Assembly (NCBI RefSeq): GCF_900129705.1 | Contig: NZ_FQWO01000001.1 | Span: 248,001-312,000, forward strand | Direction of reading: 5' to 3' | DNA from: Flavobacterium granuli | GTDB lineage: Bacteria; Bacteroidota; Bacteroidia; Flavobacteriales; Flavobacteriaceae | Length of the DNA: 64,000 bases | In this document: piece by piece, positions 1 to 64,000 of the stretch | Layout of the letters: every line of letters begins with the position of its first letter | Numbering within the stretch: the first letter of the stretch is position 1 | Notes under the pieces: model-generated | What the model was told of the DNA's origin: nothing | The model's database searches: none | What the model saw: only the letters and a program-made list of their open reading frames with translations | Position numbers and translations under genes: made by a program

Positions 1-210
1 ATACATATAAGCCAAAGAGGATTTTGTTCCTGCTCCGTCTGCATGCATGATAAGACAATATTCTTCGTCTTGCGTTAAATAATCAGGGACAATTTTACAA
101 AAAGCCTGTGGAAACAAACCCTTGTCAATATTTTTTATGGCGTTATGCACATCTTCTTTTGAAGCCGAAACGCCTCTTTGTGCGTATCTTTTTGAAGTAT
201 CTGAACTCAT
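1..210 (-). CDS. purM: Phosphoribosylformylglycinamidine cyclo-ligase (AIR synthase), N-terminal part
   Basis: The first 70 codons are present; the rest lies beyond the window's left edge. Translation begins MSSDTSKRYAQRGVSAS and runs to a segment reading HADGAGTKSS, which matches the substrate/ATP-binding start of the Bacteroidota PurM-type AIR synthases. The enzyme would close the imidazole ring in purine synthesis. The ATG at 208-210 is chosen because a TAnnTTTG promoter element lies 24 bases upstream, leaving only a short leader. The family call rests on the N-terminus alone. Confidence 0.8.
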   Translation of the reverse strand, partial: MSSDTSKRYAQRGVSASKEDVHNAIKNIDKGLFPQAFCKIVPDYLTQDEEYCLIMHADGAGTKSSLAYMY

Positions 211-233
211 GAAATAAATGGTGTTGTGTGTGG

Positions 234-241
234 CAAAGATA
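234..241 (-). promoter_or_regulatory. Probable -7 promoter element of purM
   Basis: TATCTTTG on the minus strand matches the Bacteroidota consensus TAnnTTTG. No clear TTG box is seen at the usual distance upstream, so this rests on one element and its position just before purM. Confidence 0.5.
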
Positions 242-460
242 ATTATTTTTTTGGGTTTAGCTTAACCCCTTTCTGCATCTGTTTTACAAAATTAGCAGTC
301 AACATCGATAATGTTATTTTATTTTATTAAATTTAATGTAATTTACTGAAATACAAATAAATAAAACCAGAACTGAATGAAAAGTGGAAACCAGCGACCA
401 CTATAAAAAACGGGGCCATACCGAAAAGCCACAAGAGTAGGGAACTAAAAAAAAGAAATT

Positions 461-733
461 ATGCCTAAGTATCTAATTGAAAGAGAAATTCCCGGTGCAG
501 GAAAACTGACTGCCGAACAGTTGAAAGGTATTTCACAAACTTCCTGTGGAGTATTGAACAAAATGGGACCGCAAATCCAGTGGGTCAACAGCTATGCCAC
601 AGCTGATAAAATCTATTGTATTTACAACGCCCCAAACGAAGAAATGGTTCGAGAACACGCAAAACTAGGTGATTTTCCTGCTAATTCAATAAGCCAGGTC
701 TCCACAATCATCGATCCTATAACTGCTGAATAA
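461..733 (+). CDS. DUF4242 domain protein (SCO4226-like)
   Basis: A 90-residue cytosolic protein that opens MPKYLIEREIPGAGKLTAEQL and contains WVNSYAT and YCIYNAPNEE, the pattern of the DUF4242 family. The family adopts a small ferredoxin-like fold; one Streptomyces member (SCO4226) binds nickel. No signal peptide or membrane segment is present and the whole family length is covered. It stands alone between divergent purM and convergent glnN, so the neighbourhood gives no hint of its role. The family call is firm; the function is unknown, and metal binding in this protein is only an extrapolation. Confidence 0.8.
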   Translation: MPKYLIEREIPGAGKLTAEQLKGISQTSCGVLNKMGPQIQWVNSYATADKIYCIYNAPNEEMVREHAKLGDFPANSISQVSTIIDPITAE

Positions 734-744
734 TTTGGATTAAC

Positions 745-780
745 AAAAACACCCGACGAGATTCGAAAACCTGTCGGGTG
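745..780 (-). terminator. Rho-independent terminator of glnN
   Basis: On the minus strand CACCCGAC (780-773) pairs with GTCGGGTG (757-750) and is followed by a T run. It sits 27 bases after the glnN stop codon. The plus strand has no T run after the stem, so it is directional. Confidence 0.8.
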
Positions 781-806
781 AAAAAAAAAAATCTTTTTTA
801 AAAGAA

Positions 807-2996
807 TTATTTAGTGAATAATAATTCTCTGTATTTAGTCAAAGTCCATAGTTCATTGTCAACCAAAAGCTCTAGTTTATCACAGTGCTCACGGATGATT
901 TCAAAGTAAGGTTTTACTTTATCACAATAAGCTTCTGCCATTTCTTGTGCATCCGTCAATACATTAGCTTTCTTTCTTTCGTTAGTCATCGCTTCTACTT
1001 TAGAATTGATTCCTTCAATATGTCTAGAAATTTCTTTGATCAGGATAATTTGTTCTTTGGCAATGGTTTCAAATTCAGTTCCAAAGATATCTTTCAAACC
1101 TTTCACGTTCTCAATCAAGGTATTTTGGTAACGGATTGCTGTTGGAATAACGTGATTTTTTGAAATATCACCTAAAACTCTACCTTCAATCTGAATTTTC
1201 TTAGTATATTCTTCCAATTCAATTTCATAACGCGCTTCTACTTCAATGTGGTTCATGATACCCATTTCAGAAAACAAATCCAAAGCTTGTTGAGATGCTC
1301 TTGCTTTCAATGCCTGAGGTGTTGTTTTGAAATTGCTCAAACCTCTTTTAGCTGCTTCTATTTCCCATTCTTCGCTATATCCGTCACCTTCAAAAAGGAT
1401 TTTTTTAGACTGCTTGATATACTCTCTCAATACATTGAAGATAGCATCATCTTTCTTCATGTCCTTAGATTCAATCAAAGCATCCACTTCTTTTTTGAAA
1501 TCTCTCAATTGCTTTCCTACAATGGCATTCAAAGTAGTCATTGCATTCGAACAGTTTGCCGTTGAACCTACGGCTCTGAACTCAAATTTATTTCCTGTAA
1601 ATGCAAATGGTGAAGTTCTGTTTCTGTCTGTATTATCTAAAAGAACATCCGGAATTTTACCTACTACATTTAATTTCAAGTCTGTTTTCTCTTCTGGAGA
1701 TAATTTACCGGCAGTTACGCCTTCTAATTCGTCCAAAACCTTAGTCAATTGCTCTCCAATAAATACAGAGATAATTGCTGGTGGCGCTTCATTAGCTCCT
1801 AATCTGTGATCATTACTGGCAGAAGCGATAGCTCCTCTCAATAAAGCTTCGTTATCATTTACCGCTTTTATTGTGTTGATAAAGAAAGTAAGAAACTGTA
1901 AATTACTCATTGGCGTTTTACTTGGACTCAACAAGTTTACACCGGTATCTGTCGCCAATGACCAGTTGTTGTGTTTTCCGGATCCGTTTACGCCTTTGAA
2001 AGGCTTTTCATGGAATAAAACTTTAAAATCATGACGTTCTGCCACTTTTTGCATCACATCCATCAACAAACAGTTGTGATCTACTGCCAAGTTTGTTTCT
2101 TCAAAAATAGGTGCCAATTCAAATTGATTTGGAGCTACTTCGTTATGACGCGTTTTTACCGGTATTCCTAATAACATACATTCTTGCTCCAAATCTCTCA
2201 TATAGGTAAGAGCACGAGTAGGTATGGCCCCAAAATAATGATCGTCCAATTGTTGTCCTTTGGCAGAAGTGTGTCCTAGCAAAGTTCTTCCTGTCATCAT
2301 CAAATCAGGACGGGAACTAGCCAAAGCACTATCTATCAAGAAGTATTCCTGCTCCCATCCTAGGGTTGCAGTAACCTTCTTTACATTTTTATCAAAATAT
2401 TTACATACTTCAGTAGCCGCTTCATCTATAGCTGTCAAAGCTCTTAACAAAGGGGTTTTATAATCTAAAGCTTCACCGGTATACGATATAAAAACAGTAG
2501 GAATACACAAGGTAGTTCCAAAAATAAAGGCTGGAGATGTAGGGTCCCAAGCAGTATATCCTCTGGCTTCAAATGTATTTCTAATTCCTCCATTTGGAAA
2601 ACTAGAAGCATCTGGTTCTTGTTGCACTAATTGGGCACCACCAAATTTTTCAACAGGATCGCTACCATCATAAGAAGTTTCAAAAAAAGCGTCATGCTTT
2701 TCAGCTGTTGTTCCTGTCAAAGGCTGAAACCAGTGTGTATAATGAGTTACTCCTTTTGAAAGAGCCCATTCTTTCATACCCATGGCAATATAATCGGCTA
2801 ATTTTCTGTCTATTTTAGTTCCATGCTGTACAGCACCTTGGACCCCTTTAAAAGCATCCGAAGTCAAATATTGCTTCATCGCCTTTTCATTAAACACATT
2901 TGAACCAAAAATCGTAGATTTTCTATCGGTTTCTTCAAATTTAACTGGATTTCTGTTTGATGCTTCTTTCAAAGCTTGAAAACGTATTGTTGACAT
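807..2996 (-). CDS. glnN: Glutamine synthetase type III
   Basis: Makes glutamine from glutamate, ammonia and ATP in the cytoplasm. The product is 729 aa, the usual length for GSIII, the large form common in Bacteroidota. Visible signatures are GWEQEYFLID near residues 213-222, RHNEVAPNQFELAPIFEETN near 283-302, and NGSGKHNNWS near 337-346, which form the catalytic barrel. The start MSTIRFQALKEASNR is preferred over an in-frame ATG 19 codons upstream, because that one lies in the leader just downstream of a strong promoter. The gene is monocistronic, with its own promoter and terminator. No PII gene or ammonium transporter lies nearby. Confidence 0.96.
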   Translation of the reverse strand: MSTIRFQALKEASNRNPVKFEETDRKSTIFGSNVFNEKAMKQYLTSDAFKGVQGAVQHGTKIDRKLADYIAMGMKEWALSKGVTHYTHWFQPLTGTTAEKHDAFFETSYDGSDPVEKFGGAQLVQQEPDASSFPNGGIRNTFEARGYTAWDPTSPAFIFGTTLCIPTVFISYTGEALDYKTPLLRALTAIDEAATEVCKYFDKNVKKVTATLGWEQEYFLIDSALASSRPDLMMTGRTLLGHTSAKGQQLDDHYFGAIPTRALTYMRDLEQECMLLGIPVKTRHNEVAPNQFELAPIFEETNLAVDHNCLLMDVMQKVAERHDFKVLFHEKPFKGVNGSGKHNNWSLATDTGVNLLSPSKTPMSNLQFLTFFINTIKAVNDNEALLRGAIASASNDHRLGANEAPPAIISVFIGEQLTKVLDELEGVTAGKLSPEEKTDLKLNVVGKIPDVLLDNTDRNRTSPFAFTGNKFEFRAVGSTANCSNAMTTLNAIVGKQLRDFKKEVDALIESKDMKKDDAIFNVLREYIKQSKKILFEGDGYSEEWEIEAAKRGLSNFKTTPQALKARASQQALDLFSEMGIMNHIEVEARYEIELEEYTKKIQIEGRVLGDISKNHVIPTAIRYQNTLIENVKGLKDIFGTEFETIAKEQIILIKEISRHIEGINSKVEAMTNERKKANVLTDAQEMAEAYCDKVKPYFEIIREHCDKLELLVDNELWTLTKYRELLFTK

Positions 2997-3039
2997 ATAA
3001 AAAAATGTTTTTAGAATTGAACCCCCTATAATTTCACTG

Positions 3040-3068
3040 CAAATATAATTCAAATATTATTTTCTCAA
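3040..3068 (-). promoter_or_regulatory. Promoter of glnN
   Basis: On the minus strand TTG (3068-3066), 18 bases, then TATATTTG (3047-3040). This is a good match to the Bacteroidota primary sigma consensus. Transcription would start near 3033, giving a leader of about 37 nt and supporting the start codon at 2996. Confidence 0.75.
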
Positions 3069-3297
3069 CAGATGACCTCTATTTTTTTATGGGTACACTA
3101 TTAAAAATTACTAAATCGTCAATATTTTCGCTTAGTATTTAGAACATGATAATTTTACCTCCTTTTTTTTTGCAACACTGATGTTCAAAAAAAGTAATAT
3201 TTTCCTATCCGGATAAATAAAGAATAATTTTAAGTTAAAATTTAAAAAATAAAAAATCTAAAAGTATCTTTACCCTTTTAATTAATCTTGTAATTTT

Positions 3298-4275
3298 ATG
3301 ATTGTCTGGATCTGTTTTTTAATCGCTATTCTATTATTCCTTGCACTCGACTTGGGTGTATTCAACAAAACGCCTCATATTATTAGTACCAAAGAAGCCA
3401 GTAAATGGACCGCCATCTGGGTCAGCATTTCCTTCCTTTTTTCAGGCGTTATCTATTGGTTGTACTCCAACAATTATGTTGCAAATCCTGACGAATTAAA
3501 GCCGGCCGTGGCCTCAATGAAATTCATCACTGGATATTTAATCGAATTATCCCTTAGCGTCGACAATATATTTGTCATCGCCATCATTTTTAATTCCTTT
3601 CGAATTCCAAAAAAATACCAACACCGGGTTTTGTTCTGGGGAATTTTGGGCGCCATTGTATTTAGAGGAATCATGATTTATTTTGGTGTCTTATTGATCA
3701 ATAAATTCGCATGGACCACCTACATTTTTGGAGCCTTTTTATTCTATACAGCAGCAAAAATGCTATTCACTAAAGAAGAAGAAGAACAGTTTAATCCCAA
3801 AAAATCATTTATTTACAAAAGCTTACGTAAATTTATACCTGTAACCACTCATATCGATGGCGAACATTTTTTTGTAAAAAAAAGACATCTTAATGTAGCA
3901 ACGCCTCTTTTTGTTGCCTTGATTATCATTGAAGTGATGGATGTTATCTTTGCCCTTGATAGCGTTCCTGCTATTTTAGCCATAACAAGCGATCCTTTCT
4001 TAGTGTTTAGCTCAAACATTTTTGCCATATTAGGATTGCGATCCATGTATTTCTTTTTAGCTAATATGCTCGAAAGATTTAGCTACCTTGAATACAGTCT
4101 TATTGCTATCTTAAGTTTTGTGGGACTCAAGATGCTGCTTCATGATTTTATAGAAATTCCGGAATGGGGATCACTGGCATTCATTGCGGTATCGCTTTTA
4201 ACGGGAATTGCAGTATCCTTAAAAATAAATAAAAAAGAAGTTTCTAACGAAAATACAGAATCCGAAAATTCTTAA
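3298..4275 (+). CDS. TerC/Alx family integral membrane protein
   Basis: A 325-residue inner-membrane protein with about nine hydrophobic segments. The two conserved acidic intramembrane motifs of the TerC family are present: ELSLSVDNIFV (Asp near 89) and VMDVIFALDSVPA (Asp near 215 and 221). TerC/Alx proteins are linked to metal homeostasis, including manganese export, and to tellurite resistance; the transported ion here cannot be read from sequence. The segment around residues 156-170 is charged and likely cytoplasmic. A weak TATCTTTA box lies at 3265-3272. It is a single gene closed by a strong terminator. Confidence 0.9.
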   Translation: MIVWICFLIAILLFLALDLGVFNKTPHIISTKEASKWTAIWVSISFLFSGVIYWLYSNNYVANPDELKPAVASMKFITGYLIELSLSVDNIFVIAIIFNSFRIPKKYQHRVLFWGILGAIVFRGIMIYFGVLLINKFAWTTYIFGAFLFYTAAKMLFTKEEEEQFNPKKSFIYKSLRKFIPVTTHIDGEHFFVKKRHLNVATPLFVALIIIEVMDVIFALDSVPAILAITSDPFLVFSSNIFAILGLRSMYFFLANMLERFSYLEYSLIAILSFVGLKMLLHDFIEIPEWGSLAFIAVSLLTGIAVSLKINKKEVSNENTESENS

Positions 4276-4294
4276 AACCTATACTAGAAAGCAT

Positions 4295-4326
4295 AAAAAA
4301 AGGAAATCTCACGATTTCCTTTTTTT
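4295..4326. terminator. Bidirectional terminator between terC-like gene and lipoprotein gene
   Basis: AGGAAATC (4301-4308), loop TCAC, GATTTCCT (4313-4320), flanked by six A on the left and six T on the right, so it works for both converging genes. Confidence 0.85.
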
Positions 4327-4347
4327 ATGATTGTAGCAGATTAAACC

Positions 4348-4857
4348 CTAAAAATTAATTTTCTGAATTTGATTTTCATTCACATTCAAAGCAGTAATAA
4401 CAGCATCAAAATTGTTTTTATCAATTGTTTTTGCGAAATTCCCTGGAACTATTACTATTCTAAAAGTCTGATTATCTAAATATCCAGGAGTTGTTTCTAA
4501 ATCATAATTTCCTTTGGCAAATATTTTAAAATCTTCTCTACTAAAATCAAAATCATAATCGATCTCTCTTCCATTTGTTAAATAAAGTGTTCTAGGTATT
4601 AATTGCCATATAGGAGTATTGGAATCAATAGTTCCAGAAAGCCTATAAATTAACACCACATCTGAAGCTAGTATTTTAGGTGTCAACTTTTGATAAATAT
4701 TAAATCCATCAACCGTATTATAACCGAAATCAATATTCTTAATTTCAAACACCTCACTAATGGTATCATAATCCACATAATCTGTGGTGTCATTTACGGT
4801 ACAGCCTTGTAAGCTCAACATTCCTACAAAGGACAAAAGGGTAATTATCTTTTTCAT
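4348..4857 (-). CDS. Hypothetical lipoprotein
   Basis: A 169-residue protein with a lipoprotein signal: MKKIITLLSFVGMLSLQGC, with the lipobox LQGC at residues 16-19. The lipidated Cys19 would anchor it in the inner or outer membrane. The mature part has no domain that I recognise; it contains a repeated YVDYDT-type acidic start, then a mixed alpha/beta-looking body ending NENQIQKINF. It is preceded by the large minus-strand T9SS genes but separated from them by a terminator, so it is probably transcribed alone. The lipoprotein call is firm and the function is unknown. Confidence 0.8.
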   Translation of the reverse strand: MKKIITLLSFVGMLSLQGCTVNDTTDYVDYDTISEVFEIKNIDFGYNTVDGFNIYQKLTPKILASDVVLIYRLSGTIDSNTPIWQLIPRTLYLTNGREIDYDFDFSREDFKIFAKGNYDLETTPGYLDNQTFRIVIVPGNFAKTIDKNNFDAVITALNVNENQIQKINF

Positions 4858-4976
4858 ACTATTCTATTTTAATTGATTAATAATTATTTGTTAAAACGAT
4901 ATATTCATGAACTGTGCCAAAGTTTATTTTGAATAAAAAAATGTAGCATTTTTAACGAGCCTTAAAAATGAACAAT

Positions 4977-5007
4977 AAAAAAGCAGCCGTTTTTGACCGC
5001 TGCTTTT
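4977..5007 (-). terminator. Terminator of the 817-aa T9SS protein gene
   Basis: GCAGC (5003-4999 on the minus strand) pairs with GCTGC (4987-4983), extended by an A/T flank, and is followed on the minus strand by TTTT. It lies about 24 bases after the stop codon at 5031. Confidence 0.7.
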
Positions 5008-5030
5008 CAATTTAAAATTAAAAAATCAAT

Positions 5031-7484
5031 TTATTGCGAAGACATTACTTTTTTGGTACTAGTACCTCTATCAGTGGTCAGTTTTACAATATAGATCTGT
5101 TCTTTTGCTTTATTTGTATGAAGATCCAGTGTAATTTCTTTGTTCAGATAACTATTGGTATCTGTTTTTGAAAAAACCCGGACACCTTGTGTATCGAACA
5201 CTTCAATTTTCACGTCAGACACATAATCAAAATTGTACTTAATGGTCAACTGGTCTTTGAAAGGAACAGGATAAGCCTCAAAACTTGCTTTTTTAGTTGT
5301 CTTATTTGTCGACAGTTCTTTTGATACAGCCGTTTCTGTAATTTTAAGTAACGACGGAGCTGGACAAATCTCTGGAAGAGAACCGCAGCCACTGGCCGAA
5401 ACAGAAACCTGATAACCAGATCCGGCAGGAAAATTATTAAATATAATATTATTCGTATTTAAAGCAATATGAGGAGATGACGGAGAAAGCCCAGGAACAG
5501 TGTTACCGTCCTTATCTTTTACGGTGTAAGTAGCGCCACTGATAACGCCACTGACAGTAATACTAAAAGTAGTCTCATCACAAGCTGGCGGATTATAGGT
5601 TACATTTGGCGGAGATGGGTTAGCATTTACAGTCAAAATGCCCGAACCACTACCGGTACATGTTGTACTAGGATTAGTAATAATAACACTATAGGTTCCC
5701 GCTACACTCGAAGTAAAGGAAGCTACATTCCCAGGAGCTGTTGCTCCTACAGGGACGGTCCATGCATAGTTGTATGAACCCGCGGGAGATGGCGTCGCAG
5801 TTATTGTTACTGCGGGATCACTGGCACACTTCGTAGGCGAATTCACCGTTACAGTCGGATTCGAATTTACGGTCAGAGTCCCGGAACCACTTCCTGTACA
5901 ACTTGTGGTAGGATTTGTTATAATCACACTATAGACACCCGCAATGCTTGAAGAAAAAGAAGCTACATTCCCGGGAGGCGTTACTCCTGCAGGAACTGTC
6001 CATGCATAGTTATATGAACCCGTAGGTGAAGGTGTCGCCGTTATTGTTACTGCAGAATCGCTAGCACATTTGGTTGGTGAATTAACCGTTACCGTTGGAT
6101 TGGCATATACTACAATATTAATTGACCCGGTACAACTACCATCAGAACTAGTGTAAGAGATTTCGTGAGTACCAGCACCGGCACTGGAAGGTGTAAAATA
6201 ATAAGGTCCCGTACCGCTAACACCTAGTCCGCTAAAAGTACCGCCACTAGGTTCCGCCGATAGAAGATAAGCTGTAGTATCATCTGCGCAAAATGGGCCA
6301 ATCCCAGTGATTTCCGTACTACCAAAATTAAAATCCACTGAAATAGGAGTTATAAAATCTTTGAGAGCAGCAGTTGGAGCAGCAGAAGCCTTGGTTTTAA
6401 CCCATAATGTTTTTATTGTAAGACCGCTACAACTGGCTCCTCCAAGTACCTGATTTAGAAGATAAGTCACATTGACCGCTGCTTCAACAAATGCATACTG
6501 CTGATAGCTATTAGAGCCAAATGCAGAATAAGGCACATTCAATTCAGCGCCCGCTCTATTGGTTTCGGCAAATGCGTTAGTACCCAAATCTGCCAAAGTT
6601 ACCAATTCATAAGACCACTTGGTTCCACTCAACATCCATTGATAGATATATACATTAGGCTTTGTTCCTCCATTGGTATACTCCATAGAAATGATGATAT
6701 CATCTTTGGTTCTGCCTCCGCCATTTGATTTACCTGCCAATGGGACTCCGGTAAAAGTGCCATCATTATTTTGGACAATCGTACCTTGCAATAATTCAAA
6801 ATCAATGTAACTGGTTCCATTAGTAGACTTACGGTCACCGGAAATAAAAATCCATTGGTTATTACCGGAATCACGTGACACATGATACAATGCATTATCA
6901 ATATCATTTTTATCCGGAGCCGAATTATCAAACCATCTTAAAGCCGACACATAGTCATTGAATTTACTTCCATTTGTAAAAATGTCGTCATTAGAACCAA
7001 AAGGCTCTTCTGTATCCACACGTCCACTTGTCTGAGCGGTAGCGGGTCCTATTGGCACTCCGGATTCATCAAAAACAGATCCACCTGTACCTCCTGCCCC
7101 AGGATACCAATCGCCTTGATTGAAAGCAAAGGGGCTAGGACTGGTTGGCGTATTGGCTCTTAAACCTCCATCAATAGCAAAACCCCCAAATGGCGGGTTT
7201 ACATTAGCAAACTGTCCATACATTTGTGAAGAGAAACTCAAGAAACAAATTAATAATAATATCAGCAGGTTCTTAAACCAAAGGGAAGAGCTCTCTTTAC
7301 TTGATTTTAAAATGTTATTGTGGGAATAACTTTGTGCAAAATTTTGATTTTGAAATCTGGATATCAGATTTGAAAGATGAGGTATAAGAAGACCTAAATT
7401 AAAAATACTATCTTTTTTTAAAAAAGGACAAATCACTTTACGTAGTAAAACATCGAAAAAATTCGAAATTGTAAAATTTTCCAT
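5031..7484 (-). CDS. Secreted surface protein with Ig/PKD-like repeats and T9SS type A sorting domain
   Basis: An 817-residue protein exported by Sec and then the type IX secretion system. The hydrophobic signal segment (NLLILLLICFLSFSS, ending near MYGQ at residue 91) comes after an unusual leading stretch of about 70 residues. The mid part (about 100-330) is a lectin-like or beta-rich domain with Gly/Asn-rich loops. Two nearly identical 80-residue PKD/Ig-like units follow (each with SPTKCASD and GSYNYAWTVP), then a C-terminal sorting domain of about 80 residues starting YPVPFKDQLTIKYNF. That sorting domain is closely similar to the one in the 1934-aa protein upstream, so the two are paralogues at least at their ends. 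The start at 7482-7484 is supported by a leader shared with that gene. Confidence 0.85.
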   Translation of the reverse strand: MENFTISNFFDVLLRKVICPFLKKDSIFNLGLLIPHLSNLISRFQNQNFAQSYSHNNILKSSKESSSLWFKNLLILLLICFLSFSSQMYGQFANVNPPFGGFAIDGGLRANTPTSPSPFAFNQGDWYPGAGGTGGSVFDESGVPIGPATAQTSGRVDTEEPFGSNDDIFTNGSKFNDYVSALRWFDNSAPDKNDIDNALYHVSRDSGNNQWIFISGDRKSTNGTSYIDFELLQGTIVQNNDGTFTGVPLAGKSNGGGRTKDDIIISMEYTNGGTKPNVYIYQWMLSGTKWSYELVTLADLGTNAFAETNRAGAELNVPYSAFGSNSYQQYAFVEAAVNVTYLLNQVLGGASCSGLTIKTLWVKTKASAAPTAALKDFITPISVDFNFGSTEITGIGPFCADDTTAYLLSAEPSGGTFSGLGVSGTGPYYFTPSSAGAGTHEISYTSSDGSCTGSINIVVYANPTVTVNSPTKCASDSAVTITATPSPTGSYNYAWTVPAGVTPPGNVASFSSSIAGVYSVIITNPTTSCTGSGSGTLTVNSNPTVTVNSPTKCASDPAVTITATPSPAGSYNYAWTVPVGATAPGNVASFTSSVAGTYSVIITNPSTTCTGSGSGILTVNANPSPPNVTYNPPACDETTFSITVSGVISGATYTVKDKDGNTVPGLSPSSPHIALNTNNIIFNNFPAGSGYQVSVSASGCGSLPEICPAPSLLKITETAVSKELSTNKTTKKASFEAYPVPFKDQLTIKYNFDYVSDVKIEVFDTQGVRVFSKTDTNSYLNKEITLDLHTNKAKEQIYIVKLTTDRGTSTKKVMSSQ
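5622..6101 (-). repeat. Two 240-bp tandem repeats coding PKD/Ig-like units
   Basis: Two adjacent copies offset by exactly 240 bases (for example, the CCACT/TCC block at 5646 recurs at 5886). They encode two 80-residue units that differ at only a handful of positions, which points to recent duplication or gene conversion. Confidence 0.8.
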
Positions 7485-7564
7485 GATAATAAAATTTAAT
7501 ACCATAAATTATTACAAAGTAGGAAACTAGCAGATTTGGAAAAACTTGTAGAAAAACATAATAT

Positions 7565-7603
7565 CTTCATAAAACAAATTCATGAAGTACGCCATCATTT
7601 AAA
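7565..7603 (-). promoter_or_regulatory. Conserved leader hairpin, copy A
   Basis: Upstream of the 817-aa T9SS gene. On the minus strand an AATGATGGC block is followed by TACTTCATGAA, a short spacer and TTTATGAAG, which can fold as CTTCAT/ATGAAG. The same element lies upstream of the 1934-aa gene, in both cases 81 nt before the start codon. Likely part of the 5' untranslated region; its function is unknown. Confidence 0.6.
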
Positions 7604-7666
7604 AGAATCTTAAACTAAATCCATTTGTCCGAAAAAAGTCGCTAATTCAATTAAAAAACTATAAAT

Positions 7667-7695
7667 AAACCCCGAAAGCGATACTTTCGGGGTTT
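7667..7695 (-). terminator. Terminator of the 1934-aa T9SS gene
   Basis: A perfect 12-bp stem, AAACCCCGAAAG (7667-7678) with CTTTCGGGGTTT (7684-7695), loop CGATA. It lies 60 bases after the stop at 7755 and upstream of the next minus-strand gene's leader, which separates the two transcripts. Confidence 0.8.
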
Positions 7696-7754
7696 AATCA
7701 TGGTTACCTAATCCTTCTCTAATGTTTTATTAGGATTAGAAAATTAGTATTAAA

Positions 7755-10700
7755 TTATTCTGAAGACATTACTTTCTTGGAACTGCTTCCTCTATCAGTA
7801 GTCAATTTCACAATAAAAACTTGCTCTTGTCCTATATTCACATTAAGATCAAGCATAACATTTTTATTTAAGTAACTATTAGTGTCTTTTTTAGAATACA
7901 CTAAGGTTCCTTGTGTATTAAACACTTCAATTTTCACGTCAGACTGATAATCAAAATCATATCTGATAGTCAACTGATCTTTAAATGGAACCGGACTCGC
8001 AGTAAAACCGGCAAGTTCTGCACTAGAAAGTGATGATTGTTCTGCTTTAGGACATTCAGGAATATCCCAACCAACGAATATAGCACATTCGTCAAACACT
8101 TCATTAATAGCACCAACAGCACCCGCAATATCAGATAATGATGCACCTCCTTCAGAGTTTTTAATTCCGTCAACATTAGCTAAGGCACGATTTGCTAAAT
8201 CTAACAAACCGGCAACTGTTTTATCACCATTAATAGCATTAATAACAGCAGCGCTGAATGTTCTACGAGTATACTCATTTACAGTTGGCACCCAAATATC
8301 ACCTTCATAATGACCACAAACTCTTGTTTTTGGAATATCAGATCCACATCCGCCATCAGGCTTGGCTGTTGCCAAAGTACCTGCCTGCAATAGGAATGCT
8401 CCTAAATCAGACGGACTGGTTATATTAATATTCAACGCCATGGCAATGGTTTGTGAAAGAAGCACGTTGTTAATTCGGCCATTTTTCAAATAGGAAGCTG
8501 GCAATCCACAAATACTTACATTACCTCCATCAAGTTCTCTGGCTTTGCCTCCGCCCGGCATTACGTCAATAATGCAACTAACAGCACCCGGTAAAGACAT
8601 AATGACAGTTTGAGCGTTTTTACCTATGGTAATAGAACCTCCGGCATTAGTTAATGCCTGCGTAATTAAATTCGCAGTGGAAATTCCTCCTACTGATCCG
8701 TCACAGTATTTACCTCCAGAATTACCATAAGCTCCTTGAGTATAAGTACATATAGCTGCAGCACATGATGGTCCTTCAGCTATTACTTCTGAACCGGATT
8801 GCTCACATCCATGTGCGTCTTTTACGATCCAATTATAAGTACCTGCTGCCAGTCCTGAATAAACTTTTGGAGAGCTTTGCGTTACAAAACCACCTCCATT
8901 GAAATTCACCATATAAGGAGCTGTTCCTCCACTAAAAGTAAGAGTAACGGAACCGTCTGAATCTCCCAGACAAGTCACTTCGGTATGAGCATCACTGGCT
9001 ATAAGAGCGGTAGGTTGTCCTACTGTTTCAGAGCCGGATTGTTCACATCCATGAGCGTCTTTTACGATCCATGAATAAGTACCTGCTGCCAGTCCTGAAT
9101 AAAGTTTAGGGGATGTTTGCGTTACAAAACCACCACCATTGAAATTTACCATATAAGGAGCTGTACCGCCACTAAAGGTAACTGTTACCGATCCATCAGA
9201 TCCTCCGTTACAACTTACATCAACATGAGCATCACTGGCTGCAAGAGCGGTTGGTTGCCCTACTATTTCTGAGCCTGACAATTCACATCCATGATCATCT
9301 CTTACAGTCCATGGGTAAGTACCTGCTGCTAAACCTGAATAAACTTTTGGTGAAGTTTGTGCTGTAAAAGCACCTCCATTAAAGCTCACTGTATACGGAG
9401 TAGTACCATTGCCGAAGGTAATTGTTACACTACCATCAGTTCCACCATTACAACTCACATCAACATGAGCATCACTGGCCGTAAGAGCAGTTGGTTGTCC
9501 TACAGTTTCTGATCCGGCTTGTTCACATCCATGAGCGTCTTTTACTGTCCATGAATAAGTGCCCGCTACCAATCCTGAATAAAGTTTAGGGGAAGTTTGC
9601 GCTACAAATCCACCGCCATTAAAGTTCACCATATAAGGAGCTGTACCGCCACTGAAAGTAACAGTAACTGAACCATCAGTACCTCCATTACAATTTACAT
9701 CGGCATGAGCATCACTGGCTATTAGAGCAGCTGGCTGTCCTACAGTTTCTGATCCGGTTTGTTCACATCCATGAGCGTCTTTTACTGTCCATGAATAAGT
9801 ACCTGCTGCCAGTCCTGAATAAACTTTTGGGGATGTTTGCGCTACAAATCCGCCGCCATTGAAGTTTACCATATAAGGAGCCGTACCGCCACTAAAAGTA
9901 ACTGTTACTGAACCATCAGATCCTCCGTTACAAGCTACATCAGTATGAGCATCACTGGCCATAAGGGCTGTTGGCTGTCCTACTGTTTCAGAGCCGGATT
10001 GTTCACATCCATGGGCATCTTTGACAATCCAAGAATAAGTACCTGCTGCCAATCCTGAATAAAGTTTAGGAGAAGTTTGCGCTACAAATCCTCCGCCGTT
10101 GAAGTTCACCATATAAGGAGCAGTACCGCCACTAAAAGTGACTGTTACCGAACCATCTCTTCCACCATTACAGCTTACATCAACATGAGCATCACTAGCT
10201 GTAAGATCCGTTGGTTGACCCACGGTTTCTGAACCGGATTGTTCACATCCATGGGCGTCTTTTACTGTCCATGAATAAGTACCCGCTGCCAATCCTGAAT
10301 AAAGTTTAGGGGAAGTTTGCGTTACAAATCCACCTCCATTAAAATTCACCATATAAGGAGCCGTACCACCACTGAAAGTCACAGTAACTGAACCATCGGC
10401 TACTCCATTACAGGATGCATTAGTATGAGCATCACTGGCTGCAAGAGCGGTAGGTTGCCCCACAGTCTCTGAACCGGATTGCTCACAACCATGGGCATCT
10501 TTTACTGTCCATGAATAAGTACCCGCTGCCAGTCCTGAATAAAGTTTAGGGGAAGTTTGCGTTACAAATCCACCGCCGTTGAAGTTCACCATATAAGGAG
10601 CTGTACCGCCACTAAAAGTGACAGTAACCGAACCATCGGTACCACCATTGCAGTTCACATCAACATGAGCATCACTGGCTGCAAGAGCGGTTGGTTGTCC

Positions 10701-13559
10701 CACTGTTTCTGAACCGGATTGCTCACATCCATGGGCATCTTTGACAGTCCATGAATAAGTACCCGCTGCAAGACCTGAATAAAGCTTAGGAGAGCTTTGT
10801 GCTACAAATCCTCCGCCGTTGAAGTTCACCATATAAGGAGCCGTACCACCACTAAAAGTGACTGTTACTGAACCATCAGTTCCGCCATTACAACTCACAT
10901 CAACATGAGCATCACTGGCTGCAAGATCGGTTGGTTGCCCAACTGTTTCTGAACCGGATTGTTCACATCCATGAGCGTCTTTAACAGTCCAGGAATAAGT
11001 ACCCGCTGCCAATCCTGAATAAAGTTTAGGGGAAGTTTGTGTTATAAATCCACCTCCATTGAAGTTCACCATATAAGGAGCTGTACCACCACTAAAAGTG
11101 ACCGTTACTGAACCATCAGCTACTCCATTACAGGATGCATTAGTATGAACATCGCTGGCTGCAAGAGCCGCTGGTTGTCCCACGGTTTCTGATCCTGACA
11201 ATTCACATCCGTGATCGTCTCTTACAGTCCATGGGTAAGTGCCCGCTGCCAGTCCTGAATAAACTTTAGGGGATGTTTGTGCAGTAAAAGCGCCTCCGTT
11301 AAAACTTATGGTATATGGAGTCGTACCATTGCCAAAAGTAATAGTAACCGTACCATCACTACCTCCATTACAATTTACATCAGTATGCGCATCAGTAGCC
11401 GTAAGAGCGGTGGGCTGACCCACTGTTTCTGAACCGGATTGTTCACATCCATGGGCGTCTTTGACAGTCCAGGAATAAGTACCCGCTGCCAATCCTGAAT
11501 AAAGTTTAGGGGAAGTTTGTGCTACAAATCCGCCTCCGTTAAAGTTCACCATATAAGGAGCCGTACCACCACTAAAAGTGACCGTTACTGAACCATCAGT
11601 TCCTCCATTACAGTTTACATCAGTATGAGCATCACTGGCCAAAAGAACGGTAGGTTCTCCTACTGTTTCTGAACCGGATTGTTCACATCCATTTGCTCCT
11701 CTTACAATCCAGGAATAGCTTCCCGCAATAAGACCGGAATAGGTTTTTGGAGAAGTTTGTGTTACAAATCCGCCACCGTTAAAATTAACTTCATAAGGAG
11801 CTGTTCCTCCGCTGAAAGTTATAGTCACTGAACCATCAGAGGCTCCGTTACAACTTACATCAGTATGAGCATCACTGGCCGTTGGCGGCACTTTATCTTC
11901 TAAAACGGTTACATAACTTGTAGCCGTACAGCCTGCAAAGCCAGTTGCCGAAACAACAGCAGCATATACCCCACCTTGCGTAACTAAACGATTTAAGTCG
12001 GGTTCCGAATCTTCCGCTGGAAGGAGTGGCCCAATACCATCTGTTTTATCTCCTGGCGTTGGATCAGGCCCATAAAATGCAACAATTGCCCCTGGCGGCA
12101 TCACAGCTGTAGCTGTAATTGTCGCATTAGCGTTAGTACACGTAATGGAACGATCAACCCCCAATGTCACTTCCGGTTTAACCGTAAATCCAAACAGGTA
12201 GGGGCCCGCAAAGTCTTTTAACTCACAGCTGAAAGGGTCATTATTCCCCCCTGCGCAGCTTCTGGTTTTAACCACTAAACTACCCAATATATTGGCACAG
12301 GGATCAGAACTTCCTTTTCTGTCCAATCCAAAAGCAGTCAGATTAATACCAATCTCTACATGTTGGAATTTTTGGTAGTTATCGAAGAAAGTAGCATTAG
12401 GCCCTTCTATAGTTCCCCAAGGTGGCCCCAAGGTTGTATCTTCAGCATTAACTCTACCAAATATATTTGTATCCGATCCACTTTTGTCAGTAATACGGGC
12501 ATATCCGAAATCTCCGCTTTGCAAACCCTTTTCAAAAGAGCCTGCTACTGGAGTAAATTTGAGATTTGGAGTCGAAAACAAACTGTTAAACTGAGCCTCT
12601 GACATCCACAATCGGATTCTTACATCCGGTTTGGTTCCTCCATTTTCATAATCTACAGAAACAATGATCGTTCCGGGAGTAATAATGTTACCACTTGCAT
12701 CAAAAACCCAGGCAGTACGCCCACCATCATTTCCCGTATTAGTAAATTGTGATCCATTGAAAGCTACTAAAGTTCTAAAGAATTCAAAATCAATATGCTT
12801 ACTACCATCAGTCGATCTGAGTGTAGCTGCAGCATAGGCCCAAAGTTCATCAAAGGGTCTGTCATCTAATGGAAATCCTGGATTCTTGGAAGGATCATGT
12901 GGATTTGTTCCTCTTAAATGCGCCATAACATCAATGATATCATCTTTTTGTGGCACACTTCCAGATCCAAGATTCCAAGTGATAGGGTTATCCGGATTTT
13001 TATCAGAAGTAGCAGTAAAAATAGTAGCATCAGAATTACCCTGAGCAGAATTGTTATCTCTGCCGTAAACGGCATCCAACCACAGATAGTCCTTGCCGTC
13101 TCCTGAGCTGACAACGGGATATGGATAAGGAAAAGTTGGATTACTGATAGACTGTCTTAGCTCAAAGGAAAAATTATTATTGGCTAATATTGAAGCTCTT
13201 TTCGCAGCCGCAGTACTCTCATCTATTACTCCTTTACCTTTACTATCAGGCAAAGCATATGTATGATTAAACCAGTCATCAGTATTCTGGCCACCGCCAA
13301 GATTCCCGAACTGCAGCAAATTAGCATAGGCATCGGCCTCAATACCAAAATTGGCCTTGACAGCGGCCCCACCAACAAGCTGCCCATAAGTAGTAGTCGT
13401 AAAACCAAATCCTAAAAGCAGCAGTGATCCATAAAAAAAGAGCTTTTTAGAGAACGTATTCGTCCAAAAAAAGCTCGAAAAACCCGCTTTGAGACAGCAG
13501 GAAAAAGTGTACCAGCATTTCAGTACACTTTTAATCGTGTAAAAAATAATATTTTTCAT
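7755..13559 (-). CDS. Giant SprB-repeat adhesin-like protein with T9SS type A sorting domain
   Basis: A 1934-residue surface protein. Order of parts: a long, partly basic lead (1-40), a signal segment (LFFYGSLLLLGFGF, ending TYGQ near 62), a non-repetitive N-terminal domain (about 62-560), 13 SprB-type repeats of 80 residues (about 560-1600), a Cys-containing domain (about 1600-1850, with KYCDGSVGG and GGNVSICGLP), and a sorting domain starting SPVPFKDQLTIRYDF. Each repeat has a D/C-N-G core, a SGGTAPYMVNFNGGGF strand and ends GCEQSGSETVGQ. SprB, the F. johnsoniae gliding adhesin, has repeats of this family, but similarity to the repeat does not prove a motility role. The start at 13557-13559 is chosen over an ATG 47 codons upstream, which would place coding sequence across the conserved leader. 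Confidence 0.88.
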   Translation of the reverse strand: MKNIIFYTIKSVLKCWYTFSCCLKAGFSSFFWTNTFSKKLFFYGSLLLLGFGFTTTTYGQLVGGAAVKANFGIEADAYANLLQFGNLGGGQNTDDWFNHTYALPDSKGKGVIDESTAAAKRASILANNNFSFELRQSISNPTFPYPYPVVSSGDGKDYLWLDAVYGRDNNSAQGNSDATIFTATSDKNPDNPITWNLGSGSVPQKDDIIDVMAHLRGTNPHDPSKNPGFPLDDRPFDELWAYAAATLRSTDGSKHIDFEFFRTLVAFNGSQFTNTGNDGGRTAWVFDASGNIITPGTIIVSVDYENGGTKPDVRIRLWMSEAQFNSLFSTPNLKFTPVAGSFEKGLQSGDFGYARITDKSGSDTNIFGRVNAEDTTLGPPWGTIEGPNATFFDNYQKFQHVEIGINLTAFGLDRKGSSDPCANILGSLVVKTRSCAGGNNDPFSCELKDFAGPYLFGFTVKPEVTLGVDRSITCTNANATITATAVMPPGAIVAFYGPDPTPGDKTDGIGPLLPAEDSEPDLNRLVTQGGVYAAVVSATGFAGCTATSYVTVLEDKVPPTASDAHTDVSCNGASDGSVTITFSGGTAPYEVNFNGGGFVTQTSPKTYSGLIAGSYSWIVRGANGCEQSGSETVGEPTVLLASDAHTDVNCNGGTDGSVTVTFSGGTAPYMVNFNGGGFVAQTSPKLYSGLAAGTYSWTVKDAHGCEQSGSETVGQPTALTATDAHTDVNCNGGSDGTVTITFGNGTTPYTISFNGGAFTAQTSPKVYSGLAAGTYPWTVRDDHGCELSGSETVGQPAALAASDVHTNASCNGVADGSVTVTFSGGTAPYMVNFNGGGFITQTSPKLYSGLAAGTYSWTVKDAHGCEQSGSETVGQPTDLAASDAHVDVSCNGGTDGSVTVTFSGGTAPYMVNFNGGGFVAQSSPKLYSGLAAGTYSWTVKDAHGCEQSGSETVGQPTALAASDAHVDVNCNGGTDGSVTVTFSGGTAPYMVNFNGGGFVTQTSPKLYSGLAAGTYSWTVKDAHGCEQSGSETVGQPTALAASDAHTNASCNGVADGSVTVTFSGGTAPYMVNFNGGGFVTQTSPKLYSGLAAGTYSWTVKDAHGCEQSGSETVGQPTDLTASDAHVDVSCNGGRDGSVTVTFSGGTAPYMVNFNGGGFVAQTSPKLYSGLAAGTYSWIVKDAHGCEQSGSETVGQPTALMASDAHTDVACNGGSDGSVTVTFSGGTAPYMVNFNGGGFVAQTSPKVYSGLAAGTYSWTVKDAHGCEQTGSETVGQPAALIASDAHADVNCNGGTDGSVTVTFSGGTAPYMVNFNGGGFVAQTSPKLYSGLVAGTYSWTVKDAHGCEQAGSETVGQPTALTASDAHVDVSCNGGTDGSVTITFGNGTTPYTVSFNGGAFTAQTSPKVYSGLAAGTYPWTVRDDHGCELSGSEIVGQPTALAASDAHVDVSCNGGSDGSVTVTFSGGTAPYMVNFNGGGFVTQTSPKLYSGLAAGTYSWIVKDAHGCEQSGSETVGQPTALIASDAHTEVTCLGDSDGSVTLTFSGGTAPYMVNFNGGGFVTQSSPKVYSGLAAGTYNWIVKDAHGCEQSGSEVIAEGPSCAAAICTYTQGAYGNSGGKYCDGSVGGISTANLITQALTNAGGSITIGKNAQTVIMSLPGAVSCIIDVMPGGGKARELDGGNVSICGLPASYLKNGRINNVLLSQTIAMALNINITSPSDLGAFLLQAGTLATAKPDGGCGSDIPKTRVCGHYEGDIWVPTVNEYTRRTFSAAVINAINGDKTVAGLLDLANRALANVDGIKNSEGGASLSDIAGAVGAINEVFDECAIFVGWDIPECPKAEQSSLSSAELAGFTASPVPFKDQLTIRYDFDYQSDVKIEVFNTQGTLVYSKKDTNSYLNKNVMLDLNVNIGQEQVFIVKLTTDRGSSSKKVMSSE
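8769..11888 (-). repeat. Thirteen in-frame 240-bp tandem repeats (SprB type)
   Basis: The unit boundary (a GCATCACTGGC-like block) recurs at exactly 240-base steps from 9000 to 11880. All 13 units keep frame. Units differ in sub-types: the 3rd and 11th from the N-terminus carry GNGTTPYT instead of SGGTAPY, and the 4th and 7th share NASCNGVADGS. The array encodes most of the middle of the 1934-aa protein. Confidence 0.95.
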
Positions 13560-13639
13560 AGTAATAGTATTTTTATGCCATAAATTAAAATTGAGTAGGC
13601 AATTCAGAGAATTGAGGTAAAAGCTGTTAAAAGAATTAC

Positions 13640-13677
13640 CTTCATAAAACGCTTTATGAAGTAGGCCATCATTCAAA
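13640..13677 (-). promoter_or_regulatory. Conserved leader hairpin, copy B
   Basis: Upstream of the 1934-aa T9SS gene. CTTCATAAA and TTTATGAAG form a perfect 9-bp stem with a 4-base loop, next to a GCCATCATT block, as in copy A at 7565-7603. Further blocks between it and the start codon (CCATAAATT, AGTAGG) are also shared with copy A, with only one-base shifts. Confidence 0.65.
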
Positions 13678-14528
13678 GGATAAAACATGAACACTAACAA
13701 TCATGCGATTCCTTACCAATAAGAGAGTCATTATTGATAAATGACTTTTAAAGTTAGGAGTGACCAAAAGGTTAAAAACAAGCATTTTCAGACTTGGGGA
13801 AGAAAAGCCGCTACAGAAAAGAAAACTTCAAAAAATACTCCTGAAGCACACTATCAATCAAAGGATTATTTCAATAGAAAAGAAATTAAAATCCTTTTTT
13901 CAAACAATTACTAATATTAAAACGATTAACATTTTTCATATAAAAAACTCAGTATTTTTAAAAAAAGTTGCTATACTTGAGGAGAAAACCTTAAAAAAAA
14001 TTCATACAGAATCACAGTATCAAAAAGCCGTTTTTATGTGCTGACTAAAAATATAGACTGTCCTTTTTTCTGAATTTTCAGTTAATATTTTAAGACTATT
14101 GAATTAGGTTTCTATACACTCAAATTTAAGGGTTTAGCTAAAAAAAGAGAAGGGAATTAGTCTAAACAAGACCAAATTCTTTTTTCTACGACAAAGAACA
14201 AGGCGCGCTAAGAAAAGCATTACACAAATAAAACATTAACAATAAATAACATGTTAACTACCTGATAATTAAATTATTACAAATAATATTACCAAAATAA
14301 GGTTGATCCCAAAATAATGTTAAACTTCTAAAAATTAATCTAATACATTCGCATTCTATCGAATAAATCTTGATTTTAAAATAAAAAAAAACGCAAAATG
14401 ATACATAATTTTTAATCTGTAAAATGAACCTCTTTTATTAGTTTCAAAAATAAAAATCAACAGTTTTAACATCTGTTTACTACAGTTTTACAAAAAAGTG
14501 ACCCAACTTGCTCAATTGAAAAAAAAAA
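13678..14528. other. Gene-free AT-rich stretch
   Basis: The part nearest 13680 should hold the promoter of the 1934-aa gene: on the minus strand TATCCTTTG lies just before the leader, one base longer than consensus. The rest is AT-rich and holds no convincing gene. A 94-codon open frame at 13760-14044 is rich in Lys and Ile, has no recognisable motif and is probably chance. Nothing else was seen. Confidence 0.5.
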
Positions 14529-14559
14529 AAAAGACCTTTCATTGCTGAAAAGGTCTTTT
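14529..14559 (-). terminator. Terminator downstream of the type III PKS gene
   Basis: AAAAGACCTTT (14529-14539) pairs with AAAGGTCTTTT (14549-14559); on the minus strand a run of about 14 T follows. It lies 175 bases past the PKS stop codon. The stem is nearly the same as that of the icmF terminator at 16354-16381. Confidence 0.7.
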
Positions 14560-14733
14560 GCTGATTTAATAGAGTAACGATCTAAAAAACTAATTGGATG
14601 TTCTTTATTAGACTTTCATTTCCGTTTTATTCTTCATTGTTGTGATTCTTGTTTAGGAAATGTTAACTGGTTTAAAATGAAACCTATTGTAATTTAGTAG
14701 CTTTAACAAGCTAAATTTTACTTAAAAAAAAAA

Positions 14734-15954
14734 TCAGATTTTTTCAAGCAACAATCCGGTAGCAGTAAGACCCGGTCCAAAGGCCATGGCAACAACTTTG
14801 GTTCCCGGCTGAATGTTTGAATCATTTACAATTTCATTAAAAATATGTGGGATGCTAGCCGAAGACATATTTCCATGACCTCGTAGGACTTCGAAAGACC
14901 AATAGGCCTGTTCTTTTGAAAGACCAATTTCACTGACCACATAATCAATAATTTTAGGTCCGCCGGGATGAATCGCAAAATGCATATTGGCTTTCTGTTC
15001 TTCAAGATCAATATCTCCTTTTTTACAAAGTGTGCTTAAAAATGATTTGATGTTTTTACGAATAAAAACAGGAACCCGTTTAGAAAGTGTCATCAAAAAA
15101 TTGTACTCTCCTAAATCCCAAGACATATCTTCCAGGGAATCCGGGATAATAACCTCATGAAAAGCCAAAATTCGCAATCCTTTTTTCTCTGTAATACTGG
15201 CATCATTCAGGAATGACTGCTCTTCATATAAAGAATAGCCTATAAAACCATCCGCAAAAAGCGAGCAAATCATCGTATTGGCTGAGGAAAATTCTGTTAA
15301 ATTCAAATGTGCCGACAATAATTCCGTATGAACCACGTCTGCCCTACCGTTACTTTTACTGGCGCTTATTAAACTGCTGGCGGTACGGATTGCCGGAAAA
15401 GCGCCGTAACAGCCCATGTGGTAGGAATGGGTGACCTGAACCGTTTCCCAGTTTCTTTCTATTACCGCTTCCTGGGCAACACTGGGCGAAGAATAACCGG
15501 AACAAGTAACATGTATAAGATTTTCAGGTCTGGCGCTTACATTGGAATAAAATGCATCAAAAACAAAGCCCATTTTTCTTTTGAACCATTCCATTCGAAC
15601 CTCAATCTTAGGGCCAAAAGAATGCCCGGACTTGACTTCAAAACCACTTGGAAAATGATATTCTGAAGGGGAAGTGATGTCCATTATATTTTCAATAAAG
15701 TCTTCAACTTCCTCAAAAATGATACTTTGTCTGCAATTAATACTTTCCGGAGAAACAGAATACTTATCCACCTGATCCGAAATAAACTTAAAGCTAACCG
15801 ACTCATCCTCATTAACCTCATTCCCTGAAGCATCTATCTTAGGTAGGTTTTGAAAATGATAATATAAAAACTTGGTGTACTGATTGAGCTTTGCCTGGTC
15901 GAATAAGGTACCAACCTGAATAGGATGAAAATTGGAAATAATAACACTTTTCAT
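14734..15954 (-). CDS. Type III polyketide synthase (chalcone/stilbene synthase-like)
   Basis: A 406-residue thiolase-fold enzyme expected to condense acyl-CoA starters with malonyl-CoA to give resorcinol- or pyrone-type products. The full catalytic triad of the family is visible: Cys182 in YHMGCYGAFP, His329 in FAIHPGGPK and Asn362 in RGHGNMSSAS. The C-terminal GFGPG-type loop appears as AFGPGLTATGLLLE. The start has no competitor. The gene is alone on its strand with gene-free DNA on both sides: none of the usual partners (methyltransferase, FAD-dependent hydroxylase, desaturase) is next to it. The family call is firm; the product cannot be predicted. Confidence 0.88.
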   Translation of the reverse strand: MKSVIISNFHPIQVGTLFDQAKLNQYTKFLYYHFQNLPKIDASGNEVNEDESVSFKFISDQVDKYSVSPESINCRQSIIFEEVEDFIENIMDITSPSEYHFPSGFEVKSGHSFGPKIEVRMEWFKRKMGFVFDAFYSNVSARPENLIHVTCSGYSSPSVAQEAVIERNWETVQVTHSYHMGCYGAFPAIRTASSLISASKSNGRADVVHTELLSAHLNLTEFSSANTMICSLFADGFIGYSLYEEQSFLNDASITEKKGLRILAFHEVIIPDSLEDMSWDLGEYNFLMTLSKRVPVFIRKNIKSFLSTLCKKGDIDLEEQKANMHFAIHPGGPKIIDYVVSEIGLSKEQAYWSFEVLRGHGNMSSASIPHIFNEIVNDSNIQPGTKVVAMAFGPGLTATGLLLEKI

Positions 15955-16353
15955 AAGAAGTTAACATTTGCTTTAATTAGAATAAAAGATTCGTATTTAC
16001 TCCGCTAAAGCTTATTTAAATAAAATCTAGAGGCAGCATAGGAACCCTATCGAATTGAAATTCAACATATTTCATAAGTTTTGAACCGAATTCTCTACTA
16101 AAAATAAATTAAAACTTTTTAAAAAGAAATAAGCCAACTAAGCTCTTAATTGAAATAAACCACAATCACTTGATTAACAACAACTTACGCAATGTTGTAA
16201 TTTTGTTAAAATACTCATTATCAACACATTGTAAGAATGCTGCCACGCTAGATAATTCACTTAGCACTAATTACCAACTGCAATCCAAAATTTAAAAACA
16301 GAGAAAATGACAGATCTTACTTTTGACTATTCAACCCTTAGCCTCAAAATAAA
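15955..16353. other. Gene-free stretch upstream of the PKS gene
   Basis: Contains the untranslated leader and promoter region of the PKS gene, but no clear TAnnTTTG element was found on the minus strand. No open frame with recognisable content and no repeat or RNA structure was seen before the terminator that begins at 16354. Confidence 0.4.
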
Positions 16354-16381
16354 AAAGACCTTTCATCTCTGAAAGGTCTTT
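16354..16381 (-). terminator. Terminator of icmF
   Basis: A perfect 11-bp stem, AAAGACCTTTC (16354-16364) with GAAAGGTCTTT (16371-16381), loop ATCTCT, followed on the minus strand by TTTATTTT. It lies 78 bases past the icmF stop codon. Confidence 0.8.
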
Positions 16382-16458
16382 AAAATTCTGATTGAATATT
16401 TCTGTAAAGCTATGATGCTTTGTTTTCAAAAACGGAATAAGGAATCCAACTCTTTGAC

Positions 16459-19400
16459 TTACATATTCCTTCTATATTGACCTCCTACTTCAAACAAGGC
16501 CGCTGTGATTTGTCCTAACGAACAAACTTTGGTCGCTTCCATTAAATATTCGAATAGGTTTTCATTCTTAATAGCCGCTTCTTGAATGGCTTTCAATTGC
16601 GCATCTACTTTGTCGTGATTGGCTTGATGCAAATGCTCCAACATCGTGATTTGGTATTGCTTTTCTTCCTCAGTTGCTCGAATCACTTCGGCCGGAATTA
16701 CCGTTGGCGAACCTTTGGAACTCAAGAACGTATTGACTCCAATAATTGGAAATTCACCCGTATGTTTCAAAGTTTCATAATACAAACTTTCTTCCTGAAT
16801 TTTAGAACGCTGGTACATGGTTTCCATCGCGCCAAGCACACCACCTCGTTCTGTAATTCGATCAAATTCCTGTAAGACAGCCGCTTCAACCAAATCAGTC
16901 AATTCCTCGATAATAAAAGCGCCCTGGATTGGGTTTTCATTTTTGGCCAGACCCAATTCCTTATTGATAATCAACTGAATCGCCATCGCACGACGCACCG
17001 ATTCTTCTGTTGGGGTTGTAATTGCCTCGTCATACGCATTAGTATGCAAGGAATTACAGTTGTCATAAATGGCATACAAGGCCTGCAAAGTGGTACGAAT
17101 ATCATTGAAATCAATTTCCTGTGCGTGCAAAGAACGTCCCGATGTTTGAATATGGTATTTCAGCATCTGCGCTCTTTCATTGGCCCCGTACTTATTTTTC
17201 ATGGCTTTCGCCCAAATTTTACGTGCCACACGACCAATTACTGCATATTCCGGGTCTACTCCGTTCGAAAAAAAGAAGGATAAATTTGGCCCAAAATCGT
17301 TGATATTCATGCCACGACTCAAATAGTATTCTACATAAGTGAAACCGTTTGAAAGCGTGAAAGCCAATTGCGTGATTGGATTTGCTCCTGCCTCAGCAAT
17401 ATGATATCCTGAGATCGAAACCGAATAAAAATTCCTTACATTCTTAGTAATAAAATATTCCTGCACGTCACCCATCAATCGTAAAGCAAATTCCGTCGAG
17501 AAAATACAGGTATTTTGTGCTTGGTCTTCTTTCAAAATATCTGCCTGAACGGTTCCACGAACTTGAGATAATGTTCTTGCTTTGATTTCATTATACACCT
17601 CCAAAGGCAACACCTGATCTCCGCTTACCCCCAGAAGAAACAAACCTAATCCATTATTTCCTTCGGGTAAATCTCCTTGATAATGCGGTCTTTGGACACC
17701 TTTATCTTTGTATATTTTAGCTATTTTAGCTTCAACTTCTTGCTCTAAACCATTCGCTTTTATGTACAACTCGCATTGCTGATCAATAGCGGCATTCATA
17801 AAAAAGCCCAACAACATAGGTGCCGGTCCATTGATGGTCATACTTACCGAAGTCATCGCATGAACCAGATCAAAACCGGAATACAGCTTTTTGGCATCGT
17901 CCAGACAACAAATAGAAACACCGGCATTCCCTATTTTTCCGTAAATATCAGGACGAAGATGCGGATCGTTTCCGTACAAAGTCACACTGTCAAAAGCAGT
18001 CGACAGTCGTTTAGCCGGCAAACCCGCGCTTACATAGTGAAAACGCTTATTCGTTCGTTCCGGTCCGCCTTCTCCGGCAAACATTCTTGAAGGGTCTTCT
18101 CCTTCTCGCTTAAAAGGGTACAAACCGGCGGTAAAAGGAAATTCTCCCGGTACATTTTCCTGTAAACACCAACGCAGAATATCGCCCCAAGCCTGGTACT
18201 TTGGCAAGGCAATCTTCGGGATTTGTGAATGCGAAAGCGACTCCGTATGCGTTGCCATTTTTATTTCCCGGTCGCGAACCTTAAAGGTATAAACCGGATT
18301 TTTATATTTGTTTACTTTTTCGTTCCAATTCAATATGATTTCCCAATTGTAGGGATCCAAATCCATTTTTACTTTATCAAACTGGTTCAGTAAAAGATTA
18401 AGGAATATTTTATTTTCAGCTGCTCCTGGCTTTTCGGATTCAATAGCGCTTGGCAAAACCGAATTATCATCAATTCCAGTTTTTGTGATAACGGGTACTT
18501 TTCCGGAAACCGTTTCCAAGGTTTTGAAAATTCCGTATAATTTTTGGGCAACTTGCTCTTGGCTTAAAGCTATTTCATCATATTTGCGATTGCTTTCAGC
18601 AATTTCAGACAAATAACGGGTTCTATGTGGCGGAATAACAAAAATCTTCTCGCTCATCTCACGGCTGATTTCGAAGGTCGACTTCAAATCAGAATTGGTT
18701 TTCTCCACAATTTTATCCATGATTGCCTTGTACAGCGTATTCATTCCCGGATCGTTGAACTGCGAAGCAATGGTTCCAAATACCGGCATTTCATCCGGAT
18801 TCACATCCCACAGATTGTGGTTGCGTTGGTATTGTTTTTTGACATCCCGAATAGCATCCAAAGCACCGCGCTTGTCAAATTTATTCAAGGCGACCAAATC
18901 AGCAAAATCAAGCATGTCGATTTTTTCCAATTGGGTAGCCGCTCCAAATTCCGGCGTCATGACATACAACGAAACATCCGAATGGTCCATAATCTCCGTA
19001 TCCGATTGACCAATTCCCGAAGTTTCAAGGATTATAATATCGTATTTTGCCGCTTTGATGACTTGAATCGCATCGGCAACATATTTTGACAAAGCCAAAT
19101 TCGATTGACGCGTAGCCAATGAACGCATATACACTCGAGGATTGTTAATCGCATTCATACGGATTCTGTCTCCTAATAAGGCGCCTCCTGTTTTACGTTT
19201 GGATGGATCTACAGAAATCAATCCGATGGTTTTCTCCGGAAAGTCAATCAAGAAACGACGAACCAATTCATCCACCAATGAAGATTTCCCAGCCCCACCC
19301 GTTCCTGTAATTCCCAGAACTGGCGTTGTGCAATTTTCGTTGATTTTATGAATGGCTTCCAAAGCCGGCTTGGCCACTTCAGGGAAATTCTCTGCCGCTG

Positions 19401-19911
19401 ATATGATTCTGGCAATGGCTGTCGGATTTTTAGATTCCAATTGTTGTACCTCATCGGTCAATGTATCACCGGTAGGGAAATCAGAACGCTCTACCAAATC
19501 ATTGATCATTCCCTGTAATCCCATAGAACGACCATCATCTGGCGCATAAATACGACAGATTCCATAAGCTTGCAATTCTGCAATTTCAGAAGGCAGAATC
19601 ACTCCGCCTCCGCCACCAAAAATCTTGATATGCCCTGCTCCTTTTTCTTTTAGCAAATCATACATGTATTTAAAATACTCGTTATGTCCTCCTTGATAGG
19701 AAGTCATGGCAATCGCATTGGCATCTTCCTGAATGGCCGTATTCACCACCTCTTCAACACTGCGGTCATGCCCAAGATGAATTACTTCTACTCCGGTAGA
19801 TTGTATAATTCTTCTCATGATATTGATGGCCGCATCGTGACCGTCAAAAAGAGAGGCCGCGGTGACAATTCTTACTTTATTCTTAGGAATATATGGTGTT
19901 TGTGTATTCAT
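16459..19911 (-). CDS. icmF: Fused isobutyryl-CoA mutase-type enzyme (methylmalonyl-CoA mutase family)
   Basis: A 1150-residue fusion that rearranges a branched acyl-CoA using adenosylcobalamin and carries its own GTPase chaperone. Domains in order: a B12-binding domain with DGHD at 23-26 (His is the expected lower cobalt ligand) and the FGGGGGV loop near 98-104; a MeaB-like G-protein domain with Walker [10 protein letters not shown] near 203-211 and an NKFDKRGA base motif; then the large TIM-barrel mutase domain, including [11 protein letters not shown] and [11 protein letters not shown]. This order is that of IcmF, not of the two-subunit methylmalonyl-CoA mutase. Isobutyryl- versus pivalyl- or methylmalonyl-CoA preference cannot be read safely. 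It is a single gene with its own terminator. Confidence 0.92.
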
Positions 19912-20012
19912 TTTGAGAATATGATAATTTTAGTCGTGCAATTTACAAATTTTTTTAATGATTGCTTAACCTTCGTTCAGCTTGTTGATAAAAAAGCAAT
20001 TAAACTTCTTCT

Positions 20013-20090
20013 TAGCCCCGATGGAAGTAGCATCCCATGCCTTGCGAGGAACGGAGCAATAAGGCATGGATACAACGGACAGCGGGACTA
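20013..20090 (+). ncRNA. Structured intergenic element of a type common in flavobacteria (Flavo-1-like)
   Basis: Begins TAGCCCCGATGGAAG and ends AGCGGGACTA. The ends pair (TAG-CCC-G with C-GGG-A-CTA), and inside them ATCCCATGCCTT pairs with AAGGCATGGAT apart from one bulged C. I recognise this layout as one that recurs between genes in many Flavobacterium genomes, and it resembles the Flavo-1 RNA motif; that identity is from memory and not checked. It lies in the divergent region between icmF and the DUF4197 gene, about 125 bases before the latter. Confidence 0.5.
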
Positions 20091-20135
20091 TTGTGGCCAA
20101 ATAACCCCAAATGTTTAAGCTTCTAAACAAAATTA

Positions 20136-20143
20136 TAGCTTTG
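20136..20143 (+). promoter_or_regulatory. Probable -7 element of the DUF4197 gene
   Basis: TAGCTTTG matches TAnnTTTG. A weak TTTA box lies 18-19 bases upstream. It gives a leader of about 65 nt that starts after the structured element at 20013-20090. Confidence 0.45.
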
Positions 20144-20215
20144 TTTTTGAATTAAATAGTATTTTTGACTCCGAGCACTAAATAAAAAGAAAAACAATCA
20201 TAAAAAAACAGACAC

Positions 20216-20926
20216 ATGAAACAATTTTTGACTTTAATAGCAGTATTTTCTCTTTTTGGTTGTGCCGAGATGCAACAAGTAATGAATCAATTCCCGCAAA
20301 CCCAAGCTATGGGATTGGTCGATATATCAGGAGGATTAAAAGAAGCCTTAAACAACGGAATTTCAAAACAAGTCAGTAAATTGACCGCCACCGATGGCTT
20401 TTACAAGAATGAAGCCGTAAAAATTCTCTTGCCCGAAGAATTGCGAAAAGTAGATACAGGCTTGAGAAGAATTGGAATGAGTGCCTTGGCCGATGAAGGC
20501 TTGAAAGTATTGAACCGCGCTGCCGAAGATGCGGTAAAAGAAGCCACACCTATTTTTGTAGATGCCGTAAGAAACATGTCTTTTGCTGATGCCAGAGGAA
20601 TTTTGATGGGGAATGAAAGTTCTGCTACAAATTATTTGCAAAACAGCACTTCGACTGCGTTGTACGGAAAATTCAATCCGGTGATTAAAAATTCTTTTTC
20701 CAAGGTAGGAGCCGACAAGGTTTGGAGTACTATTATCACCAAATACAATAGCATTCCATTAGTCAATAAAGTAAACCCTGATTTGACAGATTATGTTACG
20801 AACCAAGCAATGAAGGGCGTTTTTAAAATGGTGGCTGTCGAAGAAAAAAACATCAGAACCAATCTAAGTGCCCGAACTTCCCCTTTATTACAAAAAGTCT
20901 TTGCCATGCAAGACAAGAAGATTTAA
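20216..20926 (+). CDS. DUF4197 domain lipoprotein
   Basis: A 236-residue protein with a lipoprotein signal (MKQFLTLIAVFSLFGC, Cys16). The body covers the whole DUF4197 family: GLKEALNNGISKQVSKLTATDGFYKN, the KILLPEELRKV block, the FADARGIL segment and the C-terminal LTDYVTNQAMKGVFKMVAVEEKNIR block. It is predicted to be helical and periplasmic, membrane-anchored by lipid. No function is established for the family. It is transcribed on the plus strand, 82 bases ahead of purU, and may share a transcript with it. Confidence 0.88.
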   Translation: MKQFLTLIAVFSLFGCAEMQQVMNQFPQTQAMGLVDISGGLKEALNNGISKQVSKLTATDGFYKNEAVKILLPEELRKVDTGLRRIGMSALADEGLKVLNRAAEDAVKEATPIFVDAVRNMSFADARGILMGNESSATNYLQNSTSTALYGKFNPVIKNSFSKVGADKVWSTIITKYNSIPLVNKVNPDLTDYVTNQAMKGVFKMVAVEEKNIRTNLSARTSPLLQKVFAMQDKKI

Positions 20927-21008
20927 AAAAAATCAGAATTACACAATAAAATTACATACGCTACAATAGCTTTAAAACCTATTGACTGCCAAAAAATAAC
21001 CAACCAAA

Positions 21009-21863
21009 ATGCGAAAAATCACCCTACTTATTCACTGCAAAGACCAAAAAGGGATTATTGCCGCAGTGACTAATTTTATAGTAAAAGTCGAAGGAAACAT
21101 TATCTATATTGACCAGCATGTTGATGTGGAGCAAAATGTATTTTTCATGCGATTGGAAACCGAACTGACCAATGCATCAATCCCTCTGGATTCGATAAAA
21201 ACTAATTTTGAACAAACCATTGCCCGAGACTTCCAAATGTCTTGGGATTTTTACAGCAAAGAAACAAAACCCAAAATGGCCTTGTTTGTATCCAAATACA
21301 ACCACTGTCTTTTTGATATTTTAGGGCGTCACAGCGCCGGGGAATTAGACATCGAAATTCCGCTGATCATCAGCAATCACATCGATTTAAAACCTATTGC
21401 AGACCAGTTCAATATTCCATTTTATCATGTCCCGTTTACAAAAGACAATAAAGAAGAAGGGGAAAAACGCCAAATCGAATTATTACAACAATATCAGATT
21501 ACTTTTATTGTTTTGGCGCGTTACATGCAAATCATTACACCTAAATTGATTGCACTTTACAAAAACAAAATTATCAATATCCACCATTCGTTTCTACCTG
21601 CTTTTCCGGGTGCCAAACCCTACCATTCGGCATTTAAAAGAGGCGTGAAAATCATTGGCGCAACCAGCCATTATGTGACCGAGGAACTGGATGAAGGACC
21701 AATCATTGAACAGGATATTACCCGTGTTTCGCATATTAATTCCATTGAAGATTTCATCATGAAAGGGCGCGATCTGGAGCGCACGGTTTTGGCCAGAGCC
21801 ATAAAACTGCATTCAGAAAGGAAAGTGATGGTATTTGAGAATAAAACGGTGGTGTTTTACTAA
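21009..21863 (+). CDS. purU: Formyltetrahydrofolate deformylase
   Basis: Hydrolyses 10-formyltetrahydrofolate to formate and tetrahydrofolate, balancing one-carbon pools and supplying formate for purine synthesis. The 284-residue length is normal. An ACT domain (about 1-80, starting ITLLIHCKDQKGIIAAVTNF) is followed by a formyltransferase domain with the active-site block NIHHSFLPAFPGAKPY and the DEGPIIEQD segment carrying the catalytic Asp. A weak TAGCTTTA box lies at 20967-20974. It converges with the VOC gene, the two stop codons being only nine bases apart, and no terminator hairpin fits between them. Confidence 0.94.
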   Translation: MRKITLLIHCKDQKGIIAAVTNFIVKVEGNIIYIDQHVDVEQNVFFMRLETELTNASIPLDSIKTNFEQTIARDFQMSWDFYSKETKPKMALFVSKYNHCLFDILGRHSAGELDIEIPLIISNHIDLKPIADQFNIPFYHVPFTKDNKEEGEKRQIELLQQYQITFIVLARYMQIITPKLIALYKNKIINIHHSFLPAFPGAKPYHSAFKRGVKIIGATSHYVTEELDEGPIIEQDITRVSHINSIEDFIMKGRDLERTVLARAIKLHSERKVMVFENKTVVFY

Positions 21864-21872
21864 AAGCAAGGT

Positions 21873-22529
21873 TTAATAATTACCTTGAATGTAATTCGTT
21901 TTATTTTCATTTTCAAAAGTTACTTTTTTCCAAAACGGCTTTGCCTTAATTTTTGTGGGATACCAATCTTTACCTTCTGCAGCGAGTATAAAAAGTCCCG
22001 TTTCTGTCCCCAGAACGATGAACTTTTCCAGTTTGGGTTGTATCGAAAAAACAGCGAGATCGTATTTCTCCACTAATTCATCGCAAAACTGCGAAACACT
22101 TTTAGCCACAAAACCAATTTCACTCACCGATAAAATCGAAGAACTATTAAAGGGTTTATCCGATTTATTATCCAAATTATATCGGGCAATGAATTCTAAA
22201 ATATTTCCGTTGTTGTCATAAAAATAAAATGATTTCGCATTCCAATTATGAAAATCTGCAATTTTATCAGGGGAAACGACTTCCAAAATTTCGGCTTTTT
22301 CATCCATCCAGTCAAAGGCTTCCAGCAACTGATTGTTTGGAATATCGAAGGCAAAATGATAAATCGGTTTTTGAATGTTAGACAATCTGAAAGTCAGCTT
22401 CGTTTCCTTGATTCCAAATGAAATACGGGATTGGTTCTTTGAAATAATTGGCAGTCCCAGTTTCCCTGCATAAAAAGCATCCGTTGCCTTAATATCATTT
22501 GTCAGCAACTCCAGTTCCAAAATAGTCAT
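21873..22529 (-). CDS. VOC (glyoxalase/dioxygenase superfamily) protein
   Basis: A 218-residue cytosolic protein built from two beta-alpha-beta3 modules (about 1-115 and 130-218), as in vicinal-oxygen-chelate enzymes. The first opens ILELELLTNDIKATDAFYAGKLGLP, the second SVSEIGFVAKSVSQFCDELVEKY. Candidate metal ligands His (YHFAFDIP) and Glu (GNILEFIARY) are visible in module one; module two lacks an obvious set. It follows the catalase gene by 16 bases on the same strand, so the two are likely co-transcribed. The substrate is unknown. Confidence 0.8.
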   Translation of the reverse strand: MTILELELLTNDIKATDAFYAGKLGLPIISKNQSRISFGIKETKLTFRLSNIQKPIYHFAFDIPNNQLLEAFDWMDEKAEILEVVSPDKIADFHNWNAKSFYFYDNNGNILEFIARYNLDNKSDKPFNSSSILSVSEIGFVAKSVSQFCDELVEKYDLAVFSIQPKLEKFIVLGTETGLFILAAEGKDWYPTKIKAKPFWKKVTFENENKTNYIQGNY

Positions 22530-22545
22530 ATCAGTTGCACTAAAA

Positions 22546-24033
22546 CTATTCTGGCTCTTCCATATCTACATCAACCCCTAACCCATCAGCAATCGCTGCT
22601 CCTAAACGACCGTCTGCTCTGTACCAATGACTCAATTGCCTGTTGACAATTTCAGCTTTTTTAGGCCCTTCAATTCCTGACATGGCTCCAATGATATTGT
22701 TAATAGTATTTAGTTGTTGTTCAGGCGTCATAATTTTAAACAAATTTCCCGGCTGCGTAAAATGATCGTTCTCGCCTTCGCAATTCCTGTCGTACCAATC
22801 GGCATAAGGACTGTCAATAGGAAGCGGCGGTTCCTGATATGCCGAATCAATTTCCATACCGTCAAAACTATTGGGAAAATAATTAGGATTCTCCCCTCCG
22901 TTACCATCCACCCGCATCTGTCCGTCTCTTTGATAGTTGTTTGTGGCAAAAGGACATCGGTTTACAGGAATTTGTTCATAATTGGTTCCCAAACGATAGC
23001 GGTGAGCATCCGGATAGGACAATAGTCGTCCTTGTAACATTTTATCTGGCGAATAGCCAATGCCATCCACGATATGCGCCGGCGCAAAAGCGGCCTGCTC
23101 GATATCCTGAAAATAATTATGCGGATTTTGATTCAATTCTACGACACCTACATCAATCAATGGATAATCACCATGAGGCCAAACTTTTGTCAAATCAAAC
23201 GGATTCAGATAATAATCCTGACTAAGCGCTTCCTCTTCGCTCATCACTTGTATTTTCAAATCCCATTTTGGAAAATTCCCCGCATCTATATTTTCTATCA
23301 GATCCCTTTGTGCAAAATCCATATCATGGGCTTTCATCTGCGCCGCTTCTTCATTGGTAAAATTCCGTATTCCTTGGGCAGTTTTAAAATGAAACTTAAC
23401 ATAAGTTCGTCTGTTGGCCGCGTCAATCATAGAATAGGTGTGACTACCGTATCCATTCATGTGGCGGTATCCATAGGGCGTCCCCCTGTCTGACATCAAT
23501 ATTAAAACCTGATGCAAACTTTCCGGATTCAACGACCAATAATCCCACATCATCGTGGGCGATTTCAGATTGGTATGGGGGTCTCTTTTTTGGGTGTGTA
23601 TAAAATCGTCGAATTTTTTAGGGTCTTTCACAAAAAAGACCGGTGTATTATTCCCGACCAAATCCCAATTTCCATCCTCGGTATAAAACTTCATCGCAAA
23701 ACCTCTTGGGTCTCTTTCTGTATCTGCCGAGCCCTTCTCTCCACCTACCGTAGAAAAGCGCAGCAGCATTTTGGTTTCTTTCCCTATCTCCGAAAAAATT
23801 TTTGCCTTCGTATACTTCGTGATATCATGGGTTACCGTAAAAGTTCCAAAAGCACCCGACCCCTTTGCATGCACTACCCTTTCCGGAATGCGCTCTCGAT
23901 TAAAATGCGCCATTTTTTCGTGAAGAATATAATCCTGTAATAAAAGGGGACCCCGCGAACCCACAGATTGGGAATTTTCATTTTCCACATAAGGTCTCCC
24001 CGATGCAGTTGTTAGCTTTTTATGTAATTTCAT
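22546..24033 (-). CDS. katA: Heme catalase, small-subunit clade
   Basis: Degrades hydrogen peroxide in the cytoplasm. The 495 residues fit clade 3 monofunctional catalases. The active-site His55 (RVVHAKGSGAFG) and Asn128 (DLVGNNTPVFF) are present, as is the proximal heme block RLLSYPDAHRYRLG with its Tyr ligand. The start MKLHKKLTTASGRPY is chosen over an ATG nine codons upstream because the family begins there. It heads a likely two-gene unit with the VOC protein. A TATCTTTT box near 24130-24140 on the minus strand is a weak promoter candidate. The gene symbol follows common use for this clade. Confidence 0.95.
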   Translation of the reverse strand: MKLHKKLTTASGRPYVENENSQSVGSRGPLLLQDYILHEKMAHFNRERIPERVVHAKGSGAFGTFTVTHDITKYTKAKIFSEIGKETKMLLRFSTVGGEKGSADTERDPRGFAMKFYTEDGNWDLVGNNTPVFFVKDPKKFDDFIHTQKRDPHTNLKSPTMMWDYWSLNPESLHQVLILMSDRGTPYGYRHMNGYGSHTYSMIDAANRRTYVKFHFKTAQGIRNFTNEEAAQMKAHDMDFAQRDLIENIDAGNFPKWDLKIQVMSEEEALSQDYYLNPFDLTKVWPHGDYPLIDVGVVELNQNPHNYFQDIEQAAFAPAHIVDGIGYSPDKMLQGRLLSYPDAHRYRLGTNYEQIPVNRCPFATNNYQRDGQMRVDGNGGENPNYFPNSFDGMEIDSAYQEPPLPIDSPYADWYDRNCEGENDHFTQPGNLFKIMTPEQQLNTINNIIGAMSGIEGPKKAEIVNRQLSHWYRADGRLGAAIADGLGVDVDMEEPE

Positions 24034-24363
24034 GATGAAGAATTTAAAAATTTTTATCAAATGAACATGCTAAACAATAATTGCAATCCAAAAAAAAATG
24101 GACACGCTATAGCTGCTTTTAAAAAACAGAAAAAAAGATACAGAAGTAACAAGAGCAAAAAAGGCTTGCTCTAAAAAAGATCAAAATTAGGGACTTGGGG
24201 ACTAATGCCGTTAACTTCGAAAAAACACTTAAAGTTAAAAAAACTTAACTAATAAACAACAAACTAATAACAAAATATTAACAGCCTAACAGGGACTTAT
24301 ATACGATCTTTGCAGGGTAATAAACTGGTTATTTATTATATTGGTTTTGGTTAGTTAAAAATT
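24034..24363. other. Intergenic stretch with a possible short plus-strand transcript
   Basis: Upstream of catalase. On the plus strand a GATCTTTG box (24305-24312, one mismatch to TAnnTTTG) is followed after about 50 bases by the terminator at 24364-24388, so a transcript of roughly 75 nt without an open frame is conceivable. The first 200 bases are AT-rich and show nothing definite apart from the weak catalase promoter. Confidence 0.25.
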
Positions 24364-24388
24364 TGCCGACATTTTTAGGATGTCGGCA
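24364..24388. terminator. Bidirectional terminator after the alpha/beta hydrolase gene
   Basis: A perfect 9-bp stem, TGCCGACAT (24364-24372) with ATGTCGGCA (24380-24388), flanked by an A/T run on both sides. It ends the hydrolase transcript on the minus strand, four bases past its stop codon, and could end a plus-strand transcript. Confidence 0.8.
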
Positions 24389-24391
24389 TTT

Positions 24392-25177
24392 TTATTTTGT
24401 AGTATTCATAAAAGAGAGTACTGCGGTATTAAAAACATTTGGTTGCTCCACGTTCACCACATGCCCACAGTTTTCAATCACAAATAGCTTGGAGGATTTA
24501 TAATGAGCCTCTACCACCTTTCGAACGGAAGGCAAAAACATATAATCTTCTTGTCCCATAACATATAGTGTGGGAATATTTAGTTCCACCTGACGAAACC
24601 ATTTTAGCACAGGATTAATTTCTGCCGTGAGTTTAAACCATTTGATGAACTCTTTTTGATATAATTTTTTGGCCTCATTGATAAAAAGTAAACGGGATTG
24701 TTTATGATTCTTTTTGGGCATGATTACAAAAGCAAAAAAACGATACAATACCAAATAAGGCAAAACATATTTAAACGCATTCCCCAATCGCATTAACACC
24801 TGCGAACGGAAGTTCATTTTTAAAATCGCACCTCCCAAAACCATACTTTGAACCCTTTTCGGATACATTTCAGCCAATTGTCTGATTAAAATGGTTCCCA
24901 AAGAAATCCCTACAAAATGGGATTTCTGAATTTGGAGAAAATCCAAAACTTCCAAGATATCATTGGCCAAAGCCGAAAAAGTATATTTCTGTTTAAGGGC
25001 CGTTTTAAGCGAAGGTTTGGAATTGCCATGCCCGCGTAAATCCAACAACAAAACATTATACTGTTTCTGAAAATCCCTGATTTGTTTGAACCAAATAGAG
25101 GAACTCCCACCGGCACCGTGGACAAAAGTCACCCACTGCTGGCTGTTTTTATTTTCATAAATGGTATAATTAATCAC
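24392..25177 (-). CDS. Alpha/beta-fold hydrolase
   Basis: A 261-residue soluble hydrolase. It has the oxyanion-hole segment HGAGGSSSIW near 20-29, the nucleophile elbow GISLGT with Ser92, an Asp in MGQEDYMF and a His in CGHVVNVEQP near the C-terminus, so the triad is complete. A cap region lies about 125-190. No signal peptide is present. It starts 18 bases after the stop of the metal/B12-receptor-like gene and is probably co-transcribed with it. The family contains esterases, peroxidases and C-C hydrolases; which it is cannot be told from sequence. Confidence 0.87.
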   Translation of the reverse strand: MINYTIYENKNSQQWVTFVHGAGGSSSIWFKQIRDFQKQYNVLLLDLRGHGNSKPSLKTALKQKYTFSALANDILEVLDFLQIQKSHFVGISLGTILIRQLAEMYPKRVQSMVLGGAILKMNFRSQVLMRLGNAFKYVLPYLVLYRFFAFVIMPKKNHKQSRLLFINEAKKLYQKEFIKWFKLTAEINPVLKWFRQVELNIPTLYVMGQEDYMFLPSVRKVVEAHYKSSKLFVIENCGHVVNVEQPNVFNTAVLSFMNTTK

Positions 25178-25195
25178 TGTCGTAGGATTTTAAAT

Positions 25196-25996
25196 TTATA
25201 AAGTTTTATGTAGTTTTTTAAAATAATCAAAGGCTTTCAAAAGACGACTTCCATACCAGGAAAACATTTCTCCGTCTACCAAAATAATGGGAACATCAGG
25301 AACAAATTGCGCTATTTCATGGCCGTCTTCTTTTTTAAAAGGGAAAGGCTCCGAGGAAAGAAAAATGATCTCTGGATTCCCCTCTTCTTGCATTTTTTCA
25401 ATATGTATTTCCGGATAACGCCCTAGAGTATCATAACTGTTTTTAAAATGATTCAGCTTCAGCAATTCATTGATAAAATTGTCTGAACCGGCAACCATAT
25501 AGGGATTTTTCCAAATAAAATAAGCTGCTTTTTTCACCCTTTTGTCTTTGATGAAATTTTTAAAATCACTCAAGGCAAAAGCCAGTTTATCATTCCATTT
25601 TTGGGCTTCGATTCTGCAGTTGAACAGCTGTCCAAAATCACTGATCATCCTGAAATTGTCTTCAATCGTGATAATATCAGTAACCCAAACCCGGCATATT
25701 CTACGCAATTCCTCAACAATTTCCTTTGTATTTTCCTCTTTGTTACAAATAATAATATCCGGTTGCAACAAACGGATTTTTTCATAATGCACTTTCTTAG
25801 TACCGCCAACTATCTTCTTAGTCGATTTAAAATGGTAGGGATGCACACAGAATTTGGTTATTCCAACAATACGGTCTTCCAAACCTAAATCATACAACAA
25901 TTCCGTTTGCGAAGGAACCAGCGAAATGATTCGCCTAGGTGAAGTCTCAAATATATGTTGAGTTCCAAGTTGATCAGCTAAAATTATTTGTTTCAA
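25196..25996 (-). CDS. Helical-backbone substrate-binding protein (BtuF/FhuD-like)
   Basis: About 266 residues with the periplasmic-binding fold of B12 and iron-chelate receptors: RIISLVPSQTELLYDLGLEDRIVG near the start, KKVHYEKIRLLQPDIIICNKEEN, and FSWYGSRLLKAFDYF at the end. No signal peptide is visible, as in many flavobacterial members, so its location is uncertain. I place the start at a TTG (25994-25996) that gives MKQIILADQLGTQ, the usual family start. An ATG 19 codons upstream would translate a dispersed intergenic repeat. Cobalamin is a plausible ligand given icmF nearby, but this is inference. It is upstream partner of the alpha/beta hydrolase. Confidence 0.8.
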   Translation of the reverse strand: MKQIILADQLGTQHIFETSPRRIISLVPSQTELLYDLGLEDRIVGITKFCVHPYHFKSTKKIVGGTKKVHYEKIRLLQPDIIICNKEENTKEIVEELRRICRVWVTDIITIEDNFRMISDFGQLFNCRIEAQKWNDKLAFALSDFKNFIKDKRVKKAAYFIWKNPYMVAGSDNFINELLKLNHFKNSYDTLGRYPEIHIEKMQEEGNPEIIFLSSEPFPFKKEDGHEIAQFVPDVPIILVDGEMFSWYGSRLLKAFDYFKKLHKTL

Positions 25997-26013
25997 GTTT
26001 GAAAAGATTTCGA

Positions 26014-26058
26014 GTTTAACCGCAAAGGTCGCTAGGTTTTTCGCAAAGTACACAAAGT
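26014..26058 (-). repeat. Dispersed intergenic repeat (TTTGCG-rich)
   Basis: On the minus strand it reads CTTTGTGTACTTTGCG, then ACCTAGCGACCTTTGCGG and TTAAAC. I recall such a sequence as common between genes in Flavobacterium. Its overlap with the possible upstream start of the receptor gene argues that the repeat is not coding. Confidence 0.45.
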
Positions 26059-26080
26059 TATTTACTCCAGCTTAATGAAT

Positions 26081-26143
26081 CTTAATACCTTAATGGTTCA
26101 AAAAAACATCAAGTTTAAAAGCTTCAACCATTAAGGAATTAAG
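26081..26143. repeat. Long inverted repeat in an intergenic gap
   Basis: An 18-base arm at 26081-26098 (beginning CTTAATACC) pairs with 26126-26143 at 17 of 18 positions, with a 27-base loop. No T run follows on either strand, so it is not an obvious terminator. It lies between pyrF and the receptor gene next to other repeat-like sequence. Confidence 0.6.
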
Positions 26144-26218
26144 AAAAATTAAGGTTTATGGTGTTCAAAATATTTTATTTACATTCCAAAAAACTTGAAA
26201 CCTGAAACTTGAAACTTC

Positions 26219-27058
26219 TTATACTTTAAACTTCAAACTAATAATCTCTTCCATTTGCTGTTGCATTTTTAAGGCTTCTTCTCTTGCCTTTTCAGCAAAA
26301 TCGGTGCCGTTTGAAGCATAAATAATCCCTCGAGACGAATTAATAAGCAATCCCACATTGGCATTCATACCATATTTGCAAACTTCGCTCAGGCTTCCTC
26401 CTTGCGCTCCTACTCCAGGAACCAACAAGAAACTGTCAGGAACAATTTTACGGATTTCGGTGAAATATTCGGCTTTGGTAGCGCCTACCACATACATCAG
26501 ATTTTCGCTGTTTTTCCAACTTTTAGAGGTTTCCAAAACTTGTTTGTACAATTCTTTTCCTCCCAAAGAGTCGGAAACATTTAAGGTTTGAAAATCGAAA
26601 GCCCCTTCGTTTGAAGTCAAAGCCAACATAATGGTATGCTTATTTTCGAAAGCCAAAAAAGGCTCCACCGAATCTTTCCCCATATAAGGAGCTACGGTCA
26701 CGCTGTCAAAATTCAAATCCTCAAAAAAAGCCTTGGCATACATTGACGAAGTATTTCCAATGTCTCCGCGTTTGGCATCGGCAATAGTGAAGACTTCAGG
26801 GTAATTTTCGTTGATGTAATTGATGGTTTTTTGCAATGAAATCCATCCTTTTATCCCATAAGCCTCATAAAAAGCGGTATTGGGCTTATAGGAAACCGTC
26901 AAATCATGCGTCGCATCGATAATCGCTTTATTGAATTCGAAAATAGGATCTTCCAGTTCCAATAAATGCTGTGGAATTTTATTCAAATCAACATCCAATC
27001 CAACACATAGGAAGGATTTTTTAATCTTAATTTGCTCAATTAATTGTTGTGTAGTCAT
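26219..27058 (-). CDS. pyrF: Orotidine-5'-phosphate decarboxylase (type 2)
   Basis: Last step of UMP synthesis in the cytoplasm. The 279-residue length and the motif [15 protein letters not shown] (Asp94, Lys96, Asp99) identify the longer type 2 OMP decarboxylases. Other marks are the opening [15 protein letters not shown] and the phosphate-binding [11 protein letters not shown] and [10 protein letters not shown]. The start codon at 27056-27058 has no competitor. It lies 30 bases after the four-helix-bundle gene and is downstream of prfA on the same strand, so one transcript may cover all three. Confidence 0.95.
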
Positions 27059-27088
27059 TTTTCGGGTGTTTGGTGTTGGGTGCTGGGA

Positions 27089-27448
27089 TCAGACTTTGGA
27101 ATCAACATATTTTTTCAAAGATTGTATTCTTTTTTGTATTGAATTTAACTCTAAAATAACATCCAAATATAACTCTTCATTAATGAAACCAATTTCTTTA
27201 GCTATTTCTATTTGGGTTTCCAACTCAAAAGAAGACCCCAAACTAATCTGCAAAAAACGAGAGAAATCTTTTTGGGAACTTCTGGAACAGCCTTCCGCTA
27301 TGTTCGAGGGAATCGAAACTGAACATCTGTTAATTTGAGAAACTAAACCAAATTTTTCCTCATTCGGAAATGTACCGGTAATAATGTAAATTTTCTTTAC
27401 TAGATTAACCGAACATTTCCAAACTTCCAAATCTCTAAAGTTTCTCAT
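27089..27448 (-). CDS. Four-helix-bundle protein (S23 / 23S rRNA intervening-sequence family)
   Basis: A 119-residue all-helical protein. It shows the family pattern FRDLEVWKCSVNLVKKIY, LVSQINRCSVSIPSNIAEGCSR and FLQISLGSSFELETQIEIAKEIGF. Members were first found in intervening sequences of 23S rRNA genes, but many stand alone between housekeeping genes in Bacteroidota, as here between prfA and pyrF. No rRNA is present in the window. Both flanks hold short near-repeats (for example ACCTAGGACCTAAAACCTAAGACCT on the plus strand around 27468-27492), which suggests a moved-in cassette. The biochemical function is unknown. Confidence 0.88.
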   Translation of the reverse strand: MRNFRDLEVWKCSVNLVKKIYIITGTFPNEEKFGLVSQINRCSVSIPSNIAEGCSRSSQKDFSRFLQISLGSSFELETQIEIAKEIGFINEELYLDVILELNSIQKRIQSLKKYVDSKV

Positions 27449-27494
27449 ATATTTTAATTTTACAAAAACCTAGGACCTAAAACCTAAGACCTAT

Positions 27495-28571
27495 TTAAAA
27501 AATCTCGCTGGCTTCTTTCAATTTCTCCATATTGTTCACCAATTGCAATTCGTCAACAATTTTCTGAATGTCACCATTCATGATATTTCCCAGATCATAC
27601 AAAGTCAATCCTACACGGTGATCCGTTACACGACCTTGGGCATAATTGTAAGTACGTATTTTGGCAGAACGGTCACCTGAACTCACTTGTGAAGTACGTT
27701 TTGTAGCATCTTCCGCTTCTTTTTTGGCCAATTCCTGCTCGTACAAACGGGAACGCAATACCGTTAAGGCCTTATCTTTATTTTTGTGCTGTGATTTTTG
27801 ATCCTGACATTGGGCCACTAATCCGGTAGGAATGTGTGTCAAACGCACGGCCGATTTAGTTGTATTTACCGATTGTCCACCAGGTCCTGACGAACAAAAG
27901 AAATCCACACGCACATCATTCATATCGATTTGAACGTCAAATTCCTCCGCCTCTGGCAATACCATAACAGTCGCCGCCGAGGTATGAACACGGCCTTGAG
28001 TTTCCGTTTGGGGAACACGCTGCACACGGTGAACACCAGCTTCAAACTTCAAAGTTCCGTACACATCTTCTCCCGAAACTTCAAAAATAACCTCTTTGAA
28101 ACCACCCGAAGTTCCTTCATTCATATCCACAACCGAAGTTCTCCAACCTCTGTTCTCACAATATTTAGTATACATACGGAACAAATCTCCGGCAAAAATA
28201 CTCGCTTCATCCCCACCCGTTCCGGCACGAATTTCCACCATAACATTTTTGGCATCTTCTGGATCTTTGGGAATCAACATAAATTTGATTTCTTCCTCCA
28301 GTTCCGGCAATCTTTCCTTCGCTTCTTCGAGTTGCATCTTGGCCATTTCGGTCATATCTGCATCACTTCCATCCGCTATTATTTCATTGGCTTCATCAAT
28401 ATTAGCCATCAAAAGAACATATTCATCTCTTTTTTCAGCCAAAGCCTTTAGATCCTTATACTCTTTATTCAGCTGCACATAACGCTTCTGATCCGAAATC
28501 ACATCCGGTTGGATGATCAAATCCGAAATCTCATCGAAACGTTGTTTTACTATTTGAAGTCTATCTAACAT
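27495..28571 (-). CDS. prfA: Peptide chain release factor 1
   Basis: Recognises UAA and UAG stop codons on the ribosome and triggers peptide release. The 358 residues are of usual length. The hydrolysis motif GGQ is at 231-233 ([10 protein letters not shown]), and the codon-reading tripeptide has the RF1 form PxT (PQT, about 187-189), which separates it from RF2. The start [14 protein letters not shown] is chosen because a TAATTTTG promoter box at 28603-28596 would overlap an ATG nine codons upstream. It heads a likely unit with the four-helix-bundle gene and pyrF. Confidence 0.97.
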
Positions 28572-28595
28572 AATCTTAGTCCTTTTATTGGAGTG

Positions 28596-28603
28596 CAAAA
28601 TTA
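28596..28603 (-). promoter_or_regulatory. -7 promoter element of prfA
   Basis: TAATTTTG on the minus strand matches TAnnTTTG. The leader would be under 20 nt. The upstream box is only an AT-rich stretch (CTTTAAATAAAAATTTCG). Confidence 0.55.
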
Positions 28604-28700
28604 CGAAATTTTTATTTAAAGTTTTCTATTTGATGTTTCAAGTTTTTCAGCTGCTTTTTCAGGCTATCCACTGTCTCTTTTTCTGGCAAAAAAGCCCCAG

Positions 28701-29216
28701 CTCTGCGAAATATAAACCAGTAAAAACAACAAAATACAATCGTAATGGCTCTGCGAAGTCGCAAAAGCTGGTGCGAGCATCTTGCTCGTACACACAACCA
28801 CCCAACTCTGTAAAGTATAAACCAGTAAAAACAACAAAATACAATCATGATGGCTCTGCGAAGTCGCAAAGGCTGGTGCGAGCATCTTGCTCGTACACAC
28901 AACCACCCAACTCTGCAAAGTATAAACCAGTAAAAACAACAAAATACAATCATGATGGCTCTGCGAAGTCTCCCGACTTCGTAGCCATTCCAATAATCTA
29001 CAAAGACAGGAAAATAAAGTATGCTAAAATTAGAATCATCCTCTGCGAAGTAGAAACAACAAAATACAATCATGATGGCTCTGCGAAGTCGAAAAGGCTG
29101 GTGCGAGCATCTTGCTCGTACACACAACCATCCAACTCTGCAAAGTATAAACCAGTAAAAACAACAAAATACAATCGTGATGGCTCTGCGAAGTCTCCCG
29201 ACTCGTAGCACAAACT
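28701..29216. repeat. REP/BIME-like palindromic repeat cluster
   Basis: Five copies or part copies of a 105-bp unit. The block AAAATACAAT recurs at 28731, 28836, 28941, 29061 and 29166 (steps 105, 105, 120, 105). Full units contain the palindrome GTGCGAGCA-TCT-TGCTCGTAC (28771, 28876 and 29101) and CTCTGCGAAGTC. The 3rd and 5th copies instead end in a GAAGTC-TCCC-GACT hairpin, which closes each run. Both strands have long open frames here, but these only reflect the repetition. No transposase gene is present in the window. Confidence 0.8.
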
Positions 29217-29379
29217 GAGCAAGTAATACAATTTCACAATCAAAACACTTGCTATCAACGAATTAACTTACTATCAAAAGCTAACCGCTCAGGCATACCG
29301 CTCACTTCAGGAAAGACTCCTTGATCTTAATTTATGTAAAAAATGTATAATAAATAAATTCTTTAATATACATTTTTAA

Positions 29380-29387
29380 TACCTTTG
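29380..29387 (+). promoter_or_regulatory. -7 promoter element of a candidate small RNA
   Basis: TACCTTTG fits TAnnTTTG and would start a transcript near 29394. No good TTG box precedes it. There is no open frame downstream before the terminator at 29591-29619. Confidence 0.5.
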
Positions 29388-29393
29388 CAAAGA

Positions 29394-29619
29394 ATACCCA
29401 CCAGTCCCAGAAAATAAATCTAATACCAGTGGGAATTAAATTCTAAGATTAGCGTTTTATTTTAATCTCAAAGATTAACTTTCTAATCTGCTTTACTACG
29501 TATCCAATTAAATAGATACATAACATACAAAATAAATTATCTATGTACTCCATAGTATTTTATATTTAGAGTTAATAACTCTATCACCTAAAACCAAAGT
29601 CCGAGCTTTGGTTTTTTTT
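29394..29619 (+). ncRNA. Candidate structured intergenic RNA, about 225 nt
   Basis: Between a promoter box and a strong terminator lie several self-complementary segments: CCCAC (29397) with GTGGG (29429); AGATTAG (29446) with CTAATCT (29483), enclosing TTAATCT-CAA-AGATTAA (29462-29478); GTATC with GATAC (29500-29519); CTATG with CATAG (29541-29555); TAGAGTT with AACTCTA (29567-29583). The end is AAACCAAAG (29591) with CTTTGGTTT (29606-29614) and a T run. No start codon with a usable frame is present. It could be a 6S-type or other small RNA; I cannot name it. Confidence 0.5.
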
Positions 29620-29750
29620 ATGATGCCAGACTATCCAGCGAATTATTTTTAACAAAGATAAGCCTAGTTCAAAATTTAGGCAGCAATTATTCATTCTAAT
29701 TATTTACATTTTTTTTGTGGCTACTGTCATTTCTTAATAATCACCCCAAG

Positions 29751-29820
29751 GCCATGCGAAGTATATACAAGTCATTACAACAAAAAAAATCGTAATAACG
29801 CTGCGAAGGGTTCGCATCGC
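29751..29820 (+). repeat. Degenerate copy of the 105-bp repeat unit
   Basis: ATGCGAAGTATATACAAG followed by CAACAAAAAAAATCGTAATAACG and CTGCGAAGGGTTCGC aligns with the unit at 28701-29216, including the final palindrome (GCGAA-GGG-TTCGC). Confidence 0.5.
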
Positions 29821-29933
29821 CTTTCTTTTGATATGATAAAAAACTTTGTAATTCCCCATAATATTCTTAACTTGAGAGGTTAAAAATACCACTGAGATCA
29901 AATCATATTTGCTCAAAAAAGCGACATACTATC

Positions 29934-30446
29934 ATGGAAAAATATTTGCGTCAATTGATTACAATTGAATTTGAAGATAAAAAAGACCTTTTTACCGGCT
30001 TTCTGATTGATTGGACCGAAGATTGGATTTTGATTAAAAACAATCCCGTTGATTTTATTATTGATGGTTATACGATTTTGAAAAACAAAAATGTAAAATC
30101 GATTACCCAAGACAAAGACCATGAATTCACCGAAAGAGTCATTAAATTAAAAGGTTTAAGAACCAGTGCCGAAGAAATAATACCGCTTACTGATTTAGAA
30201 ACCATTATCCATTTTTTAGCGCATAAATATGAAATTTTTCAGATTATGAAAAAGTCTGACAAAGCGGTTTATCTGGGTAGACTCATCGAGATCAATGACC
30301 GAGAGTTGGTCATGGATTTTTTAGGCCCAGAAGGAAAATTTGAGGGAGAAATGAGTTTCAAACCTAAAAAAATAAGAGCAATTGAATTTGACACCGACTA
30401 TATCAACTCCTTAAAATTAATTATTCAAGAAGATAATAAAAACTAA
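29934..30446 (+). CDS. Hypothetical protein, possibly two tandem Sm-like barrels
   Basis: 170 residues, soluble, acidic and lysine-rich, with no signal peptide. I do not recognise a named family. Two halves look alike in layout: residues 8-57 (IEFEDKKDLFTGFLIDWTEDWILIKN with YTILKNKNVKSI) and 105-155 (SDKAVYLGRLIEINDRELVMDFLG with MSFKPKKIRAIEF). Each resembles a beta-strand set of an Sm-like or similar small barrel, with a Gly after the second strand; this is a guess from pattern. It stands alone between repeat-rich gaps, so neighbours tell nothing. Confidence 0.65.
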   Translation: MEKYLRQLITIEFEDKKDLFTGFLIDWTEDWILIKNNPVDFIIDGYTILKNKNVKSITQDKDHEFTERVIKLKGLRTSAEEIIPLTDLETIIHFLAHKYEIFQIMKKSDKAVYLGRLIEINDRELVMDFLGPEGKFEGEMSFKPKKIRAIEFDTDYINSLKLIIQEDNKN

Positions 30447-30641
30447 GTTATTTTCTTTTATTCTCGCAGCTGCTGCTCGTTTGTAATGAAAAGCGCAATC
30501 CTGGTGTTTGCAATGCGATTACTTTAATTTTAATGAAATTGTTCCTCATAGCGATAAACAAATAAAACAACAGACAAACTGGATGTGATTTCAGCTCGCC
30601 CAAAGCACTGGAACATTTTGTTCGTACCAAAAACCAATTAG

Positions 30642-33128
30642 CTATTTTAATTCCTCTTTGGTAGCTATTTTTATTTTTGCAGTTTGCAATCCTTTTCCTG
30701 AGACCTTCAATTCTATCTCGCCAGCGCTTGAGGTTGACTGAACCAAAACAACCAATTTACCACTAAACAATTTCATAGTTGGCAAATGAAATAGTTCCAG
30801 CGAAGTCGCATCACCATTACAGGCTGCGCGAAAAACCCCTTCTCCTTTAACATTAAATTGCAATTGATTGGTTGCTGTCGGACATGGAATACCCTTTTTA
30901 TCCACCACAGATACCGTTACAAACGACAAATCCTTGCCATCTGCATCCAATTCTGTTTTATCGGCTTCCAATACTAATCTATAAAGTTTCCCTGCTGTAT
31001 GCGTTTCTTGTTCTGCAACAGCCTTTCCGTCATCGTCAAAAGCCACCACTTTTATAGTTCCTGGCTCATATTTAACATCCATCCACATTAAACGGTATCT
31101 GTTTGTAGGCGAGCTATTGTTTTTTTTCTGAATACCCATACTTTTTCCATTGACAAAAAGTTCGGCGCTATTATAGCTTGTATAGACAAAAACAGGGGTT
31201 ACTTCGCCCTCGCGCCCTTCCCAATTCCAGTGCGGAAGCATATGCAAGGTTTTTTCTTTTATATTCCAACGACTGCGATACAGATAATAGCGGTCTTTGG
31301 GCAAACCTGCCAAATCATTAATCCCAAAATAAGAACTACGTGAAGGCCACTTCGTATCATAAGGAGTAGGTTCGCCTAAATAATCAAAACCTGTCCAGAC
31401 AAATTCGCCAATGACCCAAGGCTTATCATCTTGCAAAACAAAATCTTCATCTGGAATATTAGACCAACTGCAGGCTTCTAAATCATAAGAAGAGGATTGA
31501 AAATCATCGTATTCCTTCATCTTTGCCGCTACAACAGGAAACTTATAGATTCCTCTCGAACTCACCGTCGAAGCGGTTTCTGAACCTAGAATTAATCCTT
31601 GCGGAAAAGCCTTATATGCTTTATCGTATAAATGCACTCTATAATTCAAACCTGGAATATCCAATACTGCGCCAAATCCTGATGCCATGGTGGCCTCCAC
31701 TTGATCCATACCTACGGTTACAGGTCTAGTTGGATCTTCTCTATGAAAAATATCTTGCAACCATTTGGCACGTTTTGCGCCTTCACTTCCCCATTGATCA
31801 GGAACTTCGTTTCCGGAACTCCACATAACAATACTTGGGTGATTTCGAGTAGCATGAACGAGGTTTACAATATCTTTTTCTGCATCTGTTTCAAAATAGC
31901 GATGGTAGCCATTCTCTACTTTGGGTTTCGCCCATTCATCAAAGCTTTCTGCTAAAAACAAAAAGCCCATTTCGTCGCATAATTCCAACTGCTCCAAAGA
32001 AGGCATATTATGTGAACTTCGAATGGCATTGGCTCCCATATCTTTTAGAATTGTTAGTTGCCTGCGCAAGGCCGCCTTGTTTACGGCAGTACCAATTGGC
32101 CCTAAATCGTGATGCAGACACACTCCCTTAAACTTGATAATCGAGTCATTTAAACTGAATCCTTTATTGGCTTCATATTTTATTTTTCGAATCCCGAATT
32201 TGGTTGAAGTTTCGTCTTTTAAGGTATTTCCAACATAGAGTTTCGAAACAGACGTGTACAAATATGGGGTTTCCGGACTCCATAATTTTGGATTCTTTAC
32301 CGCGATATTCTGCTCAAATTCATTTCCATAAATAGTAGCTGTGCTATCAATCGCGACTGTATTACCGGTTGCATCTATAATGCGGCTTACTAATCTAAGA
32401 TGCTGTCCGGAAACCTTGGTTTTGATATTCACTTTCGCAAATTCAGGGCTAATTGTAGGCGTAGTTATAAACGTACCCCATTGATCGATACTTTCGTTGT
32501 TTTTGACAATAAGACGTACATTTCGATACAAACCGGCACCAGGATACCAGCGGGAGGACAACTCTCTATTGGTCAATTTAACTGCCAAAGTGTTTTTTAA
32601 ATTACCCAAGACGTGTGCTGTTATATCAAAATAAAAATAACTATAACCATAATTCCAACCCCCTATTTTTTTACCATTGATAAAGATCTCCGGCTCACTC
32701 ATCGCACCTTCAAAGAGAAGAAGTACCTTTTTATTGGAATCAAAATTGGGTATAGCAAATTCATTGCGATACCAACCAACGCCGATGTAAGGTAATGCTC
32801 CTGTTCGACCTGTTTTTTCGGTGGCGGCTTTTTCCCCGTTTTGAACAATAGCTACGTTCTGTATATCGATGGCTTTATCAAAAGGCCCTTTTATTGCCCA
32901 ATCGTGCGGCACAGTCACTTTTTCCCATTTTGAATCGTTTAACGATTCAGAATACCCATTGGCAACATCCCCTTTGTGAAAACGCCAATTTTTTTCTAAA
33001 GTCAAAACCTCCCTCGTGGTCTGCTGTCCAAAAGTGGGTACTGTAAAAATTAAACCGAATAAGACAATACTAAAGAGCTTGTAATTCACCACGTTTTTTA
33101 TAATTAATTTTAGTTTACTATTCTTCAT
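30642..33128 (-). CDS. GH2 family beta-galactosidase
   Basis: An 828-residue secreted glycoside hydrolase. A signal peptide covers about 1-35 (ending TFGQ). Domain order: sugar-binding jelly roll (about 40-210), Ig-like domain (about 220-315), TIM barrel (about 320-620) with acid/base Glu441 in SSGNEV and nucleophile Glu517 in LGSETAS, then C-terminal beta domains, including a DUF4982-like segment with RWNIKEKTLHMLPHWNWEG. This form is common in polysaccharide-utilisation loci. The specificity could be beta-galactoside or another GH2 activity. The stub of a second glycoside hydrolase lies 28 bases upstream on the same strand. No SusC/SusD pair is in the window. Confidence 0.9.
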   Translation of the reverse strand: MKNSKLKLIIKNVVNYKLFSIVLFGLIFTVPTFGQQTTREVLTLEKNWRFHKGDVANGYSESLNDSKWEKVTVPHDWAIKGPFDKAIDIQNVAIVQNGEKAATEKTGRTGALPYIGVGWYRNEFAIPNFDSNKKVLLLFEGAMSEPEIFINGKKIGGWNYGYSYFYFDITAHVLGNLKNTLAVKLTNRELSSRWYPGAGLYRNVRLIVKNNESIDQWGTFITTPTISPEFAKVNIKTKVSGQHLRLVSRIIDATGNTVAIDSTATIYGNEFEQNIAVKNPKLWSPETPYLYTSVSKLYVGNTLKDETSTKFGIRKIKYEANKGFSLNDSIIKFKGVCLHHDLGPIGTAVNKAALRRQLTILKDMGANAIRSSHNMPSLEQLELCDEMGFLFLAESFDEWAKPKVENGYHRYFETDAEKDIVNLVHATRNHPSIVMWSSGNEVPDQWGSEGAKRAKWLQDIFHREDPTRPVTVGMDQVEATMASGFGAVLDIPGLNYRVHLYDKAYKAFPQGLILGSETASTVSSRGIYKFPVVAAKMKEYDDFQSSSYDLEACSWSNIPDEDFVLQDDKPWVIGEFVWTGFDYLGEPTPYDTKWPSRSSYFGINDLAGLPKDRYYLYRSRWNIKEKTLHMLPHWNWEGREGEVTPVFVYTSYNSAELFVNGKSMGIQKKNNSSPTNRYRLMWMDVKYEPGTIKVVAFDDDGKAVAEQETHTAGKLYRLVLEADKTELDADGKDLSFVTVSVVDKKGIPCPTATNQLQFNVKGEGVFRAACNGDATSLELFHLPTMKLFSGKLVVLVQSTSSAGEIELKVSGKGLQTAKIKIATKEELK

Positions 33129-33156
33129 GCGGGTACTTAACTAAAGGTTTATATCA

Positions 33157-33288
33157 TTATTTATTCTGGAAAATATGGAACGGCTTTGATCTCCGATCGA
33201 CAGTCAAAAGAACAACTCCATGTTTAGGCACTTCAAAACTCAATGAATGTTTCTGTATGTCCAAATCTTTTTTAGCCCATAGATTGAG
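33157..33288 (-). pseudogene. 3' stub of a glycoside hydrolase (GH27-like C-terminus)
   Basis: On the minus strand 43 codons read LNLWAKKDLDIQKHSLSFEV, then PKHGVVLLTV and a short tail, to a TAA at 33159-33157. The LWAKKDL and VPxHGVVLL pattern is typical of the C-terminal beta-sandwich of alpha-galactosidases and related hydrolases. An in-frame TAG comes just before it (33291-33289) and no upstream continuation is seen, so the gene has been cut away. It precedes the beta-galactosidase by 28 bases, as an operon partner would. Confidence 0.6.
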
Positions 33289-33507
33289 CTAAGGGCACCC
33301 TTTTTAGACATCAATACCAAATGGTATTCAAATCAAAACTTATGGTTGCTGTTTTACAATAGCAATGCTCAAAAATAGAATAGTTTGCTTAATTTACACA
33401 CCACTGCCCACCAGTTTTTTTGCCATTTTTTTTAAAATTACACCAATAAAAAATGAATAAAAAAAGCAACCTCCATTTTTCTAAAAAAGCATTTCATCAG
33501 CTTCCAA

Positions 33508-33655
33508 TCCACCCCAGCAACTGTCTTAGCCTAATAAATTCTGATGGATGTATTGACGAAGAAGATTCTGAAGATTTGCTGTAATTGGTATTTTCAAGAA
33601 CATGAGGTAACCATTTAGATGGATTGATGCTGTTTTTCTTGCAAACGGAATCATC
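33508..33655 (-). pseudogene. Possible fragment of an IS66-type transposase C-terminus
   Basis: A minus-strand reading contains VCKKNSINPSKWLPHVLENT and, after a Ser-rich stretch, LRQLLGW. The C-K-x(3)-I-N-P-x-x-W-L-x-x-V-L pattern is that of the IS66 transposase tail. The extra Ser-rich part does not fit, so this is tentative. It abuts the plus-strand IS3 fragment. Confidence 0.35.
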
Positions 33656-33808
33656 AAAACAGAGTTCAATCTTCATAGTAGCCAATTAGGCTTTGAACAA
33701 ACCTACAATCAGATAAAGAGAAGTATAAAAGTCTATAATGAAATAAGACCTCATTCAAGTTGTGATGATTTAACCCAAATCAAGCTCATCTACAATCAGA
33801 GAACTTGA
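33641..33808 (+). pseudogene. 3' fragment of an IS3-family transposase (orfB)
   Basis: The plus strand reads ANGIIKTEFNLHSSQLGFEQ then TYNQIKRSIKVYNEIRPHSS, ending in TGA at 33806-33808. NGIIK and YN-x-x-RPH are the end of the DDE domain in IS3/IS150-type transposases. The catalytic part is missing. A GGACGGGTCA block at 33942-33951 may be the old terminal repeat. Confidence 0.65.
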
Positions 33809-33963
33809 AAGAGAGATGGAAGAATGATAATAAAAAACTTAACTATGAAAAAAAACGATGTATAGTAAGTTCAGGATCAAGGATTATTTTTGTATTTGCA
33901 TAGCAATAACAGGATTTATTTAATAAGCTGTATAGTTATTTCAGGACGGGTCAATGACTCGTC

Positions 33964-34062
33964 ATATAGCATAGATATAGTACTAATATAGTACTAATAT
34001 AGCATAGATATAGTATCGATAATATATAGATAATGCATAGATAGTGTATGGATAATGCATGG
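33964..34062 (+). repeat. AT-rich short repeats (CATAGATATAGTA / TACTAATATAG)
   Basis: TACTAATATAG occurs twice in tandem (33981-34002), AGCATAGATATAGTA twice (33968 and 34001), and related ATAATGCATAGATAG words follow. The stretch starts 13 bases after the supposed IS3 end. It is non-coding and of unknown role. Confidence 0.6.
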
Positions 34063-34175
34063 ACAAAAACAGCTTCATTTATACCAACACCTCCTCCTCT
34101 ATTTATCCCGTTCATAACTCCTGCCACTTTATCTTTAATACCAAAATCTAAATTCCTAATTTGCGCCCTTAAATT

Positions 34176-34184
34176 AGAAGGAGA
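34176..34184 (+). promoter_or_regulatory. Shine-Dalgarno sequence of topB
   Basis: AGAAGGAGA ends three bases before the ATG region, with AGGAG at a normal distance. Other genes in this window lack such a site and instead have A-rich leaders. Confidence 0.6.
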
Positions 34185-34186
34185 AA

Positions 34187-36478
34187 ATGAAGGTCTGTAT
34201 TGCCGAGAAACCAAGTGTAGCCCGTGAAATCGCATCCGTTTTGGGAGCCAATACCAAACACGATGGCTATTACGAAGGCAACGGCTATGCCGTGACCTAT
34301 ACCTTTGGCCATTTATGCACCTTAAAAGAACCCAACGACTACAAATCCTATTGGAAAAGTTGGGATCTGAACAACCTGCCGATGCTGCCCGAAAAATTCG
34401 AAACCAAAGTGGTACAAAATTCGGGGATCCAAAAGCAATTCAAAATCATAAAAGCGCTATTTGACAAAGCCGAGCTGGTCATCAACTGCGGGGATGCCGG
34501 CCAGGAAGGGGAACTCATTCAGCGCTGGGTGATGAACGAGGCCAATTACAAAGGCGAGGTACAACGCTTGTGGATTTCGTCCCTAACCACCGAAGCCATC
34601 AAAGAAGGTTTTGAAAACCTGAAACCATCGGCTAATTACGACAATTTATATTATGCCGGTTTTTCCAGAGCTATTGGCGACTGGTTATTGGGCATGAACG
34701 CCACCCGTTTGTACACCGTAAAACACGGCGGTTACAAGCAAGTATTGTCTATCGGACGGGTGCAAACCCCTACGCTGGCCATGGTCGTGGATCGCTTCAA
34801 AGAAATTGAAAATTTCAAACCGCAACCCTATTGGGAGCTGCAAACCTTATATCGAGAAACGCTTTTCAGCTATGAGGAAGGTCGTTTTTTGAAAAAAGAA
34901 GACGGAGAACTTTTAGCCCATAAAGTCCAGGAAAGTGATTTCGAAATTGTCGCTGTCGAAAGAAAAAACGGCAATGAATATGCTCCAAAACTGTTTGATT
35001 TAACAGGCTTACAGGTGTATTGCAATACCAAGTTTGGATTTTCGGCCGATGAAACGCTTAAAATTGTCCAAACCTTATACGAACAAAAGGTAGTTACTTA
35101 TCCCAGAGTGGACACCACGTTCTTGCCGAATGATATTTATCCAAAAGTGCCCGGTATTTTGCAAAAATTAAGCAATTATGCCGCACTGACGCAACCGCTT
35201 TTGGAAAAGAAGATCAAGAAATCGCCCAAGGTTTTCAACGACAAGAAAGTAACCGATCACCACGCAATAATTCCAACGGGAATTCAAACCAACTTGCAAT
35301 ACAACCAACAGCAAGTGTATGACATTATTGTAAAGCGTTTTATTGCCGTTTTCTATGATGATTGTTTGGTCGCCAATACCACGGTAATAGGAAAAGCAGC
35401 CGATGTAAGCTTCAAAACCACCGGAAAGGAAATCCTGAAAAAAGGATGGCGCATTGTTTTTGAAGATTCAAACGCCAAAGAAAAAGAGGCCGATATATTG
35501 CCGAGTTTTGTTGTAGGCGAAAAAGGGCCACATCAGCCTTCGTTTTTAGAAAAAGAAACCAAACCGCCCAATCAGTTTACCGAGGCGACTTTGTTGCGAG
35601 CGATGGAAACTGCAGGAAAACAGGTCGATGATGAAGATTTACGCGAATTGATGAAAGAAAACGGCATTGGTCGCCCGTCAACACGAGCCAACATTATTGA
35701 AACGCTGTTTAAACGCCAATACATCGTTCGAAACAAAAAACAAGTATTGCCAACGCCAACGGGAATCCAGCTGATTGACACCGTTCAAAATGAATTGATC
35801 AAGTCGGCTGAATTGACAGGAAGTTGGGAAAAGCAGTTGAAAGACATTGAAAAAGGCAGCTTTACCGCTGGCGCTTTTATCAATAATATGAAACGCATGG
35901 TCGAAGCTTTGGTTTATGAAGTTCGAAGTGAAACCAGACACGCCAATATTTCTCATGCCGAAAGCACTCAAAAGCAACTGGCTAGGGTGGAGAAAAAGAA
36001 AGTCGCAGGGATTTTGGCGGAAGCCTGCCCAAAATGTAAAAAATCAACCTTGATCAAAGGAAAACAGGCTTATGGATGTGCCGATTATAAAGCGGGCTGT
36101 AATTTCCTATTGCCTTTTAGTTTTGCCGAAAAAAAAATATCCGAGAATCAATACCTGAGATTGCTTCAAAAAGGTTCAACCGTAAACTTGAAAGACTTCA
36201 AAACCGATGCCGGCGCTGTAGAAGGTTTGCTGCGTTTTGATGAAAACTTCAAATTGGTTTTAGAACCCAAAAAGACTGTGACCAAAACAACATCGGATGA
36301 ATTGTCTTGCCCCAAATGTCAAAAAGGCACCGTTCTAAAAGGAAAAACGGCCTATGGTTGCGGTAATTACAAACTGGGCTGTGACTTCAAAGTGACTTTT
36401 GATGTGGTTAGAGCAAAACTAAAAGATCAAAAACCAACCAGAGAACTGGTTCATGCTATCTTGAAAGAGAGTATTTAA
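34187..36478 (+). CDS. topB: DNA topoisomerase III (type IA)
   Basis: A 763-residue enzyme that relaxes and decatenates DNA through a 5'-phosphotyrosine. It has a Toprim domain with NCGDAGQEGEL near 100-110, the block SIGRVQTPT near 188-195, and the active-site Tyr305 in TYPRVDT. The C-terminus carries two zinc ribbons of the form CPKCxK...YGCxxYKxGC (about 617-642 and 706-732). Unusually for this phylum the ATG is preceded by a true Shine-Dalgarno, AGAAGGAGA at 34176-34184. It is a single gene right after an insertion-sequence graveyard, but it looks like the chromosomal form, not a conjugative-element copy. Confidence 0.93.
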   Translation: MKVCIAEKPSVAREIASVLGANTKHDGYYEGNGYAVTYTFGHLCTLKEPNDYKSYWKSWDLNNLPMLPEKFETKVVQNSGIQKQFKIIKALFDKAELVINCGDAGQEGELIQRWVMNEANYKGEVQRLWISSLTTEAIKEGFENLKPSANYDNLYYAGFSRAIGDWLLGMNATRLYTVKHGGYKQVLSIGRVQTPTLAMVVDRFKEIENFKPQPYWELQTLYRETLFSYEEGRFLKKEDGELLAHKVQESDFEIVAVERKNGNEYAPKLFDLTGLQVYCNTKFGFSADETLKIVQTLYEQKVVTYPRVDTTFLPNDIYPKVPGILQKLSNYAALTQPLLEKKIKKSPKVFNDKKVTDHHAIIPTGIQTNLQYNQQQVYDIIVKRFIAVFYDDCLVANTTVIGKAADVSFKTTGKEILKKGWRIVFEDSNAKEKEADILPSFVVGEKGPHQPSFLEKETKPPNQFTEATLLRAMETAGKQVDDEDLRELMKENGIGRPSTRANIIETLFKRQYIVRNKKQVLPTPTGIQLIDTVQNELIKSAELTGSWEKQLKDIEKGSFTAGAFINNMKRMVEALVYEVRSETRHANISHAESTQKQLARVEKKKVAGILAEACPKCKKSTLIKGKQAYGCADYKAGCNFLLPFSFAEKKISENQYLRLLQKGSTVNLKDFKTDAGAVEGLLRFDENFKLVLEPKKTVTKTTSDELSCPKCQKGTVLKGKTAYGCGNYKLGCDFKVTFDVVRAKLKDQKPTRELVHAILKESI

Positions 36479-36667
36479 TTTTAAACATATAAGTCAGATC
36501 AGTTTTTTTAAGCTCACTCTAAAAAACGATTACCTATATGTTAAACCTTTAGATAGCGGTTGTTTTTAACTCATCCGTTTGCGCTAATATTACAAAACTA
36601 AAAAAGGGACATTATGCTAATTTTTTATACTTTAGCTTATTCAAAATAACCGCAAATATTTACCCCC

Positions 36668-37147
36668 ATGATTCAAAAAACAACTCTTATACTGCTTTTA
36701 TTAGCCATTATTTCCTGCAAAAATTCTGATTCAAACGAAAAAGACAAAATTAAAATGGCGCATTGGCTCCTTGGGAAATGGGAAACCAAAACGCCGGAAG
36801 GAACACTTTCTGAAAATTGGGAGAAATTGAATGACAGCACTTATAAAGGACAATCTTATTTCATAAAAGATAAGGATACCTTACATTTTGAAACGATACT
36901 ATTGCAACAAACCGGAGAGGAACTTGATTATATTGCCAGCGTAAAAGGACAAAACGATGATAAGGCTGTTCGCTTTAAACTAATAGAAACCACCGAAAAG
37001 GAATTGCGTTTTGAAAATCCGAAACACGATTATCCACAAAAAATCAGCTACAAACAAATTTCAAACCAAAGTTTGACTGCTGAAATATCAGGTCTGCAAT
37101 TTGGAAAACCAAGTTCAGAAAAATATTCCATGACTAAAATCAAATAA
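36668..37147 (+). CDS. DUF6265 domain lipoprotein
   Basis: 159 residues. The signal MIQKTTLILLLLAIISC gives a lipidated Cys17. The mature part fits DUF6265: HWLLGKWETKTPEGTLSENW, a YKGQSYFIKDKDTL strand, and FENPKHDYPQKISY near the end. The fold is predicted to be a small beta-barrel of lipocalin-like type; the ligand is unknown. It lies between topB and the siderophore receptor, with its own terminator, so it is likely an independent unit. Confidence 0.85.
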   Translation: MIQKTTLILLLLAIISCKNSDSNEKDKIKMAHWLLGKWETKTPEGTLSENWEKLNDSTYKGQSYFIKDKDTLHFETILLQQTGEELDYIASVKGQNDDKAVRFKLIETTEKELRFENPKHDYPQKISYKQISNQSLTAEISGLQFGKPSSEKYSMTKIK

Positions 37148-37177
37148 AAAAAAAGCTAATCTCCCGCTAATCAAACC

Positions 37178-37206
37178 AACTTGCTCTAAAAAAGCAAGTT
37201 TTTTTT
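37178..37206 (+). terminator. Terminator of the DUF6265 gene
   Basis: AACTTGCT (37178-37185) pairs with AGCAAGTT (37193-37200), followed by six T. It lies 31 bases after the stop codon. Confidence 0.8.
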
Positions 37207-37280
37207 CGCTATTAATTTACTGAATAACAACAAGCTAAAAACAAACCTTATTCCTCTATTCATATTTAATCTAAATAAGT

Positions 37281-37311
37281 TTTGCCAAACCAAAATCAGT
37301 TTCTATATTTG
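37281..37311 (+). promoter_or_regulatory. Promoter of the siderophore receptor gene
   Basis: TTTG (37281-37284), 19 bases, TATATTTG (37304-37311): a full match to the Bacteroidota consensus. The leader would be about 27 nt. No clear Fur box is visible in or next to it. Confidence 0.8.
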
Positions 37312-37345
37312 CATCGTTATTTTTAATTATTCCAAATAAACAATT

Positions 37346-39739
37346 ATGAGCAATCAAATTAGAATACTATTTGTCTTATTATTTACATCATTTTATATAC
37401 AGGCCCAAGAATCCGGAATCATTGAAGGAAAAATACTTTCTGCAGATGGATTCCCTCTTCCCGGGATAGCAATCAAACTGGGAAAAGAAGCAAAAACAAC
37501 CCAAACTGATAGCAATGGTGAGTTTAACTTTGTCAATTTTCCTACCGGAAGCCATACCATTACTTTGGAAGGAAGCGGCATGAAAAAACAATCCAAAGAA
37601 ATTAAAGTTTTGGCCAACCAAACAAATTTTGTGGAATTCAGATTAGTTGAAGACATTACTACCTTAAAAGAATTGGTAATTAAAATTAAACAGACTCCCA
37701 ATAAAAAAAGAGAGACCGTGCTATCCGGTTTAGACATAAAGCCAATAGACCTGCCTCAAAGCATACAAATAGTGAGTCATCATGTTATTGAGCAGCAACA
37801 AGCGATACGATTGAGCGATGTAATTAAAAACGTAAACGGGGTATACGTAGGTTCAGCCCGTGGAGGTGCCCAAGAATCATTCTGGTCCAGAGGTTATGAT
37901 ATGTCATCCAATAATATGTTTAAAAACGGTTTCCGTTTCAACAATGGTTCCATTCCAGAAGTATCTTCGTTAGAAAGAATAGAAGTGCTTAAAGGAAGTG
38001 CCGCCTTATTATTTGGTAATGTTGCTCCGGGAGGAATCTTGAATATGGTGACCAAAAAACCCTCTTTTAGGAAAGGTGGAGAACTTAGCATGCAAATGGG
38101 AAGCAATGCTTTCTACAAACCTTCGGTTGACATTTACGGCCCGTTAAACAAAACGATTGCCTACCGTTTTACCGGTTCTTATGAAAACTCTGAGAGTTTC
38201 AGGGATGTTGTAAAAAAAGAACGCTATTATATCAACCCATCGGTACTTTTTAAAGCAAGTGACAAAACCGAAATTATATTGCAGGGAGATTATTTACACG
38301 ACAATTGGACTCCTGATTTTGGAACAGCAATCATCGGCAAAGAAATTATAGATATCCCAAGAAATACCTATCTAGGGGCAACCTGGTCAAACGGTCAAAC
38401 CAGACAAGCCAGCGTTTCGGGATTAGTGAAACACGAATTTAATGACAATTGGAAACTGAATTTCAACAGTTCATTTCAAAATTACAACAGAACCTCAAAA
38501 GGTACAGAACGCATCCAACCAAAAAGCAACGGTGACTGGGAAAGACCATTGGGACAAAACAAAAATCTGGAACAAATCATTGGCGAGCAAATTAGTTTAC
38601 AAGGAAATTTTGTTACCGGTAAAATAAAACACCAGCTATTTACAGGAGTTGATTTTGAAAATTCATTTGCACAAGCCTACACTTTTACATTTGATCCAAA
38701 AACGTATGGAAGCGGTAACATCTTTGACTTTGATAATTTTGATCAAGGAGGCGCTATTCCAGACGGTACAAATACCAAAATAGTAAAAACAGATACGAAC
38801 CGTTTTGGAATCTATGCCCAAGATTTAATCTCACTTACCGATAAATTCAAAGTATTGGCAGGATTACGTTGGTCATGGCAGGAAGCTCAGGCAAAAAATC
38901 TTGATTTAACTAAGAGCCCTGTTGCAATTAAAAAAGACGCCAACCGCATCGATCAAGCTTTTACTCCAAAGTTAGGTCTGGTTTTTCAACCGACACAAGA
39001 CATGTCATTATTTGCCAGTTATTCTAATTCGTTTACCCCAAATACGGGAACAACAGCAGATCTAAAAGTAATAAAACCTTCCATAATCGATCAATACGAG
39101 TTGGGAATCAAGAAAGATTTTTGGAGAGGTTTATTGAGCACAAACATTACCTTATACCAAATTGAGAACAGTAATTTAGCTCAAACTGCCGAATTTAAAG
39201 CGGACGGATCAGCCAATACCGATACCAGCATAAAGGTCTTGAGCGGATCAACCAAAAGCAAAGGTGTGGAACTGGACATCACCGCTCGCCCTACAGAAGG
39301 CCTAAGCATAATGGCTGGCTACAGCTATAACGACATGCGCTACACTAAAACTTCAGGACTTGAAGGAAGCTTTATTGTAGGCGATCGTCTGGCCAGAACA
39401 CCGGCAAACACGGCTAACTTAAGCTTCTTTTATACCTTGCCTTCAGGAGTATTGAAAGGAATCTCTTTTGGAGCAAATGCAAATTATATCGGACAAAGAG
39501 TGGGCGGATGGAACAACCAATATAAAGCGACAGAAGCTAACGGAATTTTCGACAGAGAAATTCCACTGGAAGCTTACACAACCATAGATGTTTCTGCTGG
39601 TTACGAATGGGGAAAATTCTCAATATTGTGTAAACTGTCTAACCTTACTAATGAATTGAATTATACCGTTCACGAAAATTACAGTGTAAATCCAATTGCT
39701 CCACGTCAAGTAATGACTGCATTAAAATACAAGTTCTAA
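37346..39739 (+). CDS. TonB-dependent siderophore receptor
   Basis: A 797-residue outer-membrane receptor for ferric siderophores or similar chelates. It has a signal peptide (1-21, ending IQAQ), a CarboxypepD-regulatory-like domain (about 24-100, with GEFNFVNFPTGSHTITLEGSG), a plug domain (about 120-235, with LPQSIQIVSHHVIEQQQ and GNVAPGGILNMVTKKP) and a 22-strand barrel ending MTALKYKF with a terminal Phe. The plug wording (PQSIQIV) matches the TonB-siderophor subfamily, not SusC. The PepSY membrane protein follows by 125 bases, a usual partner in iron uptake. Ligand unknown. Confidence 0.93.
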   Translation: MSNQIRILFVLLFTSFYIQAQESGIIEGKILSADGFPLPGIAIKLGKEAKTTQTDSNGEFNFVNFPTGSHTITLEGSGMKKQSKEIKVLANQTNFVEFRLVEDITTLKELVIKIKQTPNKKRETVLSGLDIKPIDLPQSIQIVSHHVIEQQQAIRLSDVIKNVNGVYVGSARGGAQESFWSRGYDMSSNNMFKNGFRFNNGSIPEVSSLERIEVLKGSAALLFGNVAPGGILNMVTKKPSFRKGGELSMQMGSNAFYKPSVDIYGPLNKTIAYRFTGSYENSESFRDVVKKERYYINPSVLFKASDKTEIILQGDYLHDNWTPDFGTAIIGKEIIDIPRNTYLGATWSNGQTRQASVSGLVKHEFNDNWKLNFNSSFQNYNRTSKGTERIQPKSNGDWERPLGQNKNLEQIIGEQISLQGNFVTGKIKHQLFTGVDFENSFAQAYTFTFDPKTYGSGNIFDFDNFDQGGAIPDGTNTKIVKTDTNRFGIYAQDLISLTDKFKVLAGLRWSWQEAQAKNLDLTKSPVAIKKDANRIDQAFTPKLGLVFQPTQDMSLFASYSNSFTPNTGTTADLKVIKPSIIDQYELGIKKDFWRGLLSTNITLYQIENSNLAQTAEFKADGSANTDTSIKVLSGSTKSKGVELDITARPTEGLSIMAGYSYNDMRYTKTSGLEGSFIVGDRLARTPANTANLSFFYTLPSGVLKGISFGANANYIGQRVGGWNNQYKATEANGIFDREIPLEAYTTIDVSAGYEWGKFSILCKLSNLTNELNYTVHENYSVNPIAPRQVMTALKYKF

Positions 39740-39810
39740 AAACAATCAGAACATTGTGATTAAAAAACTTTTTCCTGACTTGGAACAACTATCAAAACAG
39801 CAAAAAGTTT

Positions 39811-39842
39811 TTGAATTATAATACCAAAATAGATTATTTTCG
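39811..39842 (+). promoter_or_regulatory. Possible promoter of the PepSY membrane-protein gene
   Basis: TTTG ending at 39813, 21 bases, TATTTTCG (39835-39842, one mismatch). If real, the TTG at 39811 is a promoter box and not a start codon, which supports the ATG at 39865. Confidence 0.4.
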
Positions 39843-39864
39843 CAAACACAAAACAGCAGCTACA

Positions 39865-40413
39865 ATGAACAAAAAAACTTTCCGTAACTTACACAGAGAT
39901 TTAGGTTACTTCTATATTGGACTTATTGTTTCCTTCGCTTTATCAGGGCTTATGATGAATCACCGAGACTATTGGCATCCTGAAAAATATACTATTGAGA
40001 CCAAAGCGATCGAAGTAAAACTCCCTGCTGAAGACGAAATTACCGAAAAATATGCTAAAAATTTAGGAAAGGAATTGGGCATCGATGATAAATTCAGACG
40101 TCATACGATTAAAAAAGAAAACTTAAAAATCTCTTTTGAAAAACACGATGTCGAAATTGATATCAAAACGGGAAAAGGAGAAATTGTATCATTCTTGAAA
40201 ACGCCAATCATCAGCCAAACGATGAAATTGCATAAAAGCACTTCGGATTTCTGGATTTATTATTCCGATATTTTTGCCCTGAGTTTAATCATTATTGCAC
40301 TTACGGGAACTATAATGGTAAAGGCCGGAAAGTTCAGCTTCAAGGAACGCGGCTGGAAACTGGCTTTGGCCGGAATAATATTCCCTTTAATTTTCTTGTT
40401 TTTCCTGGCCTAA
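39865..40413 (+). CDS. PepSY-associated membrane protein
   Basis: 182 residues. The pattern is NLHRDLGYFYIGLIVSFALSGLMMNHRDYW (first membrane helix with flanking His), a periplasmic PepSY-like domain (about 40-120), a second helix pair starting DIFALSLIIIALTGTIMV, and a final helix GIIFPLIFLFFLA. Proteins of this type sit in the inner membrane beside siderophore receptors, and some are ferric-siderophore reductases; a reductase role here is inference. The ATG at 39865 is preferred over a TTG at 39811 that appears to belong to a promoter. A strong terminator follows. Confidence 0.85.
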   Translation: MNKKTFRNLHRDLGYFYIGLIVSFALSGLMMNHRDYWHPEKYTIETKAIEVKLPAEDEITEKYAKNLGKELGIDDKFRRHTIKKENLKISFEKHDVEIDIKTGKGEIVSFLKTPIISQTMKLHKSTSDFWIYYSDIFALSLIIIALTGTIMVKAGKFSFKERGWKLALAGIIFPLIFLFFLA

Positions 40414-40435
40414 AAAATCAAAATACTTACTACCT

Positions 40436-40465
40436 AAAAATCCGTGTTGCCACGGATTTTTTTTT
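40436..40465 (+). terminator. Terminator after the PepSY gene
   Basis: ATCCGTG (40440-40446), loop TTGC, CACGGAT (40451-40457), extended by five A and eight T. It ends the siderophore-uptake unit. Confidence 0.85.
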
Positions 40466-40654
40466 GTTTATGACCCATTTACTATAGCTAGACCTAATAT
40501 AAGTTTGCCTTGACCGGAATTATTATTTTACTTTAAAAAAAGCGTATTACAATCTACGGCAACTTTTTCGTAACTTTATGACAATCAATACGAAGTGTTT
40601 TATTTTTAAGTATCAAACGCATCATAAAAAATAAATCTTTAAACTTAGTAAGCC

Positions 40655-41326
40655 ATGCAAAACTACACCGTAAAAGTAAAATCTGCTGAGCATGTCACCC
40701 ACGATGTACTTAGAATAGTCCTTGAAAAACCAAAAGATATCGAATTTAAGCCAGGTCAGGCAACCGAAATTTCAATCAATAAAGACGGCTGGAAAGATAA
40801 AAAACGTCCTTTCACTTTTACCTCCTTACCCAAAGATGATTTCCTGGAATTTACCATCAAAACCTATCCCAGTCACCAAGGAGTTACCAATGAATTGCTG
40901 AAACTCAAAGCTGGTGATGAGCTTATTTTACATGACATTTTCGGAGACATCGGCTATACCGATGAAGGCATTTTTATTGCCGGAGGTGCCGGAGTCACTC
41001 CCTTTATTTCGATTTTCAGAAATCTTGAATCCAATAATAAAATTGGAAATAACAAATTGATTTTTGCCAACAAAACCAAGCAAGACATCATTCATGAAGA
41101 AGAATTCAGCCGTTTACTTGGTGCAAATTTTATAAATATACTCTCAGACGAAAATCTCAATGGCTATGATCATGGATTTATAACCGAAGATTTTTTGAAA
41201 TCAAAAATCGACGAGCATACCCATAAATTTTATGTTTGCGGTCCGCCGCCAATGATGGACGCCATCATCAAACAGTTGCACCATATCAATATAACGGACA
41301 AAGACATCATCAAAGAAGCCTATTAG
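40655..41326 (+). CDS. FAD-binding flavodoxin/ferredoxin reductase-like protein
   Basis: A 223-residue cytosolic flavoprotein of the ferredoxin-NADP reductase superfamily. FAD-binding marks are RPFTFTS (about 49-55) and the [12 protein letters not shown] segment; the pyridine-nucleotide side has [16 protein letters not shown] and [13 protein letters not shown]. There is no [2Fe-2S] domain, so it must pass electrons to a separate partner. Its closeness to the siderophore receptor makes it a candidate for intracellular iron-chelate reduction, but a terminator separates the two, so that is only a suggestion. A weak TAACTTTA box lies at 40571-40578. Confidence 0.87.
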
Positions 41327-41357
41327 CTGCTATTGCCAAACAATGTCTAATTGCAAG

Positions 41358-41717
41358 ATGAAAACGATACGAATAAAAAGAGCTTACGATCCGGCATCTG
41401 CTGAAGATGGATTCAGAATATTGGTAGATCGCCTGTGGCCTCGGGGTCTCACAAAGGAAAAAGCGGCCGTCGATTTATGGCTTAAAGAAATCGCGCCCTC
41501 TACTGAATTGCGAAAATGGTTCGACCATGATGCCACAAAATGGGAGCAATTCAAATCAAAATATTCAAAGGAACTTTCTGAAAATCCGGCAAACTTGGAA
41601 ATAATTAGAGATCATCTCAAAAAACAAAGCATTACGCTGCTCTATGCCGCTCGGGATACAGCACACAATGAAGCCATTTTATTGCAAGAAATACTAAACA
41701 ATTCGATAGCCCAATAA
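41358..41717 (+). CDS. DUF488 family protein
   Basis: 119 residues from [21 protein letters not shown]. It has the family's [22 protein letters not shown] block, [20 protein letters not shown] and [14 protein letters not shown], and matches DUF488 in full. No enzymatic role is established. An ATG five codons upstream is possible, but the domain begins at residue 2 of the chosen start. The gene lies 31 bases after the reductase gene, likely on the same transcript. Confidence 0.88.
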
Positions 41718-41737
41718 AGTTACTTTAATTCAAAAAA

Positions 41738-41767
41738 AAATCCCATTCGTCAAGACGAATAGGATTT
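41738..41767. terminator. Bidirectional terminator between DUF488 and valS
   Basis: AAATCC-C-ATTCGTC (41738-41751) pairs with GACGAAT-A-GGATTT (41754-41767) apart from one mismatch. A run of A before it serves as the T run for valS on the minus strand. Confidence 0.75.
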
Positions 41768-41792
41768 ATGTATTTCAAAAAAGATCTACTCT

Positions 41793-44426
41793 TTATTTCA
41801 ATCCGGCCAAACTTTGTTCAATCGTAGCGATTTTAGCCAAAGCATCGGCTTCTTTTTGTCTTTCGTTTGCCAAAACTTTCTCCGGCGCACCATTTACAAA
41901 TTTCTCGTTAGACAATTTATTTTGAACCGATTTCAGGAAACCTTGCGTATAAACCAGCTCAGCAGTCAATTTTTCAATTTCTGCTGCAACATCAATGTTT
42001 CCAATAATTGGGATAAAATATTCATTCGATTTCACACGGAAAGACAAGGCGCCGTCCACTTTATCCGAAACATATTCCAATGAAGTAATGTTTCCTAATT
42101 TGGTCACAACCGCATCAAAATAAGTAGAAGCTTTATCGTTATTGATTGCTTTTAACTCAATCGCGTCCTTGAACGGAATATTCTTGTCTTTACGAATCGT
42201 TCTGATTCCAGAAATCACTTCGATTGTATTTTCGAAATCTGTTATTAAATCCGCGTTAAATGGTTTCATTTCTGGCCAAGTAGAAACAATCAAAGCTTCT
42301 TCCGGGCTTCTTTCGGCCAATAATTGCCAAATTTCCTCAGTCAGGAAGGGCATAAACGGATGCAATAATTTCATATTGTTCTCCAGCATTTCTATCGCTT
42401 TGGCAAAAGTCAGGCTGTCAATTGGCTGTTGGTAAGCCGGCTTGATCATTTCAAGGAACCAAGAACAGAAATCGTCCCAAACCAATTTGTAAATTCCCAT
42501 CAAAGCATCGGAAATTCTGTATTTTTCAAAATTGTCTTCGATTTCCAAAAGTGTTTGTTGCAACTTAGCCTCATACCATTCAATCGCCACTTTTGAAGAT
42601 TCGGGTTGCGGAATAGCATCCGAAACTTCCCAACCTTTGATTAATTTAAAGGCATTCCAGATTTTGTTGGTAAAGCCTTTTCCTTGGTTACACAATTCCT
42701 CATCAAACATAATGTCGTTTCCGGCAGAAGCGCTCAAAAGCAATCCCACACGAACACCATCGGCACCGAATTTATCGATTAAATCTAAAGGATCTGGCGA
42801 ATTCCCCAATGATTTGGACATCTTGCGTCTTTGTTTGTCACGAACTAGTCCGGTTAAATACACATTCGAAAATGGTTTTTTACCCGTGTATTCATAACCT
42901 GCAATGATCATTCTGGCCACCCAGAAAAACAAAATATCCGGACCGGTAACCAAATCATTCGTTGGATAATAATATTTGAAATCCTCATTTTCAGGATCCA
43001 TAATCCCGCCAAAAACGGACATTGGCCACAGCCAGGAAGAAAACCAGGTATCTAAGGCATCAACATCTTGTTTTAAATCTTTTGTTTCAAGTTTAAAGTT
43101 TAAAGTTTTCTGTTGTGCTAACTTCAGTGCTTCTTCTATAGATTCAGCAACTACAAAATCTTCTTTTCCGTCACCGTAGAAATAAGCCGGAATTTGCTGT
43201 CCCCACCACAATTGACGCGAAATATTCCAATCGCGGATATTATTTAACCAATGCGCGTAGGTATTATTAAAACGGGCCGGGTGCAATTTGATTTCGCCGT
43301 CTTCTAAAACTGCTTTAATAGCCGGTTTTACCAAATCCTCCATTTTCAGGAACCACTGATCTGATAATCTTGGCTCAATAACGGCTTTGGTTCTTTCAGA
43401 AGTTCCCACTTTATTCAAATGGATTTCAGTTTTTGCCAAAGCTCCATTTTCTTCTAATTCTTTTGCAATTTCGGTGCGAACCACAAAACGGTCTTTCCCT
43501 TGATAATGCAAACCAAAACTATTCAGAGTGGCATCTTCATTGAAAATGTCAACGATTTCCAAATTGTGTTTTTCGCCAAGGGTTTTATCGTTCATATCGT
43601 GAGCCGGAGTCACTTTCAAACAACCGGTTCCGAATTCGATATCCACATATTCATCTTCGATAATTGGAATAATTCTGCCGCAAATAGGCACAATCGCTTT
43701 TTTGCCTTTCAAATGAGCAAAACGTTCGTCATTCGGGTTGATACAAATCGCGGTATCCCCAAAAATAGTTTCCGGACGCGTTGTAGCTACGGTAAGAAAG
43801 TCTTCGCTTCCTTCGATTTTATATTTCAGGAAATATAATTTTCCTTGTTGTTCTTCATAAATAACCTCTTCGTCAGACAAGGTTGTTTTGGCTTCGGGAT
43901 CCCAGTTTACCATTCGATATCCACGATAAATCAAGCCTTTGTTGTATAAATCGACAAAAGAGCGAATTACCGATGCTGACATATCCGGATCCATCGTAAA
44001 CTTAGTTCGTTCCCAATCACAGGAAGCGCCCAGTTTTTTTAACTGATCCAAAATAACACCACCATATTTGTCTGTCCATTCCCAGGCATGAGCCAAGAAT
44101 TCATCACGAGTTAAATCATTTTTATTGATTCCTTCGGCTTTTAATTTGGCAACAACCTTGGCTTCTGTAGCAATCGAAGCATGATCTGTTCCGGGAACCC
44201 AGCAAGCATTGAATCCTTTTAAACGCGCTCTTCTGATCAGAACATCTTGAATGGTGTTGTTCAACATGTGCCCCATGTGCAAAACTCCGGTAACATTTGG
44301 CGGAGGAATTACGATGGTATAAGGAGTTCTATGGTCTGGCTCCGAATGAAAATAATTGTTTTTCATCCAGTAATCGTACCATTTATCTTCAATAGTCTTG
44401 GCGTCAAATTGTGCAGGAATAGTCAT
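41793..44426 (-). CDS. valS: Valine-tRNA ligase
   Basis: Charges tRNA-Val in the cytoplasm. 877 residues. It has the class I signatures HMGH (in PNVTGVLHMGHML, near 44-56) and KMSKS (RRKMSKSLGNS), an editing domain with TVATTRPETIFGDTAI, an anticodon-binding domain, and a C-terminal coiled coil typical of ValRS (about 810-877). The start MTIPAQFDAKTIEDKW is preferred over an ATG 17 codons upstream, since the family begins there. A TATTTTTG box lies at 44511-44504 on the minus strand. Confidence 0.97.
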   Translation of the reverse strand: MTIPAQFDAKTIEDKWYDYWMKNNYFHSEPDHRTPYTIVIPPPNVTGVLHMGHMLNNTIQDVLIRRARLKGFNACWVPGTDHASIATEAKVVAKLKAEGINKNDLTRDEFLAHAWEWTDKYGGVILDQLKKLGASCDWERTKFTMDPDMSASVIRSFVDLYNKGLIYRGYRMVNWDPEAKTTLSDEEVIYEEQQGKLYFLKYKIEGSEDFLTVATTRPETIFGDTAICINPNDERFAHLKGKKAIVPICGRIIPIIEDEYVDIEFGTGCLKVTPAHDMNDKTLGEKHNLEIVDIFNEDATLNSFGLHYQGKDRFVVRTEIAKELEENGALAKTEIHLNKVGTSERTKAVIEPRLSDQWFLKMEDLVKPAIKAVLEDGEIKLHPARFNNTYAHWLNNIRDWNISRQLWWGQQIPAYFYGDGKEDFVVAESIEEALKLAQQKTLNFKLETKDLKQDVDALDTWFSSWLWPMSVFGGIMDPENEDFKYYYPTNDLVTGPDILFFWVARMIIAGYEYTGKKPFSNVYLTGLVRDKQRRKMSKSLGNSPDPLDLIDKFGADGVRVGLLLSASAGNDIMFDEELCNQGKGFTNKIWNAFKLIKGWEVSDAIPQPESSKVAIEWYEAKLQQTLLEIEDNFEKYRISDALMGIYKLVWDDFCSWFLEMIKPAYQQPIDSLTFAKAIEMLENNMKLLHPFMPFLTEEIWQLLAERSPEEALIVSTWPEMKPFNADLITDFENTIEVISGIRTIRKDKNIPFKDAIELKAINNDKASTYFDAVVTKLGNITSLEYVSDKVDGALSFRVKSNEYFIPIIGNIDVAAEIEKLTAELVYTQGFLKSVQNKLSNEKFVNGAPEKVLANERQKEADALAKIATIEQSLAGLK

Positions 44427-44503
44427 TTTATAGTGGATTCGTTTAATCGTTAATTTGGTGTTTTTTTTATCTTTCAATACAATGATTAGCAGTGAAATAA
44501 ATG

Positions 44504-44511
44504 CAAAAATA
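44504..44511 (-). promoter_or_regulatory. -7 promoter element of valS
   Basis: TATTTTTG on the minus strand matches TAnnTTTG. The upstream TTG box is not evident. The leader would be about 70 nt. Confidence 0.5.
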
Positions 44512-44601
44512 AGCTCTAAATTTTACTTTGGTCTAATTATTGTAATTCATATAGGCAACAAAAGTAAATAATTAAGTAGACTATAAAAAGGGAAATAAAA
44601 A

Positions 44602-44632
44602 TTTGTGTACTAATTAAAAGAAAGTATATTTA
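44602..44632 (+). promoter_or_regulatory. Promoter of the DUF1573 gene
   Basis: TTTG (44602-44605), 19 bases, TATATTTA (44625-44632): consensus spacing with one mismatch in the second box. The leader would be about 16 nt. Confidence 0.65.
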
Positions 44633-44654
44633 CTTTTATTAAATAAAACTAAAA

Positions 44655-45047
44655 ATGAAAAAAATAGCCACATTATTAGCAATCGTACTCTTTAGCTGTA
44701 TAGGATTTGCCCAAAAAGGTGCTAAAATTGAATTTAAGGTACAAAATAACACTATCGATTATGGAAAAATAAGCAAAGGCAGTGACAACGGGATTCGGAC
44801 TTTTGAATTTACCAATACCGGTGACGCTCCATTAATCATCGTTTCGGTGCAATCAACATCAAATTTGACCATCCTTTCCGCACCGAAAGATTCTGTTTTG
44901 CCGGGAAAAACTGCCAAAATTGAAATTAAATACAACATGTCGGCTCCCGGACCAATCCGTAAAACAATTACCGTGGAATCCAACGCTATAAATTATGAGG
45001 AAGGCCGAATCCCCTTGAAGATTAAAGGGGAAATAATTGCCAATTAA
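44655..45047 (+). CDS. DUF1573 domain exported protein
   Basis: 130 residues. A signal peptide (MKKIATLLAIVLFSCIGFAQ) precedes one immunoglobulin-like DUF1573 domain: DYGKISKGSDNGIRTFEFTNTGDAPLIIVSVQ and VLPGKTAKIEIKYNMS-type strands, ending PLKIKGEI. A Cys at residue 15 lies inside the signal but is not followed by a mature lipobox context, so secretion into the periplasm is more likely than lipidation. Such one-domain proteins are common in flavobacteria, often several per genome, with unknown roles. It shares a strong bidirectional terminator with the retropepsin gene. Confidence 0.88.
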   Translation: MKKIATLLAIVLFSCIGFAQKGAKIEFKVQNNTIDYGKISKGSDNGIRTFEFTNTGDAPLIIVSVQSTSNLTILSAPKDSVLPGKTAKIEIKYNMSAPGPIRKTITVESNAINYEEGRIPLKIKGEIIAN

Positions 45048-45066
45048 ACAATTTAATACACCTAAA

Positions 45067-45110
45067 AATCGCTTCTTGAATCTTTTTTCAAGAAGCGATT
45101 TTTTTTTTTT
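45067..45110. terminator. Bidirectional terminator between DUF1573 and retropepsin genes
   Basis: A perfect 14-bp stem, AATCGCTTCTTGAA (45067-45080) with TTCAAGAAGCGATT (45087-45100), with ten T following on the plus strand and A before it. Confidence 0.9.
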
Positions 45111-45111
45111 G

Positions 45112-46440
45112 CTATAAAACATCAATGAGTTGAAATTTGAATACATAAGTCTTATCATTCCTTTCAATTTCTAATGTTATCCATTTTTCATCCTCAGACC
45201 TCAATAACATATTAATTTGTTGCAAAGTATACTTATAAGCCGGGTTTTTATTAACCGAAAGTATTATATCTCCTTTTTGCAAGCCGCTAATTTCCGCTGG
45301 TGATTTTTTTCGAATATTTGCAATTTCAAAAACAGGTTTTAAATCAAATTTGTATTTAAATTCTGAAGTGTTAGTATCCTCTTTATCCTCTTTGCCGTTC
45401 ATGAAAATTTTAGTCGTATTGAGACGCACGGTCTCTTTGACCCACTGCATCCCGGCATGACTAATTTCAATTCCACTTTTATTGTAACTAAAAGGAGTAG
45501 AAAATCCTTTGTTCTTTCTTAAATAAATATATCCGTTAGGATAGTCAAAAACAATTAAAAACCTTTTTAGAATTTCACCTCCTACAGAACCCAATCGACC
45601 AGAAGCCATGGTCACATGCTTTATGGAGCTGGAATCCGGAAAAGCGGCAATAGGTTTATTAAATTTAAAATCCGCAATTGTAAATGCTGAAATTCGCGCT
45701 CTTTTGCCCAATACATCACCGCTGAAGCCTTTGCCTAAGTAGTCTTCGAAATTTTTTTGGGGAACCTTTATCTTATCCGAAATCTTTTGAAAAAGCCATA
45801 TTGCATCACTGTTTCCGATATCGATCAATAATTTGGCCGCAATAGGGACTGAATCTATCACCATCGTGGTGTTTATATACGGCTTTGCCTTTTCGATAGA
45901 AATTGGGCTCTTTACTGTCTTCTTCTCTATTTTTTTTCTGTTTTTTGGAGTGTCTTTATATACAATGAGCTGTTTCTTCGTATAATCAATTGAAACCAGA
46001 TTATGTTTCAAAAAGGAATAACCGATAATTCCATTTACGGGAATCCCTACATGAGATGATAAATTAAAACTGGGATCCAAAATAATATACAACAGATGCT
46101 GCTTTGATTCCATTCCGTTAACTTCGATCAGGTTCCCTTCAGATTTTAAACCTTCGACCGCATCTTCACTCCCCAAACCGCGCAGGCTTATTTTTTCAGT
46201 ATTTTTAAGACTCACCTCGCTTTTATCTTCTAAACTGAATAAAATAGTTTCCTGCACACCTGAATCCAACAAAACCGTAAGTTGGGTACCGTTGACTTTT
46301 ATAGGAATAAAAATTAAATTATTGATCAATTGAAAAGGGATCTTAACTTTATCAATTCCGTTTTTAAATTGAAATTCATCTTGAGCCGAAGCAGGCCAGA
46401 CGACAAGAAAGGCAAAGAAAAGCAAGATCAATTTTCTCAT
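45112..46440 (-). CDS. Retropepsin-like aspartyl protease with PDZ domain
   Basis: 442 residues with a signal peptide (1-19, ending PASA). Two retropepsin-like lobes follow: the first with LLDSGVQETIL near 58-68 (DSG in place of the usual DTG), the second with LLIDIGNSDAIWLF near 205-218. A PDZ domain closes the protein (about 355-442, with SPAEISGLQKGDIILSVNKNPAYKYTL). This layout is typical of flavobacterial periplasmic or surface proteins annotated as aspartyl protease family. Whether it is active is uncertain because the second motif reads DIG. The gene is divergent from the aminotransferase gene. Confidence 0.85.
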   Translation of the reverse strand: MRKLILLFFAFLVVWPASAQDEFQFKNGIDKVKIPFQLINNLIFIPIKVNGTQLTVLLDSGVQETILFSLEDKSEVSLKNTEKISLRGLGSEDAVEGLKSEGNLIEVNGMESKQHLLYIILDPSFNLSSHVGIPVNGIIGYSFLKHNLVSIDYTKKQLIVYKDTPKNRKKIEKKTVKSPISIEKAKPYINTTMVIDSVPIAAKLLIDIGNSDAIWLFQKISDKIKVPQKNFEDYLGKGFSGDVLGKRARISAFTIADFKFNKPIAAFPDSSSIKHVTMASGRLGSVGGEILKRFLIVFDYPNGYIYLRKNKGFSTPFSYNKSGIEISHAGMQWVKETVRLNTTKIFMNGKEDKEDTNTSEFKYKFDLKPVFEIANIRKKSPAEISGLQKGDIILSVNKNPAYKYTLQQINMLLRSEDEKWITLEIERNDKTYVFKFQLIDVL

Positions 46441-46568
46441 ATAAAATCGTTTTTTATAAAATTACTAAAATTCCTTCTTTATAATACACAATCAACAATA
46501 AATATCCTTTTTGACGGCATTAATTTCGAAAAAAAGTCGCAAATTTGCATATCAAATATTTTATAATC

Positions 46569-47759
46569 ATGCCAAAAATATCCAATAAAGGCAAACAAAT
46601 GCCTGAGTCTCCTATCCGTAAATTAGTTCCTTATTCGGAAATTGCCAAGAAAAAAGGACATAAAGTATACCACTTAAACATTGGCCAACCCGATATAAAA
46701 ACGCCGGAAGTAGCCATGAATGCTGTAAAGAATTTCGACATTAAAGTATTAGAATACAGTCATTCAGCGGGTTTTGAAAGCTATAGAACTAAACTATCCC
46801 AGTTCTATAAAAATCAGGGATTACCAATCAATGTTGAAGACATTATCATCACAACAGGTGGATCTGAAGCCTTGCTTTTTGCTATGGGAAGCACCATGGA
46901 TCAAGGTGATGAGATCATTATTCCGGAACCATTTTATGCTAATTACAATGGCTTTTCGACCGCTTCCGGTGTAAAAGTAGTACCTGTTATTTCTACCATT
47001 GACACGGGTTTTGCCTTACCTCCAATAGCCGATTTTGAAAAACTAATTACTCCAAAAACCAAAGCAATCCTTATTTGTAATCCAGGAAACCCAACGGGTT
47101 ATTTGTATTCTAAAGAAGAAATGATGCAATTGGCTGATTTGGTGAAAAAACACGATTTGTTTTTGATTGCTGATGAAGTATACAGAGAATTCACCTATGA
47201 TGGCGACATTCATTATTCAGTAATGAATATCCCGGGACTTGAAGAAAATGCCATCATGATTGATTCTGTTTCTAAAAGATACAGTATGTGCGGTGCCAGA
47301 ATTGGTTGTATTGTTTCAAAAAACAAAGAACTTATGGCCACTGCAATGAAATTTGCGCAAGCAAGATTGAGTCCGCCTACATTTGCACAAATAGCAAGCG
47401 AGGCCGCTCTTGACACTCCTCAAAGCTATTTTGACGAAGTAATCACCGAATATAAAGATCGCAGAGATACACTTATAGCTGAACTAAACAAGATTGAAGG
47501 CGTAAAAGTGGCTACACCAAAAGGTGCTTTTTACTGTATTGCTGAACTCCCGGTAGAAAATGCTGATGATTTTGCTCAATGGCTTTTGGAAAGTTACGAT
47601 TACAACGGTGAAACCGTTATGGTAGCTCCGGCAGCTGGTTTCTATTCTACCCCAGGCGCAGGTTTGAACCAGGTGCGAATTGCTTATGTATTAAAAAAGG
47701 AAGATCTTATCAGTGCGGTTCATATTTTGAAAGAAGCTATTGTTGCTTATAATTCGAAA
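46569..47759 (+). CDS. PLP-dependent class I/II aminotransferase
   Basis: About 397 residues, fold type I. The PLP-binding lysine is in SVSKRYSMCGARIGC; other marks are the NPGNPTGYLYSKEE block with the pyridine-ring Asp in LIADEVYREFTYDG, and the C-terminal Arg in NQVRIAYVL. It belongs to the aspartate aminotransferase group (I-gamma-like), so aspartate or aromatic transamination is most likely, but specificity is not settled. The start at 46569 (MPKISNKGKQMPESPIRK) is chosen over an ATG eight codons upstream. The end includes the TAA at 47760-47762. Confidence 0.92.
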
Positions 47760-47853
47760 TAATTTACATTAGAAACAAAGTTGTCCATCTAAAAAAAAAC
47801 TGTTCCTCAAAAATGAAGCTTTTCAATTGAGAAAGCAATAATTAAATACTTAT

Positions 47854-47892
47854 AACAAAGGCAATAACAATTCTAACGTTATTGCCTTTGTT
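47854..47892 (+). terminator. Terminator of the aminotransferase gene
   Basis: A perfect 15-bp stem, AACAAAGGCAATAAC (47854-47868) with GTTATTGCCTTTGTT (47878-47892), followed by CTTTTT. Confidence 0.85.
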
Positions 47893-48027
47893 CTTTTTGA
47901 TAAAATTCCCCGTTTAAACCGCAGCAAAAAGAGATCAATTAATTATTAAAAGCGATAGAAATTCTTTGGTTTTTATTAATTATCTTTACCGCTTAAATTA
48001 TTCTACCCACTATAATAGTAACTTTTA

Positions 48028-48699
48028 ATGATAAATAGAGAAGAATCACATGACGAAATAGGAGACAATCATATTGGTTCATGCGCACAAAATCCATTAA
48101 GAAAAGACGCTTTTGATCTTTCAGACGATGAAAAAATAGAAAGTATAAAAAAGGATGTCAAAAATATTCTGCTTACCCTTGGTATGGATTTGACAGACGA
48201 CAGCATGAAAGGAACCCCTAATCGTGTTGCTAAAATGTTTGTAAAGGAAATTTTTGGCGGTCTAAATCCGGATCGAAAACCAAAAGCATCCACATTTGAT
48301 AATAATTACAAATACGGCGAAATGTTAGTTGAAAAGAACATTATCGTCTATTCTACTTGCGAGCATCATTTATTACCAATTATAGGAAGAGCTCATGTGG
48401 CTTATATTTCTAACGGAACTGTGATTGGACTTTCTAAAATGAATCGAATTGTTGAGTATTACTCCAAAAGACCTCAGGTACAAGAGCGATTGACAATGCA
48501 AATTGTTCAAGAATTGCAAAATGCTTTAGGAACCCAAGATGTTGCCTGCGTTATTGATGCAAAACACCTTTGTGTCAATTCAAGAGGAATCAGCGATATT
48601 GAAAGCAGCACGGTTACCTCTGAATTTGGCGGTAAATTTAAAGAAGCCCAAGCCCGAAGAGAATTTTTAGATTATATCAAATTAGAAACAAAATTCTAA
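48028..48699 (+). CDS. folE: GTP cyclohydrolase I
   Basis: First step of tetrahydrofolate (and pterin) synthesis from GTP. 223 residues. The zinc and catalytic site is visible as STCEHHLLPIIGRAHVAYI (Cys and two His) and DAKHLCVNSRGI (second Cys). The N-terminal 40 residues are acidic and variable, as in other Bacteroidota copies. A TATCTTTA box lies at 47981-47988 without a good partner box. It is the first gene of a plus-strand run with cysS, yidD and lgt; only 48 bases separate it from cysS. Confidence 0.96.
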   Translation: MINREESHDEIGDNHIGSCAQNPLRKDAFDLSDDEKIESIKKDVKNILLTLGMDLTDDSMKGTPNRVAKMFVKEIFGGLNPDRKPKASTFDNNYKYGEMLVEKNIIVYSTCEHHLLPIIGRAHVAYISNGTVIGLSKMNRIVEYYSKRPQVQERLTMQIVQELQNALGTQDVACVIDAKHLCVNSRGISDIESSTVTSEFGGKFKEAQARREFLDYIKLETKF

Positions 48700-48747
48700 C
48701 CCCTCCCAACCCCAAAGCAGAATTCATTAGAAATAAATAGATAAATA

Positions 48748-50226
48748 ATGCCTCTATACAATAATCAGACTCTAAAAATATACAATTCACTCTCGGGAGA
48801 GAAAGAAACATTTGTACCTATCCACGAAGGAAATATTGGTATGTATGTTTGTGGCCCTACGGTTTACAGCAATGTACATCTTGGTAACGTGAGAACTTTC
48901 ATGTCCTTTGATGTTATTTTTAGGTATTTATTGCATTTAGGATACAAAGTGCGCTATGTTCGAAACATTACTGATGTAGGTCATATTGTGGATGATGTTG
49001 ACGAAGGTGAGGATAAAATTGCCAAAAAAGCACGTTTAGAGCAGCTCGAACCAATGGAAGTGGTGCAACGCTATACCGTTGATTTTCACGAAATCCTGAA
49101 AGCATTTAACTTTTTACCTCCCAGTATCGAGCCTACAGCTACAGGTCACATTATTGAACAAATTGAGATCATCAAAAAAATTATTGACAAAGGCATTGGT
49201 TACGAAGCCAATGGTTCCGTCTATTTTGATGTGGTAAAATTCAACGAAACCAATCATTATGGCAGGTTGAGCGGCCGAAATATTGAAGACATGCTTGCCA
49301 ATACCAGAGATCTTGACGGGCAGTCTGACAAAAGAAATCCACAGGATTTTGCCCTTTGGAAAAAAGCTGAACCGCAACACATCATGCGTTGGCCATCACC
49401 TTGGAGCGATGGATTCCCAGGTTGGCATTTAGAATGTACAGCCATGAGCACGAAATACCTTGGCAATCATTTTGATATTCACGGTGGAGGAATGGACTTA
49501 AAATTCCCACATCATGAATGTGAAATTGCCCAAAATGAAGCCTGTACAGGACAAACTCCGGTAAATTACTGGATGCATGCCAATATGCTTACCTTAAACG
49601 GTAAAAAAATGGCAAAATCTACCGGAAATAATATCCTTCCAAGAGAGATTTTGACCGGTGAAAACACGATTTTAAGCAAAGCATTCTCAGCATCTGTAGC
49701 CCGATTCTTTATGCTTCAGGCACATTACAGAAGCATCCTCGATTTTTCGGATGATGCCATTGTAGCAGCCGAAAAAGGATACAAAAGATTGATGGAAGCC
49801 ATGGATGTATTGAAACAAATCAATCCAAGTGCTAAAAGTTCCCTTGACATTGCCAGCTGGAAACAAGCTTGTTATGACGCGATGAATGACGACTTCAACT
49901 CCCCTATTTTAATTGCTCAATTATTCGAGGGCGTTCGGTTTGTCAATCTATTAAATGACGGCAAAGAAAGTCTGAATGCGACTGATTTAGAAATATTCGC
50001 AGCAGCAATGCATGCATTTGTATTTGATGTATTGGGATTAGAAGATGAAAAGCTTGCCGACAATAGTAATGATAAACTGGAAGGGACTATAAATATGCTT
50101 ATCGGAATGCGAAATCAAGCGAGAGCCGATAAGAATTTTGCGCTTTCTGACCAAATCAGAGATCAATTGATTGCTTTAGGCATCCAATTGAAAGATGGTA
50201 AAGAAGGAACTTCATTTAGTCTCTAA
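48748..50226 (+). CDS. cysS: Cysteine-tRNA ligase
   Basis: Charges tRNA-Cys. 492 residues. Class I signatures are HLGN ([17 protein letters not shown]) and KMAKS ([11 protein letters not shown]). Zinc ligands are Cys in MYVCGPTVY, Cys in WHLECTAMS, and His and Glu in [10 protein letters not shown]. The C-terminal helical anticodon domain ([19 protein letters not shown]) is complete. The single start has no competitor. It sits between folE and yidD in a likely shared transcript. Confidence 0.97.
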
Positions 50227-50264
50227 ACAAAATGCAATAACAAAGTGGAAAATCCATATTGAAA

Positions 50265-50513
50265 ATGTTTTCAAAAATTCTCATATATCCATTTCTATTA
50301 CTGGTTCGATTTTATCAGGTCGCCATATCGCCCTTTACTCCTGCTGCCTGTCGATTTGAACCAACATGCTCTTCTTATATGATGGAAGCTTTACAGGTAC
50401 ACGGCTTGTTTTACGGGGGCTTTCTAGGAATAAAAAGAATTCTTGGCTGCCATCCATGGGGAAAAAGGGGCTACGACCCGGTTCCAAAAAAACAATGTTC
50501 TCACAAACATTAA
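50265..50513 (+). CDS. yidD: Membrane protein insertion efficiency factor
   Basis: 82 residues with the full family pattern: a hydrophobic N-terminal helix ([20 protein letters not shown]), then [38 protein letters not shown]. It is a peripheral inner-membrane helper thought to aid YidC-dependent insertion. A TTG two codons upstream is an alternative start, but the ATG gives the typical N-terminus. It follows cysS by 38 bases and precedes lgt by about 60. Confidence 0.94.
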
Positions 50514-50574
50514 CCTTTTATTAGTACGGATTTTACACGGAATCTCTATTTTTACAAACTATAAAAAAAAATAA

Positions 50575-51528
50575 ATGACACAGCCTTTACATATAATTTG
50601 GAATCCATCAGAAGGTATTGATTTAGGTTTTTTCATGATCAGGTATTACAGCTTAATGTTTGTAATTGCCTTTGGATTAGGCTGGTATATTATGAAAAAA
50701 ATATACGAACGCGAGGGCGAATCCATCGAAAAACTAGACTCCTTATTCATTTGGACCGTTCTTGCTACCCTAATTGGCGCACGTCTTGGGCATGTGTTTT
50801 TTTATGATTGGGAATACTATAGGAATCATTTGCTGGAAATATTTTTACCTATCAGAGAAAATCCAAACGCAGTCCTTTTTGACCTAATTATAGGATGGGA
50901 ATTTACCGGATTCCAAGGATTAGCGAGTCATGGAGCAGCAATTTCTATCATAATTGCTATGTACTATTACAGTAAAAAAGTACTGCAAAGACCCCTATTA
51001 TGGATTTTAGACCGAGTAGTAATCCCTGTAGCTAGTGGAGCCATCTTTGTAAGACTTGGTAATTTTTTCAATTCAGAAATAGTAGGAAAAGAAACTAATT
51101 CTCCTTTTGGAATTAAATTTATTCACGATCATTTTAGCCCTAGGGACGCTGTAAATGCAACACAAATCCAAAACCCAAAAGAAGCTTATACTGCCATTGC
51201 CACAGACCCTCAGTTCGCTAGTTTACTGGAACAGGTACCGGCAAAACATCCGGCTCAATTGTACGAAGCCTTTTGTTATATTTTTGTTTTCGCAATATTG
51301 TTTTTCCTATATTGGAAAACAGATGTAAGAAAGAAATCAGGATATTTGTTTGGACTTTTTCTAGTATTACTGTTTTCAGTACGTATTGTAGTGGAGTCCG
51401 TCAAAGAAAGCCAAGGCGGATTTGAAAGCGCTTTAGGACTACTTTCTACCGGACAATGGCTAAGCATCCCTTTTATAATAATTGGCCTTTATTTTATCAT
51501 TACAGCTGAAAAGCCCGTTGAAATTTAA
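50575..51528 (+). CDS. lgt: Prolipoprotein diacylglyceryl transferase
   Basis: Transfers diacylglycerol to the lipobox Cys of prolipoproteins in the inner membrane. 317 residues with seven hydrophobic segments. It has the family blocks GARLGHVFFYDW, FQGLASHGAAIS (conserved His) and the Lgt signature RLGNFFNSEIVGKET, and HPAQLYEAFCY near the end. The many lipoproteins in this window are its expected substrates. Last gene of the folE-cysS-yidD-lgt run, ended by a strong terminator. Confidence 0.96.
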   Translation: MTQPLHIIWNPSEGIDLGFFMIRYYSLMFVIAFGLGWYIMKKIYEREGESIEKLDSLFIWTVLATLIGARLGHVFFYDWEYYRNHLLEIFLPIRENPNAVLFDLIIGWEFTGFQGLASHGAAISIIIAMYYYSKKVLQRPLLWILDRVVIPVASGAIFVRLGNFFNSEIVGKETNSPFGIKFIHDHFSPRDAVNATQIQNPKEAYTAIATDPQFASLLEQVPAKHPAQLYEAFCYIFVFAILFFLYWKTDVRKKSGYLFGLFLVLLFSVRIVVESVKESQGGFESALGLLSTGQWLSIPFIIIGLYFIITAEKPVEI

Positions 51529-51556
51529 TTAAGTTTCTCAAATAACATATAAAAAT

Positions 51557-51589
51557 AAAAAAGCTTCCGAAAATGCGGAAGCTTTTTTT
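51557..51589. terminator. Bidirectional terminator after lgt
   Basis: AAGCTTCCG (51561-51569) pairs with CGGAAGCTT (51576-51584), flanked by A and T runs on both sides. It serves lgt and the converging T9SS type B gene. Confidence 0.9.
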
Positions 51590-51592
51590 ATT

Positions 51593-53149
51593 TTACCGTT
51601 TTAAAGCAAAATGAGACTTAAATTCTTTTCGAATATTTTGTTCCGTATAATGAATAACAAACCAATAATCATCGGCAGGCAAAGCTCTACCGTTATAAGT
51701 ACCGTTCCAACCGTTACCATTAGGTCTAATTTCTTTTAGCAGCTTACCATAACGATCAAAAATATGGATTTTAGAACTCAAGTCATTCTGCAATTCAAAA
51801 ACATTCCAGGTATCGTTATAATTGTCTCCATTTGGAGTGAAAAATTTAGGATAATCAATAACATGAATATCATTCACTGTAACAGCCAAACTACAACCGT
51901 ATCTATCCTTAACGGTAATAGAATGTACACCATAGGAAACCGACTCAAAACTTGCCTTATCCTGAAAAGGCCCCTCATCCAGCTGGTATAAATAATCCCC
52001 TGCTGGTGTCACAGAAACAGCTATTATTTGGTTATTTGCAAAAGCCTCAGAAACCGTCCAATCTACAGCTGTAATAGTGACTAATGGATTTACATCAACA
52101 TTTATCGTTTTTGAAACAGCACATTGTCCTAGATCAGGAGTAAAATCATAGGTTCCACTTGTTGTGTTATCTATAACAGCCGGTGACCAAGATCCGCTAA
52201 TTCCATTTGGAGACTGAGTTTCTAAATCAGGAGGTATTGTACCATAGCAAATATACAAATCAGTAAAATCAGGTACTAAAAAATCTCCAATAATTATATC
52301 CATCGTTTGTGATACAGCACATGGATAAGCCACAGGATCTGGGGTAAAAGTATGTCTTACAGTGCCCGGCACACTAGAATCTATCGTTGATGGAAACCAA
52401 GTACCTGTAATTCCATTATTAGAAGTGGATGCTAATGAAGGAACAGTTCCTCCCTCACATATAGGTCCAACGGGAGTAAAAGTAGGCGTCGTTGTTGTTA
52501 AACATGGAACTCTACAAGTAATTACAGAACGATCACAAGGATAGGTTGTATGTGCCACAGTTAAAGTAACAGATTGTCCCGGCGAAAGTCCTAATACTTG
52601 TAAAGTAGTAGGTCCGGTAGTTCCTGTAACTGCAGCTCCACCATCAATTGAATAACTGTAGCTGTATTGATTAGGCAAGCCGACAGTATTTGTCCAATCA
52701 AAAAGAACAGAAGAATATTTATCAGCTATCGCAATTTGACTAGGATCACATCTCAAACTTAAAATTGAAGAGCCATTATCTGCAACTACGATAACATCTA
52801 TCTTTGAACGGGGACTTTCAATACCCGCTGCTGTTTCACTGACATAATACGATAGCGTCCCAACCACAGCTGTAGATGGTATTGGCGCAGTTGAAGAGGC
52901 TGTACCGCCTGTAGCATTTGTTCCATACCAATTTAAAACTGCTCCCGCAGAAGGAGTCGCTGTTAATGGTACAGCTGCACTTCCTTGACAATAATACACT
53001 GGAGAACTTACTATCGGGGCTAAGACGGATTTCTCCGAACTTAGCTTTAAAAAACCAATCTTCAGATCCATATTAGTCACATTGGCGTAAGCAAAAAAGC
53101 AGGAACTGGTGCAACATACAAAAACAAATAATAGTAAATTCTTTCTCAT
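51593..53149 (-). CDS. Secreted protein with T9SS type B sorting domain (CHU_C-like)
   Basis: 518 residues. A signal peptide (about 1-22, ending FFAYA) is followed by Ig-like beta domains: one with PVYYCQGSAAVPLTATPSAG, a fibronectin-like segment with YSYSIDGGAAV, two Cys-containing units with PxCEGGTVPSL and TFTPDP, and a SprB-like unit with YQLDEGPFQDKASFE. The C-terminus (about 430-518) is the type B sorting signal: PKFFTPNGDNYNDTWNV, IHIFDRYGKLLKEI and GRALPADDYWFVI, ending FALKR. It would be exported by Sec, then T9SS, and bound to PorV/SprF-type machinery. Partner unknown. It is a single gene. Confidence 0.9.
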   Translation of the reverse strand: MRKNLLLFVFVCCTSSCFFAYANVTNMDLKIGFLKLSSEKSVLAPIVSSPVYYCQGSAAVPLTATPSAGAVLNWYGTNATGGTASSTAPIPSTAVVGTLSYYVSETAAGIESPRSKIDVIVVADNGSSILSLRCDPSQIAIADKYSSVLFDWTNTVGLPNQYSYSYSIDGGAAVTGTTGPTTLQVLGLSPGQSVTLTVAHTTYPCDRSVITCRVPCLTTTTPTFTPVGPICEGGTVPSLASTSNNGITGTWFPSTIDSSVPGTVRHTFTPDPVAYPCAVSQTMDIIIGDFLVPDFTDLYICYGTIPPDLETQSPNGISGSWSPAVIDNTTSGTYDFTPDLGQCAVSKTINVDVNPLVTITAVDWTVSEAFANNQIIAVSVTPAGDYLYQLDEGPFQDKASFESVSYGVHSITVKDRYGCSLAVTVNDIHVIDYPKFFTPNGDNYNDTWNVFELQNDLSSKIHIFDRYGKLLKEIRPNGNGWNGTYNGRALPADDYWFVIHYTEQNIRKEFKSHFALKR

Positions 53150-53300
53150 AGTTCTAATTTTTAAAATAGATTAAGAAACAGGAATTATATTCTATTGTTT
53201 AGTAAATATATAAAATTTGAGCCTTTTAAAAGAGAAAATTTACATAATTAAAAACCGTAAAAGACTTATAAAAAACACTTTAACTCTAATAAACACAAAA

Positions 53301-53912
53301 TTACAATCGATACTTAAGGCCAAGTTCAAAATTAAGAACACTGTAGCCACTATTGGTTTCTTGTAGTCCTGCATTAGAAATATGGTTATAATTAGGACCA
53401 AATTCAAAACTAAAATGAGAATAGTTTATCGCAATTCCCATTGACAAAACACTTGAAAAGGCAAAACCTTTAGAGAGTCTTTCAGTCTCTGTGTCCGTAA
53501 TCATTGGACCAGTACTGACTAAAACAAAAACATCATATCTTTCAGAAATGCTTTTTTTAATAACGAAGCCTACATTAAACACATAATCGGTAATTGATTT
53601 TAAGTTCCCAAATTCTTCCCGTTTTTGAATATAGTCCGGTAGATCTTCACTAACATAGTTAAGATTCAAAAGCTTATGTTTTACAAAATTTAACTGAGGC
53701 TGTATGAATAATTCGTATCTAAAATGTTTTGACTCTTTTATTACACCAGAAATCCGAAGCTTGAAGCAATGGCTATTATAAAAATAATCCTCCTTATTGA
53801 TATTTCTCCCAAAACCATAAAAAACCCCAACAGAAAAATCTCGTCTCTTTTCTTGCGCATAGAAAGTCATAGAAAACAAAAGAAAGACTAAAGTGAACAT
53901 TTTCGCTTTCAT
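53301..53912 (-). CDS. Outer-membrane beta-barrel, lipid A 3-O-deacylase (PagL)-like
   Basis: 203 residues with a signal peptide (about 1-19, ending TFYAQ) and alternating strands of a small outer-membrane barrel, ending LGLKYRL. Near the end YNHISNAGLQETNSG carries the H-x-S-N-A and N-x-G spacing of PagL-type deacylases (His177, Ser179, Asn187), the catalytic strand of that family. If active, it would remove a 3-O acyl chain from lipid A in the outer leaflet. The rest of the protein is too diverged for a firm call; a general porin-like barrel is the alternative. Confidence 0.6.
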   Translation of the reverse strand: MKAKMFTLVFLLFSMTFYAQEKRRDFSVGVFYGFGRNINKEDYFYNSHCFKLRISGVIKESKHFRYELFIQPQLNFVKHKLLNLNYVSEDLPDYIQKREEFGNLKSITDYVFNVGFVIKKSISERYDVFVLVSTGPMITDTETERLSKGFAFSSVLSMGIAINYSHFSFEFGPNYNHISNAGLQETNSGYSVLNFELGLKYRL

Positions 53913-54005
53913 GATCTGATTTTATAATTAGAATAAAAACATACAAATCAAATACTTACCCTAAAATTAATCAATTATCACATCATTAATATCAAAAAAA
54001 AGCAT

Positions 54006-54034
54006 AAAAAAAAAGCCTAACTCTCGTTAGGCCT
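54006..54034 (-). terminator. Terminator of secDF
   Basis: GCCTAAC (54015-54021) pairs with GTTAGGC (54026-54032), loop TCTC, followed on the minus strand by about nine T. It lies 28 bases past the secDF stop codon. Confidence 0.85.
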
Positions 54035-54061
54035 TTTCTAAAAATATTTTAAATCTGTTGA

Positions 54062-57031
54062 TTAAGCTTCTAGATGATGTTTTTCAATTAAGTCTTTATC
54101 AACACTAGAAATCGTATCTACCAATACTGGTGTAGCAATAAACAAAGATGAATATGTACCTACAAGAATACCTATCAACATTGCAAAGATAAACCCTCTG
54201 ATTGATTCACCTCCAAAAAGAAACATAATCAATAATACTGCAACCATTGTTAAAGACGTATTGATCGTTCTTGACATAGTCGTATTAATAGATTTATTAA
54301 CTATCTCATAAAAAGAACCTTTGATTTTTCCATCAAGAAATTCACGAACCCTGTCAAATACAATTACGGTATCATTCATAGAATAACCAATTACGGTAAG
54401 AATAGCCGCAATGAAGTGCTGATCAATCTCCATTCCGAAAGGCATAAATTTATAGCATAATGAATAAATTCCTAAAACGAAAATAACATCGTGAGCAATA
54501 GCTGCAATTGCACCTAAACTATACTGCCATCTTCTAAAACTGATCATCAAATACAAAAACACAATTGCCATAGATCCAAGAACCGCCCAATAGGCATTGG
54601 TTTTAATATCCTCTGCAACGGTAGGTCCTACTTTAGAAGCCTGTAAAATACCTAATTTTTTTCCATCATAAGCATTTACAAATTTTTCGTAAGTAAGTCC
54701 CGCAGAATAATGTTGTTTCAAATTATCATACAATAATTTATTTACTTCTTCATCAGCTTCACTTCCGTGTTCTTGTACTTTATACTTGGTTGTAATTTTT
54801 AATTGATCATCGCTTCCAAATACTTTTGCTTCAGCACTACCAAAAACTTTAACCAACTCTTCTTTTACTACTTCAGCTTGTACCGGTTTTTCAAAACGCA
54901 CTTGGAAAGTTCTACCTCCAACAAAATCTACCCCTTGATCCAATCCATTTGTAGAAAGAGAAACGATACTCACCACCACAACAACGGCAGAGAAACCATA
55001 AGCCCATTTTTTATACTTCAAGAAATCCAAATGGAAGTTTGTAAAGAAATTTTTAGAGAAATTAGTTACAAATGATAAATCATTCTTTCCTGCAATATTT
55101 CTATCGATAAAAATTCTAGCAATAAAAATAGAGGTAAACAATGAAGTAACAATACCAATCAATAATGTAGTAGCAAAACCTTTAATTGGTCCTGAACCAA
55201 AAATAAACAATACCGCTCCAGTCAAAATATGCGTTACGTTCGCATCAACAATAGAACGCATAGCTCCAGTCCAACTGTAAGAAGAAACCACAGCTTCGCT
55301 CAATGACTTGCCGTCACGCAATTCTTCTTTGGCTCTTTCATAAATAATGATATTCGCATCTACCGCAGTACCCATAGTTAATACGATACCGGCAATACCC
55401 GGCAATGTAAGAACCGCTCCTAAACTGGCTAAAATTCCAAACAAGAACAGTAAGTTAACCGCTAAAGCGATATTAGCATACCAACCCGCTTTTCCATAAT
55501 ATACCATCATCCATAGCGATACTAAGAGCAATCCAACTAATGCAGAGTTAGTACCATTATCAATAGCTTCTTGACCTAAGGATGGCCCTACTACTTCTGA
55601 TTGAACAATATCAGCGGCTGCTGGTAATTTACCTGCTCTTAAAACGTTAGCTAAATCTTTCGTTTCTGTTACATCAAAAGAACCTGAAATTTCAGATCTT
55701 CCTCCAGAGATAGGTCCGCTGGAAACGCCTGGTGCAGAATATACCACGTTATCCAAAACGATAGCAATATTACTTTTTTGAGTATAGGCTTTGGCTGTTA
55801 ATTCTTCCCAAGCTTTAGCACCTTGTCCATTCATTTGCATAGAAACCGAAGGCTTTCCAAATTGATCGAATGAATCGTGAGCATCAGTAACAACTCCACC
55901 ACTCATAGCGGCTACGTTATCTCTATTTCCTTTTAAAGCATATAATTCAACAGCATCAACATCTTTATCTTTAGCATCTTTGATTGTTGTCAATTTACCC
56001 CAAACAAATTTAGCATAACGCTGATCAGCTGCTAATAAAATTTTGATATCCGCTCTTTTCAAATAACCATTTACAACGGCTGTATCTTTTGGTGAGAAAA
56101 GACCTAGAACCGGACCACCACCTTGAGCAATAATTTTATCGAACAAAGGATTGTTTCCTTTTTTAGCAACAGCAGAATCTTTACCATCAGCCAATAAAGC
56201 ACTCAAAGAATCTTTTACAACTTCTTTAGTCTCTACTTTATTAATTTCAGTTTTTTTCAATGACTCGTTAGCGGCCATTAAGAAATTACCAATTTCTTCA
56301 ATTTTATAGGTTTCCCAAAACTCTAATTGAGCAGTACTTTGCAATAATTTCTTGATTCTGTCTACATCTTTAGCCCCAGGAAGCTCCACAAGAATTTGTC
56401 CAGACGCCCCTAATTTTTGAATATTGGGTTGAGTTACACCAAATTTATCGATACGTTTTCTCAATACTCCGAAAGCACTTTCTACTGATTCATCAACTTT
56501 TCTTTTGATTACTTTTTTAACCTGTGCGTCTGTCATTTGAAAATCTACACCACCTTCACCTTGTAAACTTCTGTTAGCAAAGATATCTGGAGAAGCTAAT
56601 TTTACTGTTCCTTTGGAATTGGCATCAAAAGCATCAAAAAACTTATCTAAATAAGGCTTATTTCCTTGTTTATCAGCAGTAGCGTCAGCCAAAGACTTAT
56701 TGAAAACAGGGTTTTTAGAATTATTGGATAATCCTTTCAAGATGTCTTTAACAGAGATTTGAAGTATCACGTTAATACCTCCTTCTAAGTCAAGACCTTT
56801 GTTGATTTGCTTATCAGTAACTTCATTAAAAGTAAAATCTGTAAATCCAAGATTGAATACTTTTTCCTTACTGATAGAATCTAAATACTTCAATTCTTTA
56901 TCAGGGTTTCCAGCTGCAAAAGTTTTTGCATCGCTTTTTACTTTATCTGCGACAAAAGTGAATGAAAGTTGGTAAATACTCACCAACGCAAATAGAATTG
57001 CGAAAAATTTAATAAGTCCTTTATTCTGCAT
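54062..57031 (-). CDS. secDF: Fused protein translocase subunit SecDF
   Basis: A 989-residue inner-membrane protein in which SecD and SecF are joined, as in other Bacteroidota. It uses the proton gradient to help SecYEG export. SecD part: first helix (IKFFAILFALVSIY), periplasmic P1 domain with QINKGLDLEGGINVILQ and LVELPGAKDVDRIKKLL, and a helix bundle with ADIVQSEVVGPSLGQEA and AVDANIIIYERAKEEL. SecF part: DQGVDFVGGRTFQVRF and GYSMNDTVIVFDRVRE. The P1 domain has a long insert (about 240-340) rich in Lys and Ala. The gene has its own promoter and terminator. Confidence 0.96.
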   Translation of the reverse strand: MQNKGLIKFFAILFALVSIYQLSFTFVADKVKSDAKTFAAGNPDKELKYLDSISKEKVFNLGFTDFTFNEVTDKQINKGLDLEGGINVILQISVKDILKGLSNNSKNPVFNKSLADATADKQGNKPYLDKFFDAFDANSKGTVKLASPDIFANRSLQGEGGVDFQMTDAQVKKVIKRKVDESVESAFGVLRKRIDKFGVTQPNIQKLGASGQILVELPGAKDVDRIKKLLQSTAQLEFWETYKIEEIGNFLMAANESLKKTEINKVETKEVVKDSLSALLADGKDSAVAKKGNNPLFDKIIAQGGGPVLGLFSPKDTAVVNGYLKRADIKILLAADQRYAKFVWGKLTTIKDAKDKDVDAVELYALKGNRDNVAAMSGGVVTDAHDSFDQFGKPSVSMQMNGQGAKAWEELTAKAYTQKSNIAIVLDNVVYSAPGVSSGPISGGRSEISGSFDVTETKDLANVLRAGKLPAAADIVQSEVVGPSLGQEAIDNGTNSALVGLLLVSLWMMVYYGKAGWYANIALAVNLLFLFGILASLGAVLTLPGIAGIVLTMGTAVDANIIIYERAKEELRDGKSLSEAVVSSYSWTGAMRSIVDANVTHILTGAVLFIFGSGPIKGFATTLLIGIVTSLFTSIFIARIFIDRNIAGKNDLSFVTNFSKNFFTNFHLDFLKYKKWAYGFSAVVVVVSIVSLSTNGLDQGVDFVGGRTFQVRFEKPVQAEVVKEELVKVFGSAEAKVFGSDDQLKITTKYKVQEHGSEADEEVNKLLYDNLKQHYSAGLTYEKFVNAYDGKKLGILQASKVGPTVAEDIKTNAYWAVLGSMAIVFLYLMISFRRWQYSLGAIAAIAHDVIFVLGIYSLCYKFMPFGMEIDQHFIAAILTVIGYSMNDTVIVFDRVREFLDGKIKGSFYEIVNKSINTTMSRTINTSLTMVAVLLIMFLFGGESIRGFIFAMLIGILVGTYSSLFIATPVLVDTISSVDKDLIEKHHLEA

Positions 57032-57156
57032 TATTACTAAAAATTAATTATTTTATATTTATTTATTTTTGTTTTAGTCTTTCTAAGATTTACCCTAATA
57101 CATTCTTAACCATACAATTAGAAAAACCAAGAATTATATTATTTTTTTAAACCGAG

Positions 57157-57187
57157 CAAATATATAATTAACGACAAGATTAACCAA
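57157..57187 (-). promoter_or_regulatory. Promoter of secDF
   Basis: On the minus strand TTG (57187-57185), 20 bases, TATATTTG (57164-57157). This predicts a leader of about 120 nt. Confidence 0.7.
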
Positions 57188-57207
57188 TTTATTTATTAAT
57201 TAATCTC

Positions 57208-57235
57208 AAAAAAAAGACTGCAAAAGTGCAGTCTT
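57208..57235 (-). terminator. Terminator of mdh
   Basis: AAGACTGCA (57214-57222) pairs with TGCAGTCTT (57227-57235), loop AAAG, with eight T after it on the minus strand. It lies just past the mdh stop codon and 21 bases before the secDF promoter. Confidence 0.85.
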
Positions 57236-57256
57236 CTCTATTATATAACTAAATTA

Positions 57257-58192
57257 TTAAGCTAAAATTGATTTCAAAGCGTCATTCATTTGTCTAACAG
57301 CATCGGCGCTTTTAGCAAATAAAGCTTTTTCATTGTCATTCAACTCGATATCAAGAATTTCTTCAACCCCATTTTTACCAATAATGCAAGGCACGCCAAT
57401 ACAAATATCATTTTGCCCGTATTCTCCTTCGACAAAAACAGAACAAGCAATCATTTTCTTTTGATCATTCAAGATACTATCTACCAGGTAAGCAACTGAA
57501 GCTCCCGGAGCATACCAAGCTGAAGTTCCCAAAAGCCCTGTCAATGTAGCTCCTCCTACCATAGTATCAGCAGCTACTTTCTGCAAAGCTTCCTCAGAAA
57601 GAAACTGAGAAACCGGGATACCATTATAAGATGCCAAACGAGTCAACGGAATCATCGTAGTATCACCATGACCCCCTATTACCATAGCCGAAATATCATT
57701 AGCCGGTTTATCTAAAGCCATAGACAAATAAGTTCTAAAACGAGAACTATCAAGTGCTCCGCCCATACCTATAATCCTGTTCTTTGGCAATCCTGTAGCT
57801 TTTAAGGCTAAATAAGTCATCGTATCCATTGGGTTAGAAACCACTACAATAATTGCATCAGGCGAATATACCAATACATTTTCGACAACCGTTTTGACTA
57901 TCCCAGCATTAATCCCAATTAATTCTTCGCGCGTCATTCCTGGTTTTCTTGGAATACCTGAAGTAATAACCACTACATTACTATTTGCCGTTTTAGAATA
58001 ATCATTGGTAACACCGGATACCTTGGTATTAAAACCCGTATTAGTAGCACATTGCATGATATCCAAAGCCTTACCTTCGGCAAAACCTTCTTTTATATCC
58101 AATAATACTACTTCACTCGCAATTCCTCTATAAGAAATCACATCGGCACAAGTGGCTCCAACATTACCTGCTCCTACAATGGTAACTTTCAT
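57257..58192 (-). CDS. mdh: Malate dehydrogenase
   Basis: Interconverts malate and oxaloacetate with NAD in the TCA cycle. 311 residues of the LDH-like MDH type. NAD-binding: TIVGAGNVGATCADVI; substrate Arg in IPRKPGMTREEL; active-site His in GGHGDTTMIPL; NPMDTMTYLALKATG supports MDH over lactate dehydrogenase. The start MKVTIVGAGNVG is the family start. Its promoter lies inside a long inverted repeat between it and gyrB, which hints at regulation. Confidence 0.96.
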   Translation of the reverse strand: MKVTIVGAGNVGATCADVISYRGIASEVVLLDIKEGFAEGKALDIMQCATNTGFNTKVSGVTNDYSKTANSNVVVITSGIPRKPGMTREELIGINAGIVKTVVENVLVYSPDAIIVVVSNPMDTMTYLALKATGLPKNRIIGMGGALDSSRFRTYLSMALDKPANDISAMVIGGHGDTTMIPLTRLASYNGIPVSQFLSEEALQKVAADTMVGGATLTGLLGTSAWYAPGASVAYLVDSILNDQKKMIACSVFVEGEYGQNDICIGVPCIIGKNGVEEILDIELNDNEKALFAKSADAVRQMNDALKSILA

Positions 58193-58241
58193 ATTTTATA
58201 CTTTATTGGTTATTAGTTAAATTATTTCTTCGATAAATCGA

Positions 58242-58287
58242 CAATTCGTTTAATCGTTTACGTAAATATAAACAATTAAACGAATTG
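58242..58287. repeat. Inverted repeat enclosing the mdh promoter
   Basis: Arm 58242-58260 (CAATTCGTTTAAT-C-GTTTA) pairs with 58269-58287 (TAAAC-A-ATTAAACGAATTG) at 18 of 19 positions, with an 8-base centre. No T run follows on the minus strand, so it is not a normal gyrB terminator. The mdh -7 box lies at its centre. Confidence 0.7.
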
Positions 58288-58291
58288 ACAA
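58263..58291 (-). promoter_or_regulatory. Promoter of mdh
   Basis: On the minus strand TTG (58291-58289), 18 bases, TATATTTA (58270-58263). The -7 box coincides with the centre of the inverted repeat 58242-58287. Confidence 0.6.
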
Positions 58292-58304
58292 TTAAACTTT
58301 TTTA

Positions 58305-60341
<2,037 letters not shown>

Positions 60342-60369
60342 TTATTAACATATTGTTGATTTAAGGCAT

Positions 60370-60399
60370 AAAAAAAACACCCTCAAAACCGAGAGCGTT
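60370..60399 (-). terminator. Terminator of the downstream asnB copy
   Basis: On the minus strand AACGCTCTC (60399-60391) pairs with GAGGGTGTT (60384-60376), including two G-T pairs, followed by a T run. Confidence 0.75.
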
Positions 60400-60430
60400 G
60401 TTCTTAACTGATAAAAAAAAATATTCTAAA

Positions 60431-62044
60431 CTATATCATGAAAGTTTTCGCCATTTCAACATCCGCTTTTAGGTGAGCGGCATTTGCCCTTCCGCTTGGA
60501 TCTTGATTTTCCTGCCACTTCGGAATCCACTTTCTAACCGTTTGAGCAGCACTGATTTGCGGATAGTGTTTGTTAAATATGGATCTGTAAAAATAAGCTT
60601 CTTTGGTCGTTGGGGTATTGTATTGAAATTCGGCTGCAGCTCCGGCTAATTGCTCATCAGTAACCTGAGAAGAACAACAGTCGATCAACTGGTCAATCCA
60701 ATTGTAACCTACACCGTCAGAAAATTGCTCTTTCTGCCTCCACAAAACGTCTTGTGGTAAATAAGGATCTTCTGGAGTATCGAATGCTTTTCTCAATATA
60801 TATTTTTCTTTTCCTTCATAGGTTTTAGGCATTTTCTCTTCCGCTTTGATACAAATAGCCATTTCCAGAAAAGCTTTGTCTAAAAACGGCACTCTGGCCT
60901 CTAATCCGTGCGCCATGGTCGACTTATCTGCTCTTAACAAATCGGCGGTGAATAATTTCTGTACCCTTTCAATGGTTTCTTTCTGAAACTCTTCGGCAGA
61001 GGGCGCATTTCTAAAATAAAGATATCCTCCAAAAATCTCATCGGCACCTTCGCCCGAAAGCACCACTTTGATTCCTAAATCGCTTATTGCTTTCGATAAG
61101 AAATACATTGGAGTACTCGCCCGTATTGAAGTCACATCATAGGTTTCCAGATGCCAAATCAGTTTATCCAGAATCTTGATTCCTTGTTCTATTGTAAAAT
61201 GAACTTCATGATGTTCCGTTCCTAAAAACTCAGCCACTTGTCTTGCCGCCAAAGCATCCGGAGTATTTGCATCCAATCCTATCGAAAAAGAATGCAGCGT
61301 TTTCCCTTGCTCCTTCAACAATCTTGAAGCGATAGACGAGATCAATGAGGAGCCTAATCCTCCCGAAAGCAACACCCCAATAGGCACATCACTCATCAAG
61401 CGCTTACGCGTAGCCTCCGTTAGAGTTGTTCTGATTAATTCGAGATCTAAATCCTGATCGGCTTTTAGATAATCTTCGTATTGTGGTCTGTAATATTTCA
61501 CAAAAGCTGTTTTTTGGGTATAATAATACCCCGGCGGAAAAGTAGAAAATGTTTTACATTGATCAGCTATAGCTTTCATTTCCGAAGAAAAATAAATCTT
61601 CCCTCGGGCATCTAGTCCATAATACAACGGCTTAACTCCAAGCGGATCTCTCGCTGCGATAAAATCATCTCCGTCAATGACAACAAAGGCAAAAACCCCA
61701 TCCAGCATATCGCAGAAATCATAACCAAACTCTTCATACAAATGAACAATTACTTCCGAATCCGAATGGGTTCTAAAAGTATGCGCTTTCAAAATACCAT
61801 CTCTCAATTGCTGATGGTTGTAAATTTCACCATTGTGAACCATATAAGCCGATCTAGTCCCTTGAATAGGTTGCTTCCCCGAATGCAAATCAATAATAGA
61901 CAGGCGTTCGTGACTTAGAATATGCCCTTTGTCAGTAACATGAAAATCACTTTCATCCGGACCACGATGCGACATCCTTTTTGAAAGCTCTTTTACTAAT
62001 TCCTCATCTTTTCCTTTTCCTATAACGGCTAATATTCCACACAT
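60431..62044 (-). CDS. asnB: Asparagine synthetase B, copy with altered pyrophosphate loop
   Basis: 537 residues. It has a Class II glutaminase domain with Cys2 (MCGILAVIG), RLSIIDLHSGKQPI and NGEIYNH, followed by the synthetase domain. The synthetase ATP-pyrophosphatase loop, normally SGGLDSS, reads SGGLGSS (227-233), with Gly231 coded GGC. Later motifs are intact: SGEGADEIFGGYLYF, ARVPFLDKAF and WRQKEQFSDGVGYNWID. It lies about 310 bases after another asnB and would be a tandem duplicate. The altered loop could impair Asp activation, so the enzyme might be a weak synthetase or only a glutaminase; a sequencing error cannot be excluded. Confidence 0.9.
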   Translation of the reverse strand: MCGILAVIGKGKDEELVKELSKRMSHRGPDESDFHVTDKGHILSHERLSIIDLHSGKQPIQGTRSAYMVHNGEIYNHQQLRDGILKAHTFRTHSDSEVIVHLYEEFGYDFCDMLDGVFAFVVIDGDDFIAARDPLGVKPLYYGLDARGKIYFSSEMKAIADQCKTFSTFPPGYYYTQKTAFVKYYRPQYEDYLKADQDLDLELIRTTLTEATRKRLMSDVPIGVLLSGGLGSSLISSIASRLLKEQGKTLHSFSIGLDANTPDALAARQVAEFLGTEHHEVHFTIEQGIKILDKLIWHLETYDVTSIRASTPMYFLSKAISDLGIKVVLSGEGADEIFGGYLYFRNAPSAEEFQKETIERVQKLFTADLLRADKSTMAHGLEARVPFLDKAFLEMAICIKAEEKMPKTYEGKEKYILRKAFDTPEDPYLPQDVLWRQKEQFSDGVGYNWIDQLIDCCSSQVTDEQLAGAAAEFQYNTPTTKEAYFYRSIFNKHYPQISAAQTVRKWIPKWQENQDPSGRANAAHLKADVEMAKTFMI

Positions 62045-62283
62045 AACAGTATTTTTTTACAGTTCCCCATCAATTTTATCAAAACAAATTTGCATCAATA
62101 CTTGAATTTACAAAACACAAACTTCCATTTTAATTACAAAAAACAACCAAAACGCATTATTTACATAAAAAATGTAATACACAAACCTTAAATCCTCACC
62201 AGAAGAAGTAAAACTCCAAGCTTAAAACAGCAATCGTCTATACTTAAAGCCTATAACTTCTTTAACAACTGATTCCTAAACAA

Positions 62284-62310
62284 AAAACGCGCTCAAAATG
62301 AGCGCGTTTT
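62284..62310. terminator. Terminator of the upstream asnB copy
   Basis: A perfect 12-bp stem, AAAACGCGCTCA (62284-62295) with TGAGCGCGTTTT (62299-62310), loop AAA, with T runs on both strands. Confidence 0.9.
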
Positions 62311-62354
62311 TTTAACTAAAATTCAAAATATAAAGATTAAAATCTCAATCTGAT

Positions 62355-64000
62355 TTATGCTTTGGCGTAGGCATCATCATGCACGTTTGTCACTGCTCTT
62401 CCTGATGGATCATTCATGTTTTTGAATGCTTCATCCCATTCTAAAGCAATTTTAGTACTACAAGCTACACTTGCTTCCTGTGGCACACATAAAGCCGCCG
62501 CATCGCTAGGGAAATGCTCAGCAAAAATAGAACGATAGTAATATTCTTCTTTAGATGTTGGCGTTTGCAATGGGAATTTATATTTCGCATTGGCCAATTG
62601 TTCGTCAGAAACTTCTTTAGCCACCACTTCTTTTAGAGTATCAATCCAACTGTACCCAACACCATCAGAAAATTGCTCTTTTTGTCTCCAAGCAACACTT
62701 TCCGGCAGCATATCTTCAAAAGCTTTACGAACGACCCATTTCTCCATTTTGCGTTCGCTAGTAATCATTTTATCTTTTGGATTCACCCTCATCGCCACAT
62801 CCATGAATTCTTTGTCCAAAAACGGAACACGCCCTTCAATACCCCAAGCCGCTAAACTTTTATTGGCACGCAAACAATCATACATGTGCAGTTTACTCAA
62901 CTTACGTACGGTTTCCTCATGGAATTCCTGTGCATTTGGCGCTTTATGGAAATACAAATAGCCTCCAAATAATTCATCGGCACCTTCACCTGACAATACC
63001 ATTTTAATTCCCATTGACTTAATCACTCTCGCCATCAACCACATAGGAGTCGAAGCACGAACAGTAGTCACGTCATAGGTTTCTAAGTTGTAGATTACAT
63101 CTTTCACTGCATCCAGACCTTCTTGGATCGTGAATTTAATTTCATGGTGAATCGTACCAATATGATCTGCAACTTTACGAGCGGCAGCTAAATCCGGCGA
63201 ACCTTCTAATCCTACTGAAAACGAATGCAGTTGCGGATACCAGGCATCTGTAGTATCATCTGATTCAATGCGTTTTTGGGCGTATTTTTTGGCCACAGCC
63301 GAAGTAATAGAAGAATCTAAACCTCCTGAAAGCAATACTCCATAAGGCACATCACTCATCAATTGTCTATGAACAGCCGCTTCCAGCGCCACTTTGATAT
63401 CTGAAATACTGGTTTCGTTATCTTTTACCGCATCATATTCTGTCCATTCTCTTTTGTACCATTGCACAAACTCTCCGTCTTTACTGCTCATATAATGTCC
63501 CGGAGGGAACAATTGAATTTTAGTACAATAGCCTTCAAGCGCTTTCAATTCTGAAGCCACATAAAAAGTTCCATGTTGATCCCAACCAATGTACAATGGA
63601 ATAATCCCCATGTGGTCACGTGCCACAAAATACTCGTCTTTATCTACATCATAAATTGCAAATCCGAAGATTCCATTCATTTCGTCTATAAAATGAGGTC
63701 CTTTTTCTTTATAAAGTGCCAAAATAACCTCGCAATCACTTTCTGTTTGAAAGTTATATTTTCCTTCAAATTGCTTGCGCAACTCTCTGTGGTTGTATAT
63801 TTCGCCATTAGCAGCCAAAACTAATTTTCCGTCTTCACTCAACAAAGGCTGTTTTCCCGAAGCCGGATCAACAATAGCCAATCGCTCATGAGATAAAATG
63901 GCTTTATGATTGCTGAAAATCCCACTCCAATCCGGTCCGCGATGACGAATAATTTTAGACATTTCTAATACTTGCGGTCTTAAAACTTCCGCTTTTTGTT
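62355..64000 (-). CDS. asnB: Asparagine synthetase B, canonical copy (5' end outside the window)
   Basis: Makes asparagine from aspartate, glutamine and ATP. The frame stays open to the window edge: before MSKIIRHRGPDW it reads QKAEVLRPQVLE, so the true start with the catalytic Cys2 (MCGI) lies just outside. The internal ATG at 63962 is not the start. The synthetase loop is the normal SGGLDSS, and later motifs are present (SGEGADELFGGYLYF, GRVPFLDKEF, WRQKEQFSDGVGYSWID). The C-terminus ends with a DPSGRAVTNVH segment, as in other flavobacterial AsnB. Two copies in tandem suggest an old duplication. Confidence 0.95.
   Translation of the reverse strand, partial: QKAEVLRPQVLEMSKIIRHRGPDWSGIFSNHKAILSHERLAIVDPASGKQPLLSEDGKLVLAANGEIYNHRELRKQFEGKYNFQTESDCEVILALYKEKGPHFIDEMNGIFGFAIYDVDKDEYFVARDHMGIIPLYIGWDQHGTFYVASELKALEGYCTKIQLFPPGHYMSSKDGEFVQWYKREWTEYDAVKDNETSISDIKVALEAAVHRQLMSDVPYGVLLSGGLDSSITSAVAKKYAQKRIESDDTTDAWYPQLHSFSVGLEGSPDLAAARKVADHIGTIHHEIKFTIQEGLDAVKDVIYNLETYDVTTVRASTPMWLMARVIKSMGIKMVLSGEGADELFGGYLYFHKAPNAQEFHEETVRKLSKLHMYDCLRANKSLAAWGIEGRVPFLDKEFMDVAMRVNPKDKMITSERKMEKWVVRKAFEDMLPESVAWRQKEQFSDGVGYSWIDTLKEVVAKEVSDEQLANAKYKFPLQTPTSKEEYYYRSIFAEHFPSDAAALCVPQEASVACSTKIALEWDEAFKNMNDPSGRAVTNVHDDAYAKA

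Follow-up and report, generated by a model that had tools for sequence, protein, structure and literature searches.

A conserved 34-codon frame opposite a candidate small RNA in Flavobacterium granuli suggests a type I toxin-antitoxin-like module

Features of the locus in Flavobacterium granuli

The locus described here lies in a stretch of 64,000 nucleotides of the F. granuli genome (contig NZ_FQWO01000001.1, positions 248,001 to 312,000), referred to below as the window. It sits between 105-nt tandem repeats beside prfA and a 170-aa gene (p170). An initial annotation made from the letters of the window had proposed an undescribed structured RNA on the plus strand, possibly a flavobacterial 6S RNA. 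The features found on the two strands are collected in Table 1.

Table 1 Predicted features of the locus, in window coordinates
Feature	Position	Strand	Remarks
Peptide ORF, 34 codons and stop, MEYIDNLFCMLCIYLIGYVVKQIRKLIFEIKIKR	29449..29553	-	predicted membrane helix, basic C-terminal tail, putative toxin
-7 box of the peptide mRNA, TATCTTTG, TAnnTTTG type	29653..29660	-	99 nt upstream of the ATG
Predicted peptide mRNA, ~259 nt	29388..29646	-	both ends inferred from boxes; z -6.70
-7 box of the antisense RNA, TACCTTTG	29380..29387	+	facing box in 11/13 loci (strict), 12/13 within 200 nt
Predicted antisense (antitoxin) RNA, ~226 nt; the RNA proposed initially	29394..29619	+
Intrinsic terminator of the antisense RNA, doubling as 5' leader hairpin of the peptide mRNA	29590..29615	+
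Hairpin right after the peptide stop, candidate mRNA 3' hairpin	29397..29433	-	poor T run in the window copy
AU-rich hairpin and T run (inverted repeat), alternative peptide-mRNA terminator	29341..29378	-	-9.8 kcal/mol
Perfect hairpin AGAGTTATTAACTCT, peptide-mRNA 5' leader	29568..29582	-
Start-codon hairpin CTATG-GAGTA-CATAG	29541..29555	-	window copy: 168/300 shuffled leaders as good

The plus-strand signals on which the proposed RNA had been based were largely found. The TAnnTTTG promoter box and the terminator, a hairpin followed by a T run, are both present, and a terminator scan gave 2 hairpin/T-run sites in 751 bases compared with 0.2 in shuffles. Hairpins exist between the two signals, and the plus strand folds better than its dinucleotide shuffles (z -3.92; 1 of 200 equally good). 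One hairpin had been described as nested. All four of its repeat arms occur (AGATTAG 29446-29452, TTAATCT 29462-29468, AGATTAA 29472-29478 and CTAATCT 29483-29489), but the best fold arranges them as two adjacent hairpins, and the AGATTAG/CTAATCT set lies mostly inside the coding sequence of the minus-strand 34-codon frame.

The further statement that the region has no open frame is correct for the plus strand, where 29394-29619 contains no ATG-to-stop frame of 10 or more residues. It does not extend to the minus strand, where the conserved 34-codon frame is open from 29553 to 29449; a frame of this length falls below the 60-aa cut-off of the ORF listing. The nearby 105-nt tandem-like repeats carry GGCTCTGCGAAG and occupy 28704-29203 of the window; by themselves they create long frames at 28588-29208 (plus strand) and 28612-29211 (minus strand).

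The peptide family and its coding frame

To identify related loci, we searched 398 Flavobacterium genomes by DNA. At E up to 0.01, 127 of them gave matches, mostly short AT-rich pieces, and long matches alone were used at first; the search returned a long match in G339 (82% over 177 nt) and a shorter one in G164 (77%, 71 nt). A pattern scan of species genomes added one more locus, in Flavobacterium sp. HJJ. All four copies found by DNA have a 34-codon open frame opposite the candidate RNA, ending KQIRKLIxEIxxKR. A profile search at E up to 0.1 then matched 93 of the 398, from which family-like frames were kept, and a later profile search matched 20, of which 12 were accepted and eight (G046, G058, G115, G147, G149, G329, G365 and G393) were dropped because the frame had an unsuitable length, contained stops or was truncated. 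This leaves 12 of the 398 genomes with an accepted member, among them the window's, and together with HJJ these make 13 distinct loci encoding peptides of 32-34 aa, four found by DNA and nine by peptide only. The locus of G919 is identical to L034 / HJJ over 700/700 nt and was counted once. Even at E up to 10 the window's genome gave just one match, and hence has one copy.

Outside Flavobacterium, overlapping sample draws at the level of the family (397 genomes), the order (196) and the phylum (114), in which Flavobacterium was included, yielded no accepted member. The family-level draw gave 24 matches: the window, 17 genomes in which the match lies inside frames of 436-448 aa, and six others. 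One of the 436-448-aa cases was read, G520 and G732 were read and rejected, and the weak matches in G592, G675, G756 and G573 are known from the result table alone. The order draw returned two genomes (the window's and G919) and the phylum draw one (the window's). The longer frames belong to a protein of ~440 aa with Fe-S-type cysteine motifs, whose N-terminal membrane helix resembles the peptide (MDYIPNILFAITLIIGIGYFVKNIRKLIRNIK in L066). This match was seen in L066 and 16 other family-level genomes and could be due to chance or hint at an origin or target of the peptide.

Five residues are invariant across the 13 peptides (M1, K21, R24, K25 and L26). The N-terminal two thirds are hydrophobic, every locus encoding a 16-residue stretch with a mean Kyte-Doolittle value of 1.34-1.86, and the C-terminal tail has a net charge of +3 to +6. 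A structure model of one sequence consists of a single helix over residues 2-33 (mean pLDDT 94.7). With a size under 60 aa and this hydrophobicity, the peptides fit a type I toxin, and a membrane location is predicted. For the 13 members, Pfam gave no match above cut-off (best E 0.0052, Dredd_2nd), nor did NCBIfam (best SAR1012_fam, E 0.0028, 17.3 bits against a cut-off of 40); PADLOC gave zero matches, and the PDB contained no match to the peptide.

Several tests argue that the minus-strand frame is coding. It is stop-free in 13/13 loci, and its BLOSUM score of 1.75 compares with 0.08 ± 0.24 (maximum 0.76) in 500 column shuffles, a test that is biased in favour of the frame because nine of the 13 loci had been found by peptide. 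With the four DNA-found loci only, the score is 2.44 compared with 1.09 ± 0.37 (maximum 2.29), above all 1000 shuffles. Over the 13 loci, differences at codon positions 1, 2 and 3 number 1137, 688 and 1323, and within the first 31 codons the five alternative frames contain 16 to 62 stops each. Pooled over all pairs, pN/pS is 0.54, and it ranges from 0.24 to 0.91 among 14 close pairs; the highest value, 0.91 for the window copy and L036, counts against a type I reading of the locus.

Promoters, terminators and RNA structure across 13 loci

The architecture around the frame was compared over the 13 loci, with the same windows moved along the same loci serving as controls. A TAnnTTTG box lies on the peptide strand 93-117 nt before the ATG in every locus (4.1% of slid windows), and so does a terminator on the opposite strand, 33-51 nt before the ATG (6 of 1183 slid windows, 0.5%). 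The facing antisense box was found in 11/13 loci with the strict window (slid windows, 1.5%) and in 12/13 when it was sought within 200 nt; it lies 50-65 nt past the stop codon in eleven loci and 101 nt past it in L058, and is absent from L104. The promoters and terminators of the nine loci retrieved by peptide only played no part in finding them and so count as independent evidence. The conserved frame, the facing promoter boxes and the antisense terminator are shown by comparison of sequences.

From the conserved boxes and terminator we predict that the candidate RNA is complementary to almost all of the peptide mRNA, covering the entire frame and all of the message except ~27 nt at its 5' end. 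It would then be an antisense RNA with promoter and terminator signals of its own, overlapping the peptide mRNA by position. The proposal of an undescribed non-coding RNA stands in so far as comparison backs a promoter and a terminator of its own; as a stand-alone structured RNA it is not supported, because a conserved small gene lies opposite it and RNAalifold retains no conserved helix except the terminator. The expectation that its stems would be kept in relatives was likewise not borne out, as the terminator hairpin alone survives in the 13-locus antisense alignment. The consensus comprises 5 pairs in the mRNA alignment (A4) and 10 in the antisense alignment (A5, in which, as in the 13-locus folding, L058 was shortened), all at the terminator hairpin, and 6 of the 10 antisense pairs have changed on both sides. 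As a family feature the nested AGATTAG/CTAATCT hairpin was rejected: it is kept in the window copy, L036, L034 and L037 and is mostly absent from the other nine loci. With the terminator alone conserved, the other hairpins are local to the window's subgroup or variable in sequence and position.

The minus strand of the window copy folds more strongly than the plus strand, and none of 200 shuffles was as good. Over the 13 loci, z ranges from -2.8 to -8.0 on the peptide strand and from -3.0 to -7.0 on the antisense strand, and is more negative on the peptide strand in nine. These data bear on the idea that the plus-strand product is an independent, trans-acting structured small RNA which lies opposite the frame by chance. 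Such an RNA would have the promoter box, terminator and favourable z of the plus strand to its credit. However, the opposite frame is conserved, a promoter box is present on the opposite strand in 13/13 loci, the terminator is the only conserved helix and in the window it is the minus strand that folds better, and we regard this explanation as highly improbable.

An identity as 6S RNA, for which length is the one point in favour, has next to no likelihood. The Rfam scan reported no 6S family at the locus: there was none in the window at the gathering score, and none within 29200-29950 at E up to 5. The only 6S-Flavo candidate of the genome is elsewhere (G000:C12:596305-596413; 76.3 bits against a gathering score of 85, E 8.4e-13), and the 6S-Flavo model, RF01685, has 108 positions compared with the ~226 nt at the locus. 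Two other Rfam candidates were set aside, both matches covering the terminator: BTncRNA_FopS (RF04319), at 29543-29622 with 20.8 bits against a gathering score of 56 (E 1.3) and with no match in the window's genome at E up to 0.001, and MicX, a weak match below its gathering score. Elsewhere in the window, Rfam places a DUF805 RNA at 379-447 (plus strand, 70.3 bits) and a Flavo-1 RNA at 20010-20093 (plus strand, 55.5 bits).

On the peptide strand, the interval following the stop codon (29397..29433 in the window) folds at -14.1 to -23.9 kcal/mol in 13/13 loci. A strict scan for a peptide-strand terminator was passed by 5/13 loci, and the window copy failed it. Bacteroidota hardly use Shine-Dalgarno sites, and no Shine-Dalgarno-like 4- or 5-mer was found within 20 nt upstream of the start in any of the 13 loci. 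A closed translation start is common, though not universal, among type I peptide mRNAs. Summed over the loci, the start region has a folding energy of -46.8 kcal/mol compared with -29.2 ± 5.4 in shuffles, the lowest of 300 shuffle sums being -52.7. Among individual copies, 168 of 300 shuffles were as good for the window and 242 of 300 for L036. In 7/13 loci the AUG is less accessible than the average position of the transcript.

Genomic setting and interpretation as a probable type I-like module

The neighbours of the 13 loci, with gene names assigned by eye, are mostly different: a serine recombinase at two loci, a restriction-modification gene in the HJJ region, and polA-like or coaX-like housekeeping genes elsewhere. 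The recombinase genes, at L036 and L037, are 70% identical and lie 385-520 nt past the peptide ATG on the same strand; a link of the family to recombinases was rejected, as within the flanking sequence covered it concerns these two loci only (2/13). An origin in phages or plasmids was also rejected, since neither a DNA search nor a search with the window's peptide gave a match in either. The exact pattern did not occur in viral contigs, and a pattern from a nine-row alignment matched 26 stretches there, none of which was confirmed.

Homologs of p170 are present in 9/26 genomes, and among eight loci compared p170 adjoins prfA only in the window's genome. The 5' side of prfA was read in 12 of 15 Flavobacterium relatives (L118-L127, L129 and L130) and carries no peptide motif within 1.5 kb in any of them. 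Neither the p170 comparison nor the prfA 5' sides yielded a clean empty site. The neighbours on the 5' side of prfA mostly differ between species, and the place therefore looks prone to change.

The patchy presence of the peptide at mostly unrelated sites suits a dispensable module that moves. This bears on an alternative in which the frame encodes no toxin but a small membrane protein that modulates a membrane complex or a stress response, with the antisense RNA tuning its dose. It predicts an identical anatomy, and a helix that binds a partner is conceivable given the similar N-terminal helix of the ~440-aa membrane oxidoreductase-like protein. Presence in 12/398 genomes at mostly unrelated sites is nevertheless more in keeping with a dispensable module than with a housekeeping regulator, and we consider the non-toxin alternative unlikely. 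We favour, as probable, a type I toxin-antitoxin-like module in which the candidate RNA is the antisense partner of the 34-residue peptide. Points that weigh against it include the absence of a curated toxin-family match above cut-off, the lack of a conserved helix other than the terminator hairpin, a start-codon fold that the window copy does not support, the missing antisense box of L104 and the distant one of L058, and strict peptide-strand terminators in only 5/13 loci. For the loci as a whole, the best reading is a new type I family, found so far in Flavobacterium alone and dispersed over mostly unrelated positions.

From this anatomy we infer both transcripts and their ends, the duplex, a translation block, degradation by RNase, membrane insertion and toxicity. 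A structured minus-strand mRNA of ~260 nt would encode the 34-residue membrane peptide and its basic tail. The plus-strand RNA, ~226 nt long, would begin close to the mRNA 3' end, run through the complete reading frame and end ~27 nt short of the mRNA 5' end. By base-pairing with the mRNA it would keep the peptide from being translated, and the duplex would probably be exposed to a double-strand RNase. Loss of the antisense RNA would allow the peptide to be made and inserted into the inner membrane, and growth would be slowed or stopped. A more tentative reading, to which we give slightly less than an even chance, is that the family is native to Flavobacterium and is controlled, without any Shine-Dalgarno site, by structure at the start codon together with an antisense RNA of nearly full length; this would suit a phylum that makes little use of such sites.

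The anatomy can be likened to that of the par locus of pAD1, which has an antisense RNA and convergent transcription. Compared with par/Fst, the predicted Flavobacterium RNAs overlap over nearly their full length.

Most type I toxins are small hydrophobic peptides with one helix and a positive C-terminal part, according to an extract of PMC8309996, and their systems combine a closed peptide mRNA, opened by processing or refolding, with silencing by an antisense RNA, according to an extract of PMC11228461. As described in those extracts, hok/Sok, Fst/RNAII, bsrG/SR4, AapA1/IsoA1, TisB/IstR-1 and TimP/TimR are alike in their hydrophobic one-helix peptide (PMC8309996) and produce a structured mRNA for the peptide together with an antisense RNA, as predicted at the Flavobacterium locus (PMC11228461). 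The switches described in the part of PMC11228461 available to us expose or hide a ribosome-binding site, whereas the Flavobacterium loci are without a Shine-Dalgarno-like site in 13/13 cases. Fst/Ldr peptides are small, helical and membrane-bound, as predicted for the Flavobacterium family, but the PXXXG core given for them in the same extract of PMC8309996 is not conserved there. The Flavobacterium peptides also differ from known type I toxins in having no curated Pfam or NCBIfam match above cut-off.

Within the phylum, the portion of PMC7366714 consulted reports seven putative type I pairs in Bacteroides thetaiotaomicron, compared here by description only; these are divergently encoded with a candidate sORF per gene, whereas the Flavobacterium loci have a conserved frame on one strand only. 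A 2025 paper states, in the part available, that type I systems were known only from Proteobacteria, Firmicutes and Tenericutes until it added a case from cyanobacteria (PMC12390103). That case, msoT1/msoA1 of Microcystis, is a type I-like locus that likewise falls outside those three phyla; it was tested in E. coli, and its likeness to the Flavobacterium locus is by description only (same extract of PMC12390103). Among the open-access papers listed by our searches, none described a type I system in Flavobacterium, and the available portions of PMC8092290 and PMC12654330 contain nothing on this locus.

Loci of this kind escape annotation because the gene has only 34 codons and the signals that stand out are those of the antisense RNA. 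RNA-controlled toxin-antitoxin modules are rarely reported in Bacteroidota, the only ones we found being the seven putative pairs of a single species in the extract of PMC7366714. If our interpretation is correct, the Flavobacterium loci would be the first Bacteroidota type I family defined by comparative evidence among the literature found, and their 13 examples with a fixed architecture would make RNA-controlled toxins in Bacteroidota directly testable in laboratory Flavobacterium.
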